A program made the translations under genes and the position numbers. This document shows positions 1 to 64,000 of a stretch of DNA of 64,000 nt, piece by piece. The notes under the pieces were generated by a model. That model saw only the letters and a program-made list of their open reading frames with translations, had not been told where the DNA came from and searched no databases. Position 1 is the first letter of the stretch; each line of letters opens with the position of its first letter. Source of the DNA: Thermoplasmatota archaeon (GTDB taxonomy: Archaea > Thermoplasmatota > E2 > UBA202 > JdFR-43); the NCBI GenBank assembly GCA_029258955.1, contig JAPDJT010000006.1:1-64000 (forward strand), written 5' to 3'.

Positions 1-1292
1 AGTTGAGAAGCCAGGATTACACATACATTACAGTTACATCATTTGCAACTGGTGATGGCTACTTTGCTCCAGCTGCTTATCTGGCAGCATATCATGGTGC
101 TCCTGTGGTGAGAATAGGAGAGATGGGCGAAGCATATCACTGGGCTGATGCAATTGCAACATATGATGAATATCTTGGCGATTACTATCATGGATGTCGT
201 TCAACAGGACATATGGCAAAAGCATCGAAGCCAATAATAGATTACATTAAGGAAGGAGAGATTCCACCACTTGGCTTGGATCAGCATTTGAGATGGTTTA
301 GCAAAGTTGTACAGCCATTCCAGGAGTATATAAAGAGTATTGGACTTGATAGAGAAGGAAAGGAATATGTTGGAATAGTTGCACCAAGAGATGACATAAG
401 AATGCCATTTATAAGGGCTATAACAGGAAATGAATCAACAGCTGGTCAATTCATAGCCAATACACCTGCAGCAATGGCTGCTTATGTTGGTAGAAGCATA
501 TTATATCCAGCAATAATATTTGCGAATCCACACAAGGAATATACAACATCAACCCTCATGAACTTCGCAGATGGAAATCAAATTACATTGAACAATAAAG
601 AAAGGCACAGTGCTTACAATGCAAGATATGTCAAACAATCATTCTCAAGATACGGAAGAGAATATCGTGGCCATTGTATATGGGATAACTTGCTTTATGA
701 ATTCAATCAAGGAATGTCGGCATACTATTATGTAGGGCATGGAACAGGAGGAAGTGGAGTTAGCGAACACCCAGTATGGGGTGGAATTGGCTACGACGGC
801 TGGCATGGATATGAATACTGGCGTGGCAAGACACCAAGAAGCCCAGGAGGAGCATGGTATGATCCAGAGCCACCTCGTCAGTATGATATTGTGCACTTCA
901 AGTGGTGCGACCAACTCTGGGGTAATTTGCACAGCACATGGGTGCATTTCAGCTCATGTACAACAGCATGGCATTTTGGTCCAAACATTTACCTTGACCA
1001 TGGAGCAGTAGCATATTATGGAAACTGTGGTTCTGGCCTGCTTGGATACAATGACTTGTGGGATCAGTTTATAGAGACAAGGATAATGGAAGAGGGCATG
1101 CCAATAGGAGATGCTGTCTCTGTTGATTTATGGAAGTTTGACAGAGATTTCACAACAATGGATCCAATTAGCTTATATGGCTCGTGTTCAATGACAATGC
1201 TTTCATTAACAGTGTTGTATGGAGATCCAATGCTTGTAATATACAGCCCAACACACTGGACAGAGCCAGAGCCAGTTGATTCCCCACTTTAA
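1..1292 (+). CDS. Gingipain-like (C25 family) cysteine peptidase, 5' end outside the window
   Basis: The reading frame is open from the left edge, so the N-terminus is missing and about 429 residues are visible. The fold signature is that of caspase-like C25 peptidases: a His in YYVGHGTGG (about residue 246 of the visible part) and a Cys in HFSSCTTAW (about residue 319) form the likely catalytic dyad. A late YGDPML motif matches the LGDP segment that often closes these domains. The protein is probably secreted, since family members are extracellular proteases, but the signal peptide lies outside the window. It is rich in Trp, Tyr and Gly, as is the second C25 protein at 60795-62702. The product class is fairly sure; substrate specificity cannot be read. 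Confidence 0.8.
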   Translation, partial: LRSQDYTYITVTSFATGDGYFAPAAYLAAYHGAPVVRIGEMGEAYHWADAIATYDEYLGDYYHGCRSTGHMAKASKPIIDYIKEGEIPPLGLDQHLRWFSKVVQPFQEYIKSIGLDREGKEYVGIVAPRDDIRMPFIRAITGNESTAGQFIANTPAAMAAYVGRSILYPAIIFANPHKEYTTSTLMNFADGNQITLNNKERHSAYNARYVKQSFSRYGREYRGHCIWDNLLYEFNQGMSAYYYVGHGTGGSGVSEHPVWGGIGYDGWHGYEYWRGKTPRSPGGAWYDPEPPRQYDIVHFKWCDQLWGNLHSTWVHFSSCTTAWHFGPNIYLDHGAVAYYGNCGSGLLGYNDLWDQFIETRIMEEGMPIGDAVSVDLWKFDRDFTTMDPISLYGSCSMTMLSLTVLYGDPMLVIYSPTHWTEPEPVDSPL

Positions 1293-1318
1293 CCTTTTCC
1301 CTTTATTTTTAATTTTTT
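1293..1318 (+). terminator. T-rich transcription terminator after the C25 peptidase gene
   Basis: Directly after the TAA stop there are clustered T tracts (CCTTTTCCC, TTTATTTTTAATTTTTT) without a strong stem. Archaeal RNA polymerase ends transcription at oligo-T runs, so this is a likely terminator. It is judged by composition only. Confidence 0.45.
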
Positions 1319-1384
1319 GGAATAGGAATAGAGAGGTTATGAATAAATAAAGGAATGCTGTAGGTATTGTGTATGAAAGAAAAT

Positions 1385-1510
1385 CACGTGGAAGAAATTT
1401 ACTATGGCATGGAAGGAAATTGCTATAACAACATTCTATCCATTTAAATTTTATAAAAATGGAAAAAGCTCGCTATAAACATTTCCAAAAGGTATTTAAG
1501 GCGAGCTCAT
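1385..1510. other. Region upstream of orc1/cdc6: repeated TGGAA motifs and an inverted repeat, possible replication origin
   Basis: The 295-base gap before orc1/cdc6 holds GTGGAAGAAAT (1389-1399), ATGGAAGGAAAT (1409-1420), ATGGAAAAAG (1459-1468) and an inverted CATTTCCAAAA (1480-1490). It also has a 7-bp inverted repeat AGCTCGC/GCGAGCT (1467-1473 and 1501-1507). Archaeal origins are often next to orc1/cdc6 and carry ORB/mini-ORB sites with a TGGAAA-like core, so an origin is plausible. The motifs are short and the DNA is A+T-rich, so chance is a real alternative. A half copy of the window-wide repeat (GCTATAACAACATT) is also present near 1422-1435. Confidence 0.3.
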
Positions 1511-1587
1511 TGAATATTGATTACGAGTAGCTCACAAGCTTTATTTACTGCTAAATATTCATTATTCACTTTTTGGGGAGGAGAAAA

Positions 1588-2805
1588 ATGAAGGATATAT
1601 TCGATGGTATAAGATCATCTAGCAACATCTTCAAAAATAAGGAAGTATTACGTCCCTCTTATGTTCCAGATACTCTGCCTCATAGGGAGAAGCAAATAAA
1701 TGAGCTTGCTTCTATTCTTGCACCTGCTTTGAGGGGAGAGACACCATCTAATGTTTTTATTTATGGAAAGACAGGCACAGGGAAAACCGCAGTGGCAAAA
1801 TTCATTGGAAAGCAGTTGGTGGCAAAAGGAAAGGAGTTGCAGGTAAATACAAATTTTGTTTACATTAATTGTGAGATTGTCGATACTCAATACAGGGTAT
1901 TGCAGAATATTGCAAATCATTTTATAAAGTCATGGGAAAGTAGAGTGCCTTTTACAGGCTGGCCCACAGATGAGGTATATAATAAGCTTATAAATGCAAT
2001 AGAAAAAACAAAAGGAGTAACTGTAATTGTTCTTGATGAAGTAGACAAACTAAAAGGAGACGAGGTTCTTTATAATCTTTCTCGCCTAAATTATGATTTG
2101 GAGAAAGCAAGAACATCAATAATAGGAATTTCAAATGACTTGAAATTTACAGAATTTCTTGACCCAAGAGTTAAATCTTCTCTGGGAGAGGAGAATTTAG
2201 TTTTCCCTCCATATTCAGCAGATGAATTGTGCGATATACTTGGGGAGAGAGCAAAAATTGCTTTTAAGGAAGGTGTATTGGAGGAGAATGTTATTCCTCT
2301 ATGTGCAGCACTGGCAGCACAGGAACATGGAGATGCAAGGAGAGCTTTAGATTTGTTAAGAGTTTCTGCTGAGATTGCAGATAGACTTGGGGAAGAAAAG
2401 GTTACTGAAAAACATGTTAGGCTGGCAGAGAATAAAATTGAATTGGATAGAGTAACAGAAATTGTCAGAACATTGCCCATACAGACAAAACTTGTTTTGA
2501 TGGCAGCGGTAATAGGAACAGAACGCCAAGATAACTTAACAACTGGAGAGCTTTATATCATTTACAAAGATTTATGCAAATTAGCTGGTATAAATGTGCT
2601 TACACAAAGAAGAGTAGCTGATTTGATATCTGAACTGGATATGCTGGGCATAATAAATGCTCGTTTAATTTCGAAAGGAAGATATGGAAGAACAAGGGAA
2701 ATAGAAGTGTCTTGCCCATACAAAATAAAGGAATTGCTTGAAAAAGACGATAGCTTACCAAAGCTTCGTGAGTACAAACCAAAATTACAGTCTAAGCTTC
2801 TCTGA
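1588..2805 (+). CDS. cdc6: Orc1/Cdc6 family origin-binding initiator ATPase
   Basis: This is a 405-residue AAA+ ATPase that in archaea binds origin DNA and loads the MCM helicase. Seen: Walker A in GKTGTGKTAVAKF, Walker B in VIVLDEVDKL, a sensor-2-like EHGDARRALDLLR segment and a C-terminal winged-helix region beginning near LPIQTKLVLMAAV. I chose the ATG at 1588 because GGGGAGGAG stands just upstream as a Shine-Dalgarno site; an upstream in-frame TTG at 1573 overlaps that site and is rejected. The length fits the family. Its 3' end overlaps the convergent signal peptidase gene by 21 bases. The gap upstream may contain an origin. Confidence 0.95.
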   Translation: MKDIFDGIRSSSNIFKNKEVLRPSYVPDTLPHREKQINELASILAPALRGETPSNVFIYGKTGTGKTAVAKFIGKQLVAKGKELQVNTNFVYINCEIVDTQYRVLQNIANHFIKSWESRVPFTGWPTDEVYNKLINAIEKTKGVTVIVLDEVDKLKGDEVLYNLSRLNYDLEKARTSIIGISNDLKFTEFLDPRVKSSLGEENLVFPPYSADELCDILGERAKIAFKEGVLEENVIPLCAALAAQEHGDARRALDLLRVSAEIADRLGEEKVTEKHVRLAENKIELDRVTEIVRTLPIQTKLVLMAAVIGTERQDNLTTGELYIIYKDLCKLAGINVLTQRRVADLISELDMLGIINARLISKGRYGRTREIEVSCPYKIKELLEKDDSLPKLREYKPKLQSKLL

Positions 2806-3606
2806 TTTCCATTTTTTATAAAATTTGTATGCATCCCATATGGTTGGTATCCCTATTAGAATAAACAATGATATTCCCAAGCAAATCCATTCATCTTTTG
2901 GAGCAACAGCTTTTCCTATTCTTATCCATCCTGGTTCTCCTTGAATATTTTTATCGCCAAAGAAGACCAATTTTATTAAACCAAACCATGGTACTTCTCC
3001 TCTTGCTTTTCCTATAATCCATTCTGGCTTAACAGGTGTTGATATTGCTGGCAAAGAGCCCTGTCTGATTGCTTGATCGGCAGAAGGATTATGGTCTCCT
3101 TTTGTTATAAATCCGCTATGAGGGGGCTTATAATTGCTTAATCCAAGTTCTGCTATGGTTATGGAAGTAACATTATACAAGTCATATTCTTCAACAGTAT
3201 AAGTTCCATCTGAATTAACTTGAACCCAGCAAATGGCTCTATGAATTATTGGTGTAGCATCCTTATCGGCTATTCCATCTCCATCTCTATCAGGAATATA
3301 AACTATTACATCTCCGTAATCACCGTATGTTTTGTGTTTTGTTGTAGGAGCGTAGGAAGGACCTCTTGTAATCACATCATCTTTTCCGTGTATTTTTTTA
3401 ACTAAAACTAAGTCTCCTGGATCAATAGTTCCTATCCTTCCAAAAGGAGCATTATCATGCATCATGGAGCCAGATGTAACAACAACCATCGGAGAATGAG
3501 GAAATTGTCCTGTATATCCCCATAGAACTGCAAGCAACAATCCAACTATTGCTATAGCAAAGACAATGTCTCTAATCATTGGCAAGGCTTTTTCTTTTAA
3601 GTCCAT
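2785..3606 (-). CDS. Archaeal signal peptidase I (S26B, Sec11-like)
   Basis: This is a membrane-anchored serine peptidase that cleaves signal peptides from secreted proteins. One transmembrane helix lies at residues 12-30, followed by the catalytic serine in VTSGSMMHDN (Ser47). The GDLVLVKK and GDVIVYIP strands typical of the family follow, then a candidate catalytic histidine in PIIHRAI (His122). A late ITKGDHNPSADQ segment matches the conserved box with the acidic residue, and a second hydrophobic helix stands near the C-terminus. At 273 residues it is longer than many archaeal homologues. Its start codon touches the stop of the dCMP deaminase gene, so the two are probably co-transcribed. 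The window encodes several of its likely clients (C25 peptidases, propeller and PKD proteins). Confidence 0.9.
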   Translation of the reverse strand: MDLKEKALPMIRDIVFAIAIVGLLLAVLWGYTGQFPHSPMVVVTSGSMMHDNAPFGRIGTIDPGDLVLVKKIHGKDDVITRGPSYAPTTKHKTYGDYGDVIVYIPDRDGDGIADKDATPIIHRAICWVQVNSDGTYTVEEYDLYNVTSITIAELGLSNYKPPHSGFITKGDHNPSADQAIRQGSLPAISTPVKPEWIIGKARGEVPWFGLIKLVFFGDKNIQGEPGWIRIGKAVAPKDEWICLGISLFILIGIPTIWDAYKFYKKWKSEKLRL

Positions 3607-4052
3607 CAGCCCTCTAATTTTCTCACCTTTATATTACTTTCCTTTAAAATTTCCTTCGCCAAATCATCTGGATAGTCATTTAAATAGACAATTTCCTTTA
3701 TTTCTGCATTTACGAGCATTTTCATGCAAACACTGCATGGAAAATGCGTTGTATATATAGTAGCGCCTTTTATAGACACCCCAAAAACAGCAGCCTGTAT
3801 AATCGCATTTTGCTCTGCATGTAATCCTCTGCATAATTCATGACGCTCGCCTCTCGGAACACCTAACTTTTCCCTTATACAGCCAACTTCTTCACAATGC
3901 CTAAAGCCTTTTGGCGCCCCATTGTAGCCTGTAGAAAGGATATGATTGTCCTTTACAATTACCGCCCCAACTTGTCTTCTTAGACAAGTGGAGCGAGTAG
4001 CTACTATTTTTGCAATTTTCATAAAATATTCATCAAAGCTCGGTCTTTTCAT
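3606..4052 (-). CDS. Deoxycytidylate (dCMP) deaminase
   Basis: This 148-residue zinc enzyme converts dCMP to dUMP, feeding dTMP synthesis. The zinc and active-site motifs are clear: HAEQNAI (His ligand and catalytic Glu) and PCSVC (two Cys ligands). The N-terminal [15 protein letters not shown] and [12 protein letters not shown] segments are those of ComEB/DCTD-type dCMP deaminases rather than cytidine deaminases. The length is normal. The stop overlaps the start of the signal peptidase gene by one base, suggesting one transcript with no obvious functional link. Confidence 0.93.
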
Positions 4053-4093
4053 TGGAAGTAATATATGGGCTTCTTTAAATCATTGGCGAAAAA

Positions 4094-4101
4094 TTTATAT
4101 A
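4094..4101 (+). promoter_or_regulatory. TATA-like promoter element for the small zinc-ribbon gene
   Basis: TTTATATA lies within AAAAATTTATATAGG, about 45 bases before the ATG at 4146. A start of transcription near 4125 would leave a short leader. This is judged from sequence and position only. Confidence 0.45.
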
Positions 4102-4145
4102 GGCTGAAATAATTATTGATAGCAAAAAGTTAGCAAAGTGATAGC

Positions 4146-4265
4146 ATGAAGAGATGTCCAGAATGTGGTGGTGTAATGCTTGAGCATAAATTTAATGGTA
4201 GAATATACTATGTTTGCAAGAACTGCGGGAAAGAATTGGTTATTCCAGAGATTGCTTTAATCTAG
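4146..4265 (+). CDS. 39-residue zinc-ribbon protein
   Basis: This very small gene encodes 39 residues with two Cys pairs, KRCPECGG at the start and VCKNCGKE in the middle, spaced as in a treble-clef or rubredoxin-like zinc ribbon. It ends in a hydrophobic VIPEIALI tail. Its TAG lies inside the 3' end of the convergent TatD-like gene, overlapping by 9 bases. A TATA-like box precedes it. Cys pairs with Gly in the correct knuckle positions are unlikely by chance in such a short frame, so I think it is real. The role is unknown; zinc ribbons of this size can act in transcription or as protein-protein modules. Confidence 0.7.
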   Translation: MKRCPECGGVMLEHKFNGRIYYVCKNCGKELVIPEIALI

Positions 4266-5087
4266 TTCTATTCCATATGTTTTTTCTGGATTTTCTTTGT
4301 TAATAATGGCAATATCATCTTCATTTATCAAACCCTGTCTTAAAAATTTCTTTAGCTTCTTTGGAATTGTTCTTAAAGCAAGTACAGCTCCTGGTCTATT
4401 TAAATCATCTAAGAAATCTGTTTCAAGCATGAATCTTCTTCCCTTTTTTATAGCTTCCTCGATATTTTCATCTGTTGCCAAAACAGATGGAAAGATTCCA
4501 TGATTTTCCTCTTCAAGGATTAATGGAGGAGAATAATGTTTTATTACTTTATCAACCCTCATTCCTACTTTTTTAGCCATCTCTGCCATTTCCTTGAGAT
4601 TTTTTTGAGTTGCTTTTTCCATATGCAATATTATTGGAACATCTGCTTCCTTAGCAAGCATCATGCCATATTCCAAAATTTTATTGCTATCTTCCCAAGC
4701 TTGCCTATCCACCTTAAAATGCGGTCTTCCTACCTCTCCGATTGCAATTGCCTTTCCTTCCATACAAAGCTTTTGAGCCTCTTCCATTCCTTTCTTCATC
4801 AATTCAATAGCCTTTTCTCTCCCTACTTTATCTCTTAATTTTAAATAATCAATTGGATATGGGCCGAGAGTCAAATAAATTTTTACTCCTGTTTCTTCCA
4901 TAACTTTTTTTGCAAGTTTTATTCCCTTCTCATAGCATCTCATATAACTTTTATTTCTAATTACACTTTCAACATCTGTATAAGGGCAGAAATTAATATG
5001 AGTGCCTCCATATTTTTTAAAATCCAATACAGCTTCAACTGGCTTTCCTTTCTCGCTCAAATGAGCATGATTATCAAATATAATCAT
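4257..5087 (-). CDS. TatD-like metal-dependent hydrolase
   Basis: This is a 276-residue amidohydrolase-superfamily TIM barrel. Metal-binding motifs seen are FDNHAHL near the N-terminus (HxH), IGEVGRPHF in the middle (Glu and His), IILHMEKA, KHYSP and a late LETDFLDD with the expected Asp. These match the TatD branch, whose studied members are metal-dependent DNases or hydrolases; the archaeal branch is poorly characterised, so the substrate is open. Its 3' end overlaps the convergent zinc-ribbon gene, and a 94-base gap separates its start from truD. The start used is MIIFDNHAH, where the first strand of the barrel begins at once, as usual in the family. Confidence 0.85.
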   Translation of the reverse strand: MIIFDNHAHLSEKGKPVEAVLDFKKYGGTHINFCPYTDVESVIRNKSYMRCYEKGIKLAKKVMEETGVKIYLTLGPYPIDYLKLRDKVGREKAIELMKKGMEEAQKLCMEGKAIAIGEVGRPHFKVDRQAWEDSNKILEYGMMLAKEADVPIILHMEKATQKNLKEMAEMAKKVGMRVDKVIKHYSPPLILEEENHGIFPSVLATDENIEEAIKKGRRFMLETDFLDDLNRPGAVLALRTIPKKLKKFLRQGLINEDDIAIINKENPEKTYGIELD

Positions 5088-5181
5088 ACTTCGGAAAATA
5101 ACATGATAATAAAAATTATTCGATGTAAAAATGAATAGTGAGCAATGCTGCTATTCCCTGCGATAATAGTATATCCCAATT

Positions 5182-6447
5182 TTAATAGCTGAAAATATCT
5201 GCTTTCATTATTTCTCGCAATAAAGAAGTTGCATAACAACCTTTTGGAAGGAAAAATTGCAAATGCAAGCTATTTTCTTCAATCCACCATTTTAAATTGC
5301 GGAGAGGAACAAATATAATTCTTCTCATACCTTTAGAGGCAAATTTTGGTAAATGCTCCATTTTAAATTCATTGCAATCAATTTCTTCTTCTTCCATAAT
5401 TCTTCTTTCTATTTCTCCCATTTTTCCTTTAGCCAAAACCAAATCATAGCCAACTATAGCGCCAGATGGAAAACATTTGTTTTTCTTAATCTGTCTATTT
5501 ATTTTTTCAATATTCTTTTCATTAACAAATATGCCATTTTCTGCCTGCACAATCATTTCCTTATCCCACGGAATAATAATGTCTCCCTCAATAGCTTGAT
5601 TAATCGGCAATTCCTCCTTTATTCTCCTGGATAAAATTTTATTGAATATATATGATTGATAAGCATGAATGAAAATTTTTATCAAGTTTTTTGGAAGCTG
5701 TAATAAAGCATTTTTCCATTCATTAGGATGCTCAGCCAAATAAGCAATTATTCTTCTTTCAAAATTTAATTTCCTGGGATAAATTTCTAAAGCTTTTTTA
5801 AAATCCCCTGTCTCATGAAGAAATTTTCTTGCCTCATAGCATTCATCTTCTTCTCCTTTCAATGGATAAGCAACATAAGTCATTACAGCTTCCTTCAGCT
5901 TATTTTTTAGAATATACTTTCCTACTATGTGTGTTATGGGGCGGGCTATTCCAAATCTTTGCACACCAAAAAAATTTGGAAAACCTCCATATTCTTTTAT
6001 TTCGTTTATTACTCTTTCTACATCTTTCTCATTTCCCTCAAAATCTCTTATTACTATATGGAATCTATTCCCAATTAATCTTCCAGGATATACTGGCTTT
6101 GGAGATTTATATAAAATTTCTATTTTAACATCTGGAATTGATATGCTTTTTAATTTTTCTATGCTAACTGGAAATGACATAAGCTGTGTAGTTACTGCTC
6201 TCTTATCCTTTATTCCTGCATATCCAATGTGATTTGACGGGATATGAAGCTCAGAAGCAAGTTTTTCAATTAGTCTATTTGTTTCCCAGTTCCTTGATGT
6301 TACTCTTGCTATTACATACTTTCCATTTCCAGGAGGAGGAAAAATTGATATTTCCTCCACAACAAAATCTTCAGGTTCTTTCTTTATTTTCCCCTTTATC
6401 CCTTTAGATTTTGTTAGAAAGGTTTCAATGCCTATTTCTTCTTCCAT
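5182..6447 (-). CDS. truD: tRNA pseudouridine(13) synthase TruD
   Basis: This 421-residue enzyme isomerises U13 of tRNA to pseudouridine. The family motif is seen in GYAGIKDKRAVTTQ, with catalytic Asp81. NFFGVQRFG, the second TruD signature, follows, and a basic N-terminal KIKKEPEDFVVEEI strand is typical. The insert between the two halves of the catalytic domain is of archaeal type, and the length is normal. Its start codon overlaps the stop of rpo11 by one base, so it is probably the last gene of the methylthiotransferase-csl4-rpo11-truD transcript, a set of RNA-processing and transcription genes. Confidence 0.95.
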   Translation of the reverse strand: MEEEIGIETFLTKSKGIKGKIKKEPEDFVVEEISIFPPPGNGKYVIARVTSRNWETNRLIEKLASELHIPSNHIGYAGIKDKRAVTTQLMSFPVSIEKLKSISIPDVKIEILYKSPKPVYPGRLIGNRFHIVIRDFEGNEKDVERVINEIKEYGGFPNFFGVQRFGIARPITHIVGKYILKNKLKEAVMTYVAYPLKGEEDECYEARKFLHETGDFKKALEIYPRKLNFERRIIAYLAEHPNEWKNALLQLPKNLIKIFIHAYQSYIFNKILSRRIKEELPINQAIEGDIIIPWDKEMIVQAENGIFVNEKNIEKINRQIKKNKCFPSGAIVGYDLVLAKGKMGEIERRIMEEEEIDCNEFKMEHLPKFASKGMRRIIFVPLRNLKWWIEENSLHLQFFLPKGCYATSLLREIMKADIFSY

Positions 6448-6707
6448 TATTCTAATTGTTTTTGCAAATCTTCTATATCTTTTTTAAGCTCTTCTATAGC
6501 TTTCTTAACAACTTTTTTAACATTTCCTTTACTTACTCTAACATAAAATTCAGGATTGGAAATTAGAGGATGCGCTACTTTCCATTCCACAAATTCAACT
6601 TCTTCATATTCCAAAAGTTTTTCTTTTAAAGGATTCAATATAGTTTTTTCTTCTATTACCTCAAATTCCAACTCCTTATCACTTTCTTTCTTTATTTTCA
6701 CTTCCAT
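6447..6707 (-). CDS. rpoL: DNA-directed RNA polymerase subunit L (Rpo11)
   Basis: This 86-residue subunit pairs with Rpo3 in the RNA polymerase assembly platform. The diagnostic segment is VAHPLISNPEFYVRVSKG, followed by a helical C-terminus (KKAIEELKKDIEDLQKQL). I use the ATG at 6707 (MEVKIKK); the upstream in-frame codon at 6713 is TTG. The start lies 29 bases inside the 3' end of csl4, indicating translational coupling. Neighbouring csl4 and rpo11 genes are a known archaeal arrangement. Confidence 0.93.
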   Translation of the reverse strand: MEVKIKKESDKELEFEVIEEKTILNPLKEKLLEYEEVEFVEWKVAHPLISNPEFYVRVSKGNVKKVVKKAIEELKKDIEDLQKQLE

Positions 6708-7287
6708 TTTCAATCACCCTGTCTAACTTTCCTTCTCCATAATCATCTGCAAGCTTTCTTTCCTCAACATTTCCACACATTGGACATTCCAAGTTACTTC
6801 CTTTCTTAATGAGAGGGTTTCTACAATTTGAACAGAATGCTTTTATTACACCTAATCCAGCATTTTTTGTAGTAAGCTGAATCGCTGGCTCCGCCTTTAT
6901 TATTTTTGCCCTTACAATATCTCCTATCCTGAATTTTTTCCTTATGTCTTCAATGAATTCATTGCTTATGTTTGAAATATGAATTGCAGCATCTTTTTCA
7001 CCAGCTATTTGCCTTTTCCTTCCTGCAATGTGGATAATTTTAACTATTACCATTGCATCCATTATTTGCTTTACCTCACATATGGCTGTGTCTCCCTCTT
7101 TTAAAACGAGTGGAACATCAGTAATTGGCTCGACAATTGCTTCCATATTTTCTTTATCTATTTTAAATATTCCAACAATGCTTGCTATAATTTCTCCTCT
7201 TTCCTCAAATGTTCCTTTTCCTGCTTTTAGCTCTTCACTTTTAGCTACAATTTCTCCCGGTAATACCAAACTCCCTTCCTTTTTCAT
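6679..7287 (-). CDS. csl4: Exosome RNA-binding subunit Csl4
   Basis: This 202-residue cap subunit of the archaeal RNA exosome recruits RNA and, in archaea, interacts with DnaG. Seen in order: an N-terminal LVLPGEIVAKSEE domain, a central S1 domain (GDTAICEVKQ ... ISNISNEFIEDIRKKFRIGDIVRAKII) and a C-terminal zinc ribbon (FCSNCRNPL ... LECPMCGN). All three Csl4 parts are present at normal length. The start overlaps the end of the methylthiotransferase gene by 4 bases and the end overlaps rpo11 by 29 bases, so the genes are likely one operon. Confidence 0.95.
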   Translation of the reverse strand: MKKEGSLVLPGEIVAKSEELKAGKGTFEERGEIIASIVGIFKIDKENMEAIVEPITDVPLVLKEGDTAICEVKQIMDAMVIVKIIHIAGRKRQIAGEKDAAIHISNISNEFIEDIRKKFRIGDIVRAKIIKAEPAIQLTTKNAGLGVIKAFCSNCRNPLIKKGSNLECPMCGNVEERKLADDYGEGKLDRVIENGSENKERK

Positions 7288-8528
7288 TTTTCCTCCATAT
7301 TTATAGCATTTAAATGTGTTGAGGTTGCACTTATTGTTTTAACTTTTATAAACTTTCCTAATTCAGCTTTATCTACAAATACAGATTTATAGTTATCTAT
7401 TTTTCCAACCTTCCATTCTTTGTATTCTTCCAGTATCAATGCTTTATAAATTTTTCCAACATATCTTAAGTTATTTTCATATGAGATTCGATTAACAACG
7501 CAAGTTAACTTTCTGCTCCTTTCTTTTGCAACTTGAGTTGGGAGCTTTTTCATTTTTGATGCTGGCGTGCCAGGGCGAGGAGAAAAGCGAGTTATATTTA
7601 CAACATCGGGCTTTAATTCTTTTATTGCTTCAACAGTCATTTCAAAATCTTCTTCACTTTCTCCAGGAAATGCAACAATTACATCTGTTGCAAAATTCAA
7701 ATTATCAAACCTTTTTCTAAATTCATCAACTATTTCCTTAAACATTTCATATGTATAGCCTCTCCTCATCTCCTTTAATATTTTTGGAGATGCAGATTGC
7801 AAAGGAAGATGGAGAAACTTATACACTTTCTCATTTTTGTAAGCTTCTATCAATTCATCTAAAATTTTTATCGCCGATAAAGGGTGCATCATCCCAACTC
7901 TAATCATAAACTCGCCCTCAATACTTGCAACTTCATTAATTAAATCTGGCAATTTGTAATCTTTTGAATCAAATCCATATGAGGCAGTGTCTTGAGAAGT
8001 GAGGCGAATTTCCTTACAACCGTTTCTTACAGCCTCTCTTATATCATTAACTAATTTGTCCAAGGAATAAGATGTTAAGTCTCCTCTTGCTTTTTTAGTT
8101 ATGCAATAAGAACAGTTGTATAGACAACCATCTGATATTGGCACATTAAGGCGTAAATCTGCTTTCCTTGGCAAACCAGCTTTTTCTTCAGCTTCCACCT
8201 TCTTTCCATTTAAAAGCTCAACAACTTTATGTACATCTCTTGGAGGCAAAAGGAGAATATCTTTGCCTATTTCTTTCACAATTTCTGGCTGAGCAGAAGC
8301 CATGCAACCAGCGACAATTAATTTCTTTCTTTCCTTTTTAAGCTCCCTTATCCTATGAATCATTCTTTGTTGGGTAGTATCTATAACTGTGCATGTTAAA
8401 ATTATAAGAACATCAGCATCCTTTATACTTCCAACTATCTCATGCCCTTCTTTTAGCAATACACCTTCAATTATTGAAGCATCTCCTCTGTTTGCTGCAC
8501 ATCCATATACTTCAACGTAAATCCTCAC
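7284..8528 (-). CDS. tRNA methylthiotransferase, MtaB/CDKAL1-like (t6A to ms2t6A)
   Basis: This 414-residue radical-SAM enzyme probably adds a methylthio group to t6A37 of tRNAs reading ANN codons. The N-terminal UPF0004 domain has the three cluster cysteines (YGCAAN, TCTVI, AGCMAS). The radical-SAM triad is in CLYNCSYC, followed by GCKEIRLTSQD and FPGESEEDF. A TRAM domain (YVGKIYKALILEE) closes the protein. The short VYGCAANRGDA start and overall layout match the archaeal/eukaryotic CDKAL1 branch rather than MiaB or RimO. It is the first gene of a likely operon with csl4, rpo11 and truD. Confidence 0.9.
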   Translation of the reverse strand: MRIYVEVYGCAANRGDASIIEGVLLKEGHEIVGSIKDADVLIILTCTVIDTTQQRMIHRIRELKKERKKLIVAGCMASAQPEIVKEIGKDILLLPPRDVHKVVELLNGKKVEAEEKAGLPRKADLRLNVPISDGCLYNCSYCITKKARGDLTSYSLDKLVNDIREAVRNGCKEIRLTSQDTASYGFDSKDYKLPDLINEVASIEGEFMIRVGMMHPLSAIKILDELIEAYKNEKVYKFLHLPLQSASPKILKEMRRGYTYEMFKEIVDEFRKRFDNLNFATDVIVAFPGESEEDFEMTVEAIKELKPDVVNITRFSPRPGTPASKMKKLPTQVAKERSRKLTCVVNRISYENNLRYVGKIYKALILEEYKEWKVGKIDNYKSVFVDKAELGKFIKVKTISATSTHLNAINMEEK

Positions 8529-8557
8529 ATTTCTTATAACATCTCATATTTATAATT

Positions 8558-10513
8558 TTAGGGAGCCATTCCTTGGAAGAAAAACATTGACATTATGGTG
8601 ACAATGCTATATAAAAATACTGCTGTTGGAAGGGCTTTCCCAAGTTCATATAAATATTGGATTCTATCATCTCCTTCATCGATTCCATTTGCAAATCTAA
8701 TGAGCAATAGAACAAGAAGAATTATGTAAATTCCAACAACTAAAACTAAGTATTCAGGCTTAACATTCTCTATTGAAAATTTAGGAGAGCCAAATAAAAA
8801 TTGCGAATTTTCCTCGGAAATCATTTTCCAGTCTATTTTTGACATTACTCCATAAATTAGCTTTGCAATTCCTAAAGTTACGCCTGCAATCATTGGGGCA
8901 AATACTGTTGCTGTTGTTTTAAGTGTTGAAGTTAGAGTTCCTAAAGCATTTTTTATATTTCTTTCAACATCCTGCAACTGCTTCAAATGATCAGCAATTT
9001 TAACTATTGCTACCCCCGCCGCCACATAACTTTTCTTTATTCCTTCAACAAACAACTTCATTATAGCTTTTATTCTATCAGAATAAACGTGTTTTAAAGA
9101 GCCAAATTTTTTATCAAACAAAGCATCATTTGTATTCATTCTCATTGATTGCAAGTTGAAAAAAGTTTTTCCAAATAGTTCTCCCATTTTTGAGCCTTTC
9201 AAAGCTTCAGATGCATATGCAAATGCTTCTTCAGCAGGCTTTCCTTCCATAATTCTCTTTCCTAGAACATATAAAGAATCGCTGAATTCCTTTTCCATCT
9301 CTTTTATTTCATCTCTCACTTTTTTATAAGCAGAGTATGTTGATAAGCAGTAAATGGAGACAAAAGCTGTAAATCCCCATAGGATGAATAAAGTTACTGG
9401 AAAATAGGCATTCAATCCACCTTCTTCAGCAGGCTTAGAAATGAAATCAATAATACCTCCTTTTAAAGGAAAAAGTGGCAAAAGCATGAAAATTATGCCA
9501 GGTAAAGAAAGCAGGATACCAGCTGTTAAAGCCATTGTAAAATTTGCCTTTCTGTTTATTTTAGCCACATAAGGATGGCTAGAGGGCACATGAGGAGGAT
9601 TAAATGTAGCTGGTCTTTCCAACAAAACTTTTCTTATATAAATGAAAAGCAAGATAGGCAAAATAATATCATATAGAATAAGGACTTGGAAAATAGAAAG
9701 GCTGAAGCCAACAAGCCCAACAGCAGGAAGCATTGCCACCAATGCCAAAGGAATCATAACCCCTATTGAATAAATTACTAAAGTTGGCTGATGAAGTTTA
9801 TTTGCAAATTCTACCATTGTAGCCTTTGTTCCATCCAGAACAACATCTAAAGCCCTGTCTAAAGTAATTGTCCTTTGCCCTTCGTCTCTTTCATGAACAG
9901 AACTTCTTACCAAATGAAAAGCTCTCTTTAAATAATCACTCCATTTTCCCCATAAGTTTGCAAAATATGTTATTGCATCTTCAATGCTCTTATGAATTCT
10001 AATTTCTAAATCCCACATTAATTTCCTTAAATCCTTTCCTAAGGAAGTGTTTGATTCCCTAGCAGCAAATCTAAAGGCATTCTCCAGATTTGGAATGAGT
10101 TTTAGATACATTACAATGTAACTTAAAACCTCTGGTATATCCCCTAATGAATGAATTTTCATATGTCTTGCCTTAATTTTTGGATATTCGGAAATGAAAT
10201 GCAAAGTAAAGATAGGCAGACCAATTGTTATTATAAACATAAGAAGAAATGTTATTATTCCAGCTTTGCCCAAATCAAATCCATAAAATGCAAGAATAAT
10301 TAAATCTAAAAATAAAGCAAATAAAAAAGAGATAAAAGCACTAGCATATGAGAATAGGATAATCTGCCAAGGCTCCAAATCTAAGCCAGTAAAATTCAGA
10401 GAATCAAGAAATTCTTGAGAAACTTTTTTCTCTGCTTCCTTTTTTAGCTTTTCTACATTAGTAATCCATGAGAATTTTTTATTAATCTTTCTGCACAAAT
10501 TTTCATAATTCAT
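8558..10513 (-). CDS. Type II/IV secretion system F-domain membrane protein (TadC/ArlJ-like)
   Basis: This is a 651-residue polytopic membrane protein. Two type II secretion F (T2SSF/TadC) domains can be seen, each with a cytoplasmic helical part rich in charged residues (IPEVLSYIVMYLKL, RIMEGKPAEEAFAYA) followed by hydrophobic segments; I count roughly nine hydrophobic stretches. Such proteins form the platform of archaeal type IV pili and archaella, working with the ATPase encoded next to it, with which it overlaps by 4 bases. The size is larger than ArlJ and matches pilus-type platforms. No prepilin, prepilin peptidase, ArlF/G or ArlH gene is nearby, so the exported structure is unknown. 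Confidence 0.85.
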   Translation of the reverse strand: MNYENLCRKINKKFSWITNVEKLKKEAEKKVSQEFLDSLNFTGLDLEPWQIILFSYASAFISFLFALFLDLIILAFYGFDLGKAGIITFLLMFIITIGLPIFTLHFISEYPKIKARHMKIHSLGDIPEVLSYIVMYLKLIPNLENAFRFAARESNTSLGKDLRKLMWDLEIRIHKSIEDAITYFANLWGKWSDYLKRAFHLVRSSVHERDEGQRTITLDRALDVVLDGTKATMVEFANKLHQPTLVIYSIGVMIPLALVAMLPAVGLVGFSLSIFQVLILYDIILPILLFIYIRKVLLERPATFNPPHVPSSHPYVAKINRKANFTMALTAGILLSLPGIIFMLLPLFPLKGGIIDFISKPAEEGGLNAYFPVTLFILWGFTAFVSIYCLSTYSAYKKVRDEIKEMEKEFSDSLYVLGKRIMEGKPAEEAFAYASEALKGSKMGELFGKTFFNLQSMRMNTNDALFDKKFGSLKHVYSDRIKAIMKLFVEGIKKSYVAAGVAIVKIADHLKQLQDVERNIKNALGTLTSTLKTTATVFAPMIAGVTLGIAKLIYGVMSKIDWKMISEENSQFLFGSPKFSIENVKPEYLVLVVGIYIILLVLLLIRFANGIDEGDDRIQYLYELGKALPTAVFLYSIVTIMSMFFFQGMAP

Positions 10514-12693
10514 ATTCTCTTTACATATTCCTTAAACCATTTCTTCCATTTCTCCCATATTTCTTGATAATCTGGCTTACCATATTCATTTTTACTTTCT
10601 TCCAATAACATCCAATATGCATTGTTTGCATCCCTTACAGCTTCAGCTTCTAAAACAGCTTCATTTTCTTTGCCATATTTTACCATTTCTTCCTTTATTT
10701 TAGCTCTCAAAGATATATTTTCTAAAGCTTCCTCTATGCTTATTCCCCAATCTTTAGCTATTTTACCAATAATTTCAGATTGCCCCATATCGAGCAAATC
10801 AGTTGCTTCCAAAACATCCTTTTCAGTATTATATGTCATAATATCTGCAAAAATTTTATCTGGATCAACATCTTTTCCCCAGCCAGCTTTTATAACTTCA
10901 GATATTTGAACAACTCTCCTCTTCTTTTCCATTCCTCCTCCTATCCTTATAGGAGCAGCGATTACAACAATATCTGTTGCTTTAAATGAAGTAGCTGGAA
11001 CACCAATATCATAAACGATTCTTTCAAAAACATCTCTTGTTGTTGCTCCATGGATAGTGCCAAGAACAACATTGCCTGCTGCGCCAACACGCATTGCTTC
11101 AAAAAGAACTTTTGTTTCTTCCCCTCTTACCTCTCCAAGTATTAAAACAGATTCTCCGAGCCTTAGTGCTGTTCTTAAAGCTGTTGCTGGCTCTATACCG
11201 CTTCCTTCTCCAGCTGTAATTGGTTGAGTGATTAATGACTGAATTTTATAGCCTAATGCTTGCAAATCATCAACAGGAATTTCTGGAGTATCCTCTAAAG
11301 TTAAAATTCTAAATCTCTGGGGAATTTCTAAAATTAAAGAGGAAAGTAATGAAGTTTTTCCCGCTCCTCTGCTTCCAGCAATTAATATTGTAGCCTGCCC
11401 ATCTACAAAGAAGCTTAGTAAGCCAGCAGCTAATGGGCTAAGCATTTCATAATAAACAAGCTTTGGTAAAGTCCAAGGCGTTATAGCATGGCGACGAATA
11501 GCAAAAGCTACTCCTTTTGGGGTGAGAGGAGCAGAAATGGCAGCAATTCTTGAAGAATATTCTTCTAAACCCATATCTAAGATTGGAGAAGCTTCAGAAA
11601 AAGGACGCCCACTTAAGCTTCTAAATCTTGTTGATAAAGCTTCAACATCTTTTTCAGAGAAGTAAATATTGGTTGTATATTCTTCTCCCTGCCATACAAT
11701 ATGCAAAGGATTGTTGGCAACCGGAGCATTTATGTAAATATCTTGTATATTTTTATCTAAAAGCAAATCCTCCAGCAAACCAAGTCCCGCTGTATATTTT
11801 GCAAAAATATCTGCTAAGCTATCCAATTTTTCCATATCAATGTGAATACCTTCTTCTTCAGCAATTTCTCTTATTTTATCTTTGGCAAATTTCATAAAAT
11901 AATCTCTTGCATTCTCTGGCTCCATAAAAGAAGTGTCTTTGGGACGATGTTTTGCCAAATTTTCCTTAACTTTTTGCAAAATTTTCAGCTCTTCAGAAGG
12001 CAGATTATATTCTGGAGGAATTACGAAATACATTTTTTCTGGTCTACTCGCCAATGAATATAAAGCTACTTGTAAAGCTCTACCTCCTTTTCTTTTAACT
12101 TCATATTTTTTAATGAAAATAGCATCGGGAGGAGGAGTTAAATGTATATAAGTGTCAAAAAAGATAGGTCTAACATATGGTTGCAATTCATACATATAAT
12201 AAAAGCTGCTATCTTTGCTATCATCTATTTTTCTTTCTAAACTATTTCTCCAAATTATTTCCTTTAAATTTTCATACAACAATTTAACACATTCGCCACA
12301 TTTTCCTTCAAGAATAACAGGCTTCTTTCTTTTTCCTAAAAATTTCTTGAGCTTTTTATATGCTTTGATTGGGTCATTAAATGCAATATCTTTTATTTCA
12401 TCGAATTTTTTCTTTGTCTCACACTCCTCACATCCATCATTATATTTAATGTTTAGATTGCTGAGTTCATCAGCAAAACTTGCCAAATTTTTTAAAAACT
12501 TCAATGCTTTTCCTTCAAATACCTTAACAAAAGGATGATTTAAAACAACTCTTTCTGCATGCTCTTTTGCCAATATTTTTAATATACCTTGTCTGCAATT
12601 CTCATCAATAAGCGAGGAAGAATTTTTGCAATTTTCACAATCAATAAAAATAACCCTCCTGCCCCCCTCCTTCCCCGCAGAATAATTGCACAT
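10510..12693 (-). CDS. Type II/IV secretion (VirB11/TadA-like) ATPase with a CxxC-rich N-terminal domain
   Basis: The C-terminal half of this 727-residue protein is a secretion ATPase: Walker A GSRGAGKTS at about 440-448, an ASP/Walker B region LILGEVRGEE, a His box GTIHGATTRDVFERI and the preceding ARDYFMKFAKDKIREIAEEE-type N-domain. It would power assembly or export through the membrane partner encoded directly downstream. The first 150 residues are unusual: CxxC pairs at 19/22, 88/91 and 132/135, plus Cys2 and Cys33, suggest a zinc or iron-sulfur site. I use the ATG at 12693; a GGAGG motif inside the gene (GGCAGGAGG) has no good start codon after it. The gene is divergent from the HerA-like ATPase gene 37 bases away. 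Confidence 0.88.
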   Translation of the reverse strand: MCNYSAGKEGGRRVIFIDCENCKNSSSLIDENCRQGILKILAKEHAERVVLNHPFVKVFEGKALKFLKNLASFADELSNLNIKYNDGCEECETKKKFDEIKDIAFNDPIKAYKKLKKFLGKRKKPVILEGKCGECVKLLYENLKEIIWRNSLERKIDDSKDSSFYYMYELQPYVRPIFFDTYIHLTPPPDAIFIKKYEVKRKGGRALQVALYSLASRPEKMYFVIPPEYNLPSEELKILQKVKENLAKHRPKDTSFMEPENARDYFMKFAKDKIREIAEEEGIHIDMEKLDSLADIFAKYTAGLGLLEDLLLDKNIQDIYINAPVANNPLHIVWQGEEYTTNIYFSEKDVEALSTRFRSLSGRPFSEASPILDMGLEEYSSRIAAISAPLTPKGVAFAIRRHAITPWTLPKLVYYEMLSPLAAGLLSFFVDGQATILIAGSRGAGKTSLLSSLILEIPQRFRILTLEDTPEIPVDDLQALGYKIQSLITQPITAGEGSGIEPATALRTALRLGESVLILGEVRGEETKVLFEAMRVGAAGNVVLGTIHGATTRDVFERIVYDIGVPATSFKATDIVVIAAPIRIGGGMEKKRRVVQISEVIKAGWGKDVDPDKIFADIMTYNTEKDVLEATDLLDMGQSEIIGKIAKDWGISIEEALENISLRAKIKEEMVKYGKENEAVLEAEAVRDANNAYWMLLEESKNEYGKPDYQEIWEKWKKWFKEYVKRI

Positions 12694-12730
12694 CCAAAAG
12701 TTAATTAATTTTCAAGCTATATATCTTTCG

Positions 12731-13966
12731 ATGGGTATATCTGGCAAATCATATGTTTTGGGGAGAAGAGAAAAGGGGGAAGGAGGGGCTATAAATATTG
12801 GGAGATATTATGCTTTAGATGCTTCATTAGGAGCAGATGTTTTTGTTGATGCATTGAAGCCACATGTAATTTTAATTTGTGGGAAAAGAGGATATGGAAA
12901 GTCATATACAATGGGAGTATTCATTGAAGAAATGTTATCGCTGGAAGAAGAAATAAGAAAAAATATAGGTATTGTAGTTATTGATACTTTGGGAATCTTT
13001 TGGACATTATTTTATCCGAATGAAAAGGAAAAAGATTTGCTGGAAAGATGGAAATTAATGCCAAAAAAATTTGATTTAAGAATACTTTCTTCCCCTGCCA
13101 ACGTTGAAGAATATAGAAAAAAAGGAATAGAGGCAAGGGAATTGCTTATAAAAACAGATGAGCTAAGTCCATTGCACTGGGCACAGCTTTTTAATTTAAA
13201 GCCAACAGATTATATCTCTGCCATTATAGGAAGAGCAATTAGTGAGTTAAACAAGGATTTTTCAATAGATGATATACTTGATTTTATAAAAAATGATAAA
13301 AGAATAAAAGATGAAGCAAAAGTAATTGCAGAAAATTTTCTTCTTATGGCAAAATCATGGGAAATTTTTGATAAAAATGGATTGCCAATAAATGAAATTG
13401 TTAAAGCTGGAAAAGCAACCATTCTAGATTTAAGCAGTTATCCAGAAGAATTAAAGATTGTTGTTGTTGCAATAATAGCAAGAAAAATTTTTGAAGCAAG
13501 AATAAGAGAAAGAAGAAAATATGAAGAGGCGATGATTGAAAAGAAAAAGTTAAAAGAAGAAATCCCTCAGACATGGCTTGCAATAGATGAAGCCCATGTT
13601 TTTCTGCCTATAGAAAGCTGTTTGTCTAAGGATATTTTAATAAAACAATGGATGCGCCAGGGAAGACAACCTGGCGTATCTTTAATTTTAGCTACTCAGA
13701 GACCAAGTTCATTAGACGAAGAAGTTTTGTCGCATAGCGATATCATAATCTGTCATCGTCTAACAGCTCAAGAAGACATAGATGCTTTATCAAAAATCCG
13801 TCCGACTTATATGCTTGAAAGTATAGAAGAGGCAATAAAAAGAGTAGGAACTGAGAAAGGTGTTGCATTAATTATAGATGACACCTCCGAGACAACACAT
13901 GTAATAAAAGTGCGCCCCCGCCTTAGCTGGCATGGGGGAGAGGAGCCATCAGCATTGAGGGCTTAG
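12731..13966 (+). CDS. HerA/FtsK-like P-loop ATPase
   Basis: This 411-residue ATPase has Walker A in CGKRGYGKSYTMG, Walker B in WLAIDEAHVFLP, the QGRQPGVSLILATQRPS sensor segment and SDIIICHRL, the order seen in HerA-like hexameric translocases (DUF87). HerA-type enzymes pump DNA, and relatives also serve secretion systems. Here the gene is divergent from, and 37 bases away from, the secretion ATPase and platform genes, so a role in the same system is possible but unproven. No NurA nuclease gene adjoins it, arguing against the classical repair HerA. I chose ATG 12731 (MGISGKSY); an upstream in-frame ATG at 12686 would overlap the divergent gene. The 3' end overlaps the convergent permease gene by 4 bases. 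Confidence 0.8.
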   Translation: MGISGKSYVLGRREKGEGGAINIGRYYALDASLGADVFVDALKPHVILICGKRGYGKSYTMGVFIEEMLSLEEEIRKNIGIVVIDTLGIFWTLFYPNEKEKDLLERWKLMPKKFDLRILSSPANVEEYRKKGIEARELLIKTDELSPLHWAQLFNLKPTDYISAIIGRAISELNKDFSIDDILDFIKNDKRIKDEAKVIAENFLLMAKSWEIFDKNGLPINEIVKAGKATILDLSSYPEELKIVVVAIIARKIFEARIRERRKYEEAMIEKKKLKEEIPQTWLAIDEAHVFLPIESCLSKDILIKQWMRQGRQPGVSLILATQRPSSLDEEVLSHSDIIICHRLTAQEDIDALSKIRPTYMLESIEEAIKRVGTEKGVALIIDDTSETTHVIKVRPRLSWHGGEEPSALRA

Positions 13967-15042
13967 TCTTCTTCCCATTTTGTGATGATTGTGCCCATAA
14001 TGAAGACAATGATTGCGAATATGGAAATTATAGCTAAGTTTAGCAAACTTTTATGGAAATCTCTAAAAATCATAGCATTCCTTAATCCTTCATTTACATA
14101 GTATAATGGCAGTATTTTGGCAAAAATTTGGAGATAAGAGGGCATCATCTCTAAAGGGAAGAAAGTTCCAGCTAAAAACATCATTGGAAATATAATGGCG
14201 CTAGCTGCAGAATCAGCGCTTTCCTCCTCATTTACAAATCTGGCAATCAACATTCCTATGCCTGTAAAGGCAAATGAAGCAGAAATGATTGTGAGCAATG
14301 AAAATAAATTTAGGGTAATTTTCGTATCAAAAACAAGTTTCCCTACCCCAACTATTATGAAAGTTGATAAGAAAGCTAGGAAAAGGAAATAAAGCATTTT
14401 TGCAAAAATCCAATAGCTTCTTTTCAGAGGAGTAGTTAATAATTTCTTTAGAATACCCCTTTTCCTATATTTTAAATTAATTTCAACGCTTCCATAGATG
14501 GCGGAGGTCATTATTGTCATGCCAATTACTCCTGGAATGAAAAAATCAATATATTCGTATTCTTTACTTACCACGCTTTCTTCCTTACATCTTATATAAT
14601 TTCTTCCATTGTTTAACCTTATATTAAGTTCATTTAGGACATTTGCAACAAATGTTCTTACAGCAGAATTAGTTGTTTCTTTTGAAGGATCTAAATATAA
14701 AGTGAGATTTATTTCTTCTTTATTTATCAATGCATCTTGAAAACCTTTTGGAATTTGCAATGCAGCACCATGTTCTTTTACAAATTCCTTTATATCCTCA
14801 TCAGCCTTTATTATTTTAACATCAACAATCTCTATTTTTGATATGTTCTCTATAAAAGCTTTTGAAGCAAATGAATTATCTAAATCTTGAATGCCCAACA
14901 ATATTTTTTGCTCTCCTCCAGAGAAAATTGCACCAAAAATTAATATAAGCAATACTGGAAATGCAACAGTCCAGAATACAGCTGCCTTATTTCTATACCA
15001 ATTTTTAATGCTTAATTCGAAATCTTTAATTATTGCTCTCAT
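13963..15042 (-). CDS. ABC-2 type transporter permease
   Basis: This is a 359-residue membrane protein of the ABC-2 exporter type. An N-terminal helix (FWTVAFPVLLILIFGAIF) is followed by a ~150-residue external domain and then five hydrophobic helices, including FFIPGVIGMTIMTSAIYG and FPMMFLAGTFFPLEMMP, the conserved ABC-2 signature region. It overlaps the ATPase gene upstream by 17 bases, so the two form one exporter. Substrates of such systems include drugs, lipids and peptides; nothing here decides between them. Confidence 0.88.
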   Translation of the reverse strand: MRAIIKDFELSIKNWYRNKAAVFWTVAFPVLLILIFGAIFSGGEQKILLGIQDLDNSFASKAFIENISKIEIVDVKIIKADEDIKEFVKEHGAALQIPKGFQDALINKEEINLTLYLDPSKETTNSAVRTFVANVLNELNIRLNNGRNYIRCKEESVVSKEYEYIDFFIPGVIGMTIMTSAIYGSVEINLKYRKRGILKKLLTTPLKRSYWIFAKMLYFLFLAFLSTFIIVGVGKLVFDTKITLNLFSLLTIISASFAFTGIGMLIARFVNEEESADSAASAIIFPMMFLAGTFFPLEMMPSYLQIFAKILPLYYVNEGLRNAMIFRDFHKSLLNLAIISIFAIIVFIMGTIITKWEED

Positions 15043-15913
15043 CTGCTAACCTCCTTCCAGTTAGTTTTATAAATACATCTTCAAGATTCGCTCTTTCTAT
15101 TTCTATTCTTTCAAATTTTATTTTTTTTGCATCAAGCGAAGATATTATAGAGGATATCTCTTTTTCATTTTCTATTACTATTTCTATGCCCCCCTTCATT
15201 TTCTTATACTCATATCCTTCAAGTTCATTAATTCCCCATATCTTTACTTTTGGCTTTCCTCCATGTTTTTCAATAAGTTCGTTTGGCTCTCCTATATCAA
15301 TTATTTTTCCTTTGTTCATAATTGCAACTCTATCTGCAAGATATTCAGCTTCCTCCATGTAATGAGTAGTTAAAAAAATGGTTTTTCCCTGCCTCTTCAA
15401 ATTTTTTATAACCTCCCATAAATTCCTTCTTGCAGAAGGGTCTAATCCAGTTGTTGGTTCATCAAGAAAAACTAAATCTGGGTCATTAACTAATGCAATG
15501 GCTACACCTACTCTTTGTTTCAATCCAGATGACAAATTTTTGTACAGTTCATCCCTTTTTTCATTTAAATCAATTAATTCAATAAGCTCATCTACATCTA
15601 CGCTATTTTTATATAACGAAGAGAAATAAAGAAGAGTTTCTCTTACTGTTAATCTTTCAAAAGATTGAAATTCTTGAGGAAGAACACCAATCCTTTCCTT
15701 AATCTTTTCATTTGGTTTATCTCCAAATAAATAAATTTCTCCAGATGTTGGCTTTCTAATCATCTCGAGCATTTCTACAGTTGTTGTTTTTCCAGCTCCA
15801 TTAGGGCCAAGTAAAGCAAAAATCTCTCCTTTTCTTACTTCAAATGATATGTTATCTACTGCAACCAAGTCTCCATATACTTTTGTTAGTTCCTTAGTCT
15901 CAATTACATTCAT
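15026..15913 (-). CDS. ABC transporter ATP-binding protein
   Basis: This 295-residue nucleotide-binding subunit has Walker A LLGPNGAGKTTT, Q-loop VLPQEF, an ABC signature LSSGLKQRVG, Walker B LVFLDEPTTGLD and a switch His in FLTTHYMEEAEYLADR. The C-terminal ~70 residues form the extra domain common in drug/lipid exporter (CcmA/DrrA-like) ATPases. It works with the ABC-2 permease encoded downstream, which it overlaps by 17 bases. Confidence 0.92.
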   Translation of the reverse strand: MNVIETKELTKVYGDLVAVDNISFEVRKGEIFALLGPNGAGKTTTVEMLEMIRKPTSGEIYLFGDKPNEKIKERIGVLPQEFQSFERLTVRETLLYFSSLYKNSVDVDELIELIDLNEKRDELYKNLSSGLKQRVGVAIALVNDPDLVFLDEPTTGLDPSARRNLWEVIKNLKRQGKTIFLTTHYMEEAEYLADRVAIMNKGKIIDIGEPNELIEKHGGKPKVKIWGINELEGYEYKKMKGGIEIVIENEKEISSIISSLDAKKIKFERIEIERANLEDVFIKLTGRRLADESNN

Positions 15914-15963
15914 ATAGCATGTAGTGCTAGTAATCTATAAATCATTTGCTCTTTTTGAGCATA

Positions 15964-16080
15964 GTTAATGAAATAGGGTTGTTGCTATAATAAAATGAAA
16001 TGGAATGTTGTTATGGCTTCCTCTCATGTGATAATAGCCAATGGCAACCAATTCATATATTCAACATACCGGAATTTTTG
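15964..16080. repeat. Eroded copies of the window-wide palindromic repeat
   Basis: The 269-base gap between the ABC ATPase and GRAM-like genes holds a half copy (AATGAAATAGGGTTGTTGCTATAA, read at 15968-15991 in two pieces) and a fuller copy from about 15993. The fuller copy shows AATGAAATGGAATG, GTTGTTATGGC, then AATAGCCAATGGCAACC. The two arms are reverse complementary with mismatches. No gene was seen here. Confidence 0.6.
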
Positions 16081-16182
16081 AAAATTGAAGTACGGTAGAA
16101 GTAGCATGGCTAATGAAAAATATCATCATGACAAACACCTATTTCATTTTATTTTTTAACAATTTCTGAGGAGTACCAACAA

Positions 16183-16482
16183 CTATTTTTCATTATTTAC
16201 TCTTTTCATTAAGTTTTTTATAAGCAATAGCAAATTTTTTGCACCTTTTGTTAGAAAAGCATATTCTTTACCTCTTGCAGTAATTTTTAATCTTTTGAAT
16301 AACCTTCCTACTATTTCAACATTCTCTATATCCTTTAGATAAATATCAAAGTTTTTACCTATATATGGGCTGAAAATAATTCTTTTATTGGTTATATAAA
16401 GTCTTCCAGCCTGTTTTATAAATTTAATTTTTACATTTGCACTCCTTTCCCAGAGTATAAATTCATTCTTATTCAGTTCCAC
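16183..16482 (-). CDS. Small GRAM/PH-like domain protein
   Basis: This 99-residue protein has the pattern of GRAM or bacterial PH-like domains: GRLYITNKRIIFSPYIG is the characteristic strand pair, followed by IYLKDIENVEIVGRLFKRLKITARGKEYAFLT with alternating strands and a C-terminal helix. Such domains bind membranes or proteins; the role here is unknown. It has no transmembrane segment or signal peptide and is flanked on both sides by repeat-rich non-coding DNA, so it stands as a single-gene unit. Confidence 0.65.
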   Translation of the reverse strand: MELNKNEFILWERSANVKIKFIKQAGRLYITNKRIIFSPYIGKNFDIYLKDIENVEIVGRLFKRLKITARGKEYAFLTKGAKNLLLLIKNLMKRVNNEK

Positions 16483-16524
16483 AAATTTAAAGAAAAAATG
16501 AAAATAAGAGATTATCGTTTAATT

Positions 16525-16670
16525 TCAAAACAGATTGTTAAAATTAAAATGAATTGAAAGTTGTATAAATTCACTCGTGCAATAATGGCATAGCAGGATG
16601 AAAGATGGTTGTATAATTTCATACCAATAATAGTCAATGCAACCCTATCTTTTATTTTATTTAAGATTTT
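16525..16670. repeat. Two eroded copies of the palindromic repeat next to a full MITE
   Basis: Segments with ATTAAAATGAATTGAAAG, TTGTATAAATTC, CAATAATGGCATAG and again GATGAAAGATGGTTGTATAA, CCAATAATAGTCAATGCAACC follow the layout of the intact repeat. They occupy most of the 334-base gap together with the MITE at 16674. A 78-residue minus-strand frame through this stretch is considered non-coding. Confidence 0.5.
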
Positions 16671-16673
16671 TTC

Positions 16674-16772
16674 GGGTCTGTCGAAAACTAAATGAAATTG
16701 GGTATTGTCATAGTAAGTTCTCTTGCAATAGTGACCAATGATAGCCATTTCTTCTATTTGTTCAACAAACCC
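16674..16772. mobile_element. MITE-like element, copy A (99 bp)
   Basis: It begins GGGTCTGTCGAAAACTAAAT and ends TTTGTTCAACAAACCC, imperfect terminal inverted repeats. It differs from copies B and C by a 4-base gap (TCTCTTGCAATAG for TCTCTTCTAGGCAATAG) and a few substitutions. The flanks GATTTTTTC and TGATTTTTC resemble, but do not exactly form, a 9-bp target duplication. There is no coding capacity. Confidence 0.8.
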
Positions 16773-16816
16773 TGATTTTTCTCTAAAACAATAAATTCAT
16801 TATATAGAATGATATT

Positions 16817-18865
16817 TTGATTGTGCGAGTTGCATTATTTATAATCTCATTCATTCTATTCCTTCCTGTTGCAGAAAGTTTTGATGTAGCTATTGAATGG
16901 GTAAAGATAGACAAAGAAACAGTATATGACGGAGAGTTAGTTGAGATAAAAGCAAGAGTGGAAAGAATAGAAGGAAATGAATCATTTGCAGTCTCATTTT
17001 ATTATGATGAAATTGATTCTTCCCATTTAATAGGAAGAGTGCACTATGATTCAATTAATTATTATCGGTTGCCATCCATAATTTGGGATACAAAGAATAA
17101 AGTAGGAAAGCATAGAATAATTGTTTGTGTAAAGGATGATAACGAATCAAATAGCATAGCTTATTGCAATGTAACTGTCCGGCCATGTAAAAAAGCAAAT
17201 TTATTGATTTCAGAAGTATATTATCATTGCTATCCACACCGAAATAACGAGTATATTGCAATTTTAAATGCTGGTGATAAAGAGGTAAACTTAGAGGGCT
17301 ATTACATAACTACTCAGCCTTGGAAAAGAATTGATAAACAAAACAAAATTATTTTTCCAAAATATATTCTTAAGCCAGGCGAAAAAATATATATTACTCA
17401 AGATGGAACCTCATTTAAAGAAGATACAGGATTTGATGCAGATTATGAGTATTATAACTGCTCTTCCTTGCCAGATATGAAAAGGGTGGGAAGTTTTATT
17501 TTATCAAATGAAGGTGGTGTTGTTTGTTTGAAAAATAAATACAACCATACTATAGATGTAGTTGTGTATGGCAATGCCTATTTTAATGAAGGATGGAGTG
17601 GAGAATCTGTCCATAATGTTGCTGAAGGAATTGTTTTAAAAAGAAAAGATGCAATTGATACAAATACAAGCAAGGATTGGGAATATAACAGAACATATGT
17701 TATTGGACAATCAGATTTCCCTCCATTTTATGGAGAAGCAACATTTGCAATTGCATTTTGCTCACCAGATTGCTCTTACGATATTGTTGCAAATGAAATA
17801 AAAAATGCTTCTTTTTTGCTAATAAATCTATATCTTTTTACAAATCCTTTCTTGGCAGAAATTTTAAATAAAAGTAATGCAGAAATTAGAATTCTTCTCG
17901 ATGGAAATGTATATGGCGGGATACCGATGGAGGAAAGATATATTGCATACATGCTTAGCAAAAAAGCAGAAATAAGATACATGCTCAATGATGAAGAGAA
18001 TGGAATTTATAAAAGATATAAATATGATCATGCAAAATATGTTGTTTTAGATAATGGGTTCATAATTCATTCAGCAAATTGGGCGAAAAGCGGAATACCA
18101 AAGGATAATACATATGGAAATAGGGAATGGGGAATTGTTGTAAAAAGTGAAAATGGAAGCGAGTTTTTAAAGAAAGTTTTCTATTATGACTGGAATTATA
18201 GAGATTGTGTAGAATATAATGAAACAAGCTTTACACATGGTAAACCACCAGAAGATTTTTCAATAAGCTATTATGTTCCAAAAGGGAATTATAAGCCAAA
18301 ATTTGATGCTTTGAAAATAAACACAACCTTTAATTTTTCAATAATTCTGGCTCCAGATAATGCTGAAGAAGAGATAATCAATTTAATAAAAGAGGCAAAA
18401 GAAGAGATTTTAGTTGAGCAGGCATATATACAACTTGAATGGGAAGGTGGACTAAATCCATTTATAAGAGAGGTATTAAATAGAAATAAAAGTGGCATCA
18501 AAGTTTATGTTATATTGAACAAATATGAATATGGATGGAGTTCAGTAATAAATAAGGGAACAAAAGAGTTTTTAGAAGAAAATGGAATAAAAGTTAAATT
18601 GCATAGCCAATACACCATACACAACAAAGGATTAATTATAGATGGAGAAAAAGTTCTCATTTCTTCCATAAACTGGGGAGAAAATTCAGTTAGGAGAAAT
18701 AGAGAAATAGGAATTGTGGTAGAAGATAAAAACATTGCAAGCTATTTTGAAGATATATTCTGGTATGACTGGAATTATAAGGTAGAGAAGAAAGAAGGAG
18801 GAATAGAAATAATTTATACTCTTATTGCCTTCCTGCTTATAATTCTAAGGAGGAGAATAAAATGA
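16817..18865 (+). CDS. Secreted/membrane-anchored phospholipase D-like protein with lamin-tail domain
   Basis: The 682-residue product has an N-terminal hydrophobic signal (LFIISFILFLPVAESF) and a C-terminal anchor (YTLIAFLLIILRRRIK), so most of it lies outside the cell. After an N-terminal beta domain comes a lamin-tail-like domain (LLISEVYYHCYP ... NEYIAILNAGDKEVNLEGYYI). Two phospholipase D half-sites follow: DHAKYVVLDNGFIIHSANW and IHNKGLIIDGEKVLISSINW, both with the HxK(x)4D pattern. Lamin-tail plus PLD is a combination known in archaea; the substrate may be lipid or extracellular DNA. The start is TTG (16817) or, more likely for a leaderless mRNA, GTG at 16823, about 20 bases after a TATATAG box. 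The stop overlaps the rhomboid start by 4 bases (ATGA). Confidence 0.85.
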   Translation: MIVRVALFIISFILFLPVAESFDVAIEWVKIDKETVYDGELVEIKARVERIEGNESFAVSFYYDEIDSSHLIGRVHYDSINYYRLPSIIWDTKNKVGKHRIIVCVKDDNESNSIAYCNVTVRPCKKANLLISEVYYHCYPHRNNEYIAILNAGDKEVNLEGYYITTQPWKRIDKQNKIIFPKYILKPGEKIYITQDGTSFKEDTGFDADYEYYNCSSLPDMKRVGSFILSNEGGVVCLKNKYNHTIDVVVYGNAYFNEGWSGESVHNVAEGIVLKRKDAIDTNTSKDWEYNRTYVIGQSDFPPFYGEATFAIAFCSPDCSYDIVANEIKNASFLLINLYLFTNPFLAEILNKSNAEIRILLDGNVYGGIPMEERYIAYMLSKKAEIRYMLNDEENGIYKRYKYDHAKYVVLDNGFIIHSANWAKSGIPKDNTYGNREWGIVVKSENGSEFLKKVFYYDWNYRDCVEYNETSFTHGKPPEDFSISYYVPKGNYKPKFDALKINTTFNFSIILAPDNAEEEIINLIKEAKEEILVEQAYIQLEWEGGLNPFIREVLNRNKSGIKVYVILNKYEYGWSSVINKGTKEFLEENGIKVKLHSQYTIHNKGLIIDGEKVLISSINWGENSVRRNREIGIVVEDKNIASYFEDIFWYDWNYKVEKKEGGIEIIYTLIAFLLIILRRRIK

Positions 18866-19722
18866 GCATTGCAAGTTATGCTATTATAGCTATCATTCTC
18901 TTTTTCCTTATTTTAGCAGGGATAAGAAAAATATATCTCTGTTATGCTCTTCTTTTAGCAAACTTTATTATTTTTCTCATAACAACATTTTATCCACCTG
19001 CCTTGGAAGAGCTTGCATTCAACTCATCCTATTTAGGAAGTTATAAAATTTATACCATATTTACAGCAATGTTTTTGCATCTCAATTTCTTACATATAAT
19101 TTTGAATATGATCGGCTTAGTTTTCATAGGGTTACCTTTTGAATATGAAATTGGTAGCAAAAAATTTGCAGTAATATATTTCATCTCAGGCTTTTTTGCA
19201 TCTATAGCCTTTGCATTAGTTGAAAAAGGATATGCTGTTGGAGCATCTGGAGCAATTTTTGGACTGCTTGGCGCATTTGCCTTTATGGAGCCATTTAAAA
19301 AAGTTGTTGTTCCTCTTTTTATGCCGTTCATAATTTTTCTTAGATTGCCTGTTTTGTATGTAGCAATATTTTATGCCAGCATAGAGACAATTTTTGCTTT
19401 TACACCATATTCCACAGATGCAATTGCTCATTCAGCTCATCTTGGAGGATTTGTTGCTGGTGTTTTTCTCGCAGTTATTATGAAAAAAGGAGTTAAGGCT
19501 GAGGAAAAGAGAAAAGAGAAAATTGATTTGGAAGCATTGGAAAAAATGATTAGCACAGAAAAGCAAAGAGAAATTCTGGAAAGAATAAAAAATGAAGAGC
19601 ATGAGGAAATAAGAGAAGCATGGATTTCTTATCTATTGCAACAGATAAAGTGTCCAAAATGCGGAGGGAACTTGGAGTTTAATGGTAAAATAGTTTGTAA
19701 AAAATGCGGTTACAGGAAATGA
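18862..19722 (+). CDS. Rhomboid family intramembrane serine protease with C-terminal zinc ribbon
   Basis: This 286-residue membrane protease has the rhomboid marks in order: HLNFLHIILNMIGL in helix 2, the catalytic serine in GASGAIFG (Ser129) and the catalytic histidine in AHSAHLGGFVAG (His193). About six membrane helices are followed by a charged linker and a C-terminal zinc ribbon (CPKCGGNLEFNGKIVCKKCG). It cleaves transmembrane substrates within the membrane. It is translationally coupled to the PLD/lamin-tail gene upstream, which encodes a C-terminally anchored protein that could be a substrate (inference). Its 3' end overlaps the convergent presenilin-like protease gene by 13 bases. Confidence 0.92.
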   Translation: MSIASYAIIAIILFFLILAGIRKIYLCYALLLANFIIFLITTFYPPALEELAFNSSYLGSYKIYTIFTAMFLHLNFLHIILNMIGLVFIGLPFEYEIGSKKFAVIYFISGFFASIAFALVEKGYAVGASGAIFGLLGAFAFMEPFKKVVVPLFMPFIIFLRLPVLYVAIFYASIETIFAFTPYSTDAIAHSAHLGGFVAGVFLAVIMKKGVKAEEKRKEKIDLEALEKMISTEKQREILERIKNEEHEEIREAWISYLLQQIKCPKCGGNLEFNGKIVCKKCGYRK

Positions 19723-20531
19723 ATAATGATATATCCTGCAATTACACCTGCATTTAAATATGGGAGGCCTGGCTGAGGGCCTTTTGATATCTGGAACATT
19801 AAAATTGAATATCCCACTAATGCCCCTATTAACGTAGCAATGAATCCTGCTATTCCTTTTTCCATATAACTTGCAATTATTAAGATTCCCGGAATAATTA
19901 TGTCTCCAAGCCCCATGTAAATAGCATCCCTTTCTTTTCCAAATTCACTTTTCATATATGAAAAATCTGTTTTCTTCGGAAAAATCATTAAAAGAGGCAA
20001 ATTATCAGAAGTTATAGTTTTAGCAAGCTCAACCATATGTTTTGTTTTGTAAACAGAAATAAAATCGTATACTGCAAGAGCCACAAGGAGGAGAATTATA
20101 TATTTTGTTGCTAAAGAAATGGCAAATATTGCAGAAATTCCTCCTGCCAAAAATATACCAAAAGTGTCTATAACGTACCATTCTGGATGTATAATTAGCA
20201 AAATAAGCATTACAATGGCTGTAATTAAGGCAAGCAAAGAAGCCAAAGTTTCATTTACAAAATAAAAAAATGCTTGGAAAATGGAAATGGAAGCAAGGAA
20301 AAAAGCAATCAAAATTACATATTTAACCAATTTTTCCTTATATTTGGCAATGAGTAAGATGAGCATAGTAAATACAATCAGAACTACAAAAATTTGAACA
20401 ATGTTCATTGGATTATCTGGCTCGGGGAAAGCAGAAAAACCCGCTTCCTTAAAAGGCTCTGCAACAATCATGCCAACCAGTTGGCTTAATATGAAAAGCA
20501 TAGCCATACCAAATGGTGCTACTTTATGCAT
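19710..20531 (-). CDS. Presenilin/signal-peptide-peptidase-like intramembrane aspartyl protease
   Basis: This 273-residue protein has about nine hydrophobic segments. The two catalytic aspartates of the A22 family are visible: LAVYDFISVY (Asp156, YD motif) and YMGLGDIIIPG (Asp210, GxGD motif). A C-terminal PQPGLPYLNAG matches the PAL-containing active-site loop of presenilin, with PGLP for PALP. Archaeal homologues (PSH) are known intramembrane proteases and models for gamma-secretase. It is convergent with the rhomboid gene, so two mechanistically different intramembrane proteases sit end to end. A TTTAAATATG TATA-like box lies upstream (around 20540-20555). Confidence 0.9.
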   Translation of the reverse strand: MHKVAPFGMAMLFILSQLVGMIVAEPFKEAGFSAFPEPDNPMNIVQIFVVLIVFTMLILLIAKYKEKLVKYVILIAFFLASISIFQAFFYFVNETLASLLALITAIVMLILLIIHPEWYVIDTFGIFLAGGISAIFAISLATKYIILLLVALAVYDFISVYKTKHMVELAKTITSDNLPLLMIFPKKTDFSYMKSEFGKERDAIYMGLGDIIIPGILIIASYMEKGIAGFIATLIGALVGYSILMFQISKGPQPGLPYLNAGVIAGYIIIHFL

Positions 20532-20570
20532 AGGTTGTATTTAAATTTACATATTTAAAGGGGTACGCCA

Positions 20571-20710
20571 AAATTAATGAAAGAAATGGTGCCCTTACTG
20601 CATAGAAAGGAATTTACCATGCAGCATCTTCTTTCATTAATTTTTTTATGTAAAGTTGGTAAACAAATGAATTTTATTATGGCACATCTTTTTGAATTAT
20701 AGCCAACGCA
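20571..20710. repeat. Palindromic repeat copies between divergent presenilin-like and acyl-CoA synthetase genes
   Basis: A good inverted repeat is formed by AAATTAATGAAAGAAATGGTGC (20571-20592, given in two parts: AAATTAATGAAAG and AAATGGTGC) and GCAGCATCTTCTTTCATTAATTT near 20621-20643. A second, eroded copy follows at about 20663-20710 (AAATGAATTTTATTATGGCA ... ATTATAGCCAACGCAAC). The 275-base gap contains no gene. Confidence 0.6.
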
Positions 20711-20806
20711 ACTTTTCTATTATCCAGTTTCTTCAATTAAGTTCTTCTGTTGCCGAAACAATTCAACAAGCCTAAATTTTATCAATGCTGAATACATTCA
20801 TTTTCC

Positions 20807-22420
20807 ATGATTGAGAAAACATTAGGGCAAGTTTTGGATGAAACCGCTGAAAAATATCCAGATAATGATGCTTTAGTTTATTTAGATGGACCACGCTATA
20901 CATATAAGGAATTTAGAGAGATTGTAGATAGAGTAGCTAAAGGGCTTATAAAGCTTGGAGTCAAAAAAGGAGACCATGTGGCGGTGTGGGCATATAATGT
21001 GCCAGAATGGGTTATATTGCAGTTTGCAACAGCTAAGGTAGGAGCGGTTTTGGTAACAGTAAATACTTATTATAAATCAGCTGAATTGGAATATTTGCTG
21101 AAGCAATCAGATACAAAATATTTGTTTTTAGTTGAAGGTTTCAAAGATGTAAATTATGTTGAAACTTTGTATAAAGTAATGCCTGAGTTAAAGAAGGAAG
21201 AGAAGCCAAAGAATTTTCCAGAATTCAGAAAAGCAATATTTATTGGAAAAGATAGGTATCCAGGAATGCTAAATTTTCAAGATATAATTGATTTAGGGAA
21301 AGAAGTAAGTGATGAAGAGCTATATAAAATTCAAAATTCATTGGATTGCCATGATGTTGTAAATATGCAGTATACTTCTGGCACAACAGGATTTCCAAAA
21401 GGAGTAATGCTTACTCATTTCAATATCGTTAACAATGCTTACTGGGTAGGACAATATTTAGGGCTAAGTCATAAAGATAGAATGTGCATTCCAGTGCCAT
21501 TTTTCCATTGCTTCGGATGCGTTTTATCAACACTCAACTGCGTTATTTATGGCGCGACAATGGTTCCGATAGAAATTTTTGATGCTGGAAAAGTTTTGCA
21601 AGCTGTTCATAAGGAAAGATGTACAGTTTTGCAAGGAGTGCCAACAATGTTTGTAAGGGAGCTCAACCACCCAGATTTTGATAAGTATGATTTATCTTCG
21701 CTAAGAACAGGAATAATGGCTGGCGCCCCATGCCCTGTTGAAGTGATGAAGCGCGTAATGGAGGATATGCATGCAAAGGAAATGACAATAGCATATGGAC
21801 TGACTGAAGCTTCTCCAGTAATAACAATGACAAAAAGAGATGACCCATTGGAAAAGAGAGTTGAGACAGTTGGAAAGCCAATGCCACACATAGAAGTTAA
21901 AATTGTCGAGCCAGGCACATTAAATGAATTGCCTCCTAACACTCCTGGAGAGTTAATTGCTAAAGGCTATAACATAATGAAAGGATATTATAAAATGCCA
22001 GAAGCTACGGCAAAAACAATAGAAAATGGATGGCTTCATACAAAAGATTTGGCTAAGATGGATGAAGATGGCTACGTGTATATCTTGGGCAGAGTAGATG
22101 ACATGATTATAAGAGGAGGAGAAAATGTTTATCCTCGTGAGATAGAAGAGTTCCTTTATAAACATCCAAAAATAAAGGAAGTGCAAGTTGTAGGTGTGCC
22201 ACATCCAGAGTATGGTGAGGAGGTGGTGGCTTTTATACAGCTAAAGGAAGGAGAAGAAGCAACAGAAGAAGAAATAAAAGAATTCTGTAAACAAAATATA
22301 GCTAGATATAAAGTGCCAAAGTACATCTTCTTTACAAATGAATGGCCAATGACAGCGAGCGGTAAAATACAAAAATTCAAGCTACGCGAGATAGCAAAAG
22401 AAAAATTGGGGAGGAAGTAA
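20807..22420 (+). CDS. Acyl-CoA synthetase (AMP-forming fatty-acid/acid-CoA ligase)
   Basis: This 537-residue adenylate-forming enzyme activates a carboxylic acid with ATP and joins it to CoA. Seen: the P-loop YTSGTTGFPKGVMLTH, AYGLTEASPV (A5 motif), DLAKMDEDGYVYILGRVDDMI (A7-A8) and a C-terminal ASGKIQKFKLRE containing the catalytic lysine (A10). The layout is closest to medium/long-chain acyl-CoA synthetases rather than acetyl-CoA synthetase. It is a single-gene unit between non-coding gaps. It could serve fatty-acid or amino-acid-derived acid breakdown; the side-chain specificity is not readable. Confidence 0.92.
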   Translation: MIEKTLGQVLDETAEKYPDNDALVYLDGPRYTYKEFREIVDRVAKGLIKLGVKKGDHVAVWAYNVPEWVILQFATAKVGAVLVTVNTYYKSAELEYLLKQSDTKYLFLVEGFKDVNYVETLYKVMPELKKEEKPKNFPEFRKAIFIGKDRYPGMLNFQDIIDLGKEVSDEELYKIQNSLDCHDVVNMQYTSGTTGFPKGVMLTHFNIVNNAYWVGQYLGLSHKDRMCIPVPFFHCFGCVLSTLNCVIYGATMVPIEIFDAGKVLQAVHKERCTVLQGVPTMFVRELNHPDFDKYDLSSLRTGIMAGAPCPVEVMKRVMEDMHAKEMTIAYGLTEASPVITMTKRDDPLEKRVETVGKPMPHIEVKIVEPGTLNELPPNTPGELIAKGYNIMKGYYKMPEATAKTIENGWLHTKDLAKMDEDGYVYILGRVDDMIIRGGENVYPREIEEFLYKHPKIKEVQVVGVPHPEYGEEVVAFIQLKEGEEATEEEIKEFCKQNIARYKVPKYIFFTNEWPMTASGKIQKFKLREIAKEKLGRK

Positions 22421-22426
22421 AGGATT

Positions 22427-22452
22427 TAGCCCCTTTTTCTTTAAATTTTTAG
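22427..22452 (+). terminator. T-rich terminator after acyl-CoA synthetase
   Basis: CCCCTTTTTCTTTAAATTTTT follows the stop within 10 bases, fitting archaeal oligo-T termination. There is no stem. Confidence 0.5.
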
Positions 22453-22508
22453 TCAAATTGAAACTCTATGTAAAAATTTTTAAAAGTCTAGGATTATAAA
22501 ATATTCGA

Positions 22509-22724
22509 ATGGGAATTAAATGCGAAATATGCCATCTAAATGATGCACAAGTAAAGGATTATCGCCAAACTGGATTAGTATATAGTAAGTATTGGGTTTG
22601 CCCTAATTGCTTTGTTTTGAATGATGACTGGTTCTTTAAGCTAAAATATGCAAGTGATAGAGAGAAAAGAAAGATAATTTCCGAGATAGTTGAGGGAGAT
22701 TGGAAGGATTATATTATAGGGTGA
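22509..22724 (+). CDS. 71-residue zinc-finger-like protein
   Basis: This small protein begins MGIKCEICHLND and has a second Cys pair in WVCPNCFVLN, so it probably folds around one zinc. The rest is helical and charged. It ends 4 bases before the winged-helix/nuclease-like gene, so the two are probably co-transcribed and may act together. I do not recognise the family. Codon choice here and in the next gene (CGA, CGG, TCC more often) looks a little different from neighbours, a weak hint of transfer. Confidence 0.6.
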   Translation: MGIKCEICHLNDAQVKDYRQTGLVYSKYWVCPNCFVLNDDWFFKLKYASDREKRKIISEIVEGDWKDYIIG

Positions 22725-22728
22725 CTGT

Positions 22729-23511
22729 ATGAGATCTAAAAACATTTCTTGGGAGGAAGCGATCATAAAGGCAGTTGAAGAATGTGGAGGTATAGCAACT
22801 CTCAAAGAATTATATCAAATAGTCCCTCAAATTAGGGAAATTCCACCTCATTTAGATGCTAAACACATTATTAGAGCATATTTACGTAGAATGTCCAGAG
22901 TATCAGGAAAATTGAAAAGAGTTGGGCTCGGGATATACGCACTGCCAGATGTGCAATTGGAAGAAAATTTTTTCGAAAATATACAAAAAGGAAAATCTAG
23001 GGAGGAAATATTTGGAACCATTGAAGAAACTAATATGCATGCCTGTTTAGAAGGGATGTTGCTAGAGTTAGGAAATATATATGGGTATCTTACTTATACT
23101 GCTGATCCTTCCGGGGTGTTCAATGGTAAACCTCTCAAAACATTAGCTACAATAGAGAAATTTCCACATTTTACGGCACCTCCACTATTGAATATTGCCA
23201 AAACAATCGATGTTATATGGTTTAAAAAACGAGCAATGGTAAATATGCCAAAGCTTACTTTTGATATCGAATTAACTACAGATATTACTAAAGCTTTATA
23301 TAGAGCATATCAACTTCGAGACTTTAAAATGTTCTTTTATATAGTGGGTCCAGAAAACAAGAGAAAACAATTTAAAAGACGGATAGAAACGGATCCATAT
23401 CATGAAATTAGAGAACGGGTCTTTTTCCGCTCAACCGACGAAATTTTTTCTTTGTATGAAACTGCTGTAAAACATTTCGAACTAAAAGAAAAAATTATTG
23501 TTGAACCATAA
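22729..23511 (+). CDS. Winged-helix protein with a PD-(D/E)XK nuclease-like domain
   Basis: The 260-residue product has an N-terminal DNA-binding region like HARE/winged-helix domains (AIIKAVEECGGIATLKELYQ ... VSGKLKRVGLGIYAL). A C-terminal domain follows whose pattern HACLEGMLLELG ... TIDVIWFKK ... LTFDIELTTDITKALYRAY resembles restriction-endonuclease-like folds: Glu108, Asp161 and Glu181 with a Thr where Lys is usual. Similar IDVIW ... EVExTT domains occur in archaeal and bacterial restriction or defence proteins. No methylase or helicase gene adjoins. It may be a solitary nuclease, a transcription factor built on a dead nuclease fold, or a defence component. Its partner is probably the zinc-finger gene 4 bases upstream. 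Confidence 0.6.
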   Translation: MRSKNISWEEAIIKAVEECGGIATLKELYQIVPQIREIPPHLDAKHIIRAYLRRMSRVSGKLKRVGLGIYALPDVQLEENFFENIQKGKSREEIFGTIEETNMHACLEGMLLELGNIYGYLTYTADPSGVFNGKPLKTLATIEKFPHFTAPPLLNIAKTIDVIWFKKRAMVNMPKLTFDIELTTDITKALYRAYQLRDFKMFFYIVGPENKRKQFKRRIETDPYHEIRERVFFRSTDEIFSLYETAVKHFELKEKIIVEP

Positions 23512-23553
23512 ATCATCACAAAACCTAAAATATTTCCTTGTATATTCCATAAA

Positions 23554-24258
23554 ATGCCAGCTGTTGAGGTAAAAAATTTAGTTAAAAGATATGGAAAAGT
23601 TGAGGCAGTAAAAGGCGTTTCATTTAGCGTAGAAGAAAATGAAATTTTTGGGTTAATCGGCCCAAATGGAGCTGGAAAAACAACTATTTTACGCATTCTT
23701 GCAACTTTAATCAAAAAAGATGATGGAAAAGTAAAAATTTTTGGATATGAATTGGAAAAGAATGACGATGAAATAAGAAAAATCATAAGTTATTTGCCAG
23801 AAGAAGCTGGCGCCTATAAAAATATGACAGGCTATCAGTATCTTACCTTCATTGCAAAATTTTTTGATGGTAAAGATATGGTGGAAGAAGGAATTAAAAT
23901 TTCAAAATTGGGAAGGAGAATAAATGATAAAATAGAAAATTACAGCAAGGGAATGATAAGAAGATTGTTATTAGCAAGAGCTTTAATGACGAAGCCCAAG
24001 CTTGCCATTTTAGATGAGCCAACTGCTGGCTTAGACGTAATAAATGCTCACGAAATCAGAAATATAATTAAAGAGTTTGCAAAGAAAGGAACTACTTTTT
24101 TAATCTCCTCTCATAACATGCTGGAAGTAGAATATATATGCGATAGAATTGCTTTAATAAATGAAGGGAAAATAATTGAAATAGATACTCCTTCCAACTT
24201 AAAGAAAAAATATGATGCAAAAAACATTGAGGAAGTTTTTGTAAAGGTGGTAAAATGA
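23554..24258 (+). CDS. ABC transporter ATP-binding protein (NatA-like)
   Basis: This 234-residue ATPase has Walker A LIGPNGAGKTTIL, a signature region YSKGMIRRLLLARAL, Walker B LAILDEPTAGLD and switch His in ISSHNMLEVEYICDR. The signature reads YSKGM where LSGGQ is usual, as in many ABC-2 exporter ATPases. It overlaps the permease gene downstream by 4 bases (ATGA). With that permease it resembles NatAB-type sodium or drug exporters; the substrate is unknown. Confidence 0.92.
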   Translation: MPAVEVKNLVKRYGKVEAVKGVSFSVEENEIFGLIGPNGAGKTTILRILATLIKKDDGKVKIFGYELEKNDDEIRKIISYLPEEAGAYKNMTGYQYLTFIAKFFDGKDMVEEGIKISKLGRRINDKIENYSKGMIRRLLLARALMTKPKLAILDEPTAGLDVINAHEIRNIIKEFAKKGTTFLISSHNMLEVEYICDRIALINEGKIIEIDTPSNLKKKYDAKNIEEVFVKVVK

Positions 24259-25472
24259 GTCTAATCAACATTATTAAAAAAGAAGTAAAGGAATTGCTTA
24301 CTCCAGCTACAATTTTGCCCGTCGTTTTAATGTTTATTATATTTACAAGCATGGGAAATTTCTTTGGAGAGGCAAAAGAGAAAGCTCAAGCTATGCCTAA
24401 AATTGGCTTAGCTTGCTATGATAATGGCAGTATAGCCAAAATATTTGTTGAAGCTATAAAGGAAAATTGCGAGATAATTACAAAAAATGAAAGTATAAAG
24501 GAAGTTAAAGAAAAAGGAGGCATCGCTTTAATTAAAATTCCCGCAAATTTTTCCTCCAATATAGAAAATTTTTCTATGGCAAAAATAGAAATTTGCTGGA
24601 TTGTAAAGGAATTAGGCATTAGCAATGCCGTTTCATTAGGAAATTTAAGAAATGTGATTGATGAAGCTAAAGAAGAAGTTATAAATTATGTTTTGAATAA
24701 AGAAGGAATAAATGCTTCTTTTGCTTCCAATCCTTTTGCTTTAGAAGAAAAAACAATTTTTAAGGAAAAAGAAATAAATGTGCCACCATCTTTACTCTTC
24801 CAATTCTTTTCCGCGCAGTCAACAACTATACCAATTATTGTCATGATTATTATTTTAACTTCAGGAGGAATGGTAATTACTTCAATGGGGATGGAAAAAG
24901 AAAATAAGACATTGGAAACATTGCTAACATTACCAATAAAAAGGCGAAGCATAATAGCTGGCAAGATAATTGGCGCCGCCATAGTTGGCTTTATTATAGC
25001 CATTATATATTTAGCTGGCTTTTCCTATTACATGCAATCCTTTTCTACAGAAAAAATTGATTTAGCTTCTTATGGTTTTAAGCTTGGCATTATAGACTAT
25101 TTCATTATAGCTTTATCCTTATTTTCTGCATTGTTGGCTGGCTTGTCAATGTGTATTGTAATAGGAAGCTTTGCCAAAAATTACAAATCAGCTCAAACTT
25201 TAACATTGCCCATCTCCGCTTTAGCAATAATTCCAATGTTTATAATAATGTTCAAAGGGTATGCTTCTTTGCCTTTAGCATTAAAAGCAATAATTTTCGC
25301 CATACCATTTTCTCACCCAATGATGGCAACATCTTTCCTTTTAATGAAAGAATATGGCATTGTGCTGGCAGGAATAGCTTATTCTTTATTTTTCGCTCTA
25401 ATATGCATTGCAATTGCCTCTTACATTTTCAAAACAGATTTATTGCTTATTGGAAGAATAAGAAGAAAATGA
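24255..25472 (+). CDS. ABC-2 family permease (NatB-like)
   Basis: This 405-residue membrane protein has one N-terminal helix (ILPVVLMFIIFTSMG), a ~150-residue external domain and about six C-terminal helices including IPIIVMIIILTSGGMVITS and GLSMCIVIGSF. The segment GMEKENKTLETLLTLPIKRR, between the first two helices of the C-terminal bundle, is typical of NatB-like permeases. It is coupled to the ATPase gene by a 4-base overlap. Its end lies 5 bases before the convergent adenine deaminase gene. Confidence 0.88.
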   Translation: MSLINIIKKEVKELLTPATILPVVLMFIIFTSMGNFFGEAKEKAQAMPKIGLACYDNGSIAKIFVEAIKENCEIITKNESIKEVKEKGGIALIKIPANFSSNIENFSMAKIEICWIVKELGISNAVSLGNLRNVIDEAKEEVINYVLNKEGINASFASNPFALEEKTIFKEKEINVPPSLLFQFFSAQSTTIPIIVMIIILTSGGMVITSMGMEKENKTLETLLTLPIKRRSIIAGKIIGAAIVGFIIAIIYLAGFSYYMQSFSTEKIDLASYGFKLGIIDYFIIALSLFSALLAGLSMCIVIGSFAKNYKSAQTLTLPISALAIIPMFIIMFKGYASLPLALKAIIFAIPFSHPMMATSFLLMKEYGIVLAGIAYSLFFALICIAIASYIFKTDLLLIGRIRRK

Positions 25473-25477
25473 ATTTT

Positions 25478-27064
25478 TCACTCTTCTATTACTTCTATAA
25501 ACTTTTGTTTTTCTACATCAAATAAGCCATTGCAACTTATCCTTATTTCTGGAATAACTAATAAAGTTAAAAAAGATAGAATTTTGAATGGGTTTTGTTT
25601 GCAACCTAATTGCATAGCATATTCTACTACTCTTTCAAATTTACTTGCAACTTTATCTGCTTTTTCATTACTCATTAATCCTGCAATAGGTAAATCGAGT
25701 TTAACAATTTTTTCATCAACAGCTACAATTCCTCCATCTTTTATTTCATTAACTGCTACAGCCATTTTTTCCTCCTCCCTGCCTAAAACAATAATATGAT
25801 GGCTATCATGGCTTATACTACTTGCTATAGCTCCTCTATCCATGCTCAACCTTACAAATCCTAAGCCAATTTTACTATTTCTTCTATTCACAACAGCTAC
25901 TTTCGAAATTTCATTGGTAGCGATTACATTCCCATTTTTAACTTCCAGCAATGCTTCTCCTTTTTTAGTTATAAGTTGGTTTGGAATCGGTTCAATTACA
26001 TTCACCTTAACTTTTTCTTTTTTATGAGGAATAAAAAAATCTTTGGCTTCCATTTTCCTTATTTTTATATAACTTTTCAACTTTTTTGGCTTGGCTTCCT
26101 TTAAACATCTTTTATTTCTTACTATCAGCTCACCATTTATGTAAACTTCTTTAACATTTATTTTCTTCAAATTATCAACTATTACAATGTCTGCCTCCTT
26201 GCCTTCTTCAATAACTCCCATGTTAAGCTTGTAATGCTTTGCAGGATTTATTGTAACCATTTCTATTGCTTTAATTTCGTCTATTCCATATTCTATTGCT
26301 TTTCTAATGAGCATATCCATATGCCCCTTTATTAAATCATTTACCAATAAATCATCTGTAACTAAGAAACATTCATTATAATCTAAACCAAGTAAATCCC
26401 TCATATTTTTTGCCGAGCTTCCCTCCCTTATCATTATTTTCATTCCTAATGTTTGCTTTTCTTTTGCTTCTTCATAACTAACAGATTCATGACAGGTAGA
26501 AATGCCATAGGAAACATATTTTTCCAGCTCTTTTCCCCTAAGCATAGGGGCATGCCCATCTATTGGTTTTCCATATTTTTTAGCAATCTTTATCTTTTCT
26601 ATTAAATCTTTCTTTCCCTCTAAAACGCCAAAATAATCCATCACTTCCCCTAAAGCAACAACATTTGGCATCTTTATTAACTCTTCTATTTCTTTTATAC
26701 CCATTTCTGCTGATTCATCAAAAGGTGAAGAAGGCACACACGAAGGCAATGCAAAGAAAAATTTTATTATGGACGCGTCTTCCATCATATATTTTATTCC
26801 TTCAATGCCAGCAACATTTGCAATTTCGTGAGCATCAGTAATAACAGCTGTTGTTCCATGAATTGAAGCTATTTCAGCAAATCTAGATGGACAGAGCAAA
26901 GAACTCTCTACATGAATATGGGCATCAATAAATCCTGGTAAAATATAATGAGAAAAATTCTTTTTCAATTCTTTTATACCCTTTATTTTATTTCCCTCTA
27001 TTTCTATTTTTGCAGGATAAATGCTTTCTTTCTTAACATCAACTAAATTTCCTTCAATGAGCAT
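25478..27064 (-). CDS. ade: Adenine deaminase
   Basis: This 528-residue amidohydrolase converts adenine to hypoxanthine and ammonia in purine salvage. The N-terminal domain carries FIDAHIHVESSLL (HxH, His49 and His51), TDAHEIANV, ALGEVMDYFGV (Glu ligand) and IDGHAPMLRG, all standard for AdeC-type deaminases that use a Mn/Fe centre. The C-terminal half (SHDSHHIIVLGR, IAGLMSN) is also family-typical. The length is near normal. Its start overlaps the end of the esterase gene by 22 bases, so they are probably transcribed together. Confidence 0.93.
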   Translation of the reverse strand: MLIEGNLVDVKKESIYPAKIEIEGNKIKGIKELKKNFSHYILPGFIDAHIHVESSLLCPSRFAEIASIHGTTAVITDAHEIANVAGIEGIKYMMEDASIIKFFFALPSCVPSSPFDESAEMGIKEIEELIKMPNVVALGEVMDYFGVLEGKKDLIEKIKIAKKYGKPIDGHAPMLRGKELEKYVSYGISTCHESVSYEEAKEKQTLGMKIMIREGSSAKNMRDLLGLDYNECFLVTDDLLVNDLIKGHMDMLIRKAIEYGIDEIKAIEMVTINPAKHYKLNMGVIEEGKEADIVIVDNLKKINVKEVYINGELIVRNKRCLKEAKPKKLKSYIKIRKMEAKDFFIPHKKEKVKVNVIEPIPNQLITKKGEALLEVKNGNVIATNEISKVAVVNRRNSKIGLGFVRLSMDRGAIASSISHDSHHIIVLGREEEKMAVAVNEIKDGGIVAVDEKIVKLDLPIAGLMSNEKADKVASKFERVVEYAMQLGCKQNPFKILSFLTLLVIPEIRISCNGLFDVEKQKFIEVIEE

Positions 27065-27999
27065 ATTATTTTAATGAGAATTGCAAAGATAAGTGCATTA
27101 AGCAAAAGAGGAAAATCAATGAATGGAATTACATTTCCTGTTTGCTTTTGTTCATCTTCAACATCTAAGCTTTTTATCATTTTGTTATAAAGGAAATCTA
27201 CCATCCATGGAAGAAATTCATTTATAAGATGCCAAGGGGCGTGTCCCTCTCCTTCTAAAGGATGTAGTTCACAATAAACTCCTACTTCTTCACATCTCTT
27301 ACTTATATTCAATGCCTCACTATAAGGAACTCCTTCATCTTCTGTGCCGTGAATAATGCATACTGGCGCTTCGCCGCCATCTATTTTGGTTACATTGTCA
27401 TACAATCCGCCCCATAAATCAATGCATGCTGAAACATTTGAAGAATAGCCCTCATTTCCACTATTTCCCTCATATTCTGGCTCTGTTAAATAAGTAGCAT
27501 GCAAAGCTGTTATAGCTCCAGCGGAGCCACCTACCAAAGCTATTCTGCTAGTGTCAATGCGCCATTGCTCAGCATATCTTCTAAAATAGCGCACAGCCGC
27601 CTTAGCATCATGCATTGCCTGAGTTATTGCATGCTTTGTTACATCTCCTGGCTTTTGAAGCCTATAGTTAATGGAGGCAGTTACATAACCTCGCTTTGCA
27701 AATGTTGTGCAAAGAAATACCCATTGCTTTGTTGCTTTATCTCCTCCTGTAAATCCACCGCCATGAATGAAAATTATCAAGGCTCTCTTGCTTGCTTTAT
27801 CTCCGTGCGGTTCATAAATATCCATTTTTAGCTCAACGAGATTGCCATAGCTGTCATAATTCTGCCCATACACAACATCTTTTGTTATATCTACTCTTGA
27901 AAAAATTTCATGCTTATATCTTATTCCTATTCCATTAACTTTTGGATTAATAAAAGGGATAAGCAATAAAGCTATGCAAATTGCAAACAACCTTTTCAT
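27043..27999 (-). CDS. Secreted or membrane-tethered alpha/beta-hydrolase (esterase/BD-FAE-like)
   Basis: This 318-residue hydrolase has an N-terminal signal (FAICIALLLIPFINPKV) and a C-terminal hydrophobic segment (FPLLLNALIFAILIKII), so it is probably held on the outer face of the membrane. The triad can be seen: nucleophile Ser in LVGGSAGAITA, Asp in HGTEDEGVPY and His in EGEGHAPWH, with the oxyanion loop FIHGGGFTGGDK. This matches esterase/lipase and feruloyl-esterase-like enzymes. It overlaps adenine deaminase by 22 bases. Confidence 0.87.
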   Translation of the reverse strand: MKRLFAICIALLLIPFINPKVNGIGIRYKHEIFSRVDITKDVVYGQNYDSYGNLVELKMDIYEPHGDKASKRALIIFIHGGGFTGGDKATKQWVFLCTTFAKRGYVTASINYRLQKPGDVTKHAITQAMHDAKAAVRYFRRYAEQWRIDTSRIALVGGSAGAITALHATYLTEPEYEGNSGNEGYSSNVSACIDLWGGLYDNVTKIDGGEAPVCIIHGTEDEGVPYSEALNISKRCEEVGVYCELHPLEGEGHAPWHLINEFLPWMVDFLYNKMIKSLDVEDEQKQTGNVIPFIDFPLLLNALIFAILIKIICSLKEI

Positions 28000-28164
28000 A
28001 ATGAAAATTTTTGAATTAAAATTAAATTTTTTGTTTTTATTGAGACCGCGAAAATTTTGTGAAATTTATATTCTTCTCCATAAAAGCACAGGAAATCAGT
28101 AAGTAATAGAATTTTGATATTAGAAGTTTCATTCTGATTTATTCGCGATATCGGTTTTACAGAA

Positions 28165-28250
28165 TCGTTAAATAAATGAAGAAATGTGCTCTTCCATGGA
28201 AAAGATGCGCCATAACAACAATCCTTTCATTTTAATTTTTCGAATCTGGA
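28165..28250. repeat. Palindromic repeat copy upstream of tRNA-Val
   Basis: AAATAAATGAAGAAATGTG ... GCGCCATAACAACAATCC, TTTCATTTTAATTTTTCGAA follows the family layout in reverse orientation. It lies in the 366-base gap between the esterase gene and tRNA-Val. Near 28130-28165 there is also a 6-bp inverted repeat ATTCTG/CAGAAT around TTCGCGATATCGG. No protein gene was seen in this gap. Confidence 0.5.
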
Positions 28251-28365
28251 ATTTTATGAACCATTTAGGATGAAAAAATGGTTAAGTGCTATTATTTACC
28301 GATTCAGCAATCATTTGTCAATATCTTATCGTTAAAGATAAAAATTCCTCATCATTATCATTACA

Positions 28366-28438
28366 GGGCTCGTGGTCTAGTGGTTATGACGTCGCCTTCA
28401 CGAGGCGAAGGTCGCCGGTTCGAATCCGGCCGAGCCCA
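28366..28438 (+). tRNA. tRNA-Val (anticodon CAC)
   Basis: The cloverleaf folds cleanly: acceptor GGGCTCG/CGAGCCC, anticodon stem TCGCC/GGCGA around loop TTCACGA (anticodon CAC), T arm CCGG-TTCGAAT-CCGG. The discriminator is A at 28438. CCA is not encoded and no intron is present. It would read GTG codons. Confidence 0.97.
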
Positions 28439-28591
28439 TTACTTGAAATCACATTTGTGGAATTCATATTTTATTTTGCCATCTATTTTACATTTGCCAA
28501 AATAGATGTCATTATAAGGTAATGGATCCTTTATCCAATTTTCGCAATTCCTACAAATTTTAATTTGCGTAATTGCCTCCCTTTTTTGCAT
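28439..28591 (-). CDS. 50-residue Cys4 protein next to tRNA-Val
   Basis: A 50-codon frame starts with ATG at 28591 and stops with TAA directly against the last base of tRNA-Val on the other strand. It carries KICRNCENW and two further cysteines (FGKCKID and HKCDF), a plausible zinc site. A TATATA box lies 30-45 bases upstream (28623-28640), a position that fits a short-leader archaeal mRNA. I do not recognise the family. Cysteine spacing and the promoter make a real gene more likely than not. Confidence 0.6.
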   Translation of the reverse strand: MQKREAITQIKICRNCENWIKDPLPYNDIYFGKCKIDGKIKYEFHKCDFK

Positions 28592-28622
28592 AAAAATTTA
28601 TTCTCTTACCACTTTTATTTGA

Positions 28623-28640
28623 TTCGTATATAATGCATCA
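28623..28640 (-). promoter_or_regulatory. TATA box for the 50-residue Cys4 gene
   Basis: The minus strand reads GCATTATATACG here, a clear TATA-like element, with a start of transcription expected near 28605. It is not well placed for the flanking response regulator gene, which is downstream on the opposite side. Confidence 0.45.
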
Positions 28641-28679
28641 CTAAATGATGACGGTTTGCTACTTTTAGTCAATTATAAT

Positions 28680-29663
28680 TTACAAAACAAAATATGATAT
28701 TTTGCCTTTTTCCATAACGAGCAAGTCAAAAATCTTTGTTATATATTCTCCTTCTGGGGTCAATTTATATTTTCCATTTACTCTTTCAACCAATTTCATT
28801 TCATATAATTTTTTGAGGTGGAATGCAATTTTTGAGGAATATTTTATGTTTAATAATTTCATTATCTCGCTATATCTTAAAGCGCCGTAAGCCATAATAG
28901 AATGTAAAATTTTTCGCCTTATGGGGCTTTTACAAGTTTCCATCATTTTTTCAACATTTTTTATTTCCCCTCCATAAATAACATCTAATAATCTCTTTTC
29001 CTCCATATCTTGGCATATAAAAACTATCTTGATGTTTTTCTCATCTGCCAATTTTTGAAGTTTCATCAAATAATTTTTTAATACGCCCTTTTTATCTAAC
29101 AATTTTATTCCTGTATGTATGATAAGCCCGTTCTTTTTGACAGACTCACTTACAAGAGACAAAATTTCTCCTGCGCTTTTTTCATTTAACTGTAAAATTT
29201 TTTTAACATCCAAATCATACTCATTTTTCACCTTCTCTGGGCATTCAGAAATGAGTAAGGTGTTTGAATTAATATGACTCTTTAGGAAATCAATAAAGGG
29301 ATGAACTTTTTTCTCGCTTTTTATTTTATCCAAAATTTGCAATAGTTTATCCATATCAAATGGTTTCTGAATATAGTCTATTGCCCCCAATTTCATCGCC
29401 TCCACAGCACTCTCCACCTCTCCATAACCAGTTATTACAATGAAATTTGTTTTTATTCCCTTTCTTCTTGCTTCCTTCATAATTTCTATGCCAGATATAT
29501 CTGGAATTTTTAAATCAACAAGAACAGCATCATATCCTTTAGTAAGCATTTTTAATGCATCTTTTCCTCTATATGCAACATCTACATCAAAATTTTTTAA
29601 TGTAAGATATTTTTTCATCTGAGAAAGGAATGTTTTATTGTCGTCAACAATTAAAATTTTCAT
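28680..29663 (-). CDS. Response regulator: receiver domain, DUF835-like domain, winged helix
   Basis: This 327-residue protein starts with a full receiver domain: acidic pair Asp7-Asp8, phosphorylation site Asp50 in AVLVDLKIPD, Thr78 in VITGYG and Lys100 in YIQKPF. A middle domain (TLLISECPEKV ... IIHTGIKLL ... IKIVFICQDM) resembles archaeal DUF835. The C-terminal part is an ArsR-like winged helix (MMETCKSPIRRKILHSI ... YSEIMKLLNIKYSSKIAFHL), so it probably binds DNA, which is uncommon among archaeal response regulators. Its start overlaps the histidine kinase stop by 4 bases; that kinase is the likely partner. Confidence 0.85.
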   Translation of the reverse strand: MKILIVDDNKTFLSQMKKYLTLKNFDVDVAYRGKDALKMLTKGYDAVLVDLKIPDISGIEIMKEARRKGIKTNFIVITGYGEVESAVEAMKLGAIDYIQKPFDMDKLLQILDKIKSEKKVHPFIDFLKSHINSNTLLISECPEKVKNEYDLDVKKILQLNEKSAGEILSLVSESVKKNGLIIHTGIKLLDKKGVLKNYLMKLQKLADEKNIKIVFICQDMEEKRLLDVIYGGEIKNVEKMMETCKSPIRRKILHSIMAYGALRYSEIMKLLNIKYSSKIAFHLKKLYEMKLVERVNGKYKLTPEGEYITKIFDLLVMEKGKISYFVL

Positions 29664-31024
29664 TTCTTCAACCTCACCTTTACTTCAGTTCCTTCTCCTT
29701 TTTTACTTTTGATTTTAATTCCACCTCCATGTTCTTCTGCAATCCAATTTGCAATGAAAAGACCGAGTCCAGTTCCTTCTCCTAAGGGGCGGGTTGTAAA
29801 GAATGGTTTTAAAGCACTCTTCTGAACATCTTCATCCATTCCAATTCCATTATCTTTTATGATTATCTCGGCTTCATCTTTATTTTCCATTGCATCTATA
29901 ATAACAAAATGATTATCTTTATTTTCATCTTTTGCCATTACAGCATTTTTTATTATATTTACAAAGCATTCAAGCAATCTCTCTCTATCTCCTTTTATCT
30001 CTAAATCATTAACCCTGTTATCTATAATTACATCATCTGTTATTCTTATCATTTTGACTTTTTCAATAGCCTCTTCAATAATCTCTCTCAAGTTCACTAT
30101 CTTTTTCTCCTTGATTTTCATTCTAGAGAAACCGAGAATATCTCTTATTATGCTTGTTGCATTTTTAACCTCTTTTTTAATCACTTCTAACTCATTTCTA
30201 TATTTCTTAATCCTTTCCGCCAAATATTCAGTAGTAACTAATATGTTAGCTAAAGGTGTATTTAGTTCATGAGCCACAACAGCAGCAAGTCTTCCAAGAG
30301 AAGCCAGTTTCTTTTGTTCAACCAATCTTTCTTCCATTTCTTTTTTCTCTGAAATGTCAATGGCTGTTACAGCGATATAAGAAGAATCATCCTCACGAAT
30401 TAATACTCCAGTTACGAGCATTGGGAAAATTTTTCCATCCTTTCTTTTTTGGTAAATTTCAATAGCATCTATTTTTCCGTTTTCAATAATTTTTTCTTTG
30501 ATGTGAAGCAATAAGTTGCCATTGCAAGAAATTTCTTTAATATTTTTTCCAATAAGTTCTCCTTTTTCATATCCATGAACTTTCGAAAAGTATTCATTTA
30601 CATATGATATTCTTCCATTTAATTCGAATATAAGAACACCATAGTTTGCATTATCTGCTATAGTTTTAAATTTCCTTGATTCTTTTTCTGCTTCTCTTTG
30701 TTTTGTTATGTCTCTTGAAAAAATAGCTATTTGAGTAACTTTTCCATTTTCATCGAAAATTGGATAAAAATGATGGTCAAACCATCTTCCCCTTCTACTA
30801 TCTATAAAATGAACAGGTTTTTTTGTTTTTTCTACTTCTCTTACTTTTTTGGTTCTATATTCATATATATCTGGTGGCAGATATTCTTTTATATTTGTGC
30901 CTATTATTTTTTCCTTTTCCTTGCCTAAAGCTTTAGCCATTGCATTATTTAAATCCAGAATGGTTCCATCTGTTTTGGCAAGAAGCATTAAATCATGTGT
31001 AGCATTTATAAGAGTTTGTGCCAT
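29660..31024 (-). CDS. Histidine kinase, catalytic half of a frameshift-split sensor kinase
   Basis: This is a 454-residue piece. After two PAS domains it has a phospho-acceptor His in LAAVVAHELNTPLANIL (His252) and an HATPase domain with FVNIIKNAV (N box), IKDNGIGMDEDV (G1), FFTTRPLGEGTGLGLFI (G2). The frame stays open upstream past the ATG to about 31122 and encodes the missing end of the PAS domain begun in the upstream frame (IISWYSRNL ... DITEKRKAEK). I therefore consider it the C-terminal part of one kinase of about 1,194 residues, broken at an A8 run (T8 on the plus strand, 31123-31130). It overlaps the response regulator gene by 4 bases. Confidence 0.85.
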   Translation of the reverse strand: MAQTLINATHDLMLLAKTDGTILDLNNAMAKALGKEKEKIIGTNIKEYLPPDIYEYRTKKVREVEKTKKPVHFIDSRRGRWFDHHFYPIFDENGKVTQIAIFSRDITKQREAEKESRKFKTIADNANYGVLIFELNGRISYVNEYFSKVHGYEKGELIGKNIKEISCNGNLLLHIKEKIIENGKIDAIEIYQKRKDGKIFPMLVTGVLIREDDSSYIAVTAIDISEKKEMEERLVEQKKLASLGRLAAVVAHELNTPLANILVTTEYLAERIKKYRNELEVIKKEVKNATSIIRDILGFSRMKIKEKKIVNLREIIEEAIEKVKMIRITDDVIIDNRVNDLEIKGDRERLLECFVNIIKNAVMAKDENKDNHFVIIDAMENKDEAEIIIKDNGIGMDEDVQKSALKPFFTTRPLGEGTGLGLFIANWIAEEHGGGIKIKSKKGEGTEVKVRLKK

Positions 31025-31092
31025 TTTTTCAGCTTTTCTTTTTTCCGTTATATCTATGCCTAAAGCAACAGATCCAATTATTTTTCCATCAT

Positions 31093-33243
31093 CTACAAGA
31101 TTTCTTGAATACCATGATATAATTTTTTTTCTCCGCTTTTTGTTGTAATGGTTGTTTCAAATGCCTTCACTTCCTCTCCTCTTATTATTTTCATTGCTTT
31201 GGCAAAAATCTTTTTTCTATAATTATCATCTGGATAAAGCCATTCCCATATCTTTTTATGTCCTATTACTTCCTCTGCTTTATAACCACTTATTTCTTCT
31301 GCTGCCTTATTCCATATAATTACATTTCCTTTCTCATCCAAAACATCTATCCAAACATTTGCATTTTCAATAATGCTTTCCAAAAATTTATTTAACTTCT
31401 TTAACTCCTCTTGAGCTTTTTTCTTTTCTGTAATATCCAAATCTAATCCTCTATACCCTTTTAAATTTCCATTTTCATCTAAAATTGGCACACCACTTGT
31501 AAGAAGCCATCTTTCCCCTCCATTTTTATGTAAATTTCTGTTAAGAAAGCTTCTAAATGGTTTTCTCTCTTTGAAAATTTTAAATGCCTCCTCCTTTAAT
31601 TTTTCTCTATCTTCGGGATGGAATAAATCATAAAAATGCTTTTTCCCTACAATCTCCTCGGGCTTATATCCTAAAATTTTTTCTACAGATGGGCTAGAAA
31701 ATGTGTACAGCCCATTTTCATCAACCTCCCACACCCATTCATTTGCGTTTTCTATAACTTGTTTCAATCTTTCTTCCATTTCTTTTAAATCCGTTATATC
31801 CTTTGCAAATGCAGCAATTTGCACAACCTCTCCTTTCTCATTCAATATGGGATAATATGTATTGTCAAACCATCTTCCCCTTCTACTATCTATAAAATGA
31901 ACAGGTTTTTTTGTTTCAACAACATTCTTTAGATAACCAATCCTTCTTTCGAAAGTCTTTTTGTCTAAAAGATATTTGTAATCGTAAATACTTTTTCCTA
32001 TAGCTTCTTCCCTTTTTATTCCCAATGCTTTTTCCATTGCTTCATTATATTCGAGGATAGTGCCATCTGTTTTTATTAACAAAATTAAATCATGGGTAGC
32101 ATTAAATAAAGCTCTTAACATTTCTTCTTTTTCCTTCAATGCTCTTTCCTTTTCAATTAACTCTGTTATATTATAGAAATTAACAACTATACCATTTACT
32201 ATTGGATTTTTTAACAAATTTCTACCTTTTACATTGGCATGGATGTACTCGCCATTTTTACATAAAACCCTAAAACTTGTTGAAAGCGCCTTTTCTGGAT
32301 TATTTAAAACTTCCTCAAAAATTTTTAAGGCAATTTCTAGGTCATCGGGATAAACAAATTCTAATACGCTTCTCCCTACAACCTCCTCCGGCTTATACCC
32401 CAAAATTTTTTCAATAGATGGAGAAATATATTCTACAATTGTATTTTCATCAATAACCATCATTATATCTATACTTTCTTCCACTAATGCTTGGAAATAC
32501 GCTTTACTTCTCCATACTTCTTCCCTACTTTCCATTCTTTCGATAATATCTGCAATTCTCATAGCTATATGTTGCAAAGTTTGTTTTTCTTCTTCAAAAA
32601 AACTTTCTGGTACCTCAAAAACATAACCAACTTTAATTTCCCCTCTTTTATTTCCATTTATTTGTATATCTGTAGATAAAGAAACACACATTGATTGATA
32701 ATTTTTAGAAAAATATTCTCTCCCATCCAAAACAATTTTGCAACAAGCTAATTCAGAATGTTGTAAAATATTTGGCACAATGTTGGCAATTGCGAACAAA
32801 ATATCATCTAAATTTTCTTTCTCTCTTGAAACCTTCTCTATTTCATATAGACAGCTAAGCATTTTTATTTTTTCCTTTAAGCTATGCATTATACCCTGCA
32901 CAGTATTTTCTCCTAATTCAAAAATTAGAAAATGCAAACCAGCTATGTAAATTAAAAAGATTGATAAATTGTTTTTCTCGCTATTTAGAATGTTGGCATT
33001 GAGCCTAATAAAATTTGCCTCCTTCTTTTTAGCAATCTCAAAAAGTCCCGCAATTTTCTCTCTATGTTCTGGAGAAATAAAATCTATCCAATTTTTGTTC
33101 AAAGCGTTTCCAAATAAATTTTTTGCTTCATTATTTAACCATATTATTTTATCATCTTTAATAGCAACGACACCATGTGGTATAAGTTGACACAACTGTT
33201 GAATTGCATTGCATAAAGAAAAATTACTATCCATTTTCATCAC
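31093..33243 (-). CDS. Multi-PAS sensor part of the same split histidine kinase
   Basis: The 716-residue frame holds an N-terminal PAS-like region, a GAF-like stretch and at least four PAS domains: VEESIDIMMVIDENTIVEYI, FNATHDLILLIKTDGTILEY, IENANEWVWEVDENGLYTFS and IENANVWIDVLDEKGNVIIW. No transmembrane segment is seen, so it senses inside the cell. It ends abruptly (KSGEKKLYHGIQEIL) inside the last PAS domain, where the other frame continues the domain. A one-base change at the A8 run joins both. One PAS domain is duplicated in the downstream half, including a ~47-bp identical DNA stretch (near 30781 and 31869). The start is ATG 33243. Confidence 0.85.
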   Translation of the reverse strand: MMKMDSNFSLCNAIQQLCQLIPHGVVAIKDDKIIWLNNEAKNLFGNALNKNWIDFISPEHREKIAGLFEIAKKKEANFIRLNANILNSEKNNLSIFLIYIAGLHFLIFELGENTVQGIMHSLKEKIKMLSCLYEIEKVSREKENLDDILFAIANIVPNILQHSELACCKIVLDGREYFSKNYQSMCVSLSTDIQINGNKRGEIKVGYVFEVPESFFEEEKQTLQHIAMRIADIIERMESREEVWRSKAYFQALVEESIDIMMVIDENTIVEYISPSIEKILGYKPEEVVGRSVLEFVYPDDLEIALKIFEEVLNNPEKALSTSFRVLCKNGEYIHANVKGRNLLKNPIVNGIVVNFYNITELIEKERALKEKEEMLRALFNATHDLILLIKTDGTILEYNEAMEKALGIKREEAIGKSIYDYKYLLDKKTFERRIGYLKNVVETKKPVHFIDSRRGRWFDNTYYPILNEKGEVVQIAAFAKDITDLKEMEERLKQVIENANEWVWEVDENGLYTFSSPSVEKILGYKPEEIVGKKHFYDLFHPEDREKLKEEAFKIFKERKPFRSFLNRNLHKNGGERWLLTSGVPILDENGNLKGYRGLDLDITEKKKAQEELKKLNKFLESIIENANVWIDVLDEKGNVIIWNKAAEEISGYKAEEVIGHKKIWEWLYPDDNYRKKIFAKAMKIIRGEEVKAFETTITTKSGEKKLYHGIQEIL

Positions 33244-33297
33244 CTCTAATGATAAAATTAAAACCTTTCTGTTTTTAAATTTTAAGACATTGAGTTT

Positions 33298-33400
33298 AGA
33301 AAATTAATGAAATGAGATTTGTCTTAGAAATTCTTTTGCAATAATGATAGATAACTTCAAAGAGACGATACTATCATTATGGCAGGAAGCTGCCAAGATC
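33298..33400. repeat. Eroded palindromic repeat copy
   Basis: AAATTAATGAAATGAGATTTG, CAATAATGATAGATAAC and ATCATTATGGCAGGAAGC fit the family layout loosely. It lies in the 487-base gap upstream of the sensor kinase, next to two transposase relics. Confidence 0.4.
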
Positions 33401-33402
33401 TA

Positions 33403-33531
33403 ATAAGCCTTTAGGGTATTGGAAGAAAGCGTTTCCAGGATCTTTTTCTTATAGCTCCATGACTTCTCAAAATCTCTAAGGAATTTACTTGTTTTTCTCA
33501 AAGAAATTCCTGCATAATATAAAAGGTGGCA
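33403..33531 (-). pseudogene. Internally deleted relic of an IS6-like DDE transposase
   Basis: The minus strand translates as LLYYAGISLRKTSKFLRDFEK followed directly by KKILETLSSNTLKAY and a stop. The first part matches the N-terminal helix-turn-helix of the archaeal IS6-like transposase relic at 42730-43146 (KFLRDFAKFSHE), and the second matches its C-terminus (ILE/FWK then SSNASK). The whole catalytic core is missing, so this is a deletion remnant. Confidence 0.6.
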
Positions 33532-33566
33532 ATTAGTTTAATTTCTATCTTTTTCTTATCCCAGTG

Positions 33567-33680
33567 AAAAATAAATGAAATAAGATATTGTTATATAGTA
33601 AATTCCATCTCATGCAAAGAAGCCAATAACAACCTTTTTTATTTTTTGCAAACCCTCTTATCCCAGCAAAAATATTTTTT
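33567..33680. repeat. Repeat shared with 43147-43258 (~110 bp)
   Basis: AAAATAAATGAAATAAGATA, TTGTTATATAGTAAATTCC, ATGCAAAGAAGCCAATAACAACC and CCCTCTTATCCCAGCA occur here and, with few differences, at 43147-43258 in the same orientation. Both lie upstream of IS6-like transposase relics on the minus strand. The core is that of the window-wide palindromic family, linking the family to these relics. Confidence 0.75.
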
Positions 33681-33730
33681 CTTTTAACCAATCTTTAATT
33701 GAAGCATTTTCATCCCCTCCTGATTATGCC

Positions 33731-33979
33731 TCAGGTATTTCTCATTTTTAAATTTTCAAATTCTACGCCTGTGTAAAGCCCGCCGGTTTTATATGCAATT
33801 TTTGCATCAGCTATAGCTCTTGTTCTTAATGGATGTGCCACTAAAATTTCATAGCCTTCTTTTGCTAAAGCATCTACAATGTAGCTATAGTTTGTAGATG
33901 CTTCTATAGCTACTTTTACATTCTTTAGTCCATATATGCACATCCATACCTGCATACAACATTTTACCGCCTCCTTCAT
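33731..33979 (-). pseudogene. Fragment of an IS110-family (DEDD) transposase
   Basis: The 82-residue frame contains VAIEASTNYSYIVDALAKEG and VAHPLRTRAIADAKI, a conserved block of the IS110 DEDD domain around the second acidic residue. The first Asp region is absent, and after ADAKI the frame runs into unrelated residues instead of the usual KTDxxDA motif. Both ends are lost and the C-terminal Tnp20 domain is absent, so it cannot be active. It lies beside the IS6-like relic, marking a transposon graveyard. Confidence 0.75.
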
Positions 33980-34042
33980 GCTTATATGGAGACGGGCTTT
34001 AACATGTCATCACACCATTTATCTAATTAGCAAATAAAATAA

Positions 34043-35104
34043 ATGAGATGGTATTCAAAAAATATGGTTGAAGTTTATTTTAAATCAGCAGATACACCAT
34101 TTGCAAAAGATGCTTTGTTTTTAGCTATAGAGAAGTTTATGGAAAAAGCTAACATAAATAAGAATGAGATTGTTGCAGTAAAACTTCATATGGGGGAGTT
34201 TGGCAATGTTGGCTATGTGCGCCCTGTGTTTGTTAGGAAGGTTGTTGATGCTATTAAGAAGAAAGGAGGGAAACCATTTATTACAGATACAACAACTTTA
34301 TATGGAGGGAAAAGAGGAAATGCAATTGATTATTTGGAAACAGCTTCAGTAAATGGCTTTAATTTGGCTTCTATGAACTGCCCAATTATAATAGCGGATG
34401 GCTTATTTGGAAACGATGAGGAAATTATTAGTGTTAATGGAAGTAAAATAGCAATTGCAAAAGCAATTTTTGAAGCAGATTATTTGGTTGTGCTTAGTCA
34501 TTTTAAAGGGCACGGAATGGCTGGATTTGGAGGAGCTATAAAAAATTTGGCTATGGGTTGCTGTAGCAAAAATGGAAAGCTTTGGCAGCATGAGGTGACG
34601 AAGCCTTTGCACGATTCATCCAAATGTATACTCTGCTTAAAATGCACAAAATTTTGTCCAGCTGAGGCAATATATGAGGAAAATGGAAAAATAAAAATAG
34701 ATTATGAAAAGTGTAGAGGATGCGGAGCTTGTTTAGTGCTTTGTGAAAACCATTGCTTTTACCTTAGTGAAGACTCAGTAAAAAAATTTCATGAAAGATT
34801 AGCAATAGCAGCTAAAGCAATAATGGAAATATTTAAAGAAAAGGTATTTTTCATTAATTTCTTGATGGATATAACTCCAAGATGTGATTGCTGTTCATTT
34901 GCAGGCAGACCGATAATAAATGATATAGGAATTTTGGCGAGCAAGGATGCTGTTGCAATAGATAAGGCATCTTATGATTTAGTTTTAAAAGAGGCTAAAA
35001 AAGATATATTTTATGAAGAGCATAAAATAGATGGGAAACTACAGCTTGAAAAAGCGAAAATACTGGGAGTAGGCAATATGGAATATAAGCTTATTAAGAT
35101 TTAG
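34043..35104 (+). CDS. DUF362 protein with two [4Fe-4S] clusters
   Basis: The 353-residue protein has a DUF362 domain (VAVKLHMGEFGNVGYVRP, ITDTTTLYGGKRGN, VLSHFKGHGMAGFGGAIKNL) split by a ferredoxin insert. The insert has two Cys motifs, CILCLKCTKFCP and CRGCGACLVLC, which bind two [4Fe-4S] clusters. The C-terminal part resumes with DITPRCDCC and ASKDAVAIDKAS. Such proteins are common in anaerobic archaea; a redox or cluster-transfer role is likely but undefined. An alternative start is the ATG at 34064 (MVEVYFKS), which fits the usual N-terminus of relatives. Its 3' end overlaps the convergent HhH gene by 11 bases. Confidence 0.88.
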   Translation: MRWYSKNMVEVYFKSADTPFAKDALFLAIEKFMEKANINKNEIVAVKLHMGEFGNVGYVRPVFVRKVVDAIKKKGGKPFITDTTTLYGGKRGNAIDYLETASVNGFNLASMNCPIIIADGLFGNDEEIISVNGSKIAIAKAIFEADYLVVLSHFKGHGMAGFGGAIKNLAMGCCSKNGKLWQHEVTKPLHDSSKCILCLKCTKFCPAEAIYEENGKIKIDYEKCRGCGACLVLCENHCFYLSEDSVKKFHERLAIAAKAIMEIFKEKVFFINFLMDITPRCDCCSFAGRPIINDIGILASKDAVAIDKASYDLVLKEAKKDIFYEEHKIDGKLQLEKAKILGVGNMEYKLIKI

Positions 35105-35690
35105 CACAAGGATAGGGACATTCTTTGCATTTATTTTTCCTGCAATAATCCCTACCAAGTTTCATTAAAGCTATTTCTAACTCAATACTATCTATGCCCT
35201 TAATATCTTTCAATTTTCCATCCCAAAACTTATGATTTTTTGCAGCTATTATTGCATATCTTGATGGCTTGTGGGGAGGACCAAGCTCTCTTAAGAAAAT
35301 TTGGACAGTAGTGTCTCCAATTCCTTTTGCCAGATTCTCTAACTCTACCTCTAAATTTTCCTTTTTGAGTATATTTTCTATTCCTCCTTGTTGCAATATA
35401 TTTCTACAAGCTTCTAATATCTTATCTGCAGTTTTAAAATCATATCTTACATAGCCTCCTTCATCTAAGCATCTCACTATTTCATCCCATCCTGCATCTA
35501 TTATTCTTTTAGGCTCTACATATCCATATTTTTCAAATACCTTGTAAGTTTTCATTGCGATGCTTTCTCTTATTGGGGCGCCAAAAAGTAGAGAAGCTAG
35601 AAACCATTTAAATGGTTCCTTCTTTACATTTATTCCTAAAATTTCACTATATTTTTTACCATACTTTTTGACAAATTCCTTTAGCTCCAT
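35094..35690 (-). CDS. Endonuclease III-like HhH/FeS protein lacking the catalytic Lys/Asp
   Basis: This 198-residue protein has the layout of the Nth superfamily: a helical N-domain, a helix-hairpin-helix (LAKGIGDTTVQIFLREL) and a C-terminal Cys cluster (CRKNKCKECPYPC; Cys183, 188, 191, 195) for a [4Fe-4S] centre. In active endonuclease III the hairpin reads GxGRKTA with a catalytic Lys and is followed by VDTH with a catalytic Asp. Here the Lys position is Thr127 and no matching Asp is seen. It may bind DNA damage without glycosylase activity or use another chemistry. The real nth is at 59952-60632. It overlaps the PKD gene upstream by 10 bases. Confidence 0.75.
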   Translation of the reverse strand: MELKEFVKKYGKKYSEILGINVKKEPFKWFLASLLFGAPIRESIAMKTYKVFEKYGYVEPKRIIDAGWDEIVRCLDEGGYVRYDFKTADKILEACRNILQQGGIENILKKENLEVELENLAKGIGDTTVQIFLRELGPPHKPSRYAIIAAKNHKFWDGKLKDIKGIDSIELEIALMKLGRDYCRKNKCKECPYPCAKS

Positions 35691-36838
35691 TTCAGATTTA
35701 TTATGAAAACATCTTCTTTCATCTCTTTGTAATTTCCTGCTCTATCATACACAATAACTTTGATTTCATGATATCCAATTGCAAACTCATCCCATTCATA
35801 TTCAATTGTTGACTTGGAAGAGTTTGTTTTATATTCTCCATCTATATAAAGTTTCATTTCTTTTACACCAGACAAATTATCAAATCCATATGCTTCTATT
35901 GTTATGCCTCCTATTACAATAGTTTGTGCAGATGTATATATTTTCCTACCGAATAGATAGATACCATGATATGGAGTAGCTAATGAGATTGTTGGGGAAG
36001 ACATATCTATATTTATTTCCTTTCTTTGTAATGGACAGGCATTTCCAGCAATATCAATGGCAAAATATTCTAAAACATGCTTCCCCTCGCTTATAACAAA
36101 CGATTTATTGTATATTTTATAATTATCCCCATCTATCCTGTAATAAGTTTTGTCAACGCCAGATAGATTATCATAGGATTCTAAAGATACATTCAATTCT
36201 TCGTTATACCATCCATTTGTAGCATTTGCTGACAAAAAGCAGAGAGTATATGGTGGTGTAGTATCTATTTTTATTTCTCTGCTTTTTATATTTTCTTCAT
36301 TTCCAGCATTATCTTTTGAATAATAATTTATTTCATGAACACCCTCATTAATCGTAAAATTACCACTAAATTTTATCCAATTTTCATTGTTTATTTTATA
36401 ATATGTCTCTTTTACACCAGAAAGGTTATCGTGTGCTATAAGTGTAACATCCACATTGCTTACAAACCATTCATTTTCTCCATTTGGAATAGATGGAATT
36501 GTTTTAAAAACAGTATATGGTGGTGAAACATCTATGCATATTATTTGCCAAGTTGAATTATTTAGTCCAGAATTATCCAATACAGTTAAACTAACATTGT
36601 AAAAGCCTTCTTCGGTATAGCTATGATCTACCACTACCCCATAACCAACTTTTCCATCGCCAAAATTCCATGTATAGTTGATTATGAAACCATCTTCATC
36701 ATAAGATGAAGTAGCATTGAAATGAGCAACATATCCATCAATTTCATAAGTAAAATTTGCAATTGGTTTACTCTCTAAAGCTACTGATATAATGGCTATT
36801 AAAAGAATAAATACAAGAGCAACAGATAATTTTTTCAT
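35681..36838 (-). CDS. Secreted PKD and repeated Ig-like domain protein
   Basis: The product of about 385 residues has an N-terminal hydrophobic signal (SVALVFILLIAIISVAL), so it is exported. A PKD domain follows (SSYDEDGFIINYTWNFGDGK ... VDHSYTEEGFYNVSLTVLD). After it come three repeats of a beta-rich unit marked by DNLSGVKETYYKI, DNLSGVDKTYYRI and DNLSGVKEMKLYI, like OmpL47/Ig-like domains of surface proteins. N-glycosylation sequons (NxS/T) are frequent. A cell-surface or adhesive role is likely. I chose ATG 36838 since the longer frame begins with TTG. Confidence 0.8.
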   Translation of the reverse strand: MKKLSVALVFILLIAIISVALESKPIANFTYEIDGYVAHFNATSSYDEDGFIINYTWNFGDGKVGYGVVVDHSYTEEGFYNVSLTVLDNSGLNNSTWQIICIDVSPPYTVFKTIPSIPNGENEWFVSNVDVTLIAHDNLSGVKETYYKINNENWIKFSGNFTINEGVHEINYYSKDNAGNEENIKSREIKIDTTPPYTLCFLSANATNGWYNEELNVSLESYDNLSGVDKTYYRIDGDNYKIYNKSFVISEGKHVLEYFAIDIAGNACPLQRKEINIDMSSPTISLATPYHGIYLFGRKIYTSAQTIVIGGITIEAYGFDNLSGVKEMKLYIDGEYKTNSSKSTIEYEWDEFAIGYHEIKVIVYDRAGNYKEMKEDVFIINLKWS

Positions 36839-36938
36839 ACGCAATTATTGCTTTTCATCTTTTAATTTTTTTGGTTAAGGTTAAGGTTAAATGAAAGTTA
36901 CACCAAAATTGTTTTTATTTGCGATAGATAACTTTATT

Positions 36939-37763
36939 ATGCTTATTGATGGAAGAAAAATCGCACAAGAAATAGAAGAAAAGATAAAAAAGGAAGCTGA
37001 AGGAAAAGAAATAAAGATTATTACTATTGTTGTAGATGGAAATGAGGAATCATGGCTTTTTGCTAGGTTAAAAGACAAAGCATGTAAAAGAGTAGGTTAT
37101 GAACATGAAATTTTAGGATTTGAAGGAATAGAGCAAAAAGAGTTAGAAAAAGAAATAGAAAAGCTAAATGAAAATGAGGAAATAATTGGCATAAATATAC
37201 AACTTCCTTTGCCAAAAGAATTTGATCATGTTGAACTTGTTGAAAAAATAGATGTGAGAAAAGATATTGAGGGTATGCATCCATGTAATATAGGAAAAAC
37301 GTTGCTTGGAAAAGAAGAAATTGTTCCATGCACCCCAAAAGCTATATTGAAAATTTTGGATCATATTAATGTTGATTTACAAGGAAAGGATGTTGTTATA
37401 GTTAATCATAGCAATATAATAGGAAAACCTTTGGCGGTAATGCTTTTAAAAAGAAATGCAAGTGTAGCAATTTGTCATGAATATACAAAAAATTTGGCAA
37501 GTTATATAAAAAAAGCAGACATTGTTATAACAGCGACAGGTGTTAAAGGACTAATTAAAGAAGATATGGTTAAAGAAGATGCAATTCTTATAGATGCAGG
37601 AATAAAAAAAGAAGGCAATAAAGTGTTTGGAGATGTAGATAAAAAAGCATTAGAAAAAGCAAAGTTTGCTACGCCTGTGCCGGGAGGAGTTGGTCCTGTT
37701 ACCATTGCAAGTATGCTTGAAAATTGCTTAATTGCATATGAAAAAATTCATAAAGGAGAGTGA
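36939..37763 (+). CDS. folD: FolD: methylene-tetrahydrofolate dehydrogenase/cyclohydrolase
   Basis: This 274-residue enzyme interconverts methylene-, methenyl- and formyl-tetrahydrofolate. Signatures: IGINIQLPLPKEFD, DIEGMHPCNIGKTLLG, IVNHSNIIGKPLAVMLL (NADP site) and TPVPGGVGPVTIASML. I chose ATG 36939 (MLIDGRKIAQ), the family start; a TATA-like TTTTTATTTG lies about 25 bases upstream. Two positions differ from the usual active site: SWLFARLK has Phe where the catalytic Tyr normally stands (the Lys is kept), and KDIEG has Glu for the usual Asp of KDVDG. The alignment is by eye. The downstream S2P-like gene follows at once, probably in the same transcript. Confidence 0.92.
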   Translation: MLIDGRKIAQEIEEKIKKEAEGKEIKIITIVVDGNEESWLFARLKDKACKRVGYEHEILGFEGIEQKELEKEIEKLNENEEIIGINIQLPLPKEFDHVELVEKIDVRKDIEGMHPCNIGKTLLGKEEIVPCTPKAILKILDHINVDLQGKDVVIVNHSNIIGKPLAVMLLKRNASVAICHEYTKNLASYIKKADIVITATGVKGLIKEDMVKEDAILIDAGIKKEGNKVFGDVDKKALEKAKFATPVPGGVGPVTIASMLENCLIAYEKIHKGE

Positions 37764-37774
37764 TTTTCCTTCAT

Positions 37775-38422
37775 ATGGAAAGAAAAGTTTATCTTTCATT
37801 TCATGACATTCCATTTGATGATGGCTATAGCTATGCATATTATCCTAAGCCAAAGTTAAGATTTAGCAAGCAAGAAATAAAAGAATTGCTCATTTCCATT
37901 ATTGTTTTATCAATTGCTTTTTCAATAATGAGGGTTGCCCCTTATTATGCTTATTTTTATCTGTATTTGCCCATTTCTTTTCTTGCTGTTATAACAGCTT
38001 TTGCATGCCATGAAATAGCCCATAAATATATGGGAATAAGATATGGATATTGGTCAGAATATAGAATGTATCCTCAAGGATTGTTATTTGCATTGCTTTT
38101 AAGCTTTGCTGGCTTTCTTTTTGCTGCTCCGGGAGCAGTTTTAATATATGGAATGCCAAGCAGAGAAGAAAGCGGGAAAATATCTATGGCAGGTCCATCT
38201 GCAAATATCATCATAGCCATTCTCTTCCTTTTAATTTCAAAAATTTCAGCAGGAATTGTTGCAAATGTTGCAATAGCTATTGCTTTGATAAATGCATTTT
38301 TGGCTTTCTTCAATTTAATTCCTATTGGTCCTTTAGATGGGAGAAAAATATTTGCCTGGAATTTAGCAATATGGGCAATAATGATAATCCTGAGTTTAGC
38401 TCTGGTAATTATAGCATTGTGA
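37775..38422 (+). CDS. Site-2-protease-like M50 intramembrane metalloprotease
   Basis: This protein of about 215 residues has around five membrane helices. The zinc motif HEIAH lies in CHEIAHKYMG (residues 79-83), and the second metal-binding motif is NLIPIGPLDGRKIF (Asp about 188), both hallmarks of S2P/M50B proteases, with AGPSANIIIAI between. It cleaves substrates within the membrane. The start is ATG 37775; GTG at 37760, overlapping the folD stop, is an alternative in the same frame. With the rhomboid and presenilin-like genes, three intramembrane protease families occur in 20 kb. Confidence 0.88.
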   Translation: MERKVYLSFHDIPFDDGYSYAYYPKPKLRFSKQEIKELLISIIVLSIAFSIMRVAPYYAYFYLYLPISFLAVITAFACHEIAHKYMGIRYGYWSEYRMYPQGLLFALLLSFAGFLFAAPGAVLIYGMPSREESGKISMAGPSANIIIAILFLLISKISAGIVANVAIAIALINAFLAFFNLIPIGPLDGRKIFAWNLAIWAIMIILSLALVIIAL

Positions 38423-38429
38423 AAGCTAT

Positions 38430-38700
38430 TGGAAAATTATTAATGAAAAATGGTTGTTGAAATAACGAGTTAGAAAGTATAACCTAATTTGCAAAAAAAG
38501 ATGTAAATTCTCTTCATAGACAAACTACTTTTTCATTTATTGATGAATCTTAAAGCCCTAATAAACGAATTGATTTTCTACATAATAAACCAATGATAAC
38601 ACTTCTTTCATTAATGCTCCTAAAAATTTAGAATGTCATGGATAAAATGAAAGAAATAGACTCAAGAAGGGAAGAGCTTCACAAAAATTAATGAAATAAA
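38430..38700. repeat. Eroded palindromic repeat copies after the S2P-like gene
   Basis: TTATTAATGAAAAATGGTTG, GTATAACC, ATAATAAACCAATGATAACAC and TTCTTTCATTAATGC outline at least one and probably two decayed copies. The gap of about 600 bases from 38423 to 39021 contains only these, the MITE at 38702 and a further copy after it. No gene was found. Confidence 0.5.
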
Positions 38701-38701
38701 T

Positions 38702-38804
38702 GGGTCTGTCGAAAATTAGATGAAATAGGGTATTGTCATAGTAAGTTCTCTTCTAGGCAATAGTGACCAATAATAGCCATTTCTTCTATTTGTTCAACAA
38801 ACCC
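38702..38804. mobile_element. MITE-like element, copy B (103 bp) with exact 9-bp target duplication
   Basis: The element starts GGGTCTGTCGAAAA and ends TTGTTCAACAAACCC. The flanking DNA is GAAATAAAT on both sides, an exact 9-bp direct repeat. The two halves are near-complementary for about 38 bases (GGGTCTGTCGAAAATTAGAT against GGGTTTGTTGAACAAATAGA on the other strand), so the element can fold into a long hairpin. It has no coding frame. Confidence 0.88.
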
Positions 38805-38814
38805 GAAATAAATG

Positions 38815-38985
38815 CACTATAGCAAGTTCTCTTTCATGAGATGATATATGACCATTTCTTTCATAATGCTTTTAAAACTTAGTTTAAAAAAATTATGAAA
38901 GGGTAGCATAATAAGGTTTCCATCATCCAATAATGATAGCACCATTTCTCATATTTGTTCATCAATCCCAAAAATTTAGAATCCT
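38815..38985. repeat. Two more eroded repeat copies downstream of MITE copy B
   Basis: AATGCACTATAGCAAGTTCTC with GACCATTTCTTTCATAATGC, and ATGAAAGGGTAGCATAATAAGG with CCAATAATGATAGCACC, CATATTTGTTCATCAATCCC follow the MITE internal sequence and right end. The last copy keeps a recognisable right terminus. Confidence 0.55.
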
Positions 38986-39021
38986 TTATATACTCCTTAA
39001 AAATATTCTTTCGGTGATTTA

Positions 39022-39366
39022 ATGGGAGGGGAAAGACCCGGTGGAATAACCATATTGGCTATATTGTATATATTAGGAGGACTCTTTGCATTGGCAGGGG
39101 GAGCAATGATGCTTTCAGGCGGGAGCATGTTTGGAAATGCATTGGGAGGCACTATTCTAACTGCAGTAGGAGCAATATATGTAATCGTGGGTTTAATTGA
39201 TTTTGTCGTAGCATATGGCTTGTGGAATCTACAACCTTGGGCAAGGACAGTTGCAATAGTATTTGCTATTATTGGATTACTAAGTTTTCCAATAGGAACA
39301 ATTATATCAATCATAATATTGTGGTACCTCTTTAAACCAGAAATTAAAGAAGCATTTGCAAAGTGA
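39022..39366 (+). CDS. Small four-helix membrane protein
   Basis: The 114-residue protein starts MGGERPGGITILAILYILGG and contains four hydrophobic helices rich in Gly, Ile and Leu, ending in a polar tail (FKPEIKEAFAK). The PxGxTxLAxLxxLxG opening is common in uncharacterised archaeal membrane proteins. A TATA-like TATATACTCC lies about 35 bases before the ATG. The function is unknown. It is followed by a decayed DUF996-like gene, another small membrane protein family. Confidence 0.7.
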   Translation: MGGERPGGITILAILYILGGLFALAGGAMMLSGGSMFGNALGGTILTAVGAIYVIVGLIDFVVAYGLWNLQPWARTVAIVFAIIGLLSFPIGTIISIIILWYLFKPEIKEAFAK

Positions 39367-39371
39367 AAAAA

Positions 39372-39890
39372 ATGGGTTTGCAGGAGGCAAAGACTTATCA
39401 AAGACTTATGCGGAGTAGCTGTAATATTGCAATTAATTAGTGGAGCATTTGTCATTAATTGGGGGTTGGATCAGTAAAAAATATCAGAGATTACAAGAGA
39501 CGAGACAATTATTGGGATTGCAATTATTTTCGCAATAATAGGAGCAACAATCGGAATAGCTTTTTAACTACTCATGAGCCACGCCAAATGATGAAAACTA
39601 TGATAGGAGGCGCAGTAGTTTTGGTTGCATCAATTATTCTATGCTGGATTTTACTTATAGTTGCAACTCTATATCTTAAGAAAAGCTTTGATGCAATAGC
39701 CAAACACACAAAAGTTGGCTTATTTAGCACAACTGGCTTGCTTTATTTAATTGGGGCAGTACTCGTTATTGCTTTTGGACTTGGAGGAATAATAATGTTC
39801 ATTGCTTCAATATTGGAGATAGTTTCATTCTTTTCATTACTGGTAGAATTACCAGAAAGAAGCTTAAATATAAATATTAAGCATTGTTAA
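39372..39890 (+). pseudogene. Decayed DUF996-family membrane protein gene
   Basis: Pieces of one DUF996-like protein appear in three frames: LCGVAVILQLISGAFVINWG (about 39398-39460), ISEITRDETIIGIAIIFAI (about 39483-39565) and, after a TAA, a long C-terminal part KTMIGGAVVLVASIILCW ... YLKKSFDAIAKHTKVGLF ... GLGGIIMFIASILEIVSFF (39590-39860). In intact relatives these follow each other in one frame. At least two frameshifts and a stop separate them, so it is a pseudogene unless the assembly is faulty. The apparent start at 39459 only joins an out-of-frame segment to the true C-terminus. Confidence 0.75.
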
Positions 39891-39897
39891 TGGGGCG

Positions 39898-40710
39898 ATG
39901 GATGACATAGATTTATTCCTAAAAGAAGATTTGGGAGAAGAAGGAGACATAACATCAAATGCTTTGCTAAAAGAGGAGGAAGGAGTAGCATATATAAAAG
40001 CTAATGATAATTGCTTGCTTGCAGGTATTGAAGAAGCTAAAGAAGTTTTTGAAAGACTTGGATGCAAAGTAAATTTGCTGAAAAAAGATGGAGATGAAGT
40101 AAAAGCTGGAGAAAAAATAATGGAAATTGAAGGAAAAGCAAAAAGCATATTGGCTGGAGAAAGACTCGCTTTAAATTTTCTTGGAAGAATGTCAGGAATA
40201 GCTACTCTAACCCATGAATTAACAAAAATTTGCAGGAAGAAAAATCCAAATATATGGATTGCTGCTACAAGAAAAACTACGCCTGGCTTCAGAAAATATG
40301 AAAAGAAGGCAGTGAAAATAGGGGGAGGTTATCCTCATAGAATGGGTTTATATGATGGTGTTTTAATTAAGGACAACCATTTAGTATGCATTCCGCTAAG
40401 GGAAGCGATAAGAAAAGCAAAGAAACTTGGAAGAAAAGTGGAAGTAGAGGTGGAGAGCATCGAAGATGCAGTAATTGCTGCTGAAGAAGGGGCTGACATA
40501 ATAATGCTCGATAATATGCCTCCAGCAAAAGGAAAATTGGCGGTAAGTAAAATAAAAGAAATAAATCCAGAAATTAAGATAGAGGTATCAGGAGGAATAA
40601 CACCAGAAAACATCACTAACTATACATTTGCTGATATAATTTCTTTGGGATGGCTTACCCATTCTGTTAAAAGCAAAGATTTTTCCTTAGAAATGGTAAG
40701 TTGCAAATAA
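39898..40710 (+). CDS. nadC: Nicotinate-nucleotide pyrophosphorylase (quinolinate phosphoribosyltransferase)
   Basis: This 270-residue enzyme forms nicotinate mononucleotide from quinolinate and PRPP in NAD synthesis. Motifs: KEDLGEEGDITSNAL, GERLALNFLGRMSGIAT, AATRKTTPGFRKYEKKAV, GGGYPHRMGLYDGVLIKDNH, EVEVESIEDA and IMLDNM, all standard NadC signatures with substrate-binding Arg and Lys. The length is normal. The ATG lies 7 bases after the decayed DUF996 frame. No nadA or nadB is in the window. Confidence 0.95.
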   Translation: MDDIDLFLKEDLGEEGDITSNALLKEEEGVAYIKANDNCLLAGIEEAKEVFERLGCKVNLLKKDGDEVKAGEKIMEIEGKAKSILAGERLALNFLGRMSGIATLTHELTKICRKKNPNIWIAATRKTTPGFRKYEKKAVKIGGGYPHRMGLYDGVLIKDNHLVCIPLREAIRKAKKLGRKVEVEVESIEDAVIAAEEGADIIMLDNMPPAKGKLAVSKIKEINPEIKIEVSGGITPENITNYTFADIISLGWLTHSVKSKDFSLEMVSCK

Positions 40711-40739
40711 TTTTTTATATTCCTTTATCCTTTCTTAAC

Positions 40740-41372
40740 ATGCTTGTTGCACCTTCCATCCTTTCTGCTGATTTTTCAAAGCTTGGTGAAGAAATTAAAA
40801 GTGTGGAAAAAGCAGGAGCAGATTTAATACACATAGATGTTATGGATGGAAATTTTGTTCCGAATATAACTATAGGGGCATGTGTTGTAAAAAGTATAAG
40901 AAAGATAACGCATCTTCCTTTTGATGTGCATTTGATGATTGAGAAGCCAGAAAAACATTTCTTAAGCTTTGTGGAGGCAGGCGCAGACTATATAACTGTG
41001 CATGTTGAAGCTACAAAGACATTATATAGGCTTGTTGATGAAATAAAGAAGCATTGTAAAGTTGGTGTTGCTTTAAATCCAGCCACTCCTCTTTGTAGTG
41101 TAGAGAATATTTTGGATAAAATTGATTTGCTTTTGATTATGACAGTTGAGCCAGGATACGGAGGACAGAGGTTTATTGATTCAATGATTGGAAAAGTGAA
41201 AAAAGCCAAGGAAATGATAAAAGGAAAAGATATTTTGCTTGCTGTAGATGGAGGAGTAAATGATGAAAATGCAGTAGAATTGAAAAAAGCTGGCGTTGAT
41301 TTATTAGTAGCTGGTTCATATATCTTTAAAAGTGATGATTATGAAAATGCAATAAAAAAATTGAAAATTTAA
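40740..41372 (+). CDS. rpe: Ribulose-phosphate 3-epimerase
   Basis: This 210-residue TIM-barrel enzyme interconverts ribulose-5-phosphate and xylulose-5-phosphate. Signatures: VAPSILSADFSKLGEEI, IHIDVMDGNFVPNITIG (metal His/Asp), FDVHLMIEKPE, MTVEPGYGGQRFID and AVDGGVN. I chose ATG 40740 (MLVAPSIL), the family start; TTTTTATATT lies about 25 bases upstream and suits a leaderless transcript. It overlaps the convergent coiled-coil gene by 4 bases. Confidence 0.95.
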   Translation: MLVAPSILSADFSKLGEEIKSVEKAGADLIHIDVMDGNFVPNITIGACVVKSIRKITHLPFDVHLMIEKPEKHFLSFVEAGADYITVHVEATKTLYRLVDEIKKHCKVGVALNPATPLCSVENILDKIDLLLIMTVEPGYGGQRFIDSMIGKVKKAKEMIKGKDILLAVDGGVNDENAVELKKAGVDLLVAGSYIFKSDDYENAIKKLKI

Positions 41373-41587
41373 CCTTTCAATTGTCGTAATTTTTCTTCAA
41401 GCTCCTTTATTTTATCCCTTATCTTTTCAAGCTTCTTTTCATATTTTTGCTTCAATTTCATATACTTCTTTTCTGGCATTTCTTCCTTTCTTTTCTCCAA
41501 ATCTTCCAAATCTTCCTTTATCATTGCTCTCATTTCATTTAAGTCCTCAATTTTGTCCCTTAGTTTCTCTATCTTTTTTTCTTTCAT
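41369..41587 (-). CDS. 72-residue coiled-coil protein
   Basis: The product is almost entirely charged heptad-like helix (EKLRDKIEDLNEMRAMIKED, KKYMKLKQKYEKKLEKIRDK, IKELEEKLRQLKG). No known domain can be named. Small coiled-coil proteins may be adaptors or nucleoid factors, but nothing here decides. It is divergent from the MBL-fold gene and convergent with rpe. Confidence 0.6.
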   Translation of the reverse strand: MKEKKIEKLRDKIEDLNEMRAMIKEDLEDLEKRKEEMPEKKYMKLKQKYEKKLEKIRDKIKELEEKLRQLKG

Positions 41588-41627
41588 AAATAGTGGAATA
41601 TAAATAATACGAAAAACTTTACTATCA

Positions 41628-42266
41628 ATGATTAAAAGATTTCTTGGAATAGGCTATGAATCAAATGTTTATTTAATTCTTGCCAATAAAAAAGCCTTAA
41701 TAGATACAGGTACAGGCTTTTATTCAGAACAATTAATTGAAGAATTAAAGAAAGAGGTAAGCTTGGAAGAAATAGAGTATATTATTTTAACTCATGAGCA
41801 TTTTGACCATTGCGGAGGGGCAAAAGATTTGAAAATGGCAACTGGCGCTAAAATCTGTATTCATAAAAATGGAGCAGAAGTTCTTGAAAAAGGGCTAAAC
41901 TGGAGCGCAATTTTTTTTAATGCTGTACAACCGAAAACAGAAGTTGATATAAAATTGGAAGATGGAGATATAATTGATTTAGGAAATATAAAGCTGGAGG
42001 TTTTACACACCCCAGGACACTCAGAGGCAAGCATATGCTTATATGAAGAAAAAAGCAAATCTTTATTCTCTGGGGACACAATATTTTCATATGGTGGGAT
42101 AGGAAGAACTGATTTTGTTGGAGGAGATAGAATAAAACTTATTGAATCAATTAAGAGACTAAAAAAATTAGAAGTAAATAATCTCTATCCAGGACATGGC
42201 GAATTTATTATAGGAAATGCATATGAGCATATAGAAATGGCAGAAAGAAGTGCTTTATTGTTCTAA
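41628..42266 (+). CDS. Metallo-beta-lactamase-fold hydrolase (glyoxalase II-like)
   Basis: This 212-residue MBL-fold protein has the metal motif THEHFDHCGG, a His in HTPGHSEASI, the bridging Asp in LFSGDTIF and a final His in YPGHGEF. The short size and layout match glyoxalase II-like thioesterases or related hydrolases. A TATA-like AATATAAATA lies about 25 bases before the ATG, suggesting a leaderless mRNA. The substrate is unknown. Confidence 0.88.
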   Translation: MIKRFLGIGYESNVYLILANKKALIDTGTGFYSEQLIEELKKEVSLEEIEYIILTHEHFDHCGGAKDLKMATGAKICIHKNGAEVLEKGLNWSAIFFNAVQPKTEVDIKLEDGDIIDLGNIKLEVLHTPGHSEASICLYEEKSKSLFSGDTIFSYGGIGRTDFVGGDRIKLIESIKRLKKLEVNNLYPGHGEFIIGNAYEHIEMAERSALLF

Positions 42267-42661
42267 AACAGTAGTTTTTCTTCTCCTTCTTCAATTATTG
42301 GCTTATATGTTGATATCCTGTCCAATGCCTCTTCAATATCTTCAATTTTTGTAACCAAATAATATGAAATCTTTTCCTCCTCTCCTTCCTTATAACTCAC
42401 TTTAACAATAAATCCTTTTTTACTGGAATAGATAATCTCCTTCTTTATTTTCTCCTTTTCCTCTTTCGCTACTTTTTCCTTAACCTTCCTTTCCAATCCT
42501 TCATCAATAGCTTTTTCTATTTCTTCAATACTTTCTTTGCTTCTTTTCTCCCAGCTTTTCTCTTTTAAATATTCCTCATATCCTCCAAAATATTCCTCTT
42601 CAAGCTTTTTCTTTTCCTCATGTTTCAATGAAAATTCTGGAAGCACAAATTCTTTTGGCAT
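42263..42661 (-). CDS. Hypothetical charged protein (132 residues)
   Basis: This is a Lys/Glu-rich soluble protein. The N-terminal half is predicted helical (EEIEKAIDEGLERKVKEKVA), and the C-terminal part shows alternating hydrophobic residues (GFIVKVSYKEG, KISYYLVTKIEDI) that suggest a small beta sheet. I do not recognise a family. It overlaps the MBL-fold gene end by 4 bases and borders the transposase relic region upstream. Confidence 0.6.
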   Translation of the reverse strand: MPKEFVLPEFSLKHEEKKKLEEEYFGGYEEYLKEKSWEKRSKESIEEIEKAIDEGLERKVKEKVAKEEKEKIKKEIIYSSKKGFIVKVSYKEGEEEKISYYLVTKIEDIEEALDRISTYKPIIEEGEEKLLF

Positions 42662-42729
42662 GAAAAATTAACTCCAATGCATTTAAAAAATTTGTTAAAG
42701 AGCGAGCAGGAACTGCAAGAAATTCTTAC

Positions 42730-43146
42730 CTCCAGATGGTAAATAGTTGCAAATGCAGTAAGTCTTTTTCCTTTGAGGCATTGGAAGAAAAACATTTCCA
42801 GAATCCTCTATCGCATTTCTTTCTCCAAATGTTTCATGCTATATACCATGGAGCCTTGTCTATCTTAATCAATGGCTTGTCCTCACAATAAGGTAAGAAC
42901 CCCTAACAAACCTTATTACATCAATAGAAGTTCTCCATTCCATTATCATTATTCCTAAAATCTCCATGTTTCTATATCTATAGCTGCCCAGATGTAATGC
43001 CATTTATCCCCAATCCTTATCTTGGTTTCATCCATTGCTGCGCAACGCTTATTTTTCCAGAATTTAAATAATTGAGCAAATTTATGATATCATTGCCTTA
43101 GCATTTCATGACTAAACTTTGCAAAATCTCTAAGGAATTTACCCAA
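42730..43146 (-). pseudogene. Relic of an IS6-like (ISPfu-type) DDE transposase
   Basis: The minus strand reads KFLRDFAKFSHEMLRQ, an in-frame TGA, then YHKFAQLFKFWKNKR, AAMDETKIRIGDKWHYIWAA, then after a frameshift GIMIMEWRTSIDVIRFV, KPLIKIDKAPWY, a stop, and FWKCFSSNASKEKD. The DET and IDKAPWY blocks are the first two acidic sites of archaeal IS6-like transposases; the Glu region is deleted. The TGA falls where RRWYHKF has Trp. At least two stops, a frameshift and a deletion make it inactive. It fills most of the 696-base gap before aspS. Confidence 0.75.
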
Positions 43147-43258
43147 TAAAAAATAAATGAAATAGGATGTTGTTATATAGTAAAATTCCATCCCATGCAA
43201 AGAAGCCAATAACAACCTTTTTTCATTTTTCGCAAATCCTCTTACCCCAGCAGAAAAT
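43147..43258. repeat. Repeat shared with 33567-33680
   Basis: AAAATAAATGAAATAGGATG, TTGTTATATAGTAAAATTCC, ATGCAAAGAAGCCAATAACAACC and CCTCTTACCCCAGCAGAAAA match the copy at 33567 closely. It is followed by GCATAATCAGGAGGAG. The inner part is the palindromic core GTTGTTAT ... GCCAATAACAAC. Confidence 0.75.
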
Positions 43259-43357
43259 ACTGATGCATAATCAGGAGGAGTATCTTTCTTTTCATTTTTA
43301 ATTGTCAAATAAAAAATAATGAGCACAAAAGTTAAAAGATAGTGAAGCTATCATACT

Positions 43358-44647
43358 ATGCTTCGTAGTCATTATAGCAAGGAAATAAATGAAGAATTTC
43401 ACGGGAAAGAAATAAAGGTAGCTGGATGGGTGGAAGATATAAGGAATTTAGGAGGAATTGCTTTTATAATATTGAGGGACAGAGAAGGAAAATTACAAAT
43501 AACAGCCATTAAGAAAGAAAATCCCGATTTATTCAAAAAATTAGTGTCTCTTCCACGAGAGAGTGTAATAGCTGTTGAAGGAATATGCCAGAAAAATGAA
43601 AAGGTTATGAATGGATGGGAATTACTGCCTAAAAAATTGGAAGTGCTTTCCATTGCTTCAACACCTCTTCCAATGGGAGTAATAGATAAGGTAAATGTTG
43701 ATTTTGATACAAGATTAGATAATAGATTCATTGATTTAAGAAAAGAAGAAACTAAGGCGATTTTTTTAATCAGACACTCCTTTATAAAATATGCAACCGA
43801 ATTTTTAAGAAATAAAGGATTTATAGAGGTTCATACACCAAAAATAACAGCTTCTTCTTCGGAGGGAGGGACTGAAGTATTTAAGGTAGATTATTTTGGC
43901 AAGGATGCTTATCTCGTTCAATCTCCCCAGCTTTACAAGCAAATGTTAATGGCAACAGGTTTTGATAGAGTATTTGAAATTGCATGGTATTTTAGGGCAG
44001 AAGAGCATGATACTTCCCGCCACCTTAATGAATCAACAGCTATAGATATAGAAATGGCATTTATAAGTGATGAAGAAGAGGTAATGAGAATTGCAGAAGA
44101 GATGACAAATTATGCTATCCAAAAAATTCTGGATGAAAATAGCAAGGAACTGGAAAAATTAAATGTTGAAATTGATACACCTTCTTTACCATATCCACGT
44201 ATTAAATATGATGAGGTTGTAGAAATATTACAAAAAGAAATTGATTTTAAGTGGGGCGATGACTTGGGGACAGATGAAGAAAATTTACTGGCAAAACACG
44301 TTGACTATGAACTTTATTTCATAAAAGATTTTCCTTTAGAAACAAAGCCATTCTATGCAATGCCAAATGGTAAATATGCAAGAGCTTTTGATTTAGAATA
44401 TAAAGGAATGGAAATTGCTTCTGGAGCACAAAGAATTCATGATTATGATATGCTTGTAAAAAGAATGAATGAATTGGGAATGAATATAAACAATTTTGAG
44501 GATTACTTAAAGGCTTTCAAATATGGTATGCCACCTCATGGAGGATTTGGATATGGAATAGAGCGCTTTTTGATGCGATTACTCAATTTAAAAAATATAA
44601 GAGAATGTATTTTGTTCCCTAGGGATAGAAAGAGATTGAGACCATAG
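43358..44647 (+). CDS. aspS: Aspartyl-tRNA synthetase, archaeal type
   Basis: This 429-residue class IIb synthetase has an OB-fold anticodon domain ([20 protein letters not shown]), motif 1 region ([16 protein letters not shown]), motif 2 ([20 protein letters not shown]) and motif 3 ([17 protein letters not shown]), plus the ATP/Asp-site SSEGGTEVF. Residues aligned by eye to those linked with tRNA-Asp discrimination in Thermococcus AspRS (Trp26, Lys85) are Glu26 and Met here. It may therefore be non-discriminating and also charge tRNA-Asn; this is inference. The length is normal. Upstream lies the transposase relic. Confidence 0.95.
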
Positions 44648-44888
44648 GTACTAATATAACTTGTAACTATAATTTAATGGCAAAAGAAATTTGCTAATGT
44701 TTTTCGTTATTTTCTAATTATTAATTATTTTTCCAGCATTTAGTGTAAAAGCGGGAAAAGAAGATAAGCCAAACAATTTATAATAAATGAATTAGAAAAA
44801 AATTCAAAAAGAGAGCATAACAAATGAAGAAATTTTACAGAAAAAATTTGGTGAAAGCAATATTTATATAAATGGAATGTGCAAAGTA

Positions 44889-45176
44889 ATGGGAATTGGC
44901 ATGGGGTTACTTTTTTTATTTTATTCTTATAACTCCGATTCTTTTTGCTATGCCAGAATCCTCCTTGATACAACTGGATTAATGGGGCATTGGACTCATG
45001 TAGTCCATATTGCAATCTTCATTCCATTCATTGGTTTATCAGCCTACTTTGCCTTACCTCTTTTCTTTATAGTAGGATTTGCTGGTATAGTAATAGGAAT
45101 TGTCATATTCAAAAAAGAGTCCCGGCGCCCGGATTTGAACCGGGGACACGCGGATATCTGCGGCGGTGGGTTATAG
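44889..45176 (+). CDS. Doubtful small membrane protein running into the antisense of tRNA-Tyr
   Basis: A frame from ATG 44889 has two hydrophobic stretches (MGIGMGLLFLFYSY and HIAIFIPFIGLSAYFA ... FFIVGFAGIVIGIVIF). A TATTTATATA box sits about 20-28 bases upstream, as for a leaderless gene. The last ~17 residues are antisense to tRNA-Tyr, which is unusual. A second frame (FILITPILFAMPESS) overlaps the same stretch, so this may be a decayed gene. The call is weak. Confidence 0.3.
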   Translation: MGIGMGLLFLFYSYNSDSFCYARILLDTTGLMGHWTHVVHIAIFIPFIGLSAYFALPLFFIVGFAGIVIGIVIFKKESRRPDLNRGHADICGGGL

Positions 45177-45228
45177 CCCAAGGAAAGCAACTACAGTCCG
45201 CCGCTCTACCAGTCTGAGCTACGCCGGG
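45120..45228 (-). tRNA. tRNA-Tyr (anticodon GTA) with a 35-nt intron
   Basis: Minus strand: acceptor CCCGGCG/CGCCGGG, D stem GCTC/GAGC, anticodon stem GCGGA/TCCGC with loop CTGTAG-A (GTA), T arm CCCGG-TTCAAAT-CCGGG, discriminator A at 45120. Exon 1 is 45191-45228 and exon 2 45120-45155. The intron 45156-45190 follows position 37, the canonical archaeal site, and is presumably removed by the splicing endonuclease. A TTTAAAAA box upstream (about 45249-45263) is the likely promoter. Confidence 0.95.
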
Positions 45229-45312
45229 TCAATATGAATATGCGTGGATTTTTTTAAATTTTTGCTTTAAGAAATGAATTGCAGAAATTTGTAATTTCTT
45301 TTTTCTTTTTTC

Positions 45313-45415
45313 GGGTCTGTCGAAAATTAAATGAAATAGGGTATTATCATAGTAAGTTCTCTTCTAGGCAATAGTGACCAATAATAGCCATTTCTTCTAT
45401 TTGTTCAACAAACCT
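45313..45415. mobile_element. MITE-like element, copy C (103 bp) with exact 9-bp target duplication
   Basis: It starts GGGTCTGTCGAAAATTAAAT and ends TTGTTCAACAAACCT. TCTTTTTTC stands immediately on both sides, an exact 9-bp repeat. It is nearly identical to copy B through its length (TATTATCATAG for TATTGTCATAG). It sits between tRNA-Tyr and the PPAT fusion gene. Confidence 0.85.
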
Positions 45416-45458
45416 TCTTTTTTCATAAATTTCTTAAATGTAAATAAGCTACATATCA

Positions 45459-46406
45459 ATGAAGGTTTGCTTAGGAGGAACATTTGATATACTGCATGAG
45501 GGTCATAAATTGTTGTTGAAGAAGGCTTGTCAGACAGGAAAAGAAGTTTTTATTGGTTTGGCTACAGATGAATTGGTTGTTAAGTTGGGCAAAGAAGCAA
45601 AAAGTTATGAAGAAAGGAGAAAGGAGCTGGAAGAATATATTGAAAAGCAAGGATGGAAAAATAAAGTTAGAATTTTACCTTTAAAAGATGTATATGGCAC
45701 CGCTGTGGAGGAAGATTTTGATGCTATAGTTGTTTCTCCAGAAACTGAAAAGAGAGCAAAAGAAATAAACGAGATAAGGAAGAAAAAAGGGCTAAAAGAA
45801 TTGAAAATAATAAAAGTTCCATTTGTTGTTGCAAACGATGGAATAGCTATTGCAACGAGGAGAATTAAAAATAGGGAGATAGATGGAAAGCATAGATTAA
45901 AGCCATTGAAAGTATGTGTGGCGACGAAAAATGAAATTAAAATGGAAGCAGTAAAAGAAGCTTTTAATGAGTTCTTCCCAAATTTAGAAATAGAATATGA
46001 AAGTGTGGAAGCAGAAACAAAAAAACAGCCTTGGAATGAGGAAATTTTGGAAGGAGCTATTGAAAGAGCAAAAAAAGCTGTAAAGGGAAAAGATTATGGA
46101 ATCGGTATTGAAGCAGGAATAAAAGAGGAAGATGGAATTTATTTTGTTGAACAATATGTTGCTATAGCAGATAAACTTGGCCACATAACATATGGAAAAA
46201 GTCCTGCCTTTCAATGTCCTGAATGGATTATAGAAGCGCTGAAAAAAGGAAAGGAAATGAAAGAAGTTATTCCATTTAAAAATGAAGAGGAGAAGAAAAA
46301 AGGAGCGGTATGGTACTTTAGCAGGTTAATAGACAGAAAAGAAATTACAAAAATAGCTATTATAATGGCTTTGATTCCAAGGAGTCCTACTTTTTCTCAG
46401 TTTTGA
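45459..46406 (+). CDS. Fusion: phosphopantetheine adenylyltransferase plus XTPase/ITPase-like (DUF84) domain
   Basis: The first ~150 of 315 residues are an archaeal-type phosphopantetheine adenylyltransferase with [11 protein letters not shown] (HxGH at 13-16), a [10 protein letters not shown] segment and a basic RRIKNREID (ISSTK-like) end. It makes dephospho-CoA from 4'-phosphopantetheine. From about residue 150 ([20 protein letters not shown]) the protein is a DUF84/YjjX inosine/xanthosine triphosphatase with [19 protein letters not shown] and [16 protein letters not shown], a house-cleaning NTPase. The two are in one frame without a stop. Its 3' end overlaps eS31 by 20 bases; two genes beyond, on the opposite strand, is the next CoA enzyme, dephospho-CoA kinase. 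Confidence 0.9.
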
Positions 46407-46542
46407 ATTCTGTGTATCCACAGTTTCCACAGCTTCTCCTATCTGCATGCTCTGCCATAAAAGTGCCTGGCCCGCATTTTGGACATTCTTTTCTTTTCCT
46501 TATTAATTTTCCATCTTTAACTTCATAATATTTCCATTTCAT
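46387..46542 (-). CDS. rps27ae: Ribosomal protein eS31 (S27ae)
   Basis: The 51-residue zinc-ribbon ribosomal protein reads [17 protein letters not shown] and [17 protein letters not shown], matching S27ae throughout. It is too short for usual length cut-offs. The ATG overlaps the eS24 stop by 4 bases, and the 3' end overlaps the convergent PPAT fusion gene. It is the last gene of the rpo7-spt4-dephosphoCoA kinase-eS24-eS31 cluster, a conserved archaeal order. Confidence 0.95.
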
Positions 46543-46862
46543 GTTGCCTCCTCCTTTGTCTCTTCCTTCGCCTCCTCCTTACCACCTTTTCCTCTTGTTT
46601 CTCTCTTCAAGATATAATCTTCCTCAATTTTTCTTGCTACCGCCTCAGATGGATAAACTTTCGCATACACTTTTGCTTGCATCATTCCAAACATTGGTCT
46701 AATGCGATGGATAACAATGAAGCCATTTAAACCCAAAGCTTTCTTAAGCTCTTCCTTTACTTTTTGCCTGTTTGGTGTTGGTCCTTCATATTTAATTATA
46801 CAATGTATTTCCTCCCTTTCAAGCAACTTATTTTCTTTTCTATCTACAACTTCTATCTCCAT
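46539..46862 (-). CDS. rps24e: Ribosomal protein eS24
   Basis: This 107-residue protein has the eS24 core ([58 protein letters not shown]) and an acidic/basic C-terminal tail [12 protein letters not shown]. It lies one base from the dephospho-CoA kinase stop upstream and overlaps eS31 by 4 bases. Confidence 0.95.
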
Positions 46863-46863
46863 T

Positions 46864-47343
46864 TTAACCCTCCAGACTCTTCAGGAATTCATCAACCTTT
46901 TTTCTTTCTTTTTCTCCAACTTCCACCACTACCATCCCTTTAGATGGCATACCATATATAACTGTTGTGTTTGGTGGAGCAAGATATATTGCAGGCAACG
47001 CTGCCAAATCTTCTTCTCCATCCACTTCAATTAAAGTTTTTTCTTGCAATGTATATGCTGTTGCAATTGAATTCCATAGCTCTCTCGTTATATAGCCAGG
47101 TGGATTTTTTACTTTTATTAATTTCTGAGCTTGAAATTTTTCCGCTTTATATTCTTTTCTCTCGATTTTATAATCAACTATTGCAATATCCGGCATTATA
47201 CCAAGCTTTAAGATATAGGATGTAACAAAATCTCCAACAGTAACTATTCTTTTTCCCTCTAAACTTTCTAAATCAATTTCTTTAACAATTTTTCCTAAGG
47301 GCTTCCTCAATTCCTCTTTTCTTTTTTCTGGAACAAAATACAT
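46864..47343 (-). CDS. GTP-dependent dephospho-CoA kinase (DUF359)
   Basis: This 159-residue protein matches DUF359, shown in Thermococcus to be the archaeal GTP-dependent dephospho-CoA kinase, the last step of CoA synthesis. Conserved blocks: KPLGKIV, VTVGDFVTSYIL, GIMPDIAIVDYKIER, KNPPGYITRELWNSI, VDGEEDLAALPAIYLAP and VIYGMPSKGMVVVEV. It lies within the transcription/ribosome cluster, 0 bases from spt4. The preceding CoA step is encoded by the convergent PPAT fusion, so two consecutive CoA enzymes are within 1 kb. Confidence 0.93.
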   Translation of the reverse strand: MYFVPEKRKEELRKPLGKIVKEIDLESLEGKRIVTVGDFVTSYILKLGIMPDIAIVDYKIERKEYKAEKFQAQKLIKVKNPPGYITRELWNSIATAYTLQEKTLIEVDGEEDLAALPAIYLAPPNTTVIYGMPSKGMVVVEVGEKERKKVDEFLKSLEG

Positions 47344-47520
47344 TTATCTTACCTTCAAGGCATATTTTCCTGGCATTTTTATTCCCATTTTTTTAGCAAT
47401 TTCTGAATTATTTGGGTCTAAGACAATCAGATAGCCCTGCCAGTGTTCAGATGTTGCCTCTCCACAATAAGGGCAGGTACTTCTTGTTGTCAAAATATGA
47501 CATTTTCTACATGCTTTCAT
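47344..47520 (-). CDS. spt4: Transcription elongation factor Spt4 (RpoE'')
   Basis: The 58-residue zinc-ribbon factor reads KACRKCHILTTRSTCPYCGE with Cys pairs for zinc, then HWQGYLIVLDPNNSEIAKKM and a PGKYALKVR end, matching archaeal Spt4. It pairs with Spt5 to keep RNA polymerase processive. Its ATG overlaps the rpo7 stop by 4 bases. It falls below usual length cut-offs but is certain. Confidence 0.96.
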   Translation of the reverse strand: MKACRKCHILTTRSTCPYCGEATSEHWQGYLIVLDPNNSEIAKKMGIKMPGKYALKVR

Positions 47521-48086
47521 TTACCGCCCTCCTTTTCCTTCTTTTTCTTTTCCATTTCCTTCCATTCTTCCTTTCCTAAACCAGGCTGACGCATTGTAAG
47601 CCCAATCTTACTTTCTCTTGGATTCATTTCATTTAATGAAACAGTTACAATTCTCACCCTTATTTTATCTCCAACTTTTAAAGTTTTCTTCGTTTCTTTT
47701 CCTTCCATTCTTTTGTTTTCTACATCAACCAATATTTTATCATCCATAATCTGGCTTTTGTGCAATAAAGCATCTAATGGCCCAATATGGCAGAAAGCGC
47801 CAAATTCAACAATATCGCAAACAATTGCATCTACCACTTCATGCAATTCTGGCTTAAAAGTTAAAGCTTCAAACTCAACTTTTTGATAGATGGCGCCATC
47901 ACCATGCAAAATATTTCCCTCTCCAATTCTCTTTACATTTCTTGTCAAAACAATAAGTCCATATTCTTTATCCATTGTTCCTTCAAATGTTTCCCGAACT
48001 ATTTTGCTACTCACTTCATCCAAATCCTCGCCAATCATTGAAGGTGGAATCCTTATTGTGTTTTCCATTTTTACCATATAATACAT
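47517..48086 (-). CDS. rpoE1: DNA-directed RNA polymerase subunit E' (Rpo7)
   Basis: This 189-residue stalk subunit has the N-terminal domain (NTIRIPPSMIGEDLDEV, GNILHGDGAIYQKVEFEALTF) and an S1 RNA-binding domain (EVVDAIVCDIVEFGAFCHIG ... DKIRVRIVTVSL). The C-terminus is a Lys/Glu tail. I start at MYYMVKMEN (ATG 48086), as in relatives; the frame is open to an ATG at 48104. It is the first gene of the spt4-eS24-eS31 cluster. Confidence 0.94.
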   Translation of the reverse strand: MYYMVKMENTIRIPPSMIGEDLDEVSSKIVRETFEGTMDKEYGLIVLTRNVKRIGEGNILHGDGAIYQKVEFEALTFKPELHEVVDAIVCDIVEFGAFCHIGPLDALLHKSQIMDDKILVDVENKRMEGKETKKTLKVGDKIRVRIVTVSLNEMNPRESKIGLTMRQPGLGKEEWKEMEKKKKEKEGGK

Positions 48087-48189
48087 GCTCTTGAAATAAA
48101 CCATTGCTTATAAATATAATGGTATGAGTGTAAGCATTGATTTAGAAGTTATAAGCCTTTAGATTTTCTTTAAGAGATGTTAGGACATA

Positions 48190-48228
48190 GAAATAATAAA
48201 AAAAGATAAAAATGTAAAAAAGAGGGAA
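48190..48228 (-). terminator. T-rich terminator after the propeller protein gene
   Basis: On the minus strand the stop codon is followed by CCCTCTTTTTTACATTTTTA and then CTTTTTTTATTATTTC, three T tracts in 40 bases, a strong archaeal-type termination signal. Confidence 0.6.
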
Positions 48229-48231
48229 GAG

Positions 48232-49821
48232 TTATAAGCCTAGCACCAATGGTCCTAGTACGAAGCCACTTGCTGTAAATGTCTGGCCTGCTGCTGTTAC
48301 AGTTATTGTTGTTGGTCCAAAGCCAAATACGAATCCTGGTCCCACTTCAACACTTTCTCCTGGACCAAGTTCATCAATTGTTCCTTCTGAATGGCTTCCA
48401 ACAAATACTAGGCCAGATAAGTCTACTGACCAATCAACATTGTATGCTGGCAATGAGCCAATGTTTGCTATTGTTGCCTTAACTCCAAATCCTCCAGTTA
48501 CACCCTGTATTACAACTATTGGCGCTGGGAAGGTGCTGAAATACACATCATTATTTCCATTTCTGTTATCAACCCATACAATTCCGCGAGAGCAAATATC
48601 AATGTAATTTTCCTGCATTACAACTGTTCCATCCTGCTCATTGATTTGCAATGGCTCCTCCCATGTTGCTCCTCCATCTGTTGATTTTACTAAGTAAAGA
48701 TTTCCATTCTTTGCATATGCAACATATACTGTATTTCCTGATACATAGACTGCTGGATACATTTCATCATCTGGTGAGCCTGCAACTGTACTGAATTCCC
48801 ATGTCTCTGCATAATCATGGCTGTATGCACACATTACATCCCAGTTTCCGTTTTCATTACTCATATATACAACGACTACATTGCTTCCTGATGCATCAAC
48901 ATCTGGATGTGCTGCATCATAGTCGCCCTGCACCAAATAATATTGATCTGCAACGAATTCAATGTCTGCTTCTTGTACAGGTATATCTTTCTTGAAAACA
49001 ATTTCTGCGTGCTTTCCATTGTGCTGTGCTACACAGTAGAAGAAATCGTTTTCTGTCCAAGCTGGGTCATTATCGTGTATGCATGCCATATCTGGGTCTT
49101 GAGCTGGAGCAGTATCTAAAACGCTTTCTGCATCCCAGTTATAAACATAGCCCGACAAATCTCCAGCATACCAGAAGAGCATCCATCCATCATCCATGCC
49201 TTGGTCATCATCTATGTAAAATGCTACTGGACCAATTATTCCTTCGAAGTAAACCATTGGATACCAGCTGTCATCTTCGATACATGCATATGTTGCTCCA
49301 GGCAATGAGCCCTCGCCTAAAGCATAGAATTGCCATGTATCAGGATTTGTAATGTCCTCGATAAGCCATAAATTACCAGCCTCTGTTGCTGATTCCAAGC
49401 AAACACCCCATAAGCCATCAAAAGCTGGTCCTTCATATTTACTTCCTTCTACATATGCAGTATCTGCATAATATTGATAGCCATCTAATTGCACTACCTG
49501 TGATTCAAATGTTGTTCCTCCATCTGTGGAATATGCTAAGCCGAGATCAGCCTCAACAGGAGAAACAACGTGTGTCCATGTTACTATAATATTATCATTT
49601 CCATCAACTGTAAGTGTTGGTAATATATCATCCTCTGGGCTATTTGGTGTAATCAAAACATTTCCTTGGGCAGAAGTTGTTCCGAGCTTTAAAATAGTTG
49701 GCTCCATCCTCTCTGCATTTCTTAGTATTGGCAGATTCATTTCATCATTGCTGGCATTTATCATGCTCGTTGCTAAAGCACTCACTACCAACAATACACC
49801 AACAAATAATGCTTTCCTCAT
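48232..49821 (-). CDS. Secreted BNR/Asp-box beta-propeller protein
   Basis: The product of about 529 residues begins with a signal peptide (RKALFVGVLLVVSALATSMI). Asp-box repeats (YSTDGGTTFES, YSHDYAETWEF, KSTDGGATWEE) mark a sialidase-like propeller. The C-terminal ~90 residues form an Ig-like/CARDB-type domain (GGFGVKATIANIGSLPAYNV ... GPGESVEVGPGF). No sialidase catalytic Arg triad could be identified, so it may bind rather than cleave glycans or proteins. I chose ATG 49821 because GGAGG stands 7 bases upstream, one of the few clear Shine-Dalgarno sites here; ATG 49827 is an alternative. Surface location is likely. Confidence 0.82.
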   Translation of the reverse strand: MRKALFVGVLLVVSALATSMINASNDEMNLPILRNAERMEPTILKLGTTSAQGNVLITPNSPEDDILPTLTVDGNDNIIVTWTHVVSPVEADLGLAYSTDGGTTFESQVVQLDGYQYYADTAYVEGSKYEGPAFDGLWGVCLESATEAGNLWLIEDITNPDTWQFYALGEGSLPGATYACIEDDSWYPMVYFEGIIGPVAFYIDDDQGMDDGWMLFWYAGDLSGYVYNWDAESVLDTAPAQDPDMACIHDNDPAWTENDFFYCVAQHNGKHAEIVFKKDIPVQEADIEFVADQYYLVQGDYDAAHPDVDASGSNVVVVYMSNENGNWDVMCAYSHDYAETWEFSTVAGSPDDEMYPAVYVSGNTVYVAYAKNGNLYLVKSTDGGATWEEPLQINEQDGTVVMQENYIDICSRGIVWVDNRNGNNDVYFSTFPAPIVVIQGVTGGFGVKATIANIGSLPAYNVDWSVDLSGLVFVGSHSEGTIDELGPGESVEVGPGFVFGFGPTTITVTAAGQTFTASGFVLGPLVLGL

Positions 49822-49884
49822 TTTCATGCCTCCAGAAAATATATTATTTTTCAATATTAATAATTTTGTTTCATAAATTGAATG

Positions 49885-50685
49885 TTATTCTTTTACCCCT
49901 ATAGCATAAAATTGAGGAAAGAAATTAAATTCTATACCCTCTTCAATGGACTTTAAATGATGCTCTTCCCATTTTTTAATCTCTTCCTCGCTAAGTCCCT
50001 CTCTTCTCAAAACATTCCAATAAAAATCACGAGCTCTCATATAAGATTCTTTGTCTTCTTCACAGCTCCATATCCTCAAATTTCCCAATCCTACCTCTGT
50101 TTTTAAGCCAGCTCTTACAAAAAGCATTCTTAATTTCCTCCCAATATATGGATCTCCTCCTCTATTTTTAATAGCTCTCCCTGCAAAAATTTCATCTACT
50201 TTTGGATAGGGAGGCCAATGAATTTTTCCTCCGAAATCCGGCTCTAAACTTGCAACTACCTTGCCCCCTTTTTTAACGACTCTTGCCATCTCATTTACTA
50301 CTTGTTGAGGATCTTTAACCCACATTAATAAAAGATTACAGATAGCAATATCAAATGTATTATCCTTAAAAGGCAATGCATGAGCATCTCCTAAGCACAG
50401 CTGAACATTTCTCACACCTTCAAGCATCTTTTTAGCTATTTCAAGCATATCTAAAGAATCATCAATTGCTATTACCATTCCATTTGTATGATTGCATACA
50501 TCCTTTGTTACAGCTCCATTTCCACATCCAACATCCAAAACGAGTTTTGCATCTTTTAGACCAGCTTTTATATATATTGGATGCCTCTCCTCAGCTGTTT
50601 CTAATGCCTGCTGTTCAAGCTTCCTTATGAAATGTTCCAGCTCTTCCTTACTCCTATTATGAGGCACAAAAAAGAATGAGGGCAT
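49885..50685 (-). CDS. SAM-dependent methyltransferase (class I)
   Basis: This 266-residue protein has the Rossmann methyltransferase motifs: I in LVLDVGCGNGAVTKDV, II in MVIAIDDSLDMLEIAK, and LCLGDAHALPFKDNTFDIAIC with LLMWVKDPQQVVNEMARVVK. It belongs to the broad UbiE/Methyltransf_11 group. The substrate is unknown. It lies 64 bases upstream of the propeller gene with the same direction but probably has its own transcript. Confidence 0.85.
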   Translation of the reverse strand: MPSFFFVPHNRSKEELEHFIRKLEQQALETAEERHPIYIKAGLKDAKLVLDVGCGNGAVTKDVCNHTNGMVIAIDDSLDMLEIAKKMLEGVRNVQLCLGDAHALPFKDNTFDIAICNLLLMWVKDPQQVVNEMARVVKKGGKVVASLEPDFGGKIHWPPYPKVDEIFAGRAIKNRGGDPYIGRKLRMLFVRAGLKTEVGLGNLRIWSCEEDKESYMRARDFYWNVLRREGLSEEEIKKWEEHHLKSIEEGIEFNFFPQFYAIGVKE

Positions 50686-50837
50686 GATAAAAAGATTTTT
50701 TGTTGCTATTATTCATAAAAAGAATTTGCAATTGACAGCTCATCTATTAATTTTTGAGTCAAAAACAGCATTTTCTCTTGCTAAATCTGAAACATCTATC
50801 TTTCGCATTTTTAACCCATAAAAGAATCTATTTCTAT

Positions 50838-50945
50838 AGGGGTTGTCAAAAATTAATTAATGAAAAGGATTGTTGTTATGTTCATATTTTTCATGTGATA
50901 ATAGCCAATCATAGCTATTTTGCATTTATTCAAACTTATCCTATC
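50838..50945. repeat. Palindromic repeat copy with recognisable MITE end
   Basis: The left end GGGGTTGTCAAAAATTAATT resembles the MITE terminus GGGTCTGTCGAAAATTAAAT. The core GATTGTTGTTATG and GATAATAGCCAATCATAGC and an end TTTATTCAAACTTATCC follow. It occupies much of the 294-base gap before the DUF1015 gene; no gene was found there. Confidence 0.65.
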
Positions 50946-50979
50946 TTAATATTTTTAAACAATTACAGCATGCACTTTC

Positions 50980-52128
50980 ATGGTTGAAGTAAAAGAATTT
51001 GAAGGATTGCGTCCTAAAAATCCAGAAGAATTTTGTACAAAACCATATGATGTGATTAGTGAGGAAGAAGCTAATGAACTTAGAAAAAATCCAAATTCTG
51101 CCATACACATAATTTTGCCTGTTGGAGAAGGTGATGAAAAATATGAAAATGCAAAAAAAGAATTTGAGAGATTGAAGGAAGACATGATTAGAGATGAGCC
51201 AAGCATTTATTTATATAAGGAAGGAGATGAAGAATTTAGTCATAGAGGATTCATCTTATGCGCATCTTTGGAAGATTATGAAAAAGGATTAATAAAGAAA
51301 CACGAAGAAACAAGGGAAAAACCTTTACAAGATAGGATAAAGCATATTGAGGCTGTTAAAGCAAATACTGGCTTAGTATGGACTGTTTTCAAAAGAAATG
51401 ATGAAATAAAGAAATTAATGAATGAAATAATGAAGGAAGAGCCAGTATATGATTTTGAAAAATACGGAAATAGACACATTTTATGGAAAATAAATGATGA
51501 AGAAAAAATAAACAAAATAAAGGAACTATTTAGGAACACCCCGCTTTACATTGCAGATGGTCATCATAGAATTGCTGCTGCTTGGCATTACTGGAAAAAG
51601 TATGATGGCAAGGAGGCAAAATATGTCATGATTTTTGCTGCAAATGATGATGAAGTAAGAATTTTGCCTTATAATAGAGTTATAAGGAAAATAGAAAATG
51701 AGAATTTTATAGAGGAAATAAAAAAAGAATTTCATGTTGAAGAACTCACAGAAACGAAGGAGCCTGAAAAACACGAGATTCAAATGTATTACAAAAAGAA
51801 GTGGTGGAAATTGGTGCCAAAAGAAATTCCAGAGGGCATAGTTGATTCCTTAGATGTTAGCATTTTACAGAAAAAAATACTTGAGCCTATTCTCGGTATA
51901 AAAGATATAAGGAAAGATCCAAACATTTTCTTTGTAGGTGGAAAGATTGCAAGAGAGGAATATGAAAGACTAGTTGATGAAGAAGGAAACGCAGCAGTGT
52001 TTTATCTACATCCAACGAGTATTGATGAGCTAGAAGCTGTTGCGGATGCAGGCTTAAGCATGCCGCCAAAATCAACATGGTTCGATCCAAAACTACTTAC
52101 TGGCTTGGTATTTCATCTCCTTGAATAA
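50980..52128 (+). CDS. DUF1015 family protein
   Basis: This 382-residue soluble protein matches DUF1015: EFEGLRPKNPEEFCTKPYDVISEEEA at the start (in part), FSHRGFILCASLEDYEKGLIKKHE, HEETREKPLQDRI, LYIADGHHRIAAAWHY and AVADAGLSMPPKSTWFDPKL at the end. The ADGHHR block resembles ParB/kinase-like sites; related proteins have been proposed to act in serine or nucleotide metabolism, but the function is not established. It ends 32 bases inside the convergent cupin gene. Confidence 0.82.
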   Translation: MVEVKEFEGLRPKNPEEFCTKPYDVISEEEANELRKNPNSAIHIILPVGEGDEKYENAKKEFERLKEDMIRDEPSIYLYKEGDEEFSHRGFILCASLEDYEKGLIKKHEETREKPLQDRIKHIEAVKANTGLVWTVFKRNDEIKKLMNEIMKEEPVYDFEKYGNRHILWKINDEEKINKIKELFRNTPLYIADGHHRIAAAWHYWKKYDGKEAKYVMIFAANDDEVRILPYNRVIRKIENENFIEEIKKEFHVEELTETKEPEKHEIQMYYKKKWWKLVPKEIPEGIVDSLDVSILQKKILEPILGIKDIRKDPNIFFVGGKIAREEYERLVDEEGNAAVFYLHPTSIDELEAVADAGLSMPPKSTWFDPKLLTGLVFHLLE

Positions 52129-52483
52129 TTTCCTCATCTTCTTTCCTCCAAGGCGGAGAAACAATGCATAAGAAAATTAGTTCTTCCTCACCCACATTTT
52201 CTATTCTTTGAATGGAAGAAGGAGGTATATAAATAATGTCTCCCTCTTCAACTATCTTTGTTTCATTATCAATGTACATTTTTGCTTTTCCCTTTAACAT
52301 AAAATATACTTCTGATGATGTTTTCAATTTATGTTTTAAAGTTGTTTGTTTTGGCTTCACTTTAGCCAGCGCTATACTGTAATTAATATCAACATTATCT
52401 TTCAGTGGATGTAATACTTCTTTAAGAAAAGAACCATCTCCAGCAATTATTTCTTCAACATTTTTCACATTCTTTATGAACAT
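52097..52483 (-). CDS. Cupin-domain protein
   Basis: This 128-residue single-domain cupin has motif 1 in LKHKLKTSSEVYFMLKGKA (only one clear His plus Glu) and motif 2 in EEGDIIYIPPSSIQRI with Pro-Pro and a Gln where His is usual. Metal binding may therefore be weak or changed. Relatives include sugar isomerases and small regulatory proteins; no function can be given. Its 3' end overlaps DUF1015 by 32 bases. Confidence 0.75.
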   Translation of the reverse strand: MFIKNVKNVEEIIAGDGSFLKEVLHPLKDNVDINYSIALAKVKPKQTTLKHKLKTSSEVYFMLKGKAKMYIDNETKIVEEGDIIYIPPSSIQRIENVGEEELIFLCIVSPPWRKEDEEIIQGDEIPSQ

Positions 52484-52528
52484 GAGTGAAATTTAGCAAA
52501 TCAATATAACTTTAATGTTCATTGCTTA

Positions 52529-52665
52529 AGTTAAAATGAAATGATTGTTGCCATAGTAATTCTCTTGATGATATACAATGCTTAAATGCTATTTCATAAA
52601 AAATGAATGGAAAATGTTGCTGTGTAATTCTTCAGCAATAATAGCCAATAGAACTATTTCTTTAT
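52529..52665. repeat. Two palindromic repeat copies upstream of the cupin gene
   Basis: AAAATGAAATGATTGTTGCC, ATAGTAATTCTC and ATGCTATTTCATAAAAAATG, then GGAAAATGTTGCTGTGTAA, AGCAATAATAGCCAATAGAAC fit the family. They lie in the 225-base gap between the divergent-tail genes cupin and thermosome. No gene was seen. Confidence 0.5.
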
Positions 52666-52675
52666 TAATTTGCAG

Positions 52676-52702
52676 ACTATTTAAAAATAAAAAATTTAAG
52701 GG
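52676..52702 (-). terminator. T-rich terminator after the thermosome gene
   Basis: On the minus strand CCCTTAAATTTTTTATTTTTAA follows the stop within 10 bases. Confidence 0.55.
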
Positions 52703-52708
52703 AAGAGA

Positions 52709-54340
52709 TTAGAATTCTTCTTCTCCTTCACCGCCTTCTTCCTTGCCTTTGCCTTTCTTCTCTACTTCTCTGGCTGCAATGACGTCGTCGATACGCAATA
52801 TCATTATTGCTGCCTCTGTTGCAGATTTAATGGCTTGTACACCTACTCTCAATGGTTCAAGAACATTTAGCTCTTTCATGTCTCCAACATCTCCCTTGAA
52901 AACATCAACGCCAATGTGTTTCTTGCCTTCTGAATGCTCCTTTCTTAGCTTTATGAGTATATCAATTGGATCTATTCCAGCATTTGTTGCCAAAGCTCTT
53001 GGAACAACTTCTACTGCGTCAGCGAATTTCTCTATTGCCAACTGCTCCCTTCCTCCTACTGTTGCTGCATAATCGCGCAAAGCCATTGAAATTTCTATAG
53101 CTGATGAACCACCTCCTGTAATCATCTTGCCGTCTTCCATAGCAACTGCTACAACACTCAATGCATCGTGCAATCCGCGCTCAATTTCATCTACAACATG
53201 CTCTGTTCCTCCTCTTACAAGTATGCTGACTGCCTTTGCAACCTTGCAGTCTGTAATGAATACCATTTTGTCTTCGCCTATCTTTCTTTCCTCAACTTTT
53301 CCTGCCTCTCCTAAGTCCTCTGGTTTAATCTCATCCAAATCAGTTAAAATTGAAGCTCCTGTTGCTCTTGATAACTTTTCCATGTCTGACTTCTTTACCC
53401 TCCTTACTGCAAATATGCCAGCCTTAGCCAAATAATGCTGAGCCAAGTCATCTATACCTTTCTGGCAGATTAGTACATTTGCTCCACTGTTCTTTATTTT
53501 GTCTACCATCTCTTTAATCATCTTCTCTTCCTGATCCAAGAATTTCTGCAACTGCTCTGGATCTGTTATGCGAATCTGTGCATCTACTTCTGTTTTCTTA
53601 ACTTCCAACGCTGCATTGAGCAATAGAATCTTTGCATTCTTTACAACAGTTGGCATATCTGGATGAACTCTTTCTTTATCCAAGATAATTCCATTGATAA
53701 GCTCTGTATCTTCAACAGAGCCTCCCTGCTTCTTCTCTACCTTTATGTTATCTAAATCAACTTTAATTTTGCCATTTATTTCTTCTGCAACTGCCTTAAC
53801 AGCTTTTACGGCAATTTCTGCTAGCATTTCTTTGTTTGCTTCTGCAACTTTCCCAGTCATTGCAGTTTCTGCTAATCTCTTTAGCAATTCATCATCATCT
53901 GGCTTTACTTCAATGGCAACTTTTTCTAAAACCTCACATGCTTTCTTGCTCGCCAGCCTATATCCTTCTGCAATAACACTTGGATGGATGTCCTGTTCAA
54001 TTAAATCCATTGCATTCTTTAGGAGTTCTCCTGCTAAAACAACTGCTGTTGTTGTTCCATCTCCACATTCCTCATCTTGAGCCTTCGCTACTTCAACAAT
54101 CATCTTTGCTGCTGGATGTTCTACCTCTATTTCCTTGAGAATTGTTACGCCATCATTTGTTATAACTACGTCTCCCATGCTGTCTACTAGCATTTTATCC
54201 ATTCCTTTTGGTCCAAGTGTAGAGCGGACTGCATCAGCTATTGCCATTGCTGCCCTTATGTTATTATATTGTGCTTCCCTACCCTTCTCTCTTTCAGTCC
54301 CTTCCTTCAATATTAAAATTGGGGTTTTTCCTGTCAACAT
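52709..54340 (-). CDS. ths: Thermosome (group II chaperonin) subunit
   Basis: This 543-residue CCT/TRiC-like chaperonin subunit has [39 protein letters not shown], the ATPase motif [15 protein letters not shown], and [17 protein letters not shown]. The C-terminus is a charged Gly/Glu tail ([14 protein letters not shown]). Full length. A clear TATA box (TTTTATATAG) lies 31-40 bases upstream and a T-rich terminator follows, so it is a single-gene, probably strongly expressed unit. Confidence 0.97.
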
Positions 54341-54370
54341 CTTTCATCACCGACGAGTATAATAATTCTT

Positions 54371-54380
54371 CTATATAAAA
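54371..54380 (-). promoter_or_regulatory. TATA box of the thermosome gene
   Basis: The minus strand reads GTTTTATATAG, 31-40 bases before the ATG at 54340; transcription would start near 54352 and leave a short leader. Confidence 0.6.
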
Positions 54381-54464
54381 CTTTCTCACAGATTTTTAAG
54401 ATACAAAAAATGCTTAACAGCATTTTTTAAGCAAATTTCATATTTAAATGAAAATAAAGCTTCG

Positions 54465-54700
54465 TTGAAACAAATGAAAGAAATGGTTGCCATTGGCTAT
54501 TTTTAAGGGGGATTGTCATAACACATTCTTATTTCATTTATTTTCACCTACATGAAATAGTTGGTGAGAAAATAAATGAAGATGCCCAATATAACAACAT
54601 TTCTTTTCCATCGAAAATTAAAATGAATGTTGTTATGGCATATCCTCCCACGATAATAGCAAATGATAACCCTTCTTTCATTCTTATTAGCAACTAAAAT
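54465..54700. repeat. Two palindromic repeat copies between thermosome and tmcA
   Basis: Copy one: AAATGAAAGAAATGGTTGCC, ATTGGCTATTTTTAAGG, GTCATAACAC. Copy two, well kept: ATCGAAAATTAAAATGAATG, GTTGTTATGGCATATCC, CGATAATAGCAAATGATAACC, CTTTCATTC. The 400-base gap holds only these and the two promoters. Confidence 0.6.
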
Positions 54701-54740
54701 TATCCTAAAAATTTAAAATTGTTTCCCAATATGGAAAAAG

Positions 54741-57038
54741 ATGGATGCTTTGGATTTGATTGTAAAATTGCAAAAAGAAGCAAAAAAGTATAATGAGCGT
54801 AGAATGATTGTATTAGCTGGAGATAGGGAAAAAAGTTTTGGCATTGTCTTTTCATTTATTTCAAATTTTAAAGGAAAGATTGCCTTGCTTTCATATTTGG
54901 AAATGAAAGTAGATGGTGTTGATTGCTTCCATTTAAAAGATTCTGGAAAACTGCTTGGCACTACTTATGATTTATTAATTTTAGATGTTTATCATTCATT
55001 ACAACCTTCTGATATCGGCAAATTATATGGGATTGTTAGAGGAGGGGGTTTAATTTTTCTGATTACTCCTCGCTTAGAAGAATGGAAAAACATGCTGAAC
55101 AGATACCATTATAGAATTTTAACTCCTCCTTATAAAGAAAAGGACATAAGGAAAAATTTCATTCCATGGTTTGTTGAAAAGCTTAGAAAATACGATGGCA
55201 TCGCCATAATTGAAGATGGAGAAATTGTAAAAAAGGGATTGTATAAAAGTAAAAAAGAGGAAAGGAAAAAGCCAAAATTGCCAGAGGAAAGGCAATTCAA
55301 CGACAATGCATACAAAATGGCAATAACACAAGACCAAGTTGATTTTATTAAATGCTTAGAGGAAATGATTGAAAAGCCGAACCCGGTAACAGCTGTAGTT
55401 TTAAAAGCCAATAGAGGAAGGGGTAAATCAAGCGCTATTGGCATAGCTTTGCCAGCTTTAATTGAAAAACTTCTGAATTTCAAAAAAAGTTTGAGGGTAA
55501 TGCTTGTTGCTCCAGAAATAAAAAATGTTCAAGAGATTTTTAGATTTGCTGAATTAGTATGGAAAAGAATGGGTTATAAAGTTAAAAAGAAGGAAAGAGG
55601 AGGAGATGTTTTTGAGCTGGGCATTCAAAATGCAGTCATAGAATATTTCAAGCCAATTGATGCCCTTGAAAGATATGCAGATGTTATAGTTGTTGATGAA
55701 GCTGCTTCCATTCCCCCTAATATTCTTTTGCAATTTTTAGAAAGAACAAATAGGATAATTTACTCATCAACTATACATGGATATGAAGGGGCTGGAAGGA
55801 GCTTTTCAATAAGATTTATGAAAAGATTGAAAAGCAAAAAACTAAAGCTAATAGAATTTGAAATGGAAGAGCCTATAAGATATAGCAAGTACGATCCAAT
55901 AGAAAAATGGGCATTTGAAACTTTGCTATTGGATGCCGAAGCTCCTGAAGTTAAGGAGGTTGAAATAGATAAGCTCGTATATGAAAAGTTTGACATGAGT
56001 AAAATATTGCAAGAAGAGGAAAAGCTCAGAGAATTTTTTGGTATTTTAATTTTAGCCCATTATAAAAACAATCCTAATGATTTAGCAATTTTATGCGATG
56101 CCCCAAATCAGATAGCTAGAGCTATGAGCTACAATGATAAGATAGTTTGTTCAATGCAATTAGCTTTTGAAGGAAATATGGACAAAGATGATTGCCACCG
56201 CTTATATTATGAATCTGCAATGCTTCCTGGAAATGTTATTCCTCAAATAATGGTCAGACATTATAGGAAAAAGAAATATGGAGCATATAAAGGGCTCAGA
56301 ATAGTCAGAATTGCTGTTCATCCAGATTTATTTAAAAAAGGAATTGGCTCGAAAGCTTTAGAAAATGTGATAAATGAGGCAAAGGAAATGGGAATGGATT
56401 ATGTGGGGGCGAGCTTTGGCGCCACTATAGCTTTATTGCGCTTCTGGATGAAAAATGGTTTTTTGCCAATGCATATGACTACAAGCAGAAATGAAGTTAG
56501 TGCGGAGTTTTCTGTTACTGTTATAAAGCCATTGAGTGAGGAATTTGAAAAAGAGTTAAAGTGGATGAGAAAGGAATTTATGAAAAGGTTCATGTACTGG
56601 CTTATTGAGCCATTAAGGGATTTGAATAGCAACGTTGCTTTAATGATTCTTGATTCATATGAGGGGGAGAAAATTGATCTAGGGCTTGATGAAAAAGAGC
56701 TTAGCAGAATAATGGCATACATATGGAGAGCTGGGCTGACATATAAAACAGTAAAAGATTGTTTATTCAAGCTTGCCTTTAATTTCTTCTTAAGCAATAA
56801 AAAAAGTATGCTGAGCAGAGGAGAAAGATTGCTTTTATTGGCTAAAAATTTGCAATGCAAAAGCTGGGATAGAGTGGCAGAGATAGTTGGAATGAGTGAA
56901 GAAAAATGCAAAGAAAAATTAATGGAGATAATTGAAAAAATAATTTTGGAGTTTTATGGTGATAGGGATGAAGTGTTTGAATTTCAAAAGGAAGTACAAA
57001 GAATTGCTCAAGAAAGGGAAAAAGGTAGCGACTCTTAG
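54741..57038 (+). CDS. tmcA: tRNA(Met) cytidine acetyltransferase TmcA-like
   Basis: This 765-residue RNA acetylation enzyme is Nat10/TmcA-like and makes N4-acetylcytidine. Domains in order: an N-terminal DUF1726-like part, an RNA helicase-like ATPase with Walker A KANRGRGKSSAIGIA and Walker B VIVVDEAASIPP, a GNAT domain with acetyl-CoA loop VHPDLFKKGIGSKAL, and a C-terminal tRNA-binding part. Extensive ac4C in rRNA and tRNA is known in hyperthermophilic archaea. The ATG at 54741 follows an A+T-rich AATTTAAAATTG element by about 25 bases. The last 71 bases overlap the ASCH gene. Confidence 0.95.
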   Translation: MDALDLIVKLQKEAKKYNERRMIVLAGDREKSFGIVFSFISNFKGKIALLSYLEMKVDGVDCFHLKDSGKLLGTTYDLLILDVYHSLQPSDIGKLYGIVRGGGLIFLITPRLEEWKNMLNRYHYRILTPPYKEKDIRKNFIPWFVEKLRKYDGIAIIEDGEIVKKGLYKSKKEERKKPKLPEERQFNDNAYKMAITQDQVDFIKCLEEMIEKPNPVTAVVLKANRGRGKSSAIGIALPALIEKLLNFKKSLRVMLVAPEIKNVQEIFRFAELVWKRMGYKVKKKERGGDVFELGIQNAVIEYFKPIDALERYADVIVVDEAASIPPNILLQFLERTNRIIYSSTIHGYEGAGRSFSIRFMKRLKSKKLKLIEFEMEEPIRYSKYDPIEKWAFETLLLDAEAPEVKEVEIDKLVYEKFDMSKILQEEEKLREFFGILILAHYKNNPNDLAILCDAPNQIARAMSYNDKIVCSMQLAFEGNMDKDDCHRLYYESAMLPGNVIPQIMVRHYRKKKYGAYKGLRIVRIAVHPDLFKKGIGSKALENVINEAKEMGMDYVGASFGATIALLRFWMKNGFLPMHMTTSRNEVSAEFSVTVIKPLSEEFEKELKWMRKEFMKRFMYWLIEPLRDLNSNVALMILDSYEGEKIDLGLDEKELSRIMAYIWRAGLTYKTVKDCLFKLAFNFFLSNKKSMLSRGERLLLLAKNLQCKSWDRVAEIVGMSEEKCKEKLMEIIEKIILEFYGDRDEVFEFQKEVQRIAQEREKGSDS

Positions 57039-57303
57039 AATGGGAATAAAAAATTATAAAAAAGGCGAAACTGTTAAAATAATTGCAGGAGGAGAAGAAA
57101 TAGGGATAGCTAAAATTATAGATGTTCGCCATCTCCAGTGGAATGAAATAAGGAGAAAAGATGTTTTGATGGAAGGGCTTAGAAGAAAAAAAGATTTAAA
57201 AAAGGAATTAAAAGAAATATATGGTAAATTTGGAAAAAATAGAGTATTCACCCAAATCATATTCCAGCTAATAGGTGATGAAGATGGTGGAGGAAAGGTT
57301 TGA
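56968..57303 (+). CDS. ASCH-domain protein
   Basis: This product of about 111 residues matches the ASCH fold (PUA-like): MKCLNFKRKYKELLKKGKK, VATLRMGIKNYKKGETVKII, EIGIAKIIDVRHLQWNEI. ASCH proteins bind RNA, and some hydrolyse acetylcytidine derivatives; proximity to an RNA cytidine acetyltransferase is therefore suggestive. It starts inside tmcA (71-base overlap in another frame) and ends inside the TIP49-like gene (26-base overlap), so the three are translationally linked. The start ATG 56968 fits the family N-terminus. Confidence 0.8.
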   Translation: MKCLNFKRKYKELLKKGKKVATLRMGIKNYKKGETVKIIAGGEEIGIAKIIDVRHLQWNEIRRKDVLMEGLRRKKDLKKELKEIYGKFGKNRVFTQIIFQLIGDEDGGGKV

Positions 57304-58618
57304 AAGAGTTGGAAGTCATTCTCATATAAGAGGATTAGGTTTGGAAGGGCTGAAAGCAAAGCCAGTAGCAGATGGGCTAGTTGGGCAGATAGAAGCAAGG
57401 GAAGCAGCAGGCATAGTTGTTGATATGGTAAAGAAAGGGAAATTTGCAGGAAGAGCTATTTTATTAGCTGGCCCACCTGGAACAGGAAAAACAGCAATAG
57501 CTGTTGGAATAGCAAAAGAACTTGGCAAGGATGTGCCATTTGTTTCTATTTCCGGCTCAGAAATTTATTCTGCGGAGATGAAGAAAACAGAATTTTTGAT
57601 GCAAGCAATGAGGAAAGCAATAGGGGTAAGAATTCATGAGATGAGGAAAATTTATGAAGGAGAAGTGACAGCATTAGAAATACATAAAGTTCCTCATCCT
57701 TACAATCCGTATCAACAGATTCCTAAATCTGCTACCATAAGGCTAAAAACAAAGGATGAGGAAAAACAATTCAAAGTCGATGAAGTATTCGCTCAATATT
57801 TAATGCAGCAAGGCGTAGAAATAGGAGATGTTATTCAAATTGATGCAGATAGCGGGAGAATAGTAAAACTGGGGAAAACTAAAAAAGCAATAGAAAAAGA
57901 AAAGTTGGATTTAGCAACAGAGGAAATTGTTGATGTGCCGGAGGGAAGCATTGTAAAAGAAAAGGAATTTACTTATGTTGTTTCATTGCATGATTTAGAT
58001 GTTGCAACAACAAGAAGAGGTAGTTTCTTTAGCTTATTCTTTGGAGGAAAGGAAGAGATAACTAATGAAACAAGGCAGGAAGTAGATGAAATGGTAAAGA
58101 ACTGGGTTGATGAAGGAAAAGCAGAGATAATTCCAGGCGTTTTGTTTATAGATGAGGTGCATATGCTTGATATAGAAGCATTTGCTTTTTTAAATAGAGC
58201 TATGGAATCTGAGCTAGCTCCCATCATAATTCTTGCATCAAATAGAGGGATGGCAAGAATAAGAGGAACAGATGTAAAATCTCCACATGGTATTCCTTTA
58301 GATTTAATTGATAGATTGCTTATAATAACAACAAAGCCTTATAGCAAGGAAGAAATAAGAAAAATTTTAGAAATAAGAATAACTGAAGAGAAAGTAAAAA
58401 TGGAAAAAGATGCTTTAGAGTATTTAACAGATATAGGAGAGAAATCATCATTGAGATATGCTGTTCAGCTCATTGCCCCAGCTTCAAACATAGCAAAGAG
58501 AAATGGAAGGGATGAAATAAGCAGGGAAGATGTAATGGAAGCAGAGAAGCTATTTGCAGATGTAAATCGTTCCATGAAATATCTTAAAGAATATGAAGAA
58601 ATGTTGCTTGGTGGATAG
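57278..58618 (+). CDS. TIP49/RuvB-like AAA+ ATPase
   Basis: This 446-residue AAA+ protein closely resembles eukaryotic RuvBL1/RuvBL2 (Pontin/Reptin): HSHIRGLGLEGLKAKPVADG at the start, GQIEAREAAGIVVDMVKKGK, Walker A LAGPPGTGKTAIAVGIA, an OB-fold-like insertion, Walker B PGVLFIDEVHMLDIEAFAFL and sensor ILASNRG, IPLDLIDRLLII. Homologues occur patchily in archaea and their role is unknown; in eukaryotes they act in chromatin remodelling and box C/D snoRNP assembly. A link with RNA modification (TmcA, ASCH) is possible from context. Confidence 0.93.
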   Translation: MKMVEERFERVGSHSHIRGLGLEGLKAKPVADGLVGQIEAREAAGIVVDMVKKGKFAGRAILLAGPPGTGKTAIAVGIAKELGKDVPFVSISGSEIYSAEMKKTEFLMQAMRKAIGVRIHEMRKIYEGEVTALEIHKVPHPYNPYQQIPKSATIRLKTKDEEKQFKVDEVFAQYLMQQGVEIGDVIQIDADSGRIVKLGKTKKAIEKEKLDLATEEIVDVPEGSIVKEKEFTYVVSLHDLDVATTRRGSFFSLFFGGKEEITNETRQEVDEMVKNWVDEGKAEIIPGVLFIDEVHMLDIEAFAFLNRAMESELAPIIILASNRGMARIRGTDVKSPHGIPLDLIDRLLIITTKPYSKEEIRKILEIRITEEKVKMEKDALEYLTDIGEKSSLRYAVQLIAPASNIAKRNGRDEISREDVMEAEKLFADVNRSMKYLKEYEEMLLGG

Positions 58619-58777
58619 TTATCACTAGAATTACTGAATGAATGGGCTACTGCACGAAAAATAAGTCATCGAAATTAAAGAAATAATCATTAATTTTTCA
58701 TCACGCAAATTTATTTTCATTATTTAAGCCTATTTGAATAGGAAGATAAGGTTTTATAACGACATTTAGCTATATTC

Positions 58778-59965
58778 ATGTGGATTGATGAATTAAAAGA
58801 AGAAAAGATAAAACTTGGATTGGAAAGGATGCAGAAATTTATTGAGGAGATAGGAAAGCCAAAATATAATGTTATACATGTTGGGGGAACAAATGGAAAA
58901 GGTTCTGTTTGTCAATTTATAGCCAATATTTTAATGGAAGATGGAAAAAAAGTTGGAGTTTATACATCCCCTCATTTAGAAAGAGTAAATGAAAGAATTG
59001 TTGTAAATGGCGATGAAATAAAGAATAGTGAAATAGAAAGCTATTCGCATCTCAAAAAATACAACTTCACATATTTTGAAGCTCTGACAGCTATAGCAAT
59101 AGATTATTTTCAGAAAAAACAAGTTGACTATGCAGTTTTTGAAGTAGGGTTGGGGGGAAGATTAGATGCAACAAATGTTTTGCAGGCATGCATTACAATA
59201 ATTACGAACGTGGCTATGGAACATGAAAATTATCTGGGGAATAGTATAGAGAAAATTGCAATGGAAAAAGCAGGAATAATAAAAGATGCTCCAGTAATAA
59301 CTGCAAGCAAAGGAAAAGCTTTGGAAGTTATAAAAGGAATTGCTAAAGAGAAAGACATCGATTTATTTGTTTCAGGCAGAGATTTCTCATATGATATTAT
59401 TGAAAAAAATAAATTTTTAATTAGAGCTGATGAAGAATATAAAATAAAAAGTCCTTTGCAAGGAAAGTTTCAGGCTGAAAATATTGCCATTGCCATAAAA
59501 TGTGCCGAAATTTTAGGCATTGAAAAGGAAAAAATAGTTAAAGGAATTGAAAAAACGGAATGGCGAGGTAGAATGGAAAAAATTGGGAATTTTTTGCTAG
59601 ATGGTTGTCATAATCCTCATGCAATAAAAGCATTTGTTGATTCTTTGGGAGATTTTTCTTATAATAAGCTTATAATAATTTTTGGAGCAATGAAAGATAA
59701 GAAAGTTGACAAAATGATAGAATTGCTTCCCAACGCAACTTATATTGCTACACAATGTAAAGCTGAAAGAGCTATGCCAGCTGAAAAAATAGCAGAAATA
59801 GGAGAGAAAAAAGGAAAAAGATTCATTGTTACTAAAGATGTTGAGGAATCATTAGAATTAGCCAGAAAAATGGCTGGAAAAAATGACCTAATTTGCATAA
59901 TTGGGAGCCTATATTTGGTTGGAGAGGCAAGGAAAATATTGAGGGAACAATATGAAATTGCCTAA
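58778..59965 (+). CDS. folC: Dihydrofolate/folylpolyglutamate synthase-like Mur ligase (FolC)
   Basis: This 395-residue ATP-dependent ligase has the P-loop HVGGTNGKGSVCQFIA (37-43 is GTNGKGS), TSPHLERVNERI, FEVGLGGRLDATNV and a C-terminal domain with GAMKDKKVDKM. In archaea FolC-type ligases may add glutamate to folates or to other pterin/F420-like cofactors. Together with folD at 36939 it suggests a folate-type C1 system. Its 3' end overlaps nth by 14 bases. Confidence 0.9.
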   Translation: MWIDELKEEKIKLGLERMQKFIEEIGKPKYNVIHVGGTNGKGSVCQFIANILMEDGKKVGVYTSPHLERVNERIVVNGDEIKNSEIESYSHLKKYNFTYFEALTAIAIDYFQKKQVDYAVFEVGLGGRLDATNVLQACITIITNVAMEHENYLGNSIEKIAMEKAGIIKDAPVITASKGKALEVIKGIAKEKDIDLFVSGRDFSYDIIEKNKFLIRADEEYKIKSPLQGKFQAENIAIAIKCAEILGIEKEKIVKGIEKTEWRGRMEKIGNFLLDGCHNPHAIKAFVDSLGDFSYNKLIIIFGAMKDKKVDKMIELLPNATYIATQCKAERAMPAEKIAEIGEKKGKRFIVTKDVEESLELARKMAGKNDLICIIGSLYLVGEARKILREQYEIA

Positions 59966-60632
59966 TAAAATTTTAAAAGAAATAAAGAAAAAATGCCAGA
60001 AGTATTGGTGGAATGAAAAAGAAGAAAAGAAATACAATGAAATTGAAAAAGATTTATTCAAACTCCTCATTTTCACCATTTTGTCTCAGAATACTTCTTC
60101 TACCAACACATGGAAAGCATTTAACAATTTGGAGGAAAAAGTTGGTGTGTCTCCTTATATTTTGGCAAATGCGGACATAGAGGATATTGAAAATGCTATC
60201 AAGTCAGGGGGGCTTTATAAAATAAAGGCAAAAAGAATAAAAAATGTGGCAAAAGAGATTATAGCAAGATGGAATGGTAGCTTAGAATGGATAAGGAAAA
60301 GTAAAGAAGATGAAATTAGAGAGCAGCTACTTAGCATAAAAGGAATAGGGAGAAAAACAGCAGACGTTATAATTTCCTCTATTTATGGCTATAAAAATGC
60401 ATTTGTTGTTGATACACACATGTTTAGGATAGCAAAAAGATTGGGGATAGTTGAAGAAAAAGCAGGTTATGAAGAAGTGAGTAAAGCCTTAGCAAATTTA
60501 TTTGATTGGGAAAATGACAGCAATGCAGTTTCTTATTTCTGGCTTTTAGCAAAATATATTTGTAGAGCTAAAAATCCAAGATGCAAAGAATGCCCCCTTA
60601 AAAACTATTGTAAATTTGGAAGAGATAAATGA
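59952..60632 (+). CDS. nth: Endonuclease III (DNA glycosylase/AP lyase)
   Basis: This 226-residue base-excision repair enzyme removes oxidised pyrimidines. It has the hairpin IKGIGRKTADVIISS with catalytic Lys135, FVVDTHMFRIAKRLG with catalytic Asp154 and a [4Fe-4S] motif CRAKNPRCKECPLKNYC. All key residues are present, in contrast to the paralogue at 35094-35690. It overlaps folC by 14 bases. Confidence 0.94.
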   Translation: MKLPNKILKEIKKKCQKYWWNEKEEKKYNEIEKDLFKLLIFTILSQNTSSTNTWKAFNNLEEKVGVSPYILANADIEDIENAIKSGGLYKIKAKRIKNVAKEIIARWNGSLEWIRKSKEDEIREQLLSIKGIGRKTADVIISSIYGYKNAFVVDTHMFRIAKRLGIVEEKAGYEEVSKALANLFDWENDSNAVSYFWLLAKYICRAKNPRCKECPLKNYCKFGRDK

Positions 60633-60671
60633 TGTATTATGCTCTTCCATAAGCATGAAGAAGGTGGTAAA

Positions 60672-60735
60672 GAAAGAATTGGTCTATTGTTACATGAAGA
60701 AATTTGTATAACATTTCAATTCTTTAATTTTTGAT
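60672..60735. repeat. Weak palindromic repeat copy
   Basis: AAGAAAGAATTGGTC ... GTTACATG ... TGTATAACATTTCAATTC, TTTAATTTTTG forms an inverted repeat (GAATTG/CAATTC plus outer AAAGAAA/TTCTTTAATTT) resembling the family. Confidence 0.4.
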
Positions 60736-60794
60736 GACCAATTAACGAACGATAATTTTATTAAGTAAATTGAAATTCACTAAGGAGGGATAGA

Positions 60795-62702
60795 ATGAAA
60801 AAGATATTAGTTGGAATGGTAATTGGCATATTTTTGTTTAGTGCTGCAATTGCTGGCGTCAATAATAGCAGTGTAATTAGTGCTGGACAGGAAAGGGAGA
60901 GTACCATCGAAAGAACATATGTATTTGATGAGCCATTGATAAAGCAGAAAGATAATTATTTGATAATAAGCATGGACGGAGTGAAATACACAATGCATGA
61001 AGGACAACCTGTTCTGCCATATAAAGTTGAAACATTTACATTTCCAGTTGGCACAAAAATTGATGTTGAGGCAAAGGAGGGAAATGTAAAGGAAATGGAA
61101 ATCAAAGGGAAAATACAGCCATACCCGTATTATACTTTATTAACAACCCAAGGTAAACTGTTGATTAAAGAAGGAGAAGCATATAAGGAAAAAATTTACC
61201 CTGAAAAGTGGGTTGAGTATAAGATAAGTGTTGGACTTTATAATGGAAAAAGAGTAGCAGTACTTTCATTGTTTATGTATCCTTGCAGATATATGCCTGA
61301 AGAAGGAAAATTGCTTTGCACAGATAAGATTAATGTAAAAATAACATATACACTTCCCTCAGAACCACTCTTTAACAAAGATGAATATGACTTGCTTATC
61401 ATTTGCCCCAGCAATTGGGTTGAGCAGTTGCAGCCATTGAAGGAGCATAAGGAAAAATATGGAATAAAAACAATTATTGTTTCATTAGATGAAATATATG
61501 GAGGCAAGTATTTTGCAACGCAGGGAAGAGATGATGCTGAAAAGGTGAAATATTTCATTAAAGATGCAATTGAAAACTGGGGCATTGAATATGTTATGCT
61601 TGTAGGAGGAAGACAGGGAGGAGTATTGCAGGAAAGATGGCTAATGCCAGTAAGATATACAAATTTAGATGATCAGTCAAGATGGGAAGCAAGTTTTCTT
61701 AGCGATTTATACTTTGCTGACATTTATAAATATGAAGATGGAAAGCCGGTTTTTGATGACTGGGATAGCAATGGAAATGGAAAATTTGCAGAGTGGAGTC
61801 AATTTGCAAAAGATACATTAGATTTAATGCCAGATGTTTATGTTGGAAGGCTAGCTTGCAGAAATAAATGGGAAGTAGATATAATGGTAAATAAAATCAT
61901 AAGCTATGAAAGCAAATATGTAAAAAATGAGGACTGGTTTAAAAGAATGGTTGTTGTTGGTGGAGACAGCTGGCCAGATCCAAATGATCCATATTATGAG
62001 GGAGAGGAGGAAAATAAACTTGCTTTGGAATATATGAAGGATTTTGAAGGAATAAAATTATGGACTTCTCTTGGCACATTAAGTGTTGAAAATGTAGTTG
62101 GAGAGGTAAGCAAAGGATGTGGTTTCTTATTCTTTGATGGACATGGTAATCCAATGAGCTGGGCAACTCATCCTCCACATGATGAAGGAACATGGATTGA
62201 CGGGTTAAGGGTACAGGATATGCATAAGTTGAGCAATGATGGCATGTACCCAGTTTGTGTTGTTGGTGGATGCCACAATTGCCAGTTTAATGTTAGCATA
62301 ATGAATTTGCTAAAGATTTGGGAAGGAGCAGGGTGGTATGAATATATATGGAAAGGAGAAACATCTCCAGAATGCTGGGGCTGGTGGATAACAAGGAAAA
62401 ATGGTGGAGGGAGCATTGCAACCTTAGGTTATACTGGCTTAGATTATTTTGCAATAGGAAATTATGATAACGATGATTTGCCAGATTGTGTGCAATATTT
62501 CTCAGGTTTTCTCCATGTTAATTTCTTCAAGGGTTATGGTGTGGAAGGCATAGACATACTTGGGGAACTTCATGTAAATACCCTCATTAAATATATAACG
62601 ACGCATAATGTATATAAAGACCCAATAGACTGTAAGACAGTTGAAGAATGGGTATTGCTCGGAGATCCAACACTTAAGATAGGCGGATATGCCTCTCCCT
62701 AA
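60795..62702 (+). CDS. Secreted gingipain-like (C25 family) cysteine peptidase
   Basis: This 635-residue preproprotein has a signal peptide (KKILVGMVIGIFLFSAAIAG) and an N-terminal propeptide-like beta domain (to about 190), then the C25 catalytic domain. It contains YDLLIICPSNWVEQLQPL, YVMLVGGRQGG, MPDVYVGRLACR, FLFFDGHGNPMSWA (His450) and VVGGCHNCQFN (Cys493), ending in LLGDPTLKIGG. A strong ribosome site (AAGGAGGG) precedes the ATG. The visible part of the first C25 gene at the left edge shares this layout but is only distantly similar. Export for breakdown of external protein is likely. It overlaps the 3-methyladenine glycosylase gene by 14 bases. Confidence 0.88.
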   Translation: MKKILVGMVIGIFLFSAAIAGVNNSSVISAGQERESTIERTYVFDEPLIKQKDNYLIISMDGVKYTMHEGQPVLPYKVETFTFPVGTKIDVEAKEGNVKEMEIKGKIQPYPYYTLLTTQGKLLIKEGEAYKEKIYPEKWVEYKISVGLYNGKRVAVLSLFMYPCRYMPEEGKLLCTDKINVKITYTLPSEPLFNKDEYDLLIICPSNWVEQLQPLKEHKEKYGIKTIIVSLDEIYGGKYFATQGRDDAEKVKYFIKDAIENWGIEYVMLVGGRQGGVLQERWLMPVRYTNLDDQSRWEASFLSDLYFADIYKYEDGKPVFDDWDSNGNGKFAEWSQFAKDTLDLMPDVYVGRLACRNKWEVDIMVNKIISYESKYVKNEDWFKRMVVVGGDSWPDPNDPYYEGEEENKLALEYMKDFEGIKLWTSLGTLSVENVVGEVSKGCGFLFFDGHGNPMSWATHPPHDEGTWIDGLRVQDMHKLSNDGMYPVCVVGGCHNCQFNVSIMNLLKIWEGAGWYEYIWKGETSPECWGWWITRKNGGGSIATLGYTGLDYFAIGNYDNDDLPDCVQYFSGFLHVNFFKGYGVEGIDILGELHVNTLIKYITTHNVYKDPIDCKTVEEWVLLGDPTLKIGGYASP

Positions 62703-63246
62703 AAAATTTTATAACAGAGATGCAGCAGAAGTTGCAAAAAGCTTACTTGGCTGTTTAGTTGTTAAAAAATCAGAGGGCTTAGTTGCTAAAATTGTTGAAA
62801 CTGAAGCATATTATGGGCTAAGTGACCCTGCATCACGAGCAAGAAAAGGTGCAAAAATAATGTGGGGTGAGCCAGGCAGAGCTTTTATTTATATGGTGCA
62901 TGGAAATTGGCTTTTTAACATAATAACGATGCCAAAGGGAGAGGCATCGGGTATTTTGATTAGAGCTGTTGAACCGATAAGAGGAATAGAAATAATGGAA
63001 AAGAGGAGAAAAGTAAAAAATTTGTATGCATTGACATCTGGTCCAGGAAAATTTACAAAAGCTTTTGGAATAGACAAAAGTTACAATGGAATAAAAGTCT
63101 ATAGGAAAGACTCTCCTATTTACATAGAAAAGGGAAAGGAAGATGATTTCGAGATTGTAGAAAGCCATAGAATAGGTGTAAAAGAAGACTTGCCAATTCC
63201 ACTAAGATTTTACATAAAAGGCAATAAATTTGTTTCAAGGTTTTGA
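62689..63246 (+). CDS. DNA-3-methyladenine glycosylase (AAG/MPG family)
   Basis: This 185-residue DNA repair glycosylase removes alkylated purines. Signatures: KSLLGCLVV, VETEAYYG (catalytic Glu region), GEPGRAFIYMVHGNWLFNI (with the binding Tyr and Asn), ASGILIRAVEPIRG and LTSGPGKFTKAFGI. The length is normal. It starts inside the end of the C25 peptidase gene and overlaps the convergent methyltransferase by 12 bases. Confidence 0.93.
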   Translation: MPLPKKFYNRDAAEVAKSLLGCLVVKKSEGLVAKIVETEAYYGLSDPASRARKGAKIMWGEPGRAFIYMVHGNWLFNIITMPKGEASGILIRAVEPIRGIEIMEKRRKVKNLYALTSGPGKFTKAFGIDKSYNGIKVYRKDSPIYIEKGKEDDFEIVESHRIGVKEDLPIPLRFYIKGNKFVSRF

Positions 63247-64000
63247 ACATACATAAAAAAATCTTGTTAGACTTTTATGCACCCTTACAGGGTGAATTTG
63301 CTCAATGATGAAATGTTCTTCCAATGTATCTATAAATTTTAAAGATGGTAAACCAATTACCGCCTTTTTCCCCTTTTTAAGCCAGCTTGCAATTTTTTCA
63401 AATGCTTCTCTGTACAGTTTCTCCATTTTATCCGAAAGATGAGAAGCTCTTCCATAAGGAAAATCTGTCACTATCGCATCAGCTTCTAAGTCCATTTCTC
63501 TCATATCAGCATTGTAAATTTTATATTCCTCAATTCCATAAAATTTAAGATTTTTCTTACATGCCTTAACAAGTTCTTCCTTTATTTCTATGCCAACAAT
63601 CTTTGCCTTTATTAGCCCAGCTTCAATTAAAATCCCACCTGTTCCACAAAAAGGATCAAGCAAAACTTGCTTTTCTTTAATTTGGCTTAAATTTACCAGC
63701 ACTCTTGCTAATCTTGGATGCATCGTCGTTGGCATTGAAAAGGGTCTTTTTGATGGCCTCCTTTCTTCATATTGTTTCCTATTAATTTTTTTTATCTCTT
63801 TGCAAAAAAAATTTTCTATAACTCTTATAACAACATCTGGATTTTTTAAATCAACTTTAGCATTTGTTTTTTTAATGATTTTTTTTCCTAATTTTCTTCT
63901 AAATTCCATATTTCCATCTTCAATTTTGAAAGTGCCTTCCAATTTTAAATTTTTGAGGAATTCTTCTTCATCTCTTCCAATAACTTCATTGATGCTGAAG
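63235..64000 (-). CDS. tRNA guanine-N2 methyltransferase (Trm11/Trm-G10-like), 5' end outside the window
   Basis: The frame is open to the right edge, giving at least 255 residues; the TTG at 63942 is not the true start. Seen: the end of a THUMP-like domain (KIIKKTNAKVDLKNPDVVIR), the segment RPSKRPFSMPTTMHPRLARV, motif I LLDPFCGTGGILIEAG, VGIEIKEELV and the catalytic motif VTDFPYGRAS (DxPY type), as in archaeal Trm-G10, which methylates G10 of tRNA. The C-terminus HPVRVHKSLTRFFYVC is also typical. It overlaps the 3-methyladenine glycosylase gene by 12 bases. Confidence 0.88.
   Translation of the reverse strand, partial: FSINEVIGRDEEEFLKNLKLEGTFKIEDGNMEFRRKLGKKIIKKTNAKVDLKNPDVVIRVIENFFCKEIKKINRKQYEERRPSKRPFSMPTTMHPRLARVLVNLSQIKEKQVLLDPFCGTGGILIEAGLIKAKIVGIEIKEELVKACKKNLKFYGIEEYKIYNADMREMDLEADAIVTDFPYGRASHLSDKMEKLYREAFEKIASWLKKGKKAVIGLPSLKFIDTLEEHFIIEQIHPVRVHKSLTRFFYVCSKP

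Follow-up and report, generated by a model that had tools for sequence, protein, structure and literature searches.

Archaeal MITEs are known from Sulfolobus, halophiles and methanogens, and some of them have been attributed to insertion sequences (ISs) of the IS5 family (PMC3852290, PMC10969869). The family described here resembles these IS5-linked elements, namely the MITEs of Methanosarcina and M. burtonii (PMC3852290) and SM1-SM4 of Sulfolobus (PMC10969869), in that it is short, non-coding and multicopy, carries IS-like inverted repeats and can tentatively be attributed to an IS. It differs from them in its exact 9-bp target duplications, as 0 or 3 bp are listed for the described elements, in its large set of older copies, in its promoter-proximal placement, and in ends that are related but not identical to those of the ISs. 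Taken alone, the MITE is an ordinary addition to a known sort of element; the promoter-proximal insertion of the MITE together with ISs is the new element here.

Insertion at a set short distance upstream of promoters has been described for bacterial Mutator-like DDE elements, namely TnGBS, ISLre2 and some ISKra4 elements, which insert 15-17 bp upstream of the -35 box of sigma-A promoters, and AT-rich archaeal targets have been speculated for ISH6 (PMC3942029). A comparable set distance is seen in the flanks of the present ISs (offsets 9-12) and not in those of the young MITEs; the described elements are bacterial, address sigma-A promoters and encode Mutator-like transposases, whereas those studied here are archaeal, lie next to BRE/TATA elements and encode an IS5-type transposase, and both of their IS ends are found facing promoters. 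A Mutator-like transposase was not borne out for the partner IS, whose best matches are IS5-type and PF01609. For promoter-phased insertion by archaeal IS5-type elements we found no precedent in the open-access literature, and since the search covered this literature only, the absence is weak evidence. The ends of IS903 (IS5 family), GGCTTTGTTGAATAAATC, and its 9-bp duplications presumably resemble those of the present elements. In contrast to the IS903 group, the candidate partner transposase matches PF01609 and not PF13737, and it scores below the NCBIfam cut-off for IS5.

A young MITE family on top of an older hairpin layer

The window, i.e., the whole stretch of 64,000 nucleotides that was analysed, belongs to contig C8 of a 1.7-Mb assembly with 49 contigs that is 94% complete. 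The three copies of about 100 bp that the preliminary description had reported were found again, all on the + strand: copy A (16674-16772, 99 bp), whose outer edge lies 44 bp upstream of an ORF with a TTG start at 16817; copy B (38702-38804, 103 bp), which resides in a convergent intergenic gap; and copy C (45313-45415, 103 bp), whose outer edge lies 43 bp upstream of the ATG of a coaD-like ORF (45459-46406). The inverted ends claimed for them are likewise present, as related and near-constant 12-bp ends (GGGTCTGTCGAA / GGGTTTGTTGAA) in each copy, with copy C departing from the GGGTTTGTTGAA-type end by a terminal T in place of C. Exact 9-bp repeats flank copy B (GAAATAAAT at 38693-38701 and 38805-38813) and copy C (TCTTTTTTC at 45304-45312 and 45416-45424), and the flank pair of copy A, GATTTTTTC / TGATTTTTC, is imperfect with 6 of 9 bases matching in register, all of which agrees with the earlier account. 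As to the neighbouring genes, the top NCBIfam matches of the ORF next to copy A (16817-18865) are DISARM DrmC-like and NucT nucleases, all below cut-off, and copy C sits between the coaD-like gene and a 109-nt Rfam tRNA match (45120-45228, - strand) that was missed by ARAGORN and is probably an intron-containing tRNA, its length being what an archaeal tRNA with an intron would show.

A DNA search of the 1.7-Mb genome with the MITE returned 30 matches, among which 17 are close to full length, and since this many matches occur in a genome of this size, the repeats are not due to chance. The 17 young copies show pairwise identities of 84-100% (median 93%) and measure 87-103 bp, which leaves no room for a transposase gene. 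Their terminal inverted repeats are near-constant across the complete copies, and a few copies are truncated at an end. When the bases outside both ends were compared in register, exact 9-bp duplications appeared in 6 of the 16 young copies with defined ends and in 0 of the 240 mismatched flank pairs that served as the null, and 9-mers matching at 8 or more of 9 positions in 7 of the 16 copies and in 2% of the 240 pairs. Duplications of 7, 8, 10 or 11 bp showed no comparable excess around the same 16 copies. The earlier reading of the repeats as transposed, non-coding elements, for which a genome-wide listing of copies and flanking 9-mers had been proposed, is thus upheld by the near-constant ends of complete copies and by the 9-bp duplications. 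The same is true for the claim of recent activity, because two of the young copies (L013 and L014) are identical in sequence, yet occupy different exact 9-bp duplications. The repeats of about 100 bp are a real and young MITE family of an uncultured archaeon that probably belongs to the class Thermoplasmata. A BLAST search detected the MITE in none of 40 relatives, and a pattern scan of named genomes, a collection in which the window's own genome may be missing, was empty.

The young MITEs represent the latest addition to a hairpin family that is older. At E<0.01, a sequence-only model of the family (R1) matched the window 20 times; it gave at least 70 matches in the window's own genome, where 68 candidates were scored, and 3 in a genome of the same genus. 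At E<=0.001, 127 hairpins were counted in 350 kb of fetched sequence, a density that does not amount to a genome-wide estimate since the stretches had been selected around known copies. Among the older hairpins of the window are those at 43146-43232 (+, E 7.8e-18), 33564-33648 (+, E 3.9e-17), 54464-54546 (-, E 1.2e-16), 15995-16064 (+, E 1.6e-11) and 20572-20649 (-, E 3.6e-11), as well as a degraded one that adjoins copy B (38884-38967, +, E 2.3e-07). Two further members have their outer edges close to a start, one (50844-50933, +) 40 bp upstream of the ORF 50980-52128 and the other (54610-54685, +) 45 bp upstream of a tmcA-like ORF at 54741. Hairpins are often grouped in one intergenic gap, and at 1501-1705 of locus L009 a young copy and an older hairpin on the opposite strand are separated by no more than two bases, the young copy coming first.

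Of the near-palindrome that had been proposed along the full length of each element, the pairing of the arms stands, but the middle (about 20-30 nt) is unpaired. The predicted fold of copy B is a long imperfect hairpin that beats shuffles (z -3.3 on one strand and -4.8 on the other), the young copy at L009 folds no better than shuffles (z +0.6), and RNAalifold over 29 family members produced no consensus fold. As such, the hairpin is a property of the inverted arms without a sign of conserved RNA structure, and the latter idea was rejected. Many copies of short, imperfect intergenic palindromes would also be in keeping with REP/BIME-like extragenic palindromes spread by RAYT, a Y1 HUH transposase, or with structured RNA or terminator elements, a reading to which we attach hardly any weight. 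HUH transposases are not known to produce 9-bp target duplications such as the MITE has, and PF01797 is without a match in the 94%-complete genome but present in 10 of 14 control genomes, on which grounds a REP/RAYT system was rejected; a structured RNA is contradicted by the absent consensus fold and by an Rfam search that gave no match at the MITE copies.

Insertion sequences with related ends

Family searches show that proteins with PF13737 and PF01609 are present in the genome. Two ISs, both cut by contig ends, were located by their end sequences, with regular expressions being applied non-exhaustively to loci returned by searches: IS-A with the ends GGGTTCGTCGAAAAATTC and IS-B with the ends GAGGTTGTCGAAAAATTT, the right ends of the latter lying at four contig ends. 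For IS-B, contigs C40 and C11 share the exact 9-mer GAAATAGGA outside the left and right IS ends and contigs C32 and C30 share CATCTACCT outside the IS ends (both found by script), and C41 and C29 share GGTTGGAGG; for IS-A, C36 and C28 share CATCTTATA (flanks paired by eye in the last two cases). No partner was seen for the left ends at C39 and C15, nor for the right ends at the start of C28 and the end of C39. Because four IS-end pairs share exact 9-mers across contigs, we conclude that the IS family makes 9-bp duplications, as the MITE does. The flanks of a relative in G002, read by eye, are near-identical with one indel.

The transposase of a full-length relative in G013, a different genus, is 299 aa long, and this type of transposase matches PF01609 (DDE_Tnp_1) above cut-off and has no PF13737 match. 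Its best NCBIfam match is that to IS5 (NF033579), with 61 bits against a cut-off of 140, and as this score is below the cut-off, we file the partner as IS5-type and not as a confirmed member of IS5. Relatives of the transposase occur in MAGs titled Thermoplasmata, Thermoplasmatales or archaeon.

Over the first 12 bases, each MITE end, left and right, matches IS-A at 10 positions, and both MITE ends match the left end of the G013 IS at 11; in the MITE and in IS-A alike, left ends are GTCGAAAA-like and right ends read GAA(T/C)AAAT. Resident IS5-type elements are probably what moves the MITE. The preliminary description had sought the driver outside the window, and IS5-type ISs with related ends and a 9-bp duplication do exist elsewhere in the genome as a plausible driver. 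The longer transposase element with identical ends that had been expected did not turn up among the end matches listed in the 94%-complete assembly, and for this reason mobilisation in trans has the status of a proposal. The same result, together with the 94% completeness of the assembly and the fact that the ISs examined match the MITE ends at 10-11 of 12 positions and never at 12, could also mean that the driver is a different IS, lost or unassembled, whose ends equal those of the MITE, in which case the resident IS5-type elements would be mere cousins. We consider this unlikely, as the resident ISs share with the MITE the 9-bp duplication, the asymmetry of left and right ends and a similar promoter-proximal placement.

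From our point of view, the joint best explanation, to which we assign a probability of roughly 0.75, is a non-coding MITE of about 100 bp with imperfect terminal inverted repeats that would be moved in trans by an IS5-type transposase. The resident IS5-type IS family, with ends related to those of the MITE, would be the source of this enzyme, and insertion by it would create the 9-bp target duplications. The placement about 37-50 bp upstream of starts would reflect target choice at promoters and not only later selection, e.g., by recognition of the TBP/TFB-bound or bent BRE/TATA region, and the older hairpins would stem from earlier bursts of the same MITE lineage.

Internal deletion of an IS is a usual path to a MITE. 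Internally deleted IS copies in which N- and C-terminal coding parts are joined were observed at L103 and at about 65547-65893 of contig C9 of G000 (L058). The idea that the MITE arms are copies of the right end of IS-B was dropped as weakly supported, the best of 12 arm-by-end comparisons giving p=0.0025 and the rest being not significant against shuffles, and for the interior of the MITE an origin from an IS is not convincing. Another IS on contig C31 of G000 (L035), with an intact 351-aa transposase (1966-3021; PF13737 and PF01609) and the ends CTGCTGTGTTGCATAACT, was rejected as a partner of the MITE because its ends differ (7 and 5 matches of 18). One IS copy (L100, G007:C10) carries two consecutive end-like sequences on its left, GCTGCTGTGTTGAACAAATA and then GGGTTTGTTGAAAAATTT, perhaps due to a nested insertion.

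Placement upstream of starts and promoter phasing

The placement of MITE and IS copies about 37-50 bp upstream of starts is non-random. In a hairpin set that was sampled around known copies, and with uncurated first-ATG/GTG/TTG calls as start codons, 152 hairpin edges face starts and 67 face stops, with a pile-up at 40-60 bp. The 40-49 bp bin holds 25 edges as against 3.6 expected for random points in intergenic gaps, and the range of 60-100 bp is thin. A null in which insertion points were drawn anew inside the same gaps, but never in the first 37 bp, predicts 13.9 edges at 37-50 bp upstream of starts, and 31 were observed (0/2000); this range was picked, like the motif offsets given below, after the data had been seen. 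The excess is found both in the subset of high-scoring and mostly young hairpins (11 edges where 3.2 are expected, 0/2000) and in the older copies (20 vs. 10.8, 1/2000), and by manual count 19 of the 31 edges lie in front of ORFs that start with ATG and are 150 aa or longer. Among 32 distinct IS right ends, there are 21 that point towards starts and 8 at a distance of 37-44 bp from one, and IS copies from several genera share the placement just upstream of starts.

A BRE/TATA element near -32 is expected for mostly leaderless genes, and an EM search of 101 promoters without a nearby hairpin yielded the motif [CA]AAAATTTTT with a peak near -32. In unselected IS flanks, this motif peaks at offsets 9-12 outside the IS end, for right ends (n=35) as for left ends (n=15; each p<1/2000). 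The best motif falls at offset 8-13 in 18 of 50 IS flanks, whereas random windows of the same flanks give an expectation of 3.3 (maximum 8 in 300), and outside the window's own genome it lies at 8-13 bp in 13 of 40 flanks; an alignment of 15 promoter-side IS flanks was hand-picked and is illustrative only. In the flanks of the young MITEs, the motif scan did not find the phase of the IS flanks (best offset 31, p=0.016), and the promoter link of the MITE hence rests on its distance to start codons only. The MITE and the ISs thus agree in start-codon distance, but disagree in the finer motif-phase test. The distance from element end to TATA, for which the motif is weak, was no tighter than that to the ATG.

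One could imagine that the peak at 37-50 bp was left by selection, either because other upstream insertions were lost or because hairpins at this position were retained as promoter insulators or regulators. Genes are tightly spaced, and core promoters with a motif near -32 would keep the last 37 bp or so before the start free of insertions, so that this is a possibility to be taken seriously, albeit one that we hold for the less probable course of events. The excess persists even with the first 37 bp forbidden in the null, the region of 60-100 bp is thinner than expected, and the enrichment is strongest in the high-scoring, mostly young subset; moreover, IS copies of about 1 kb are similarly placed in other genera, which a function of the hairpin would not explain.

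Target choice could, at what we regard as even odds, take the specific form that archaeal IS5-type transposases and the MITEs they feed pick their sites by the core promoter, with the 9-bp duplication directly upstream of BRE/TATA and possibly via contact with TBP/TFB, as the archaeal analogue of the targeting seen for Ty3-TFIIIB and TnGBS-sigmaA. If the placement is indeed due to target choice, archaea would have transposons that read a TBP/TFB-type promoter, and integration targeting at a eukaryote-like promoter would become testable in a simple system. It could further account for the many insertions that a compact genome can take up without losing genes. Lastly, at one locus (L232), read by eye, an IS right end lies about 45 bp upstream of an apparent initiator tRNA.
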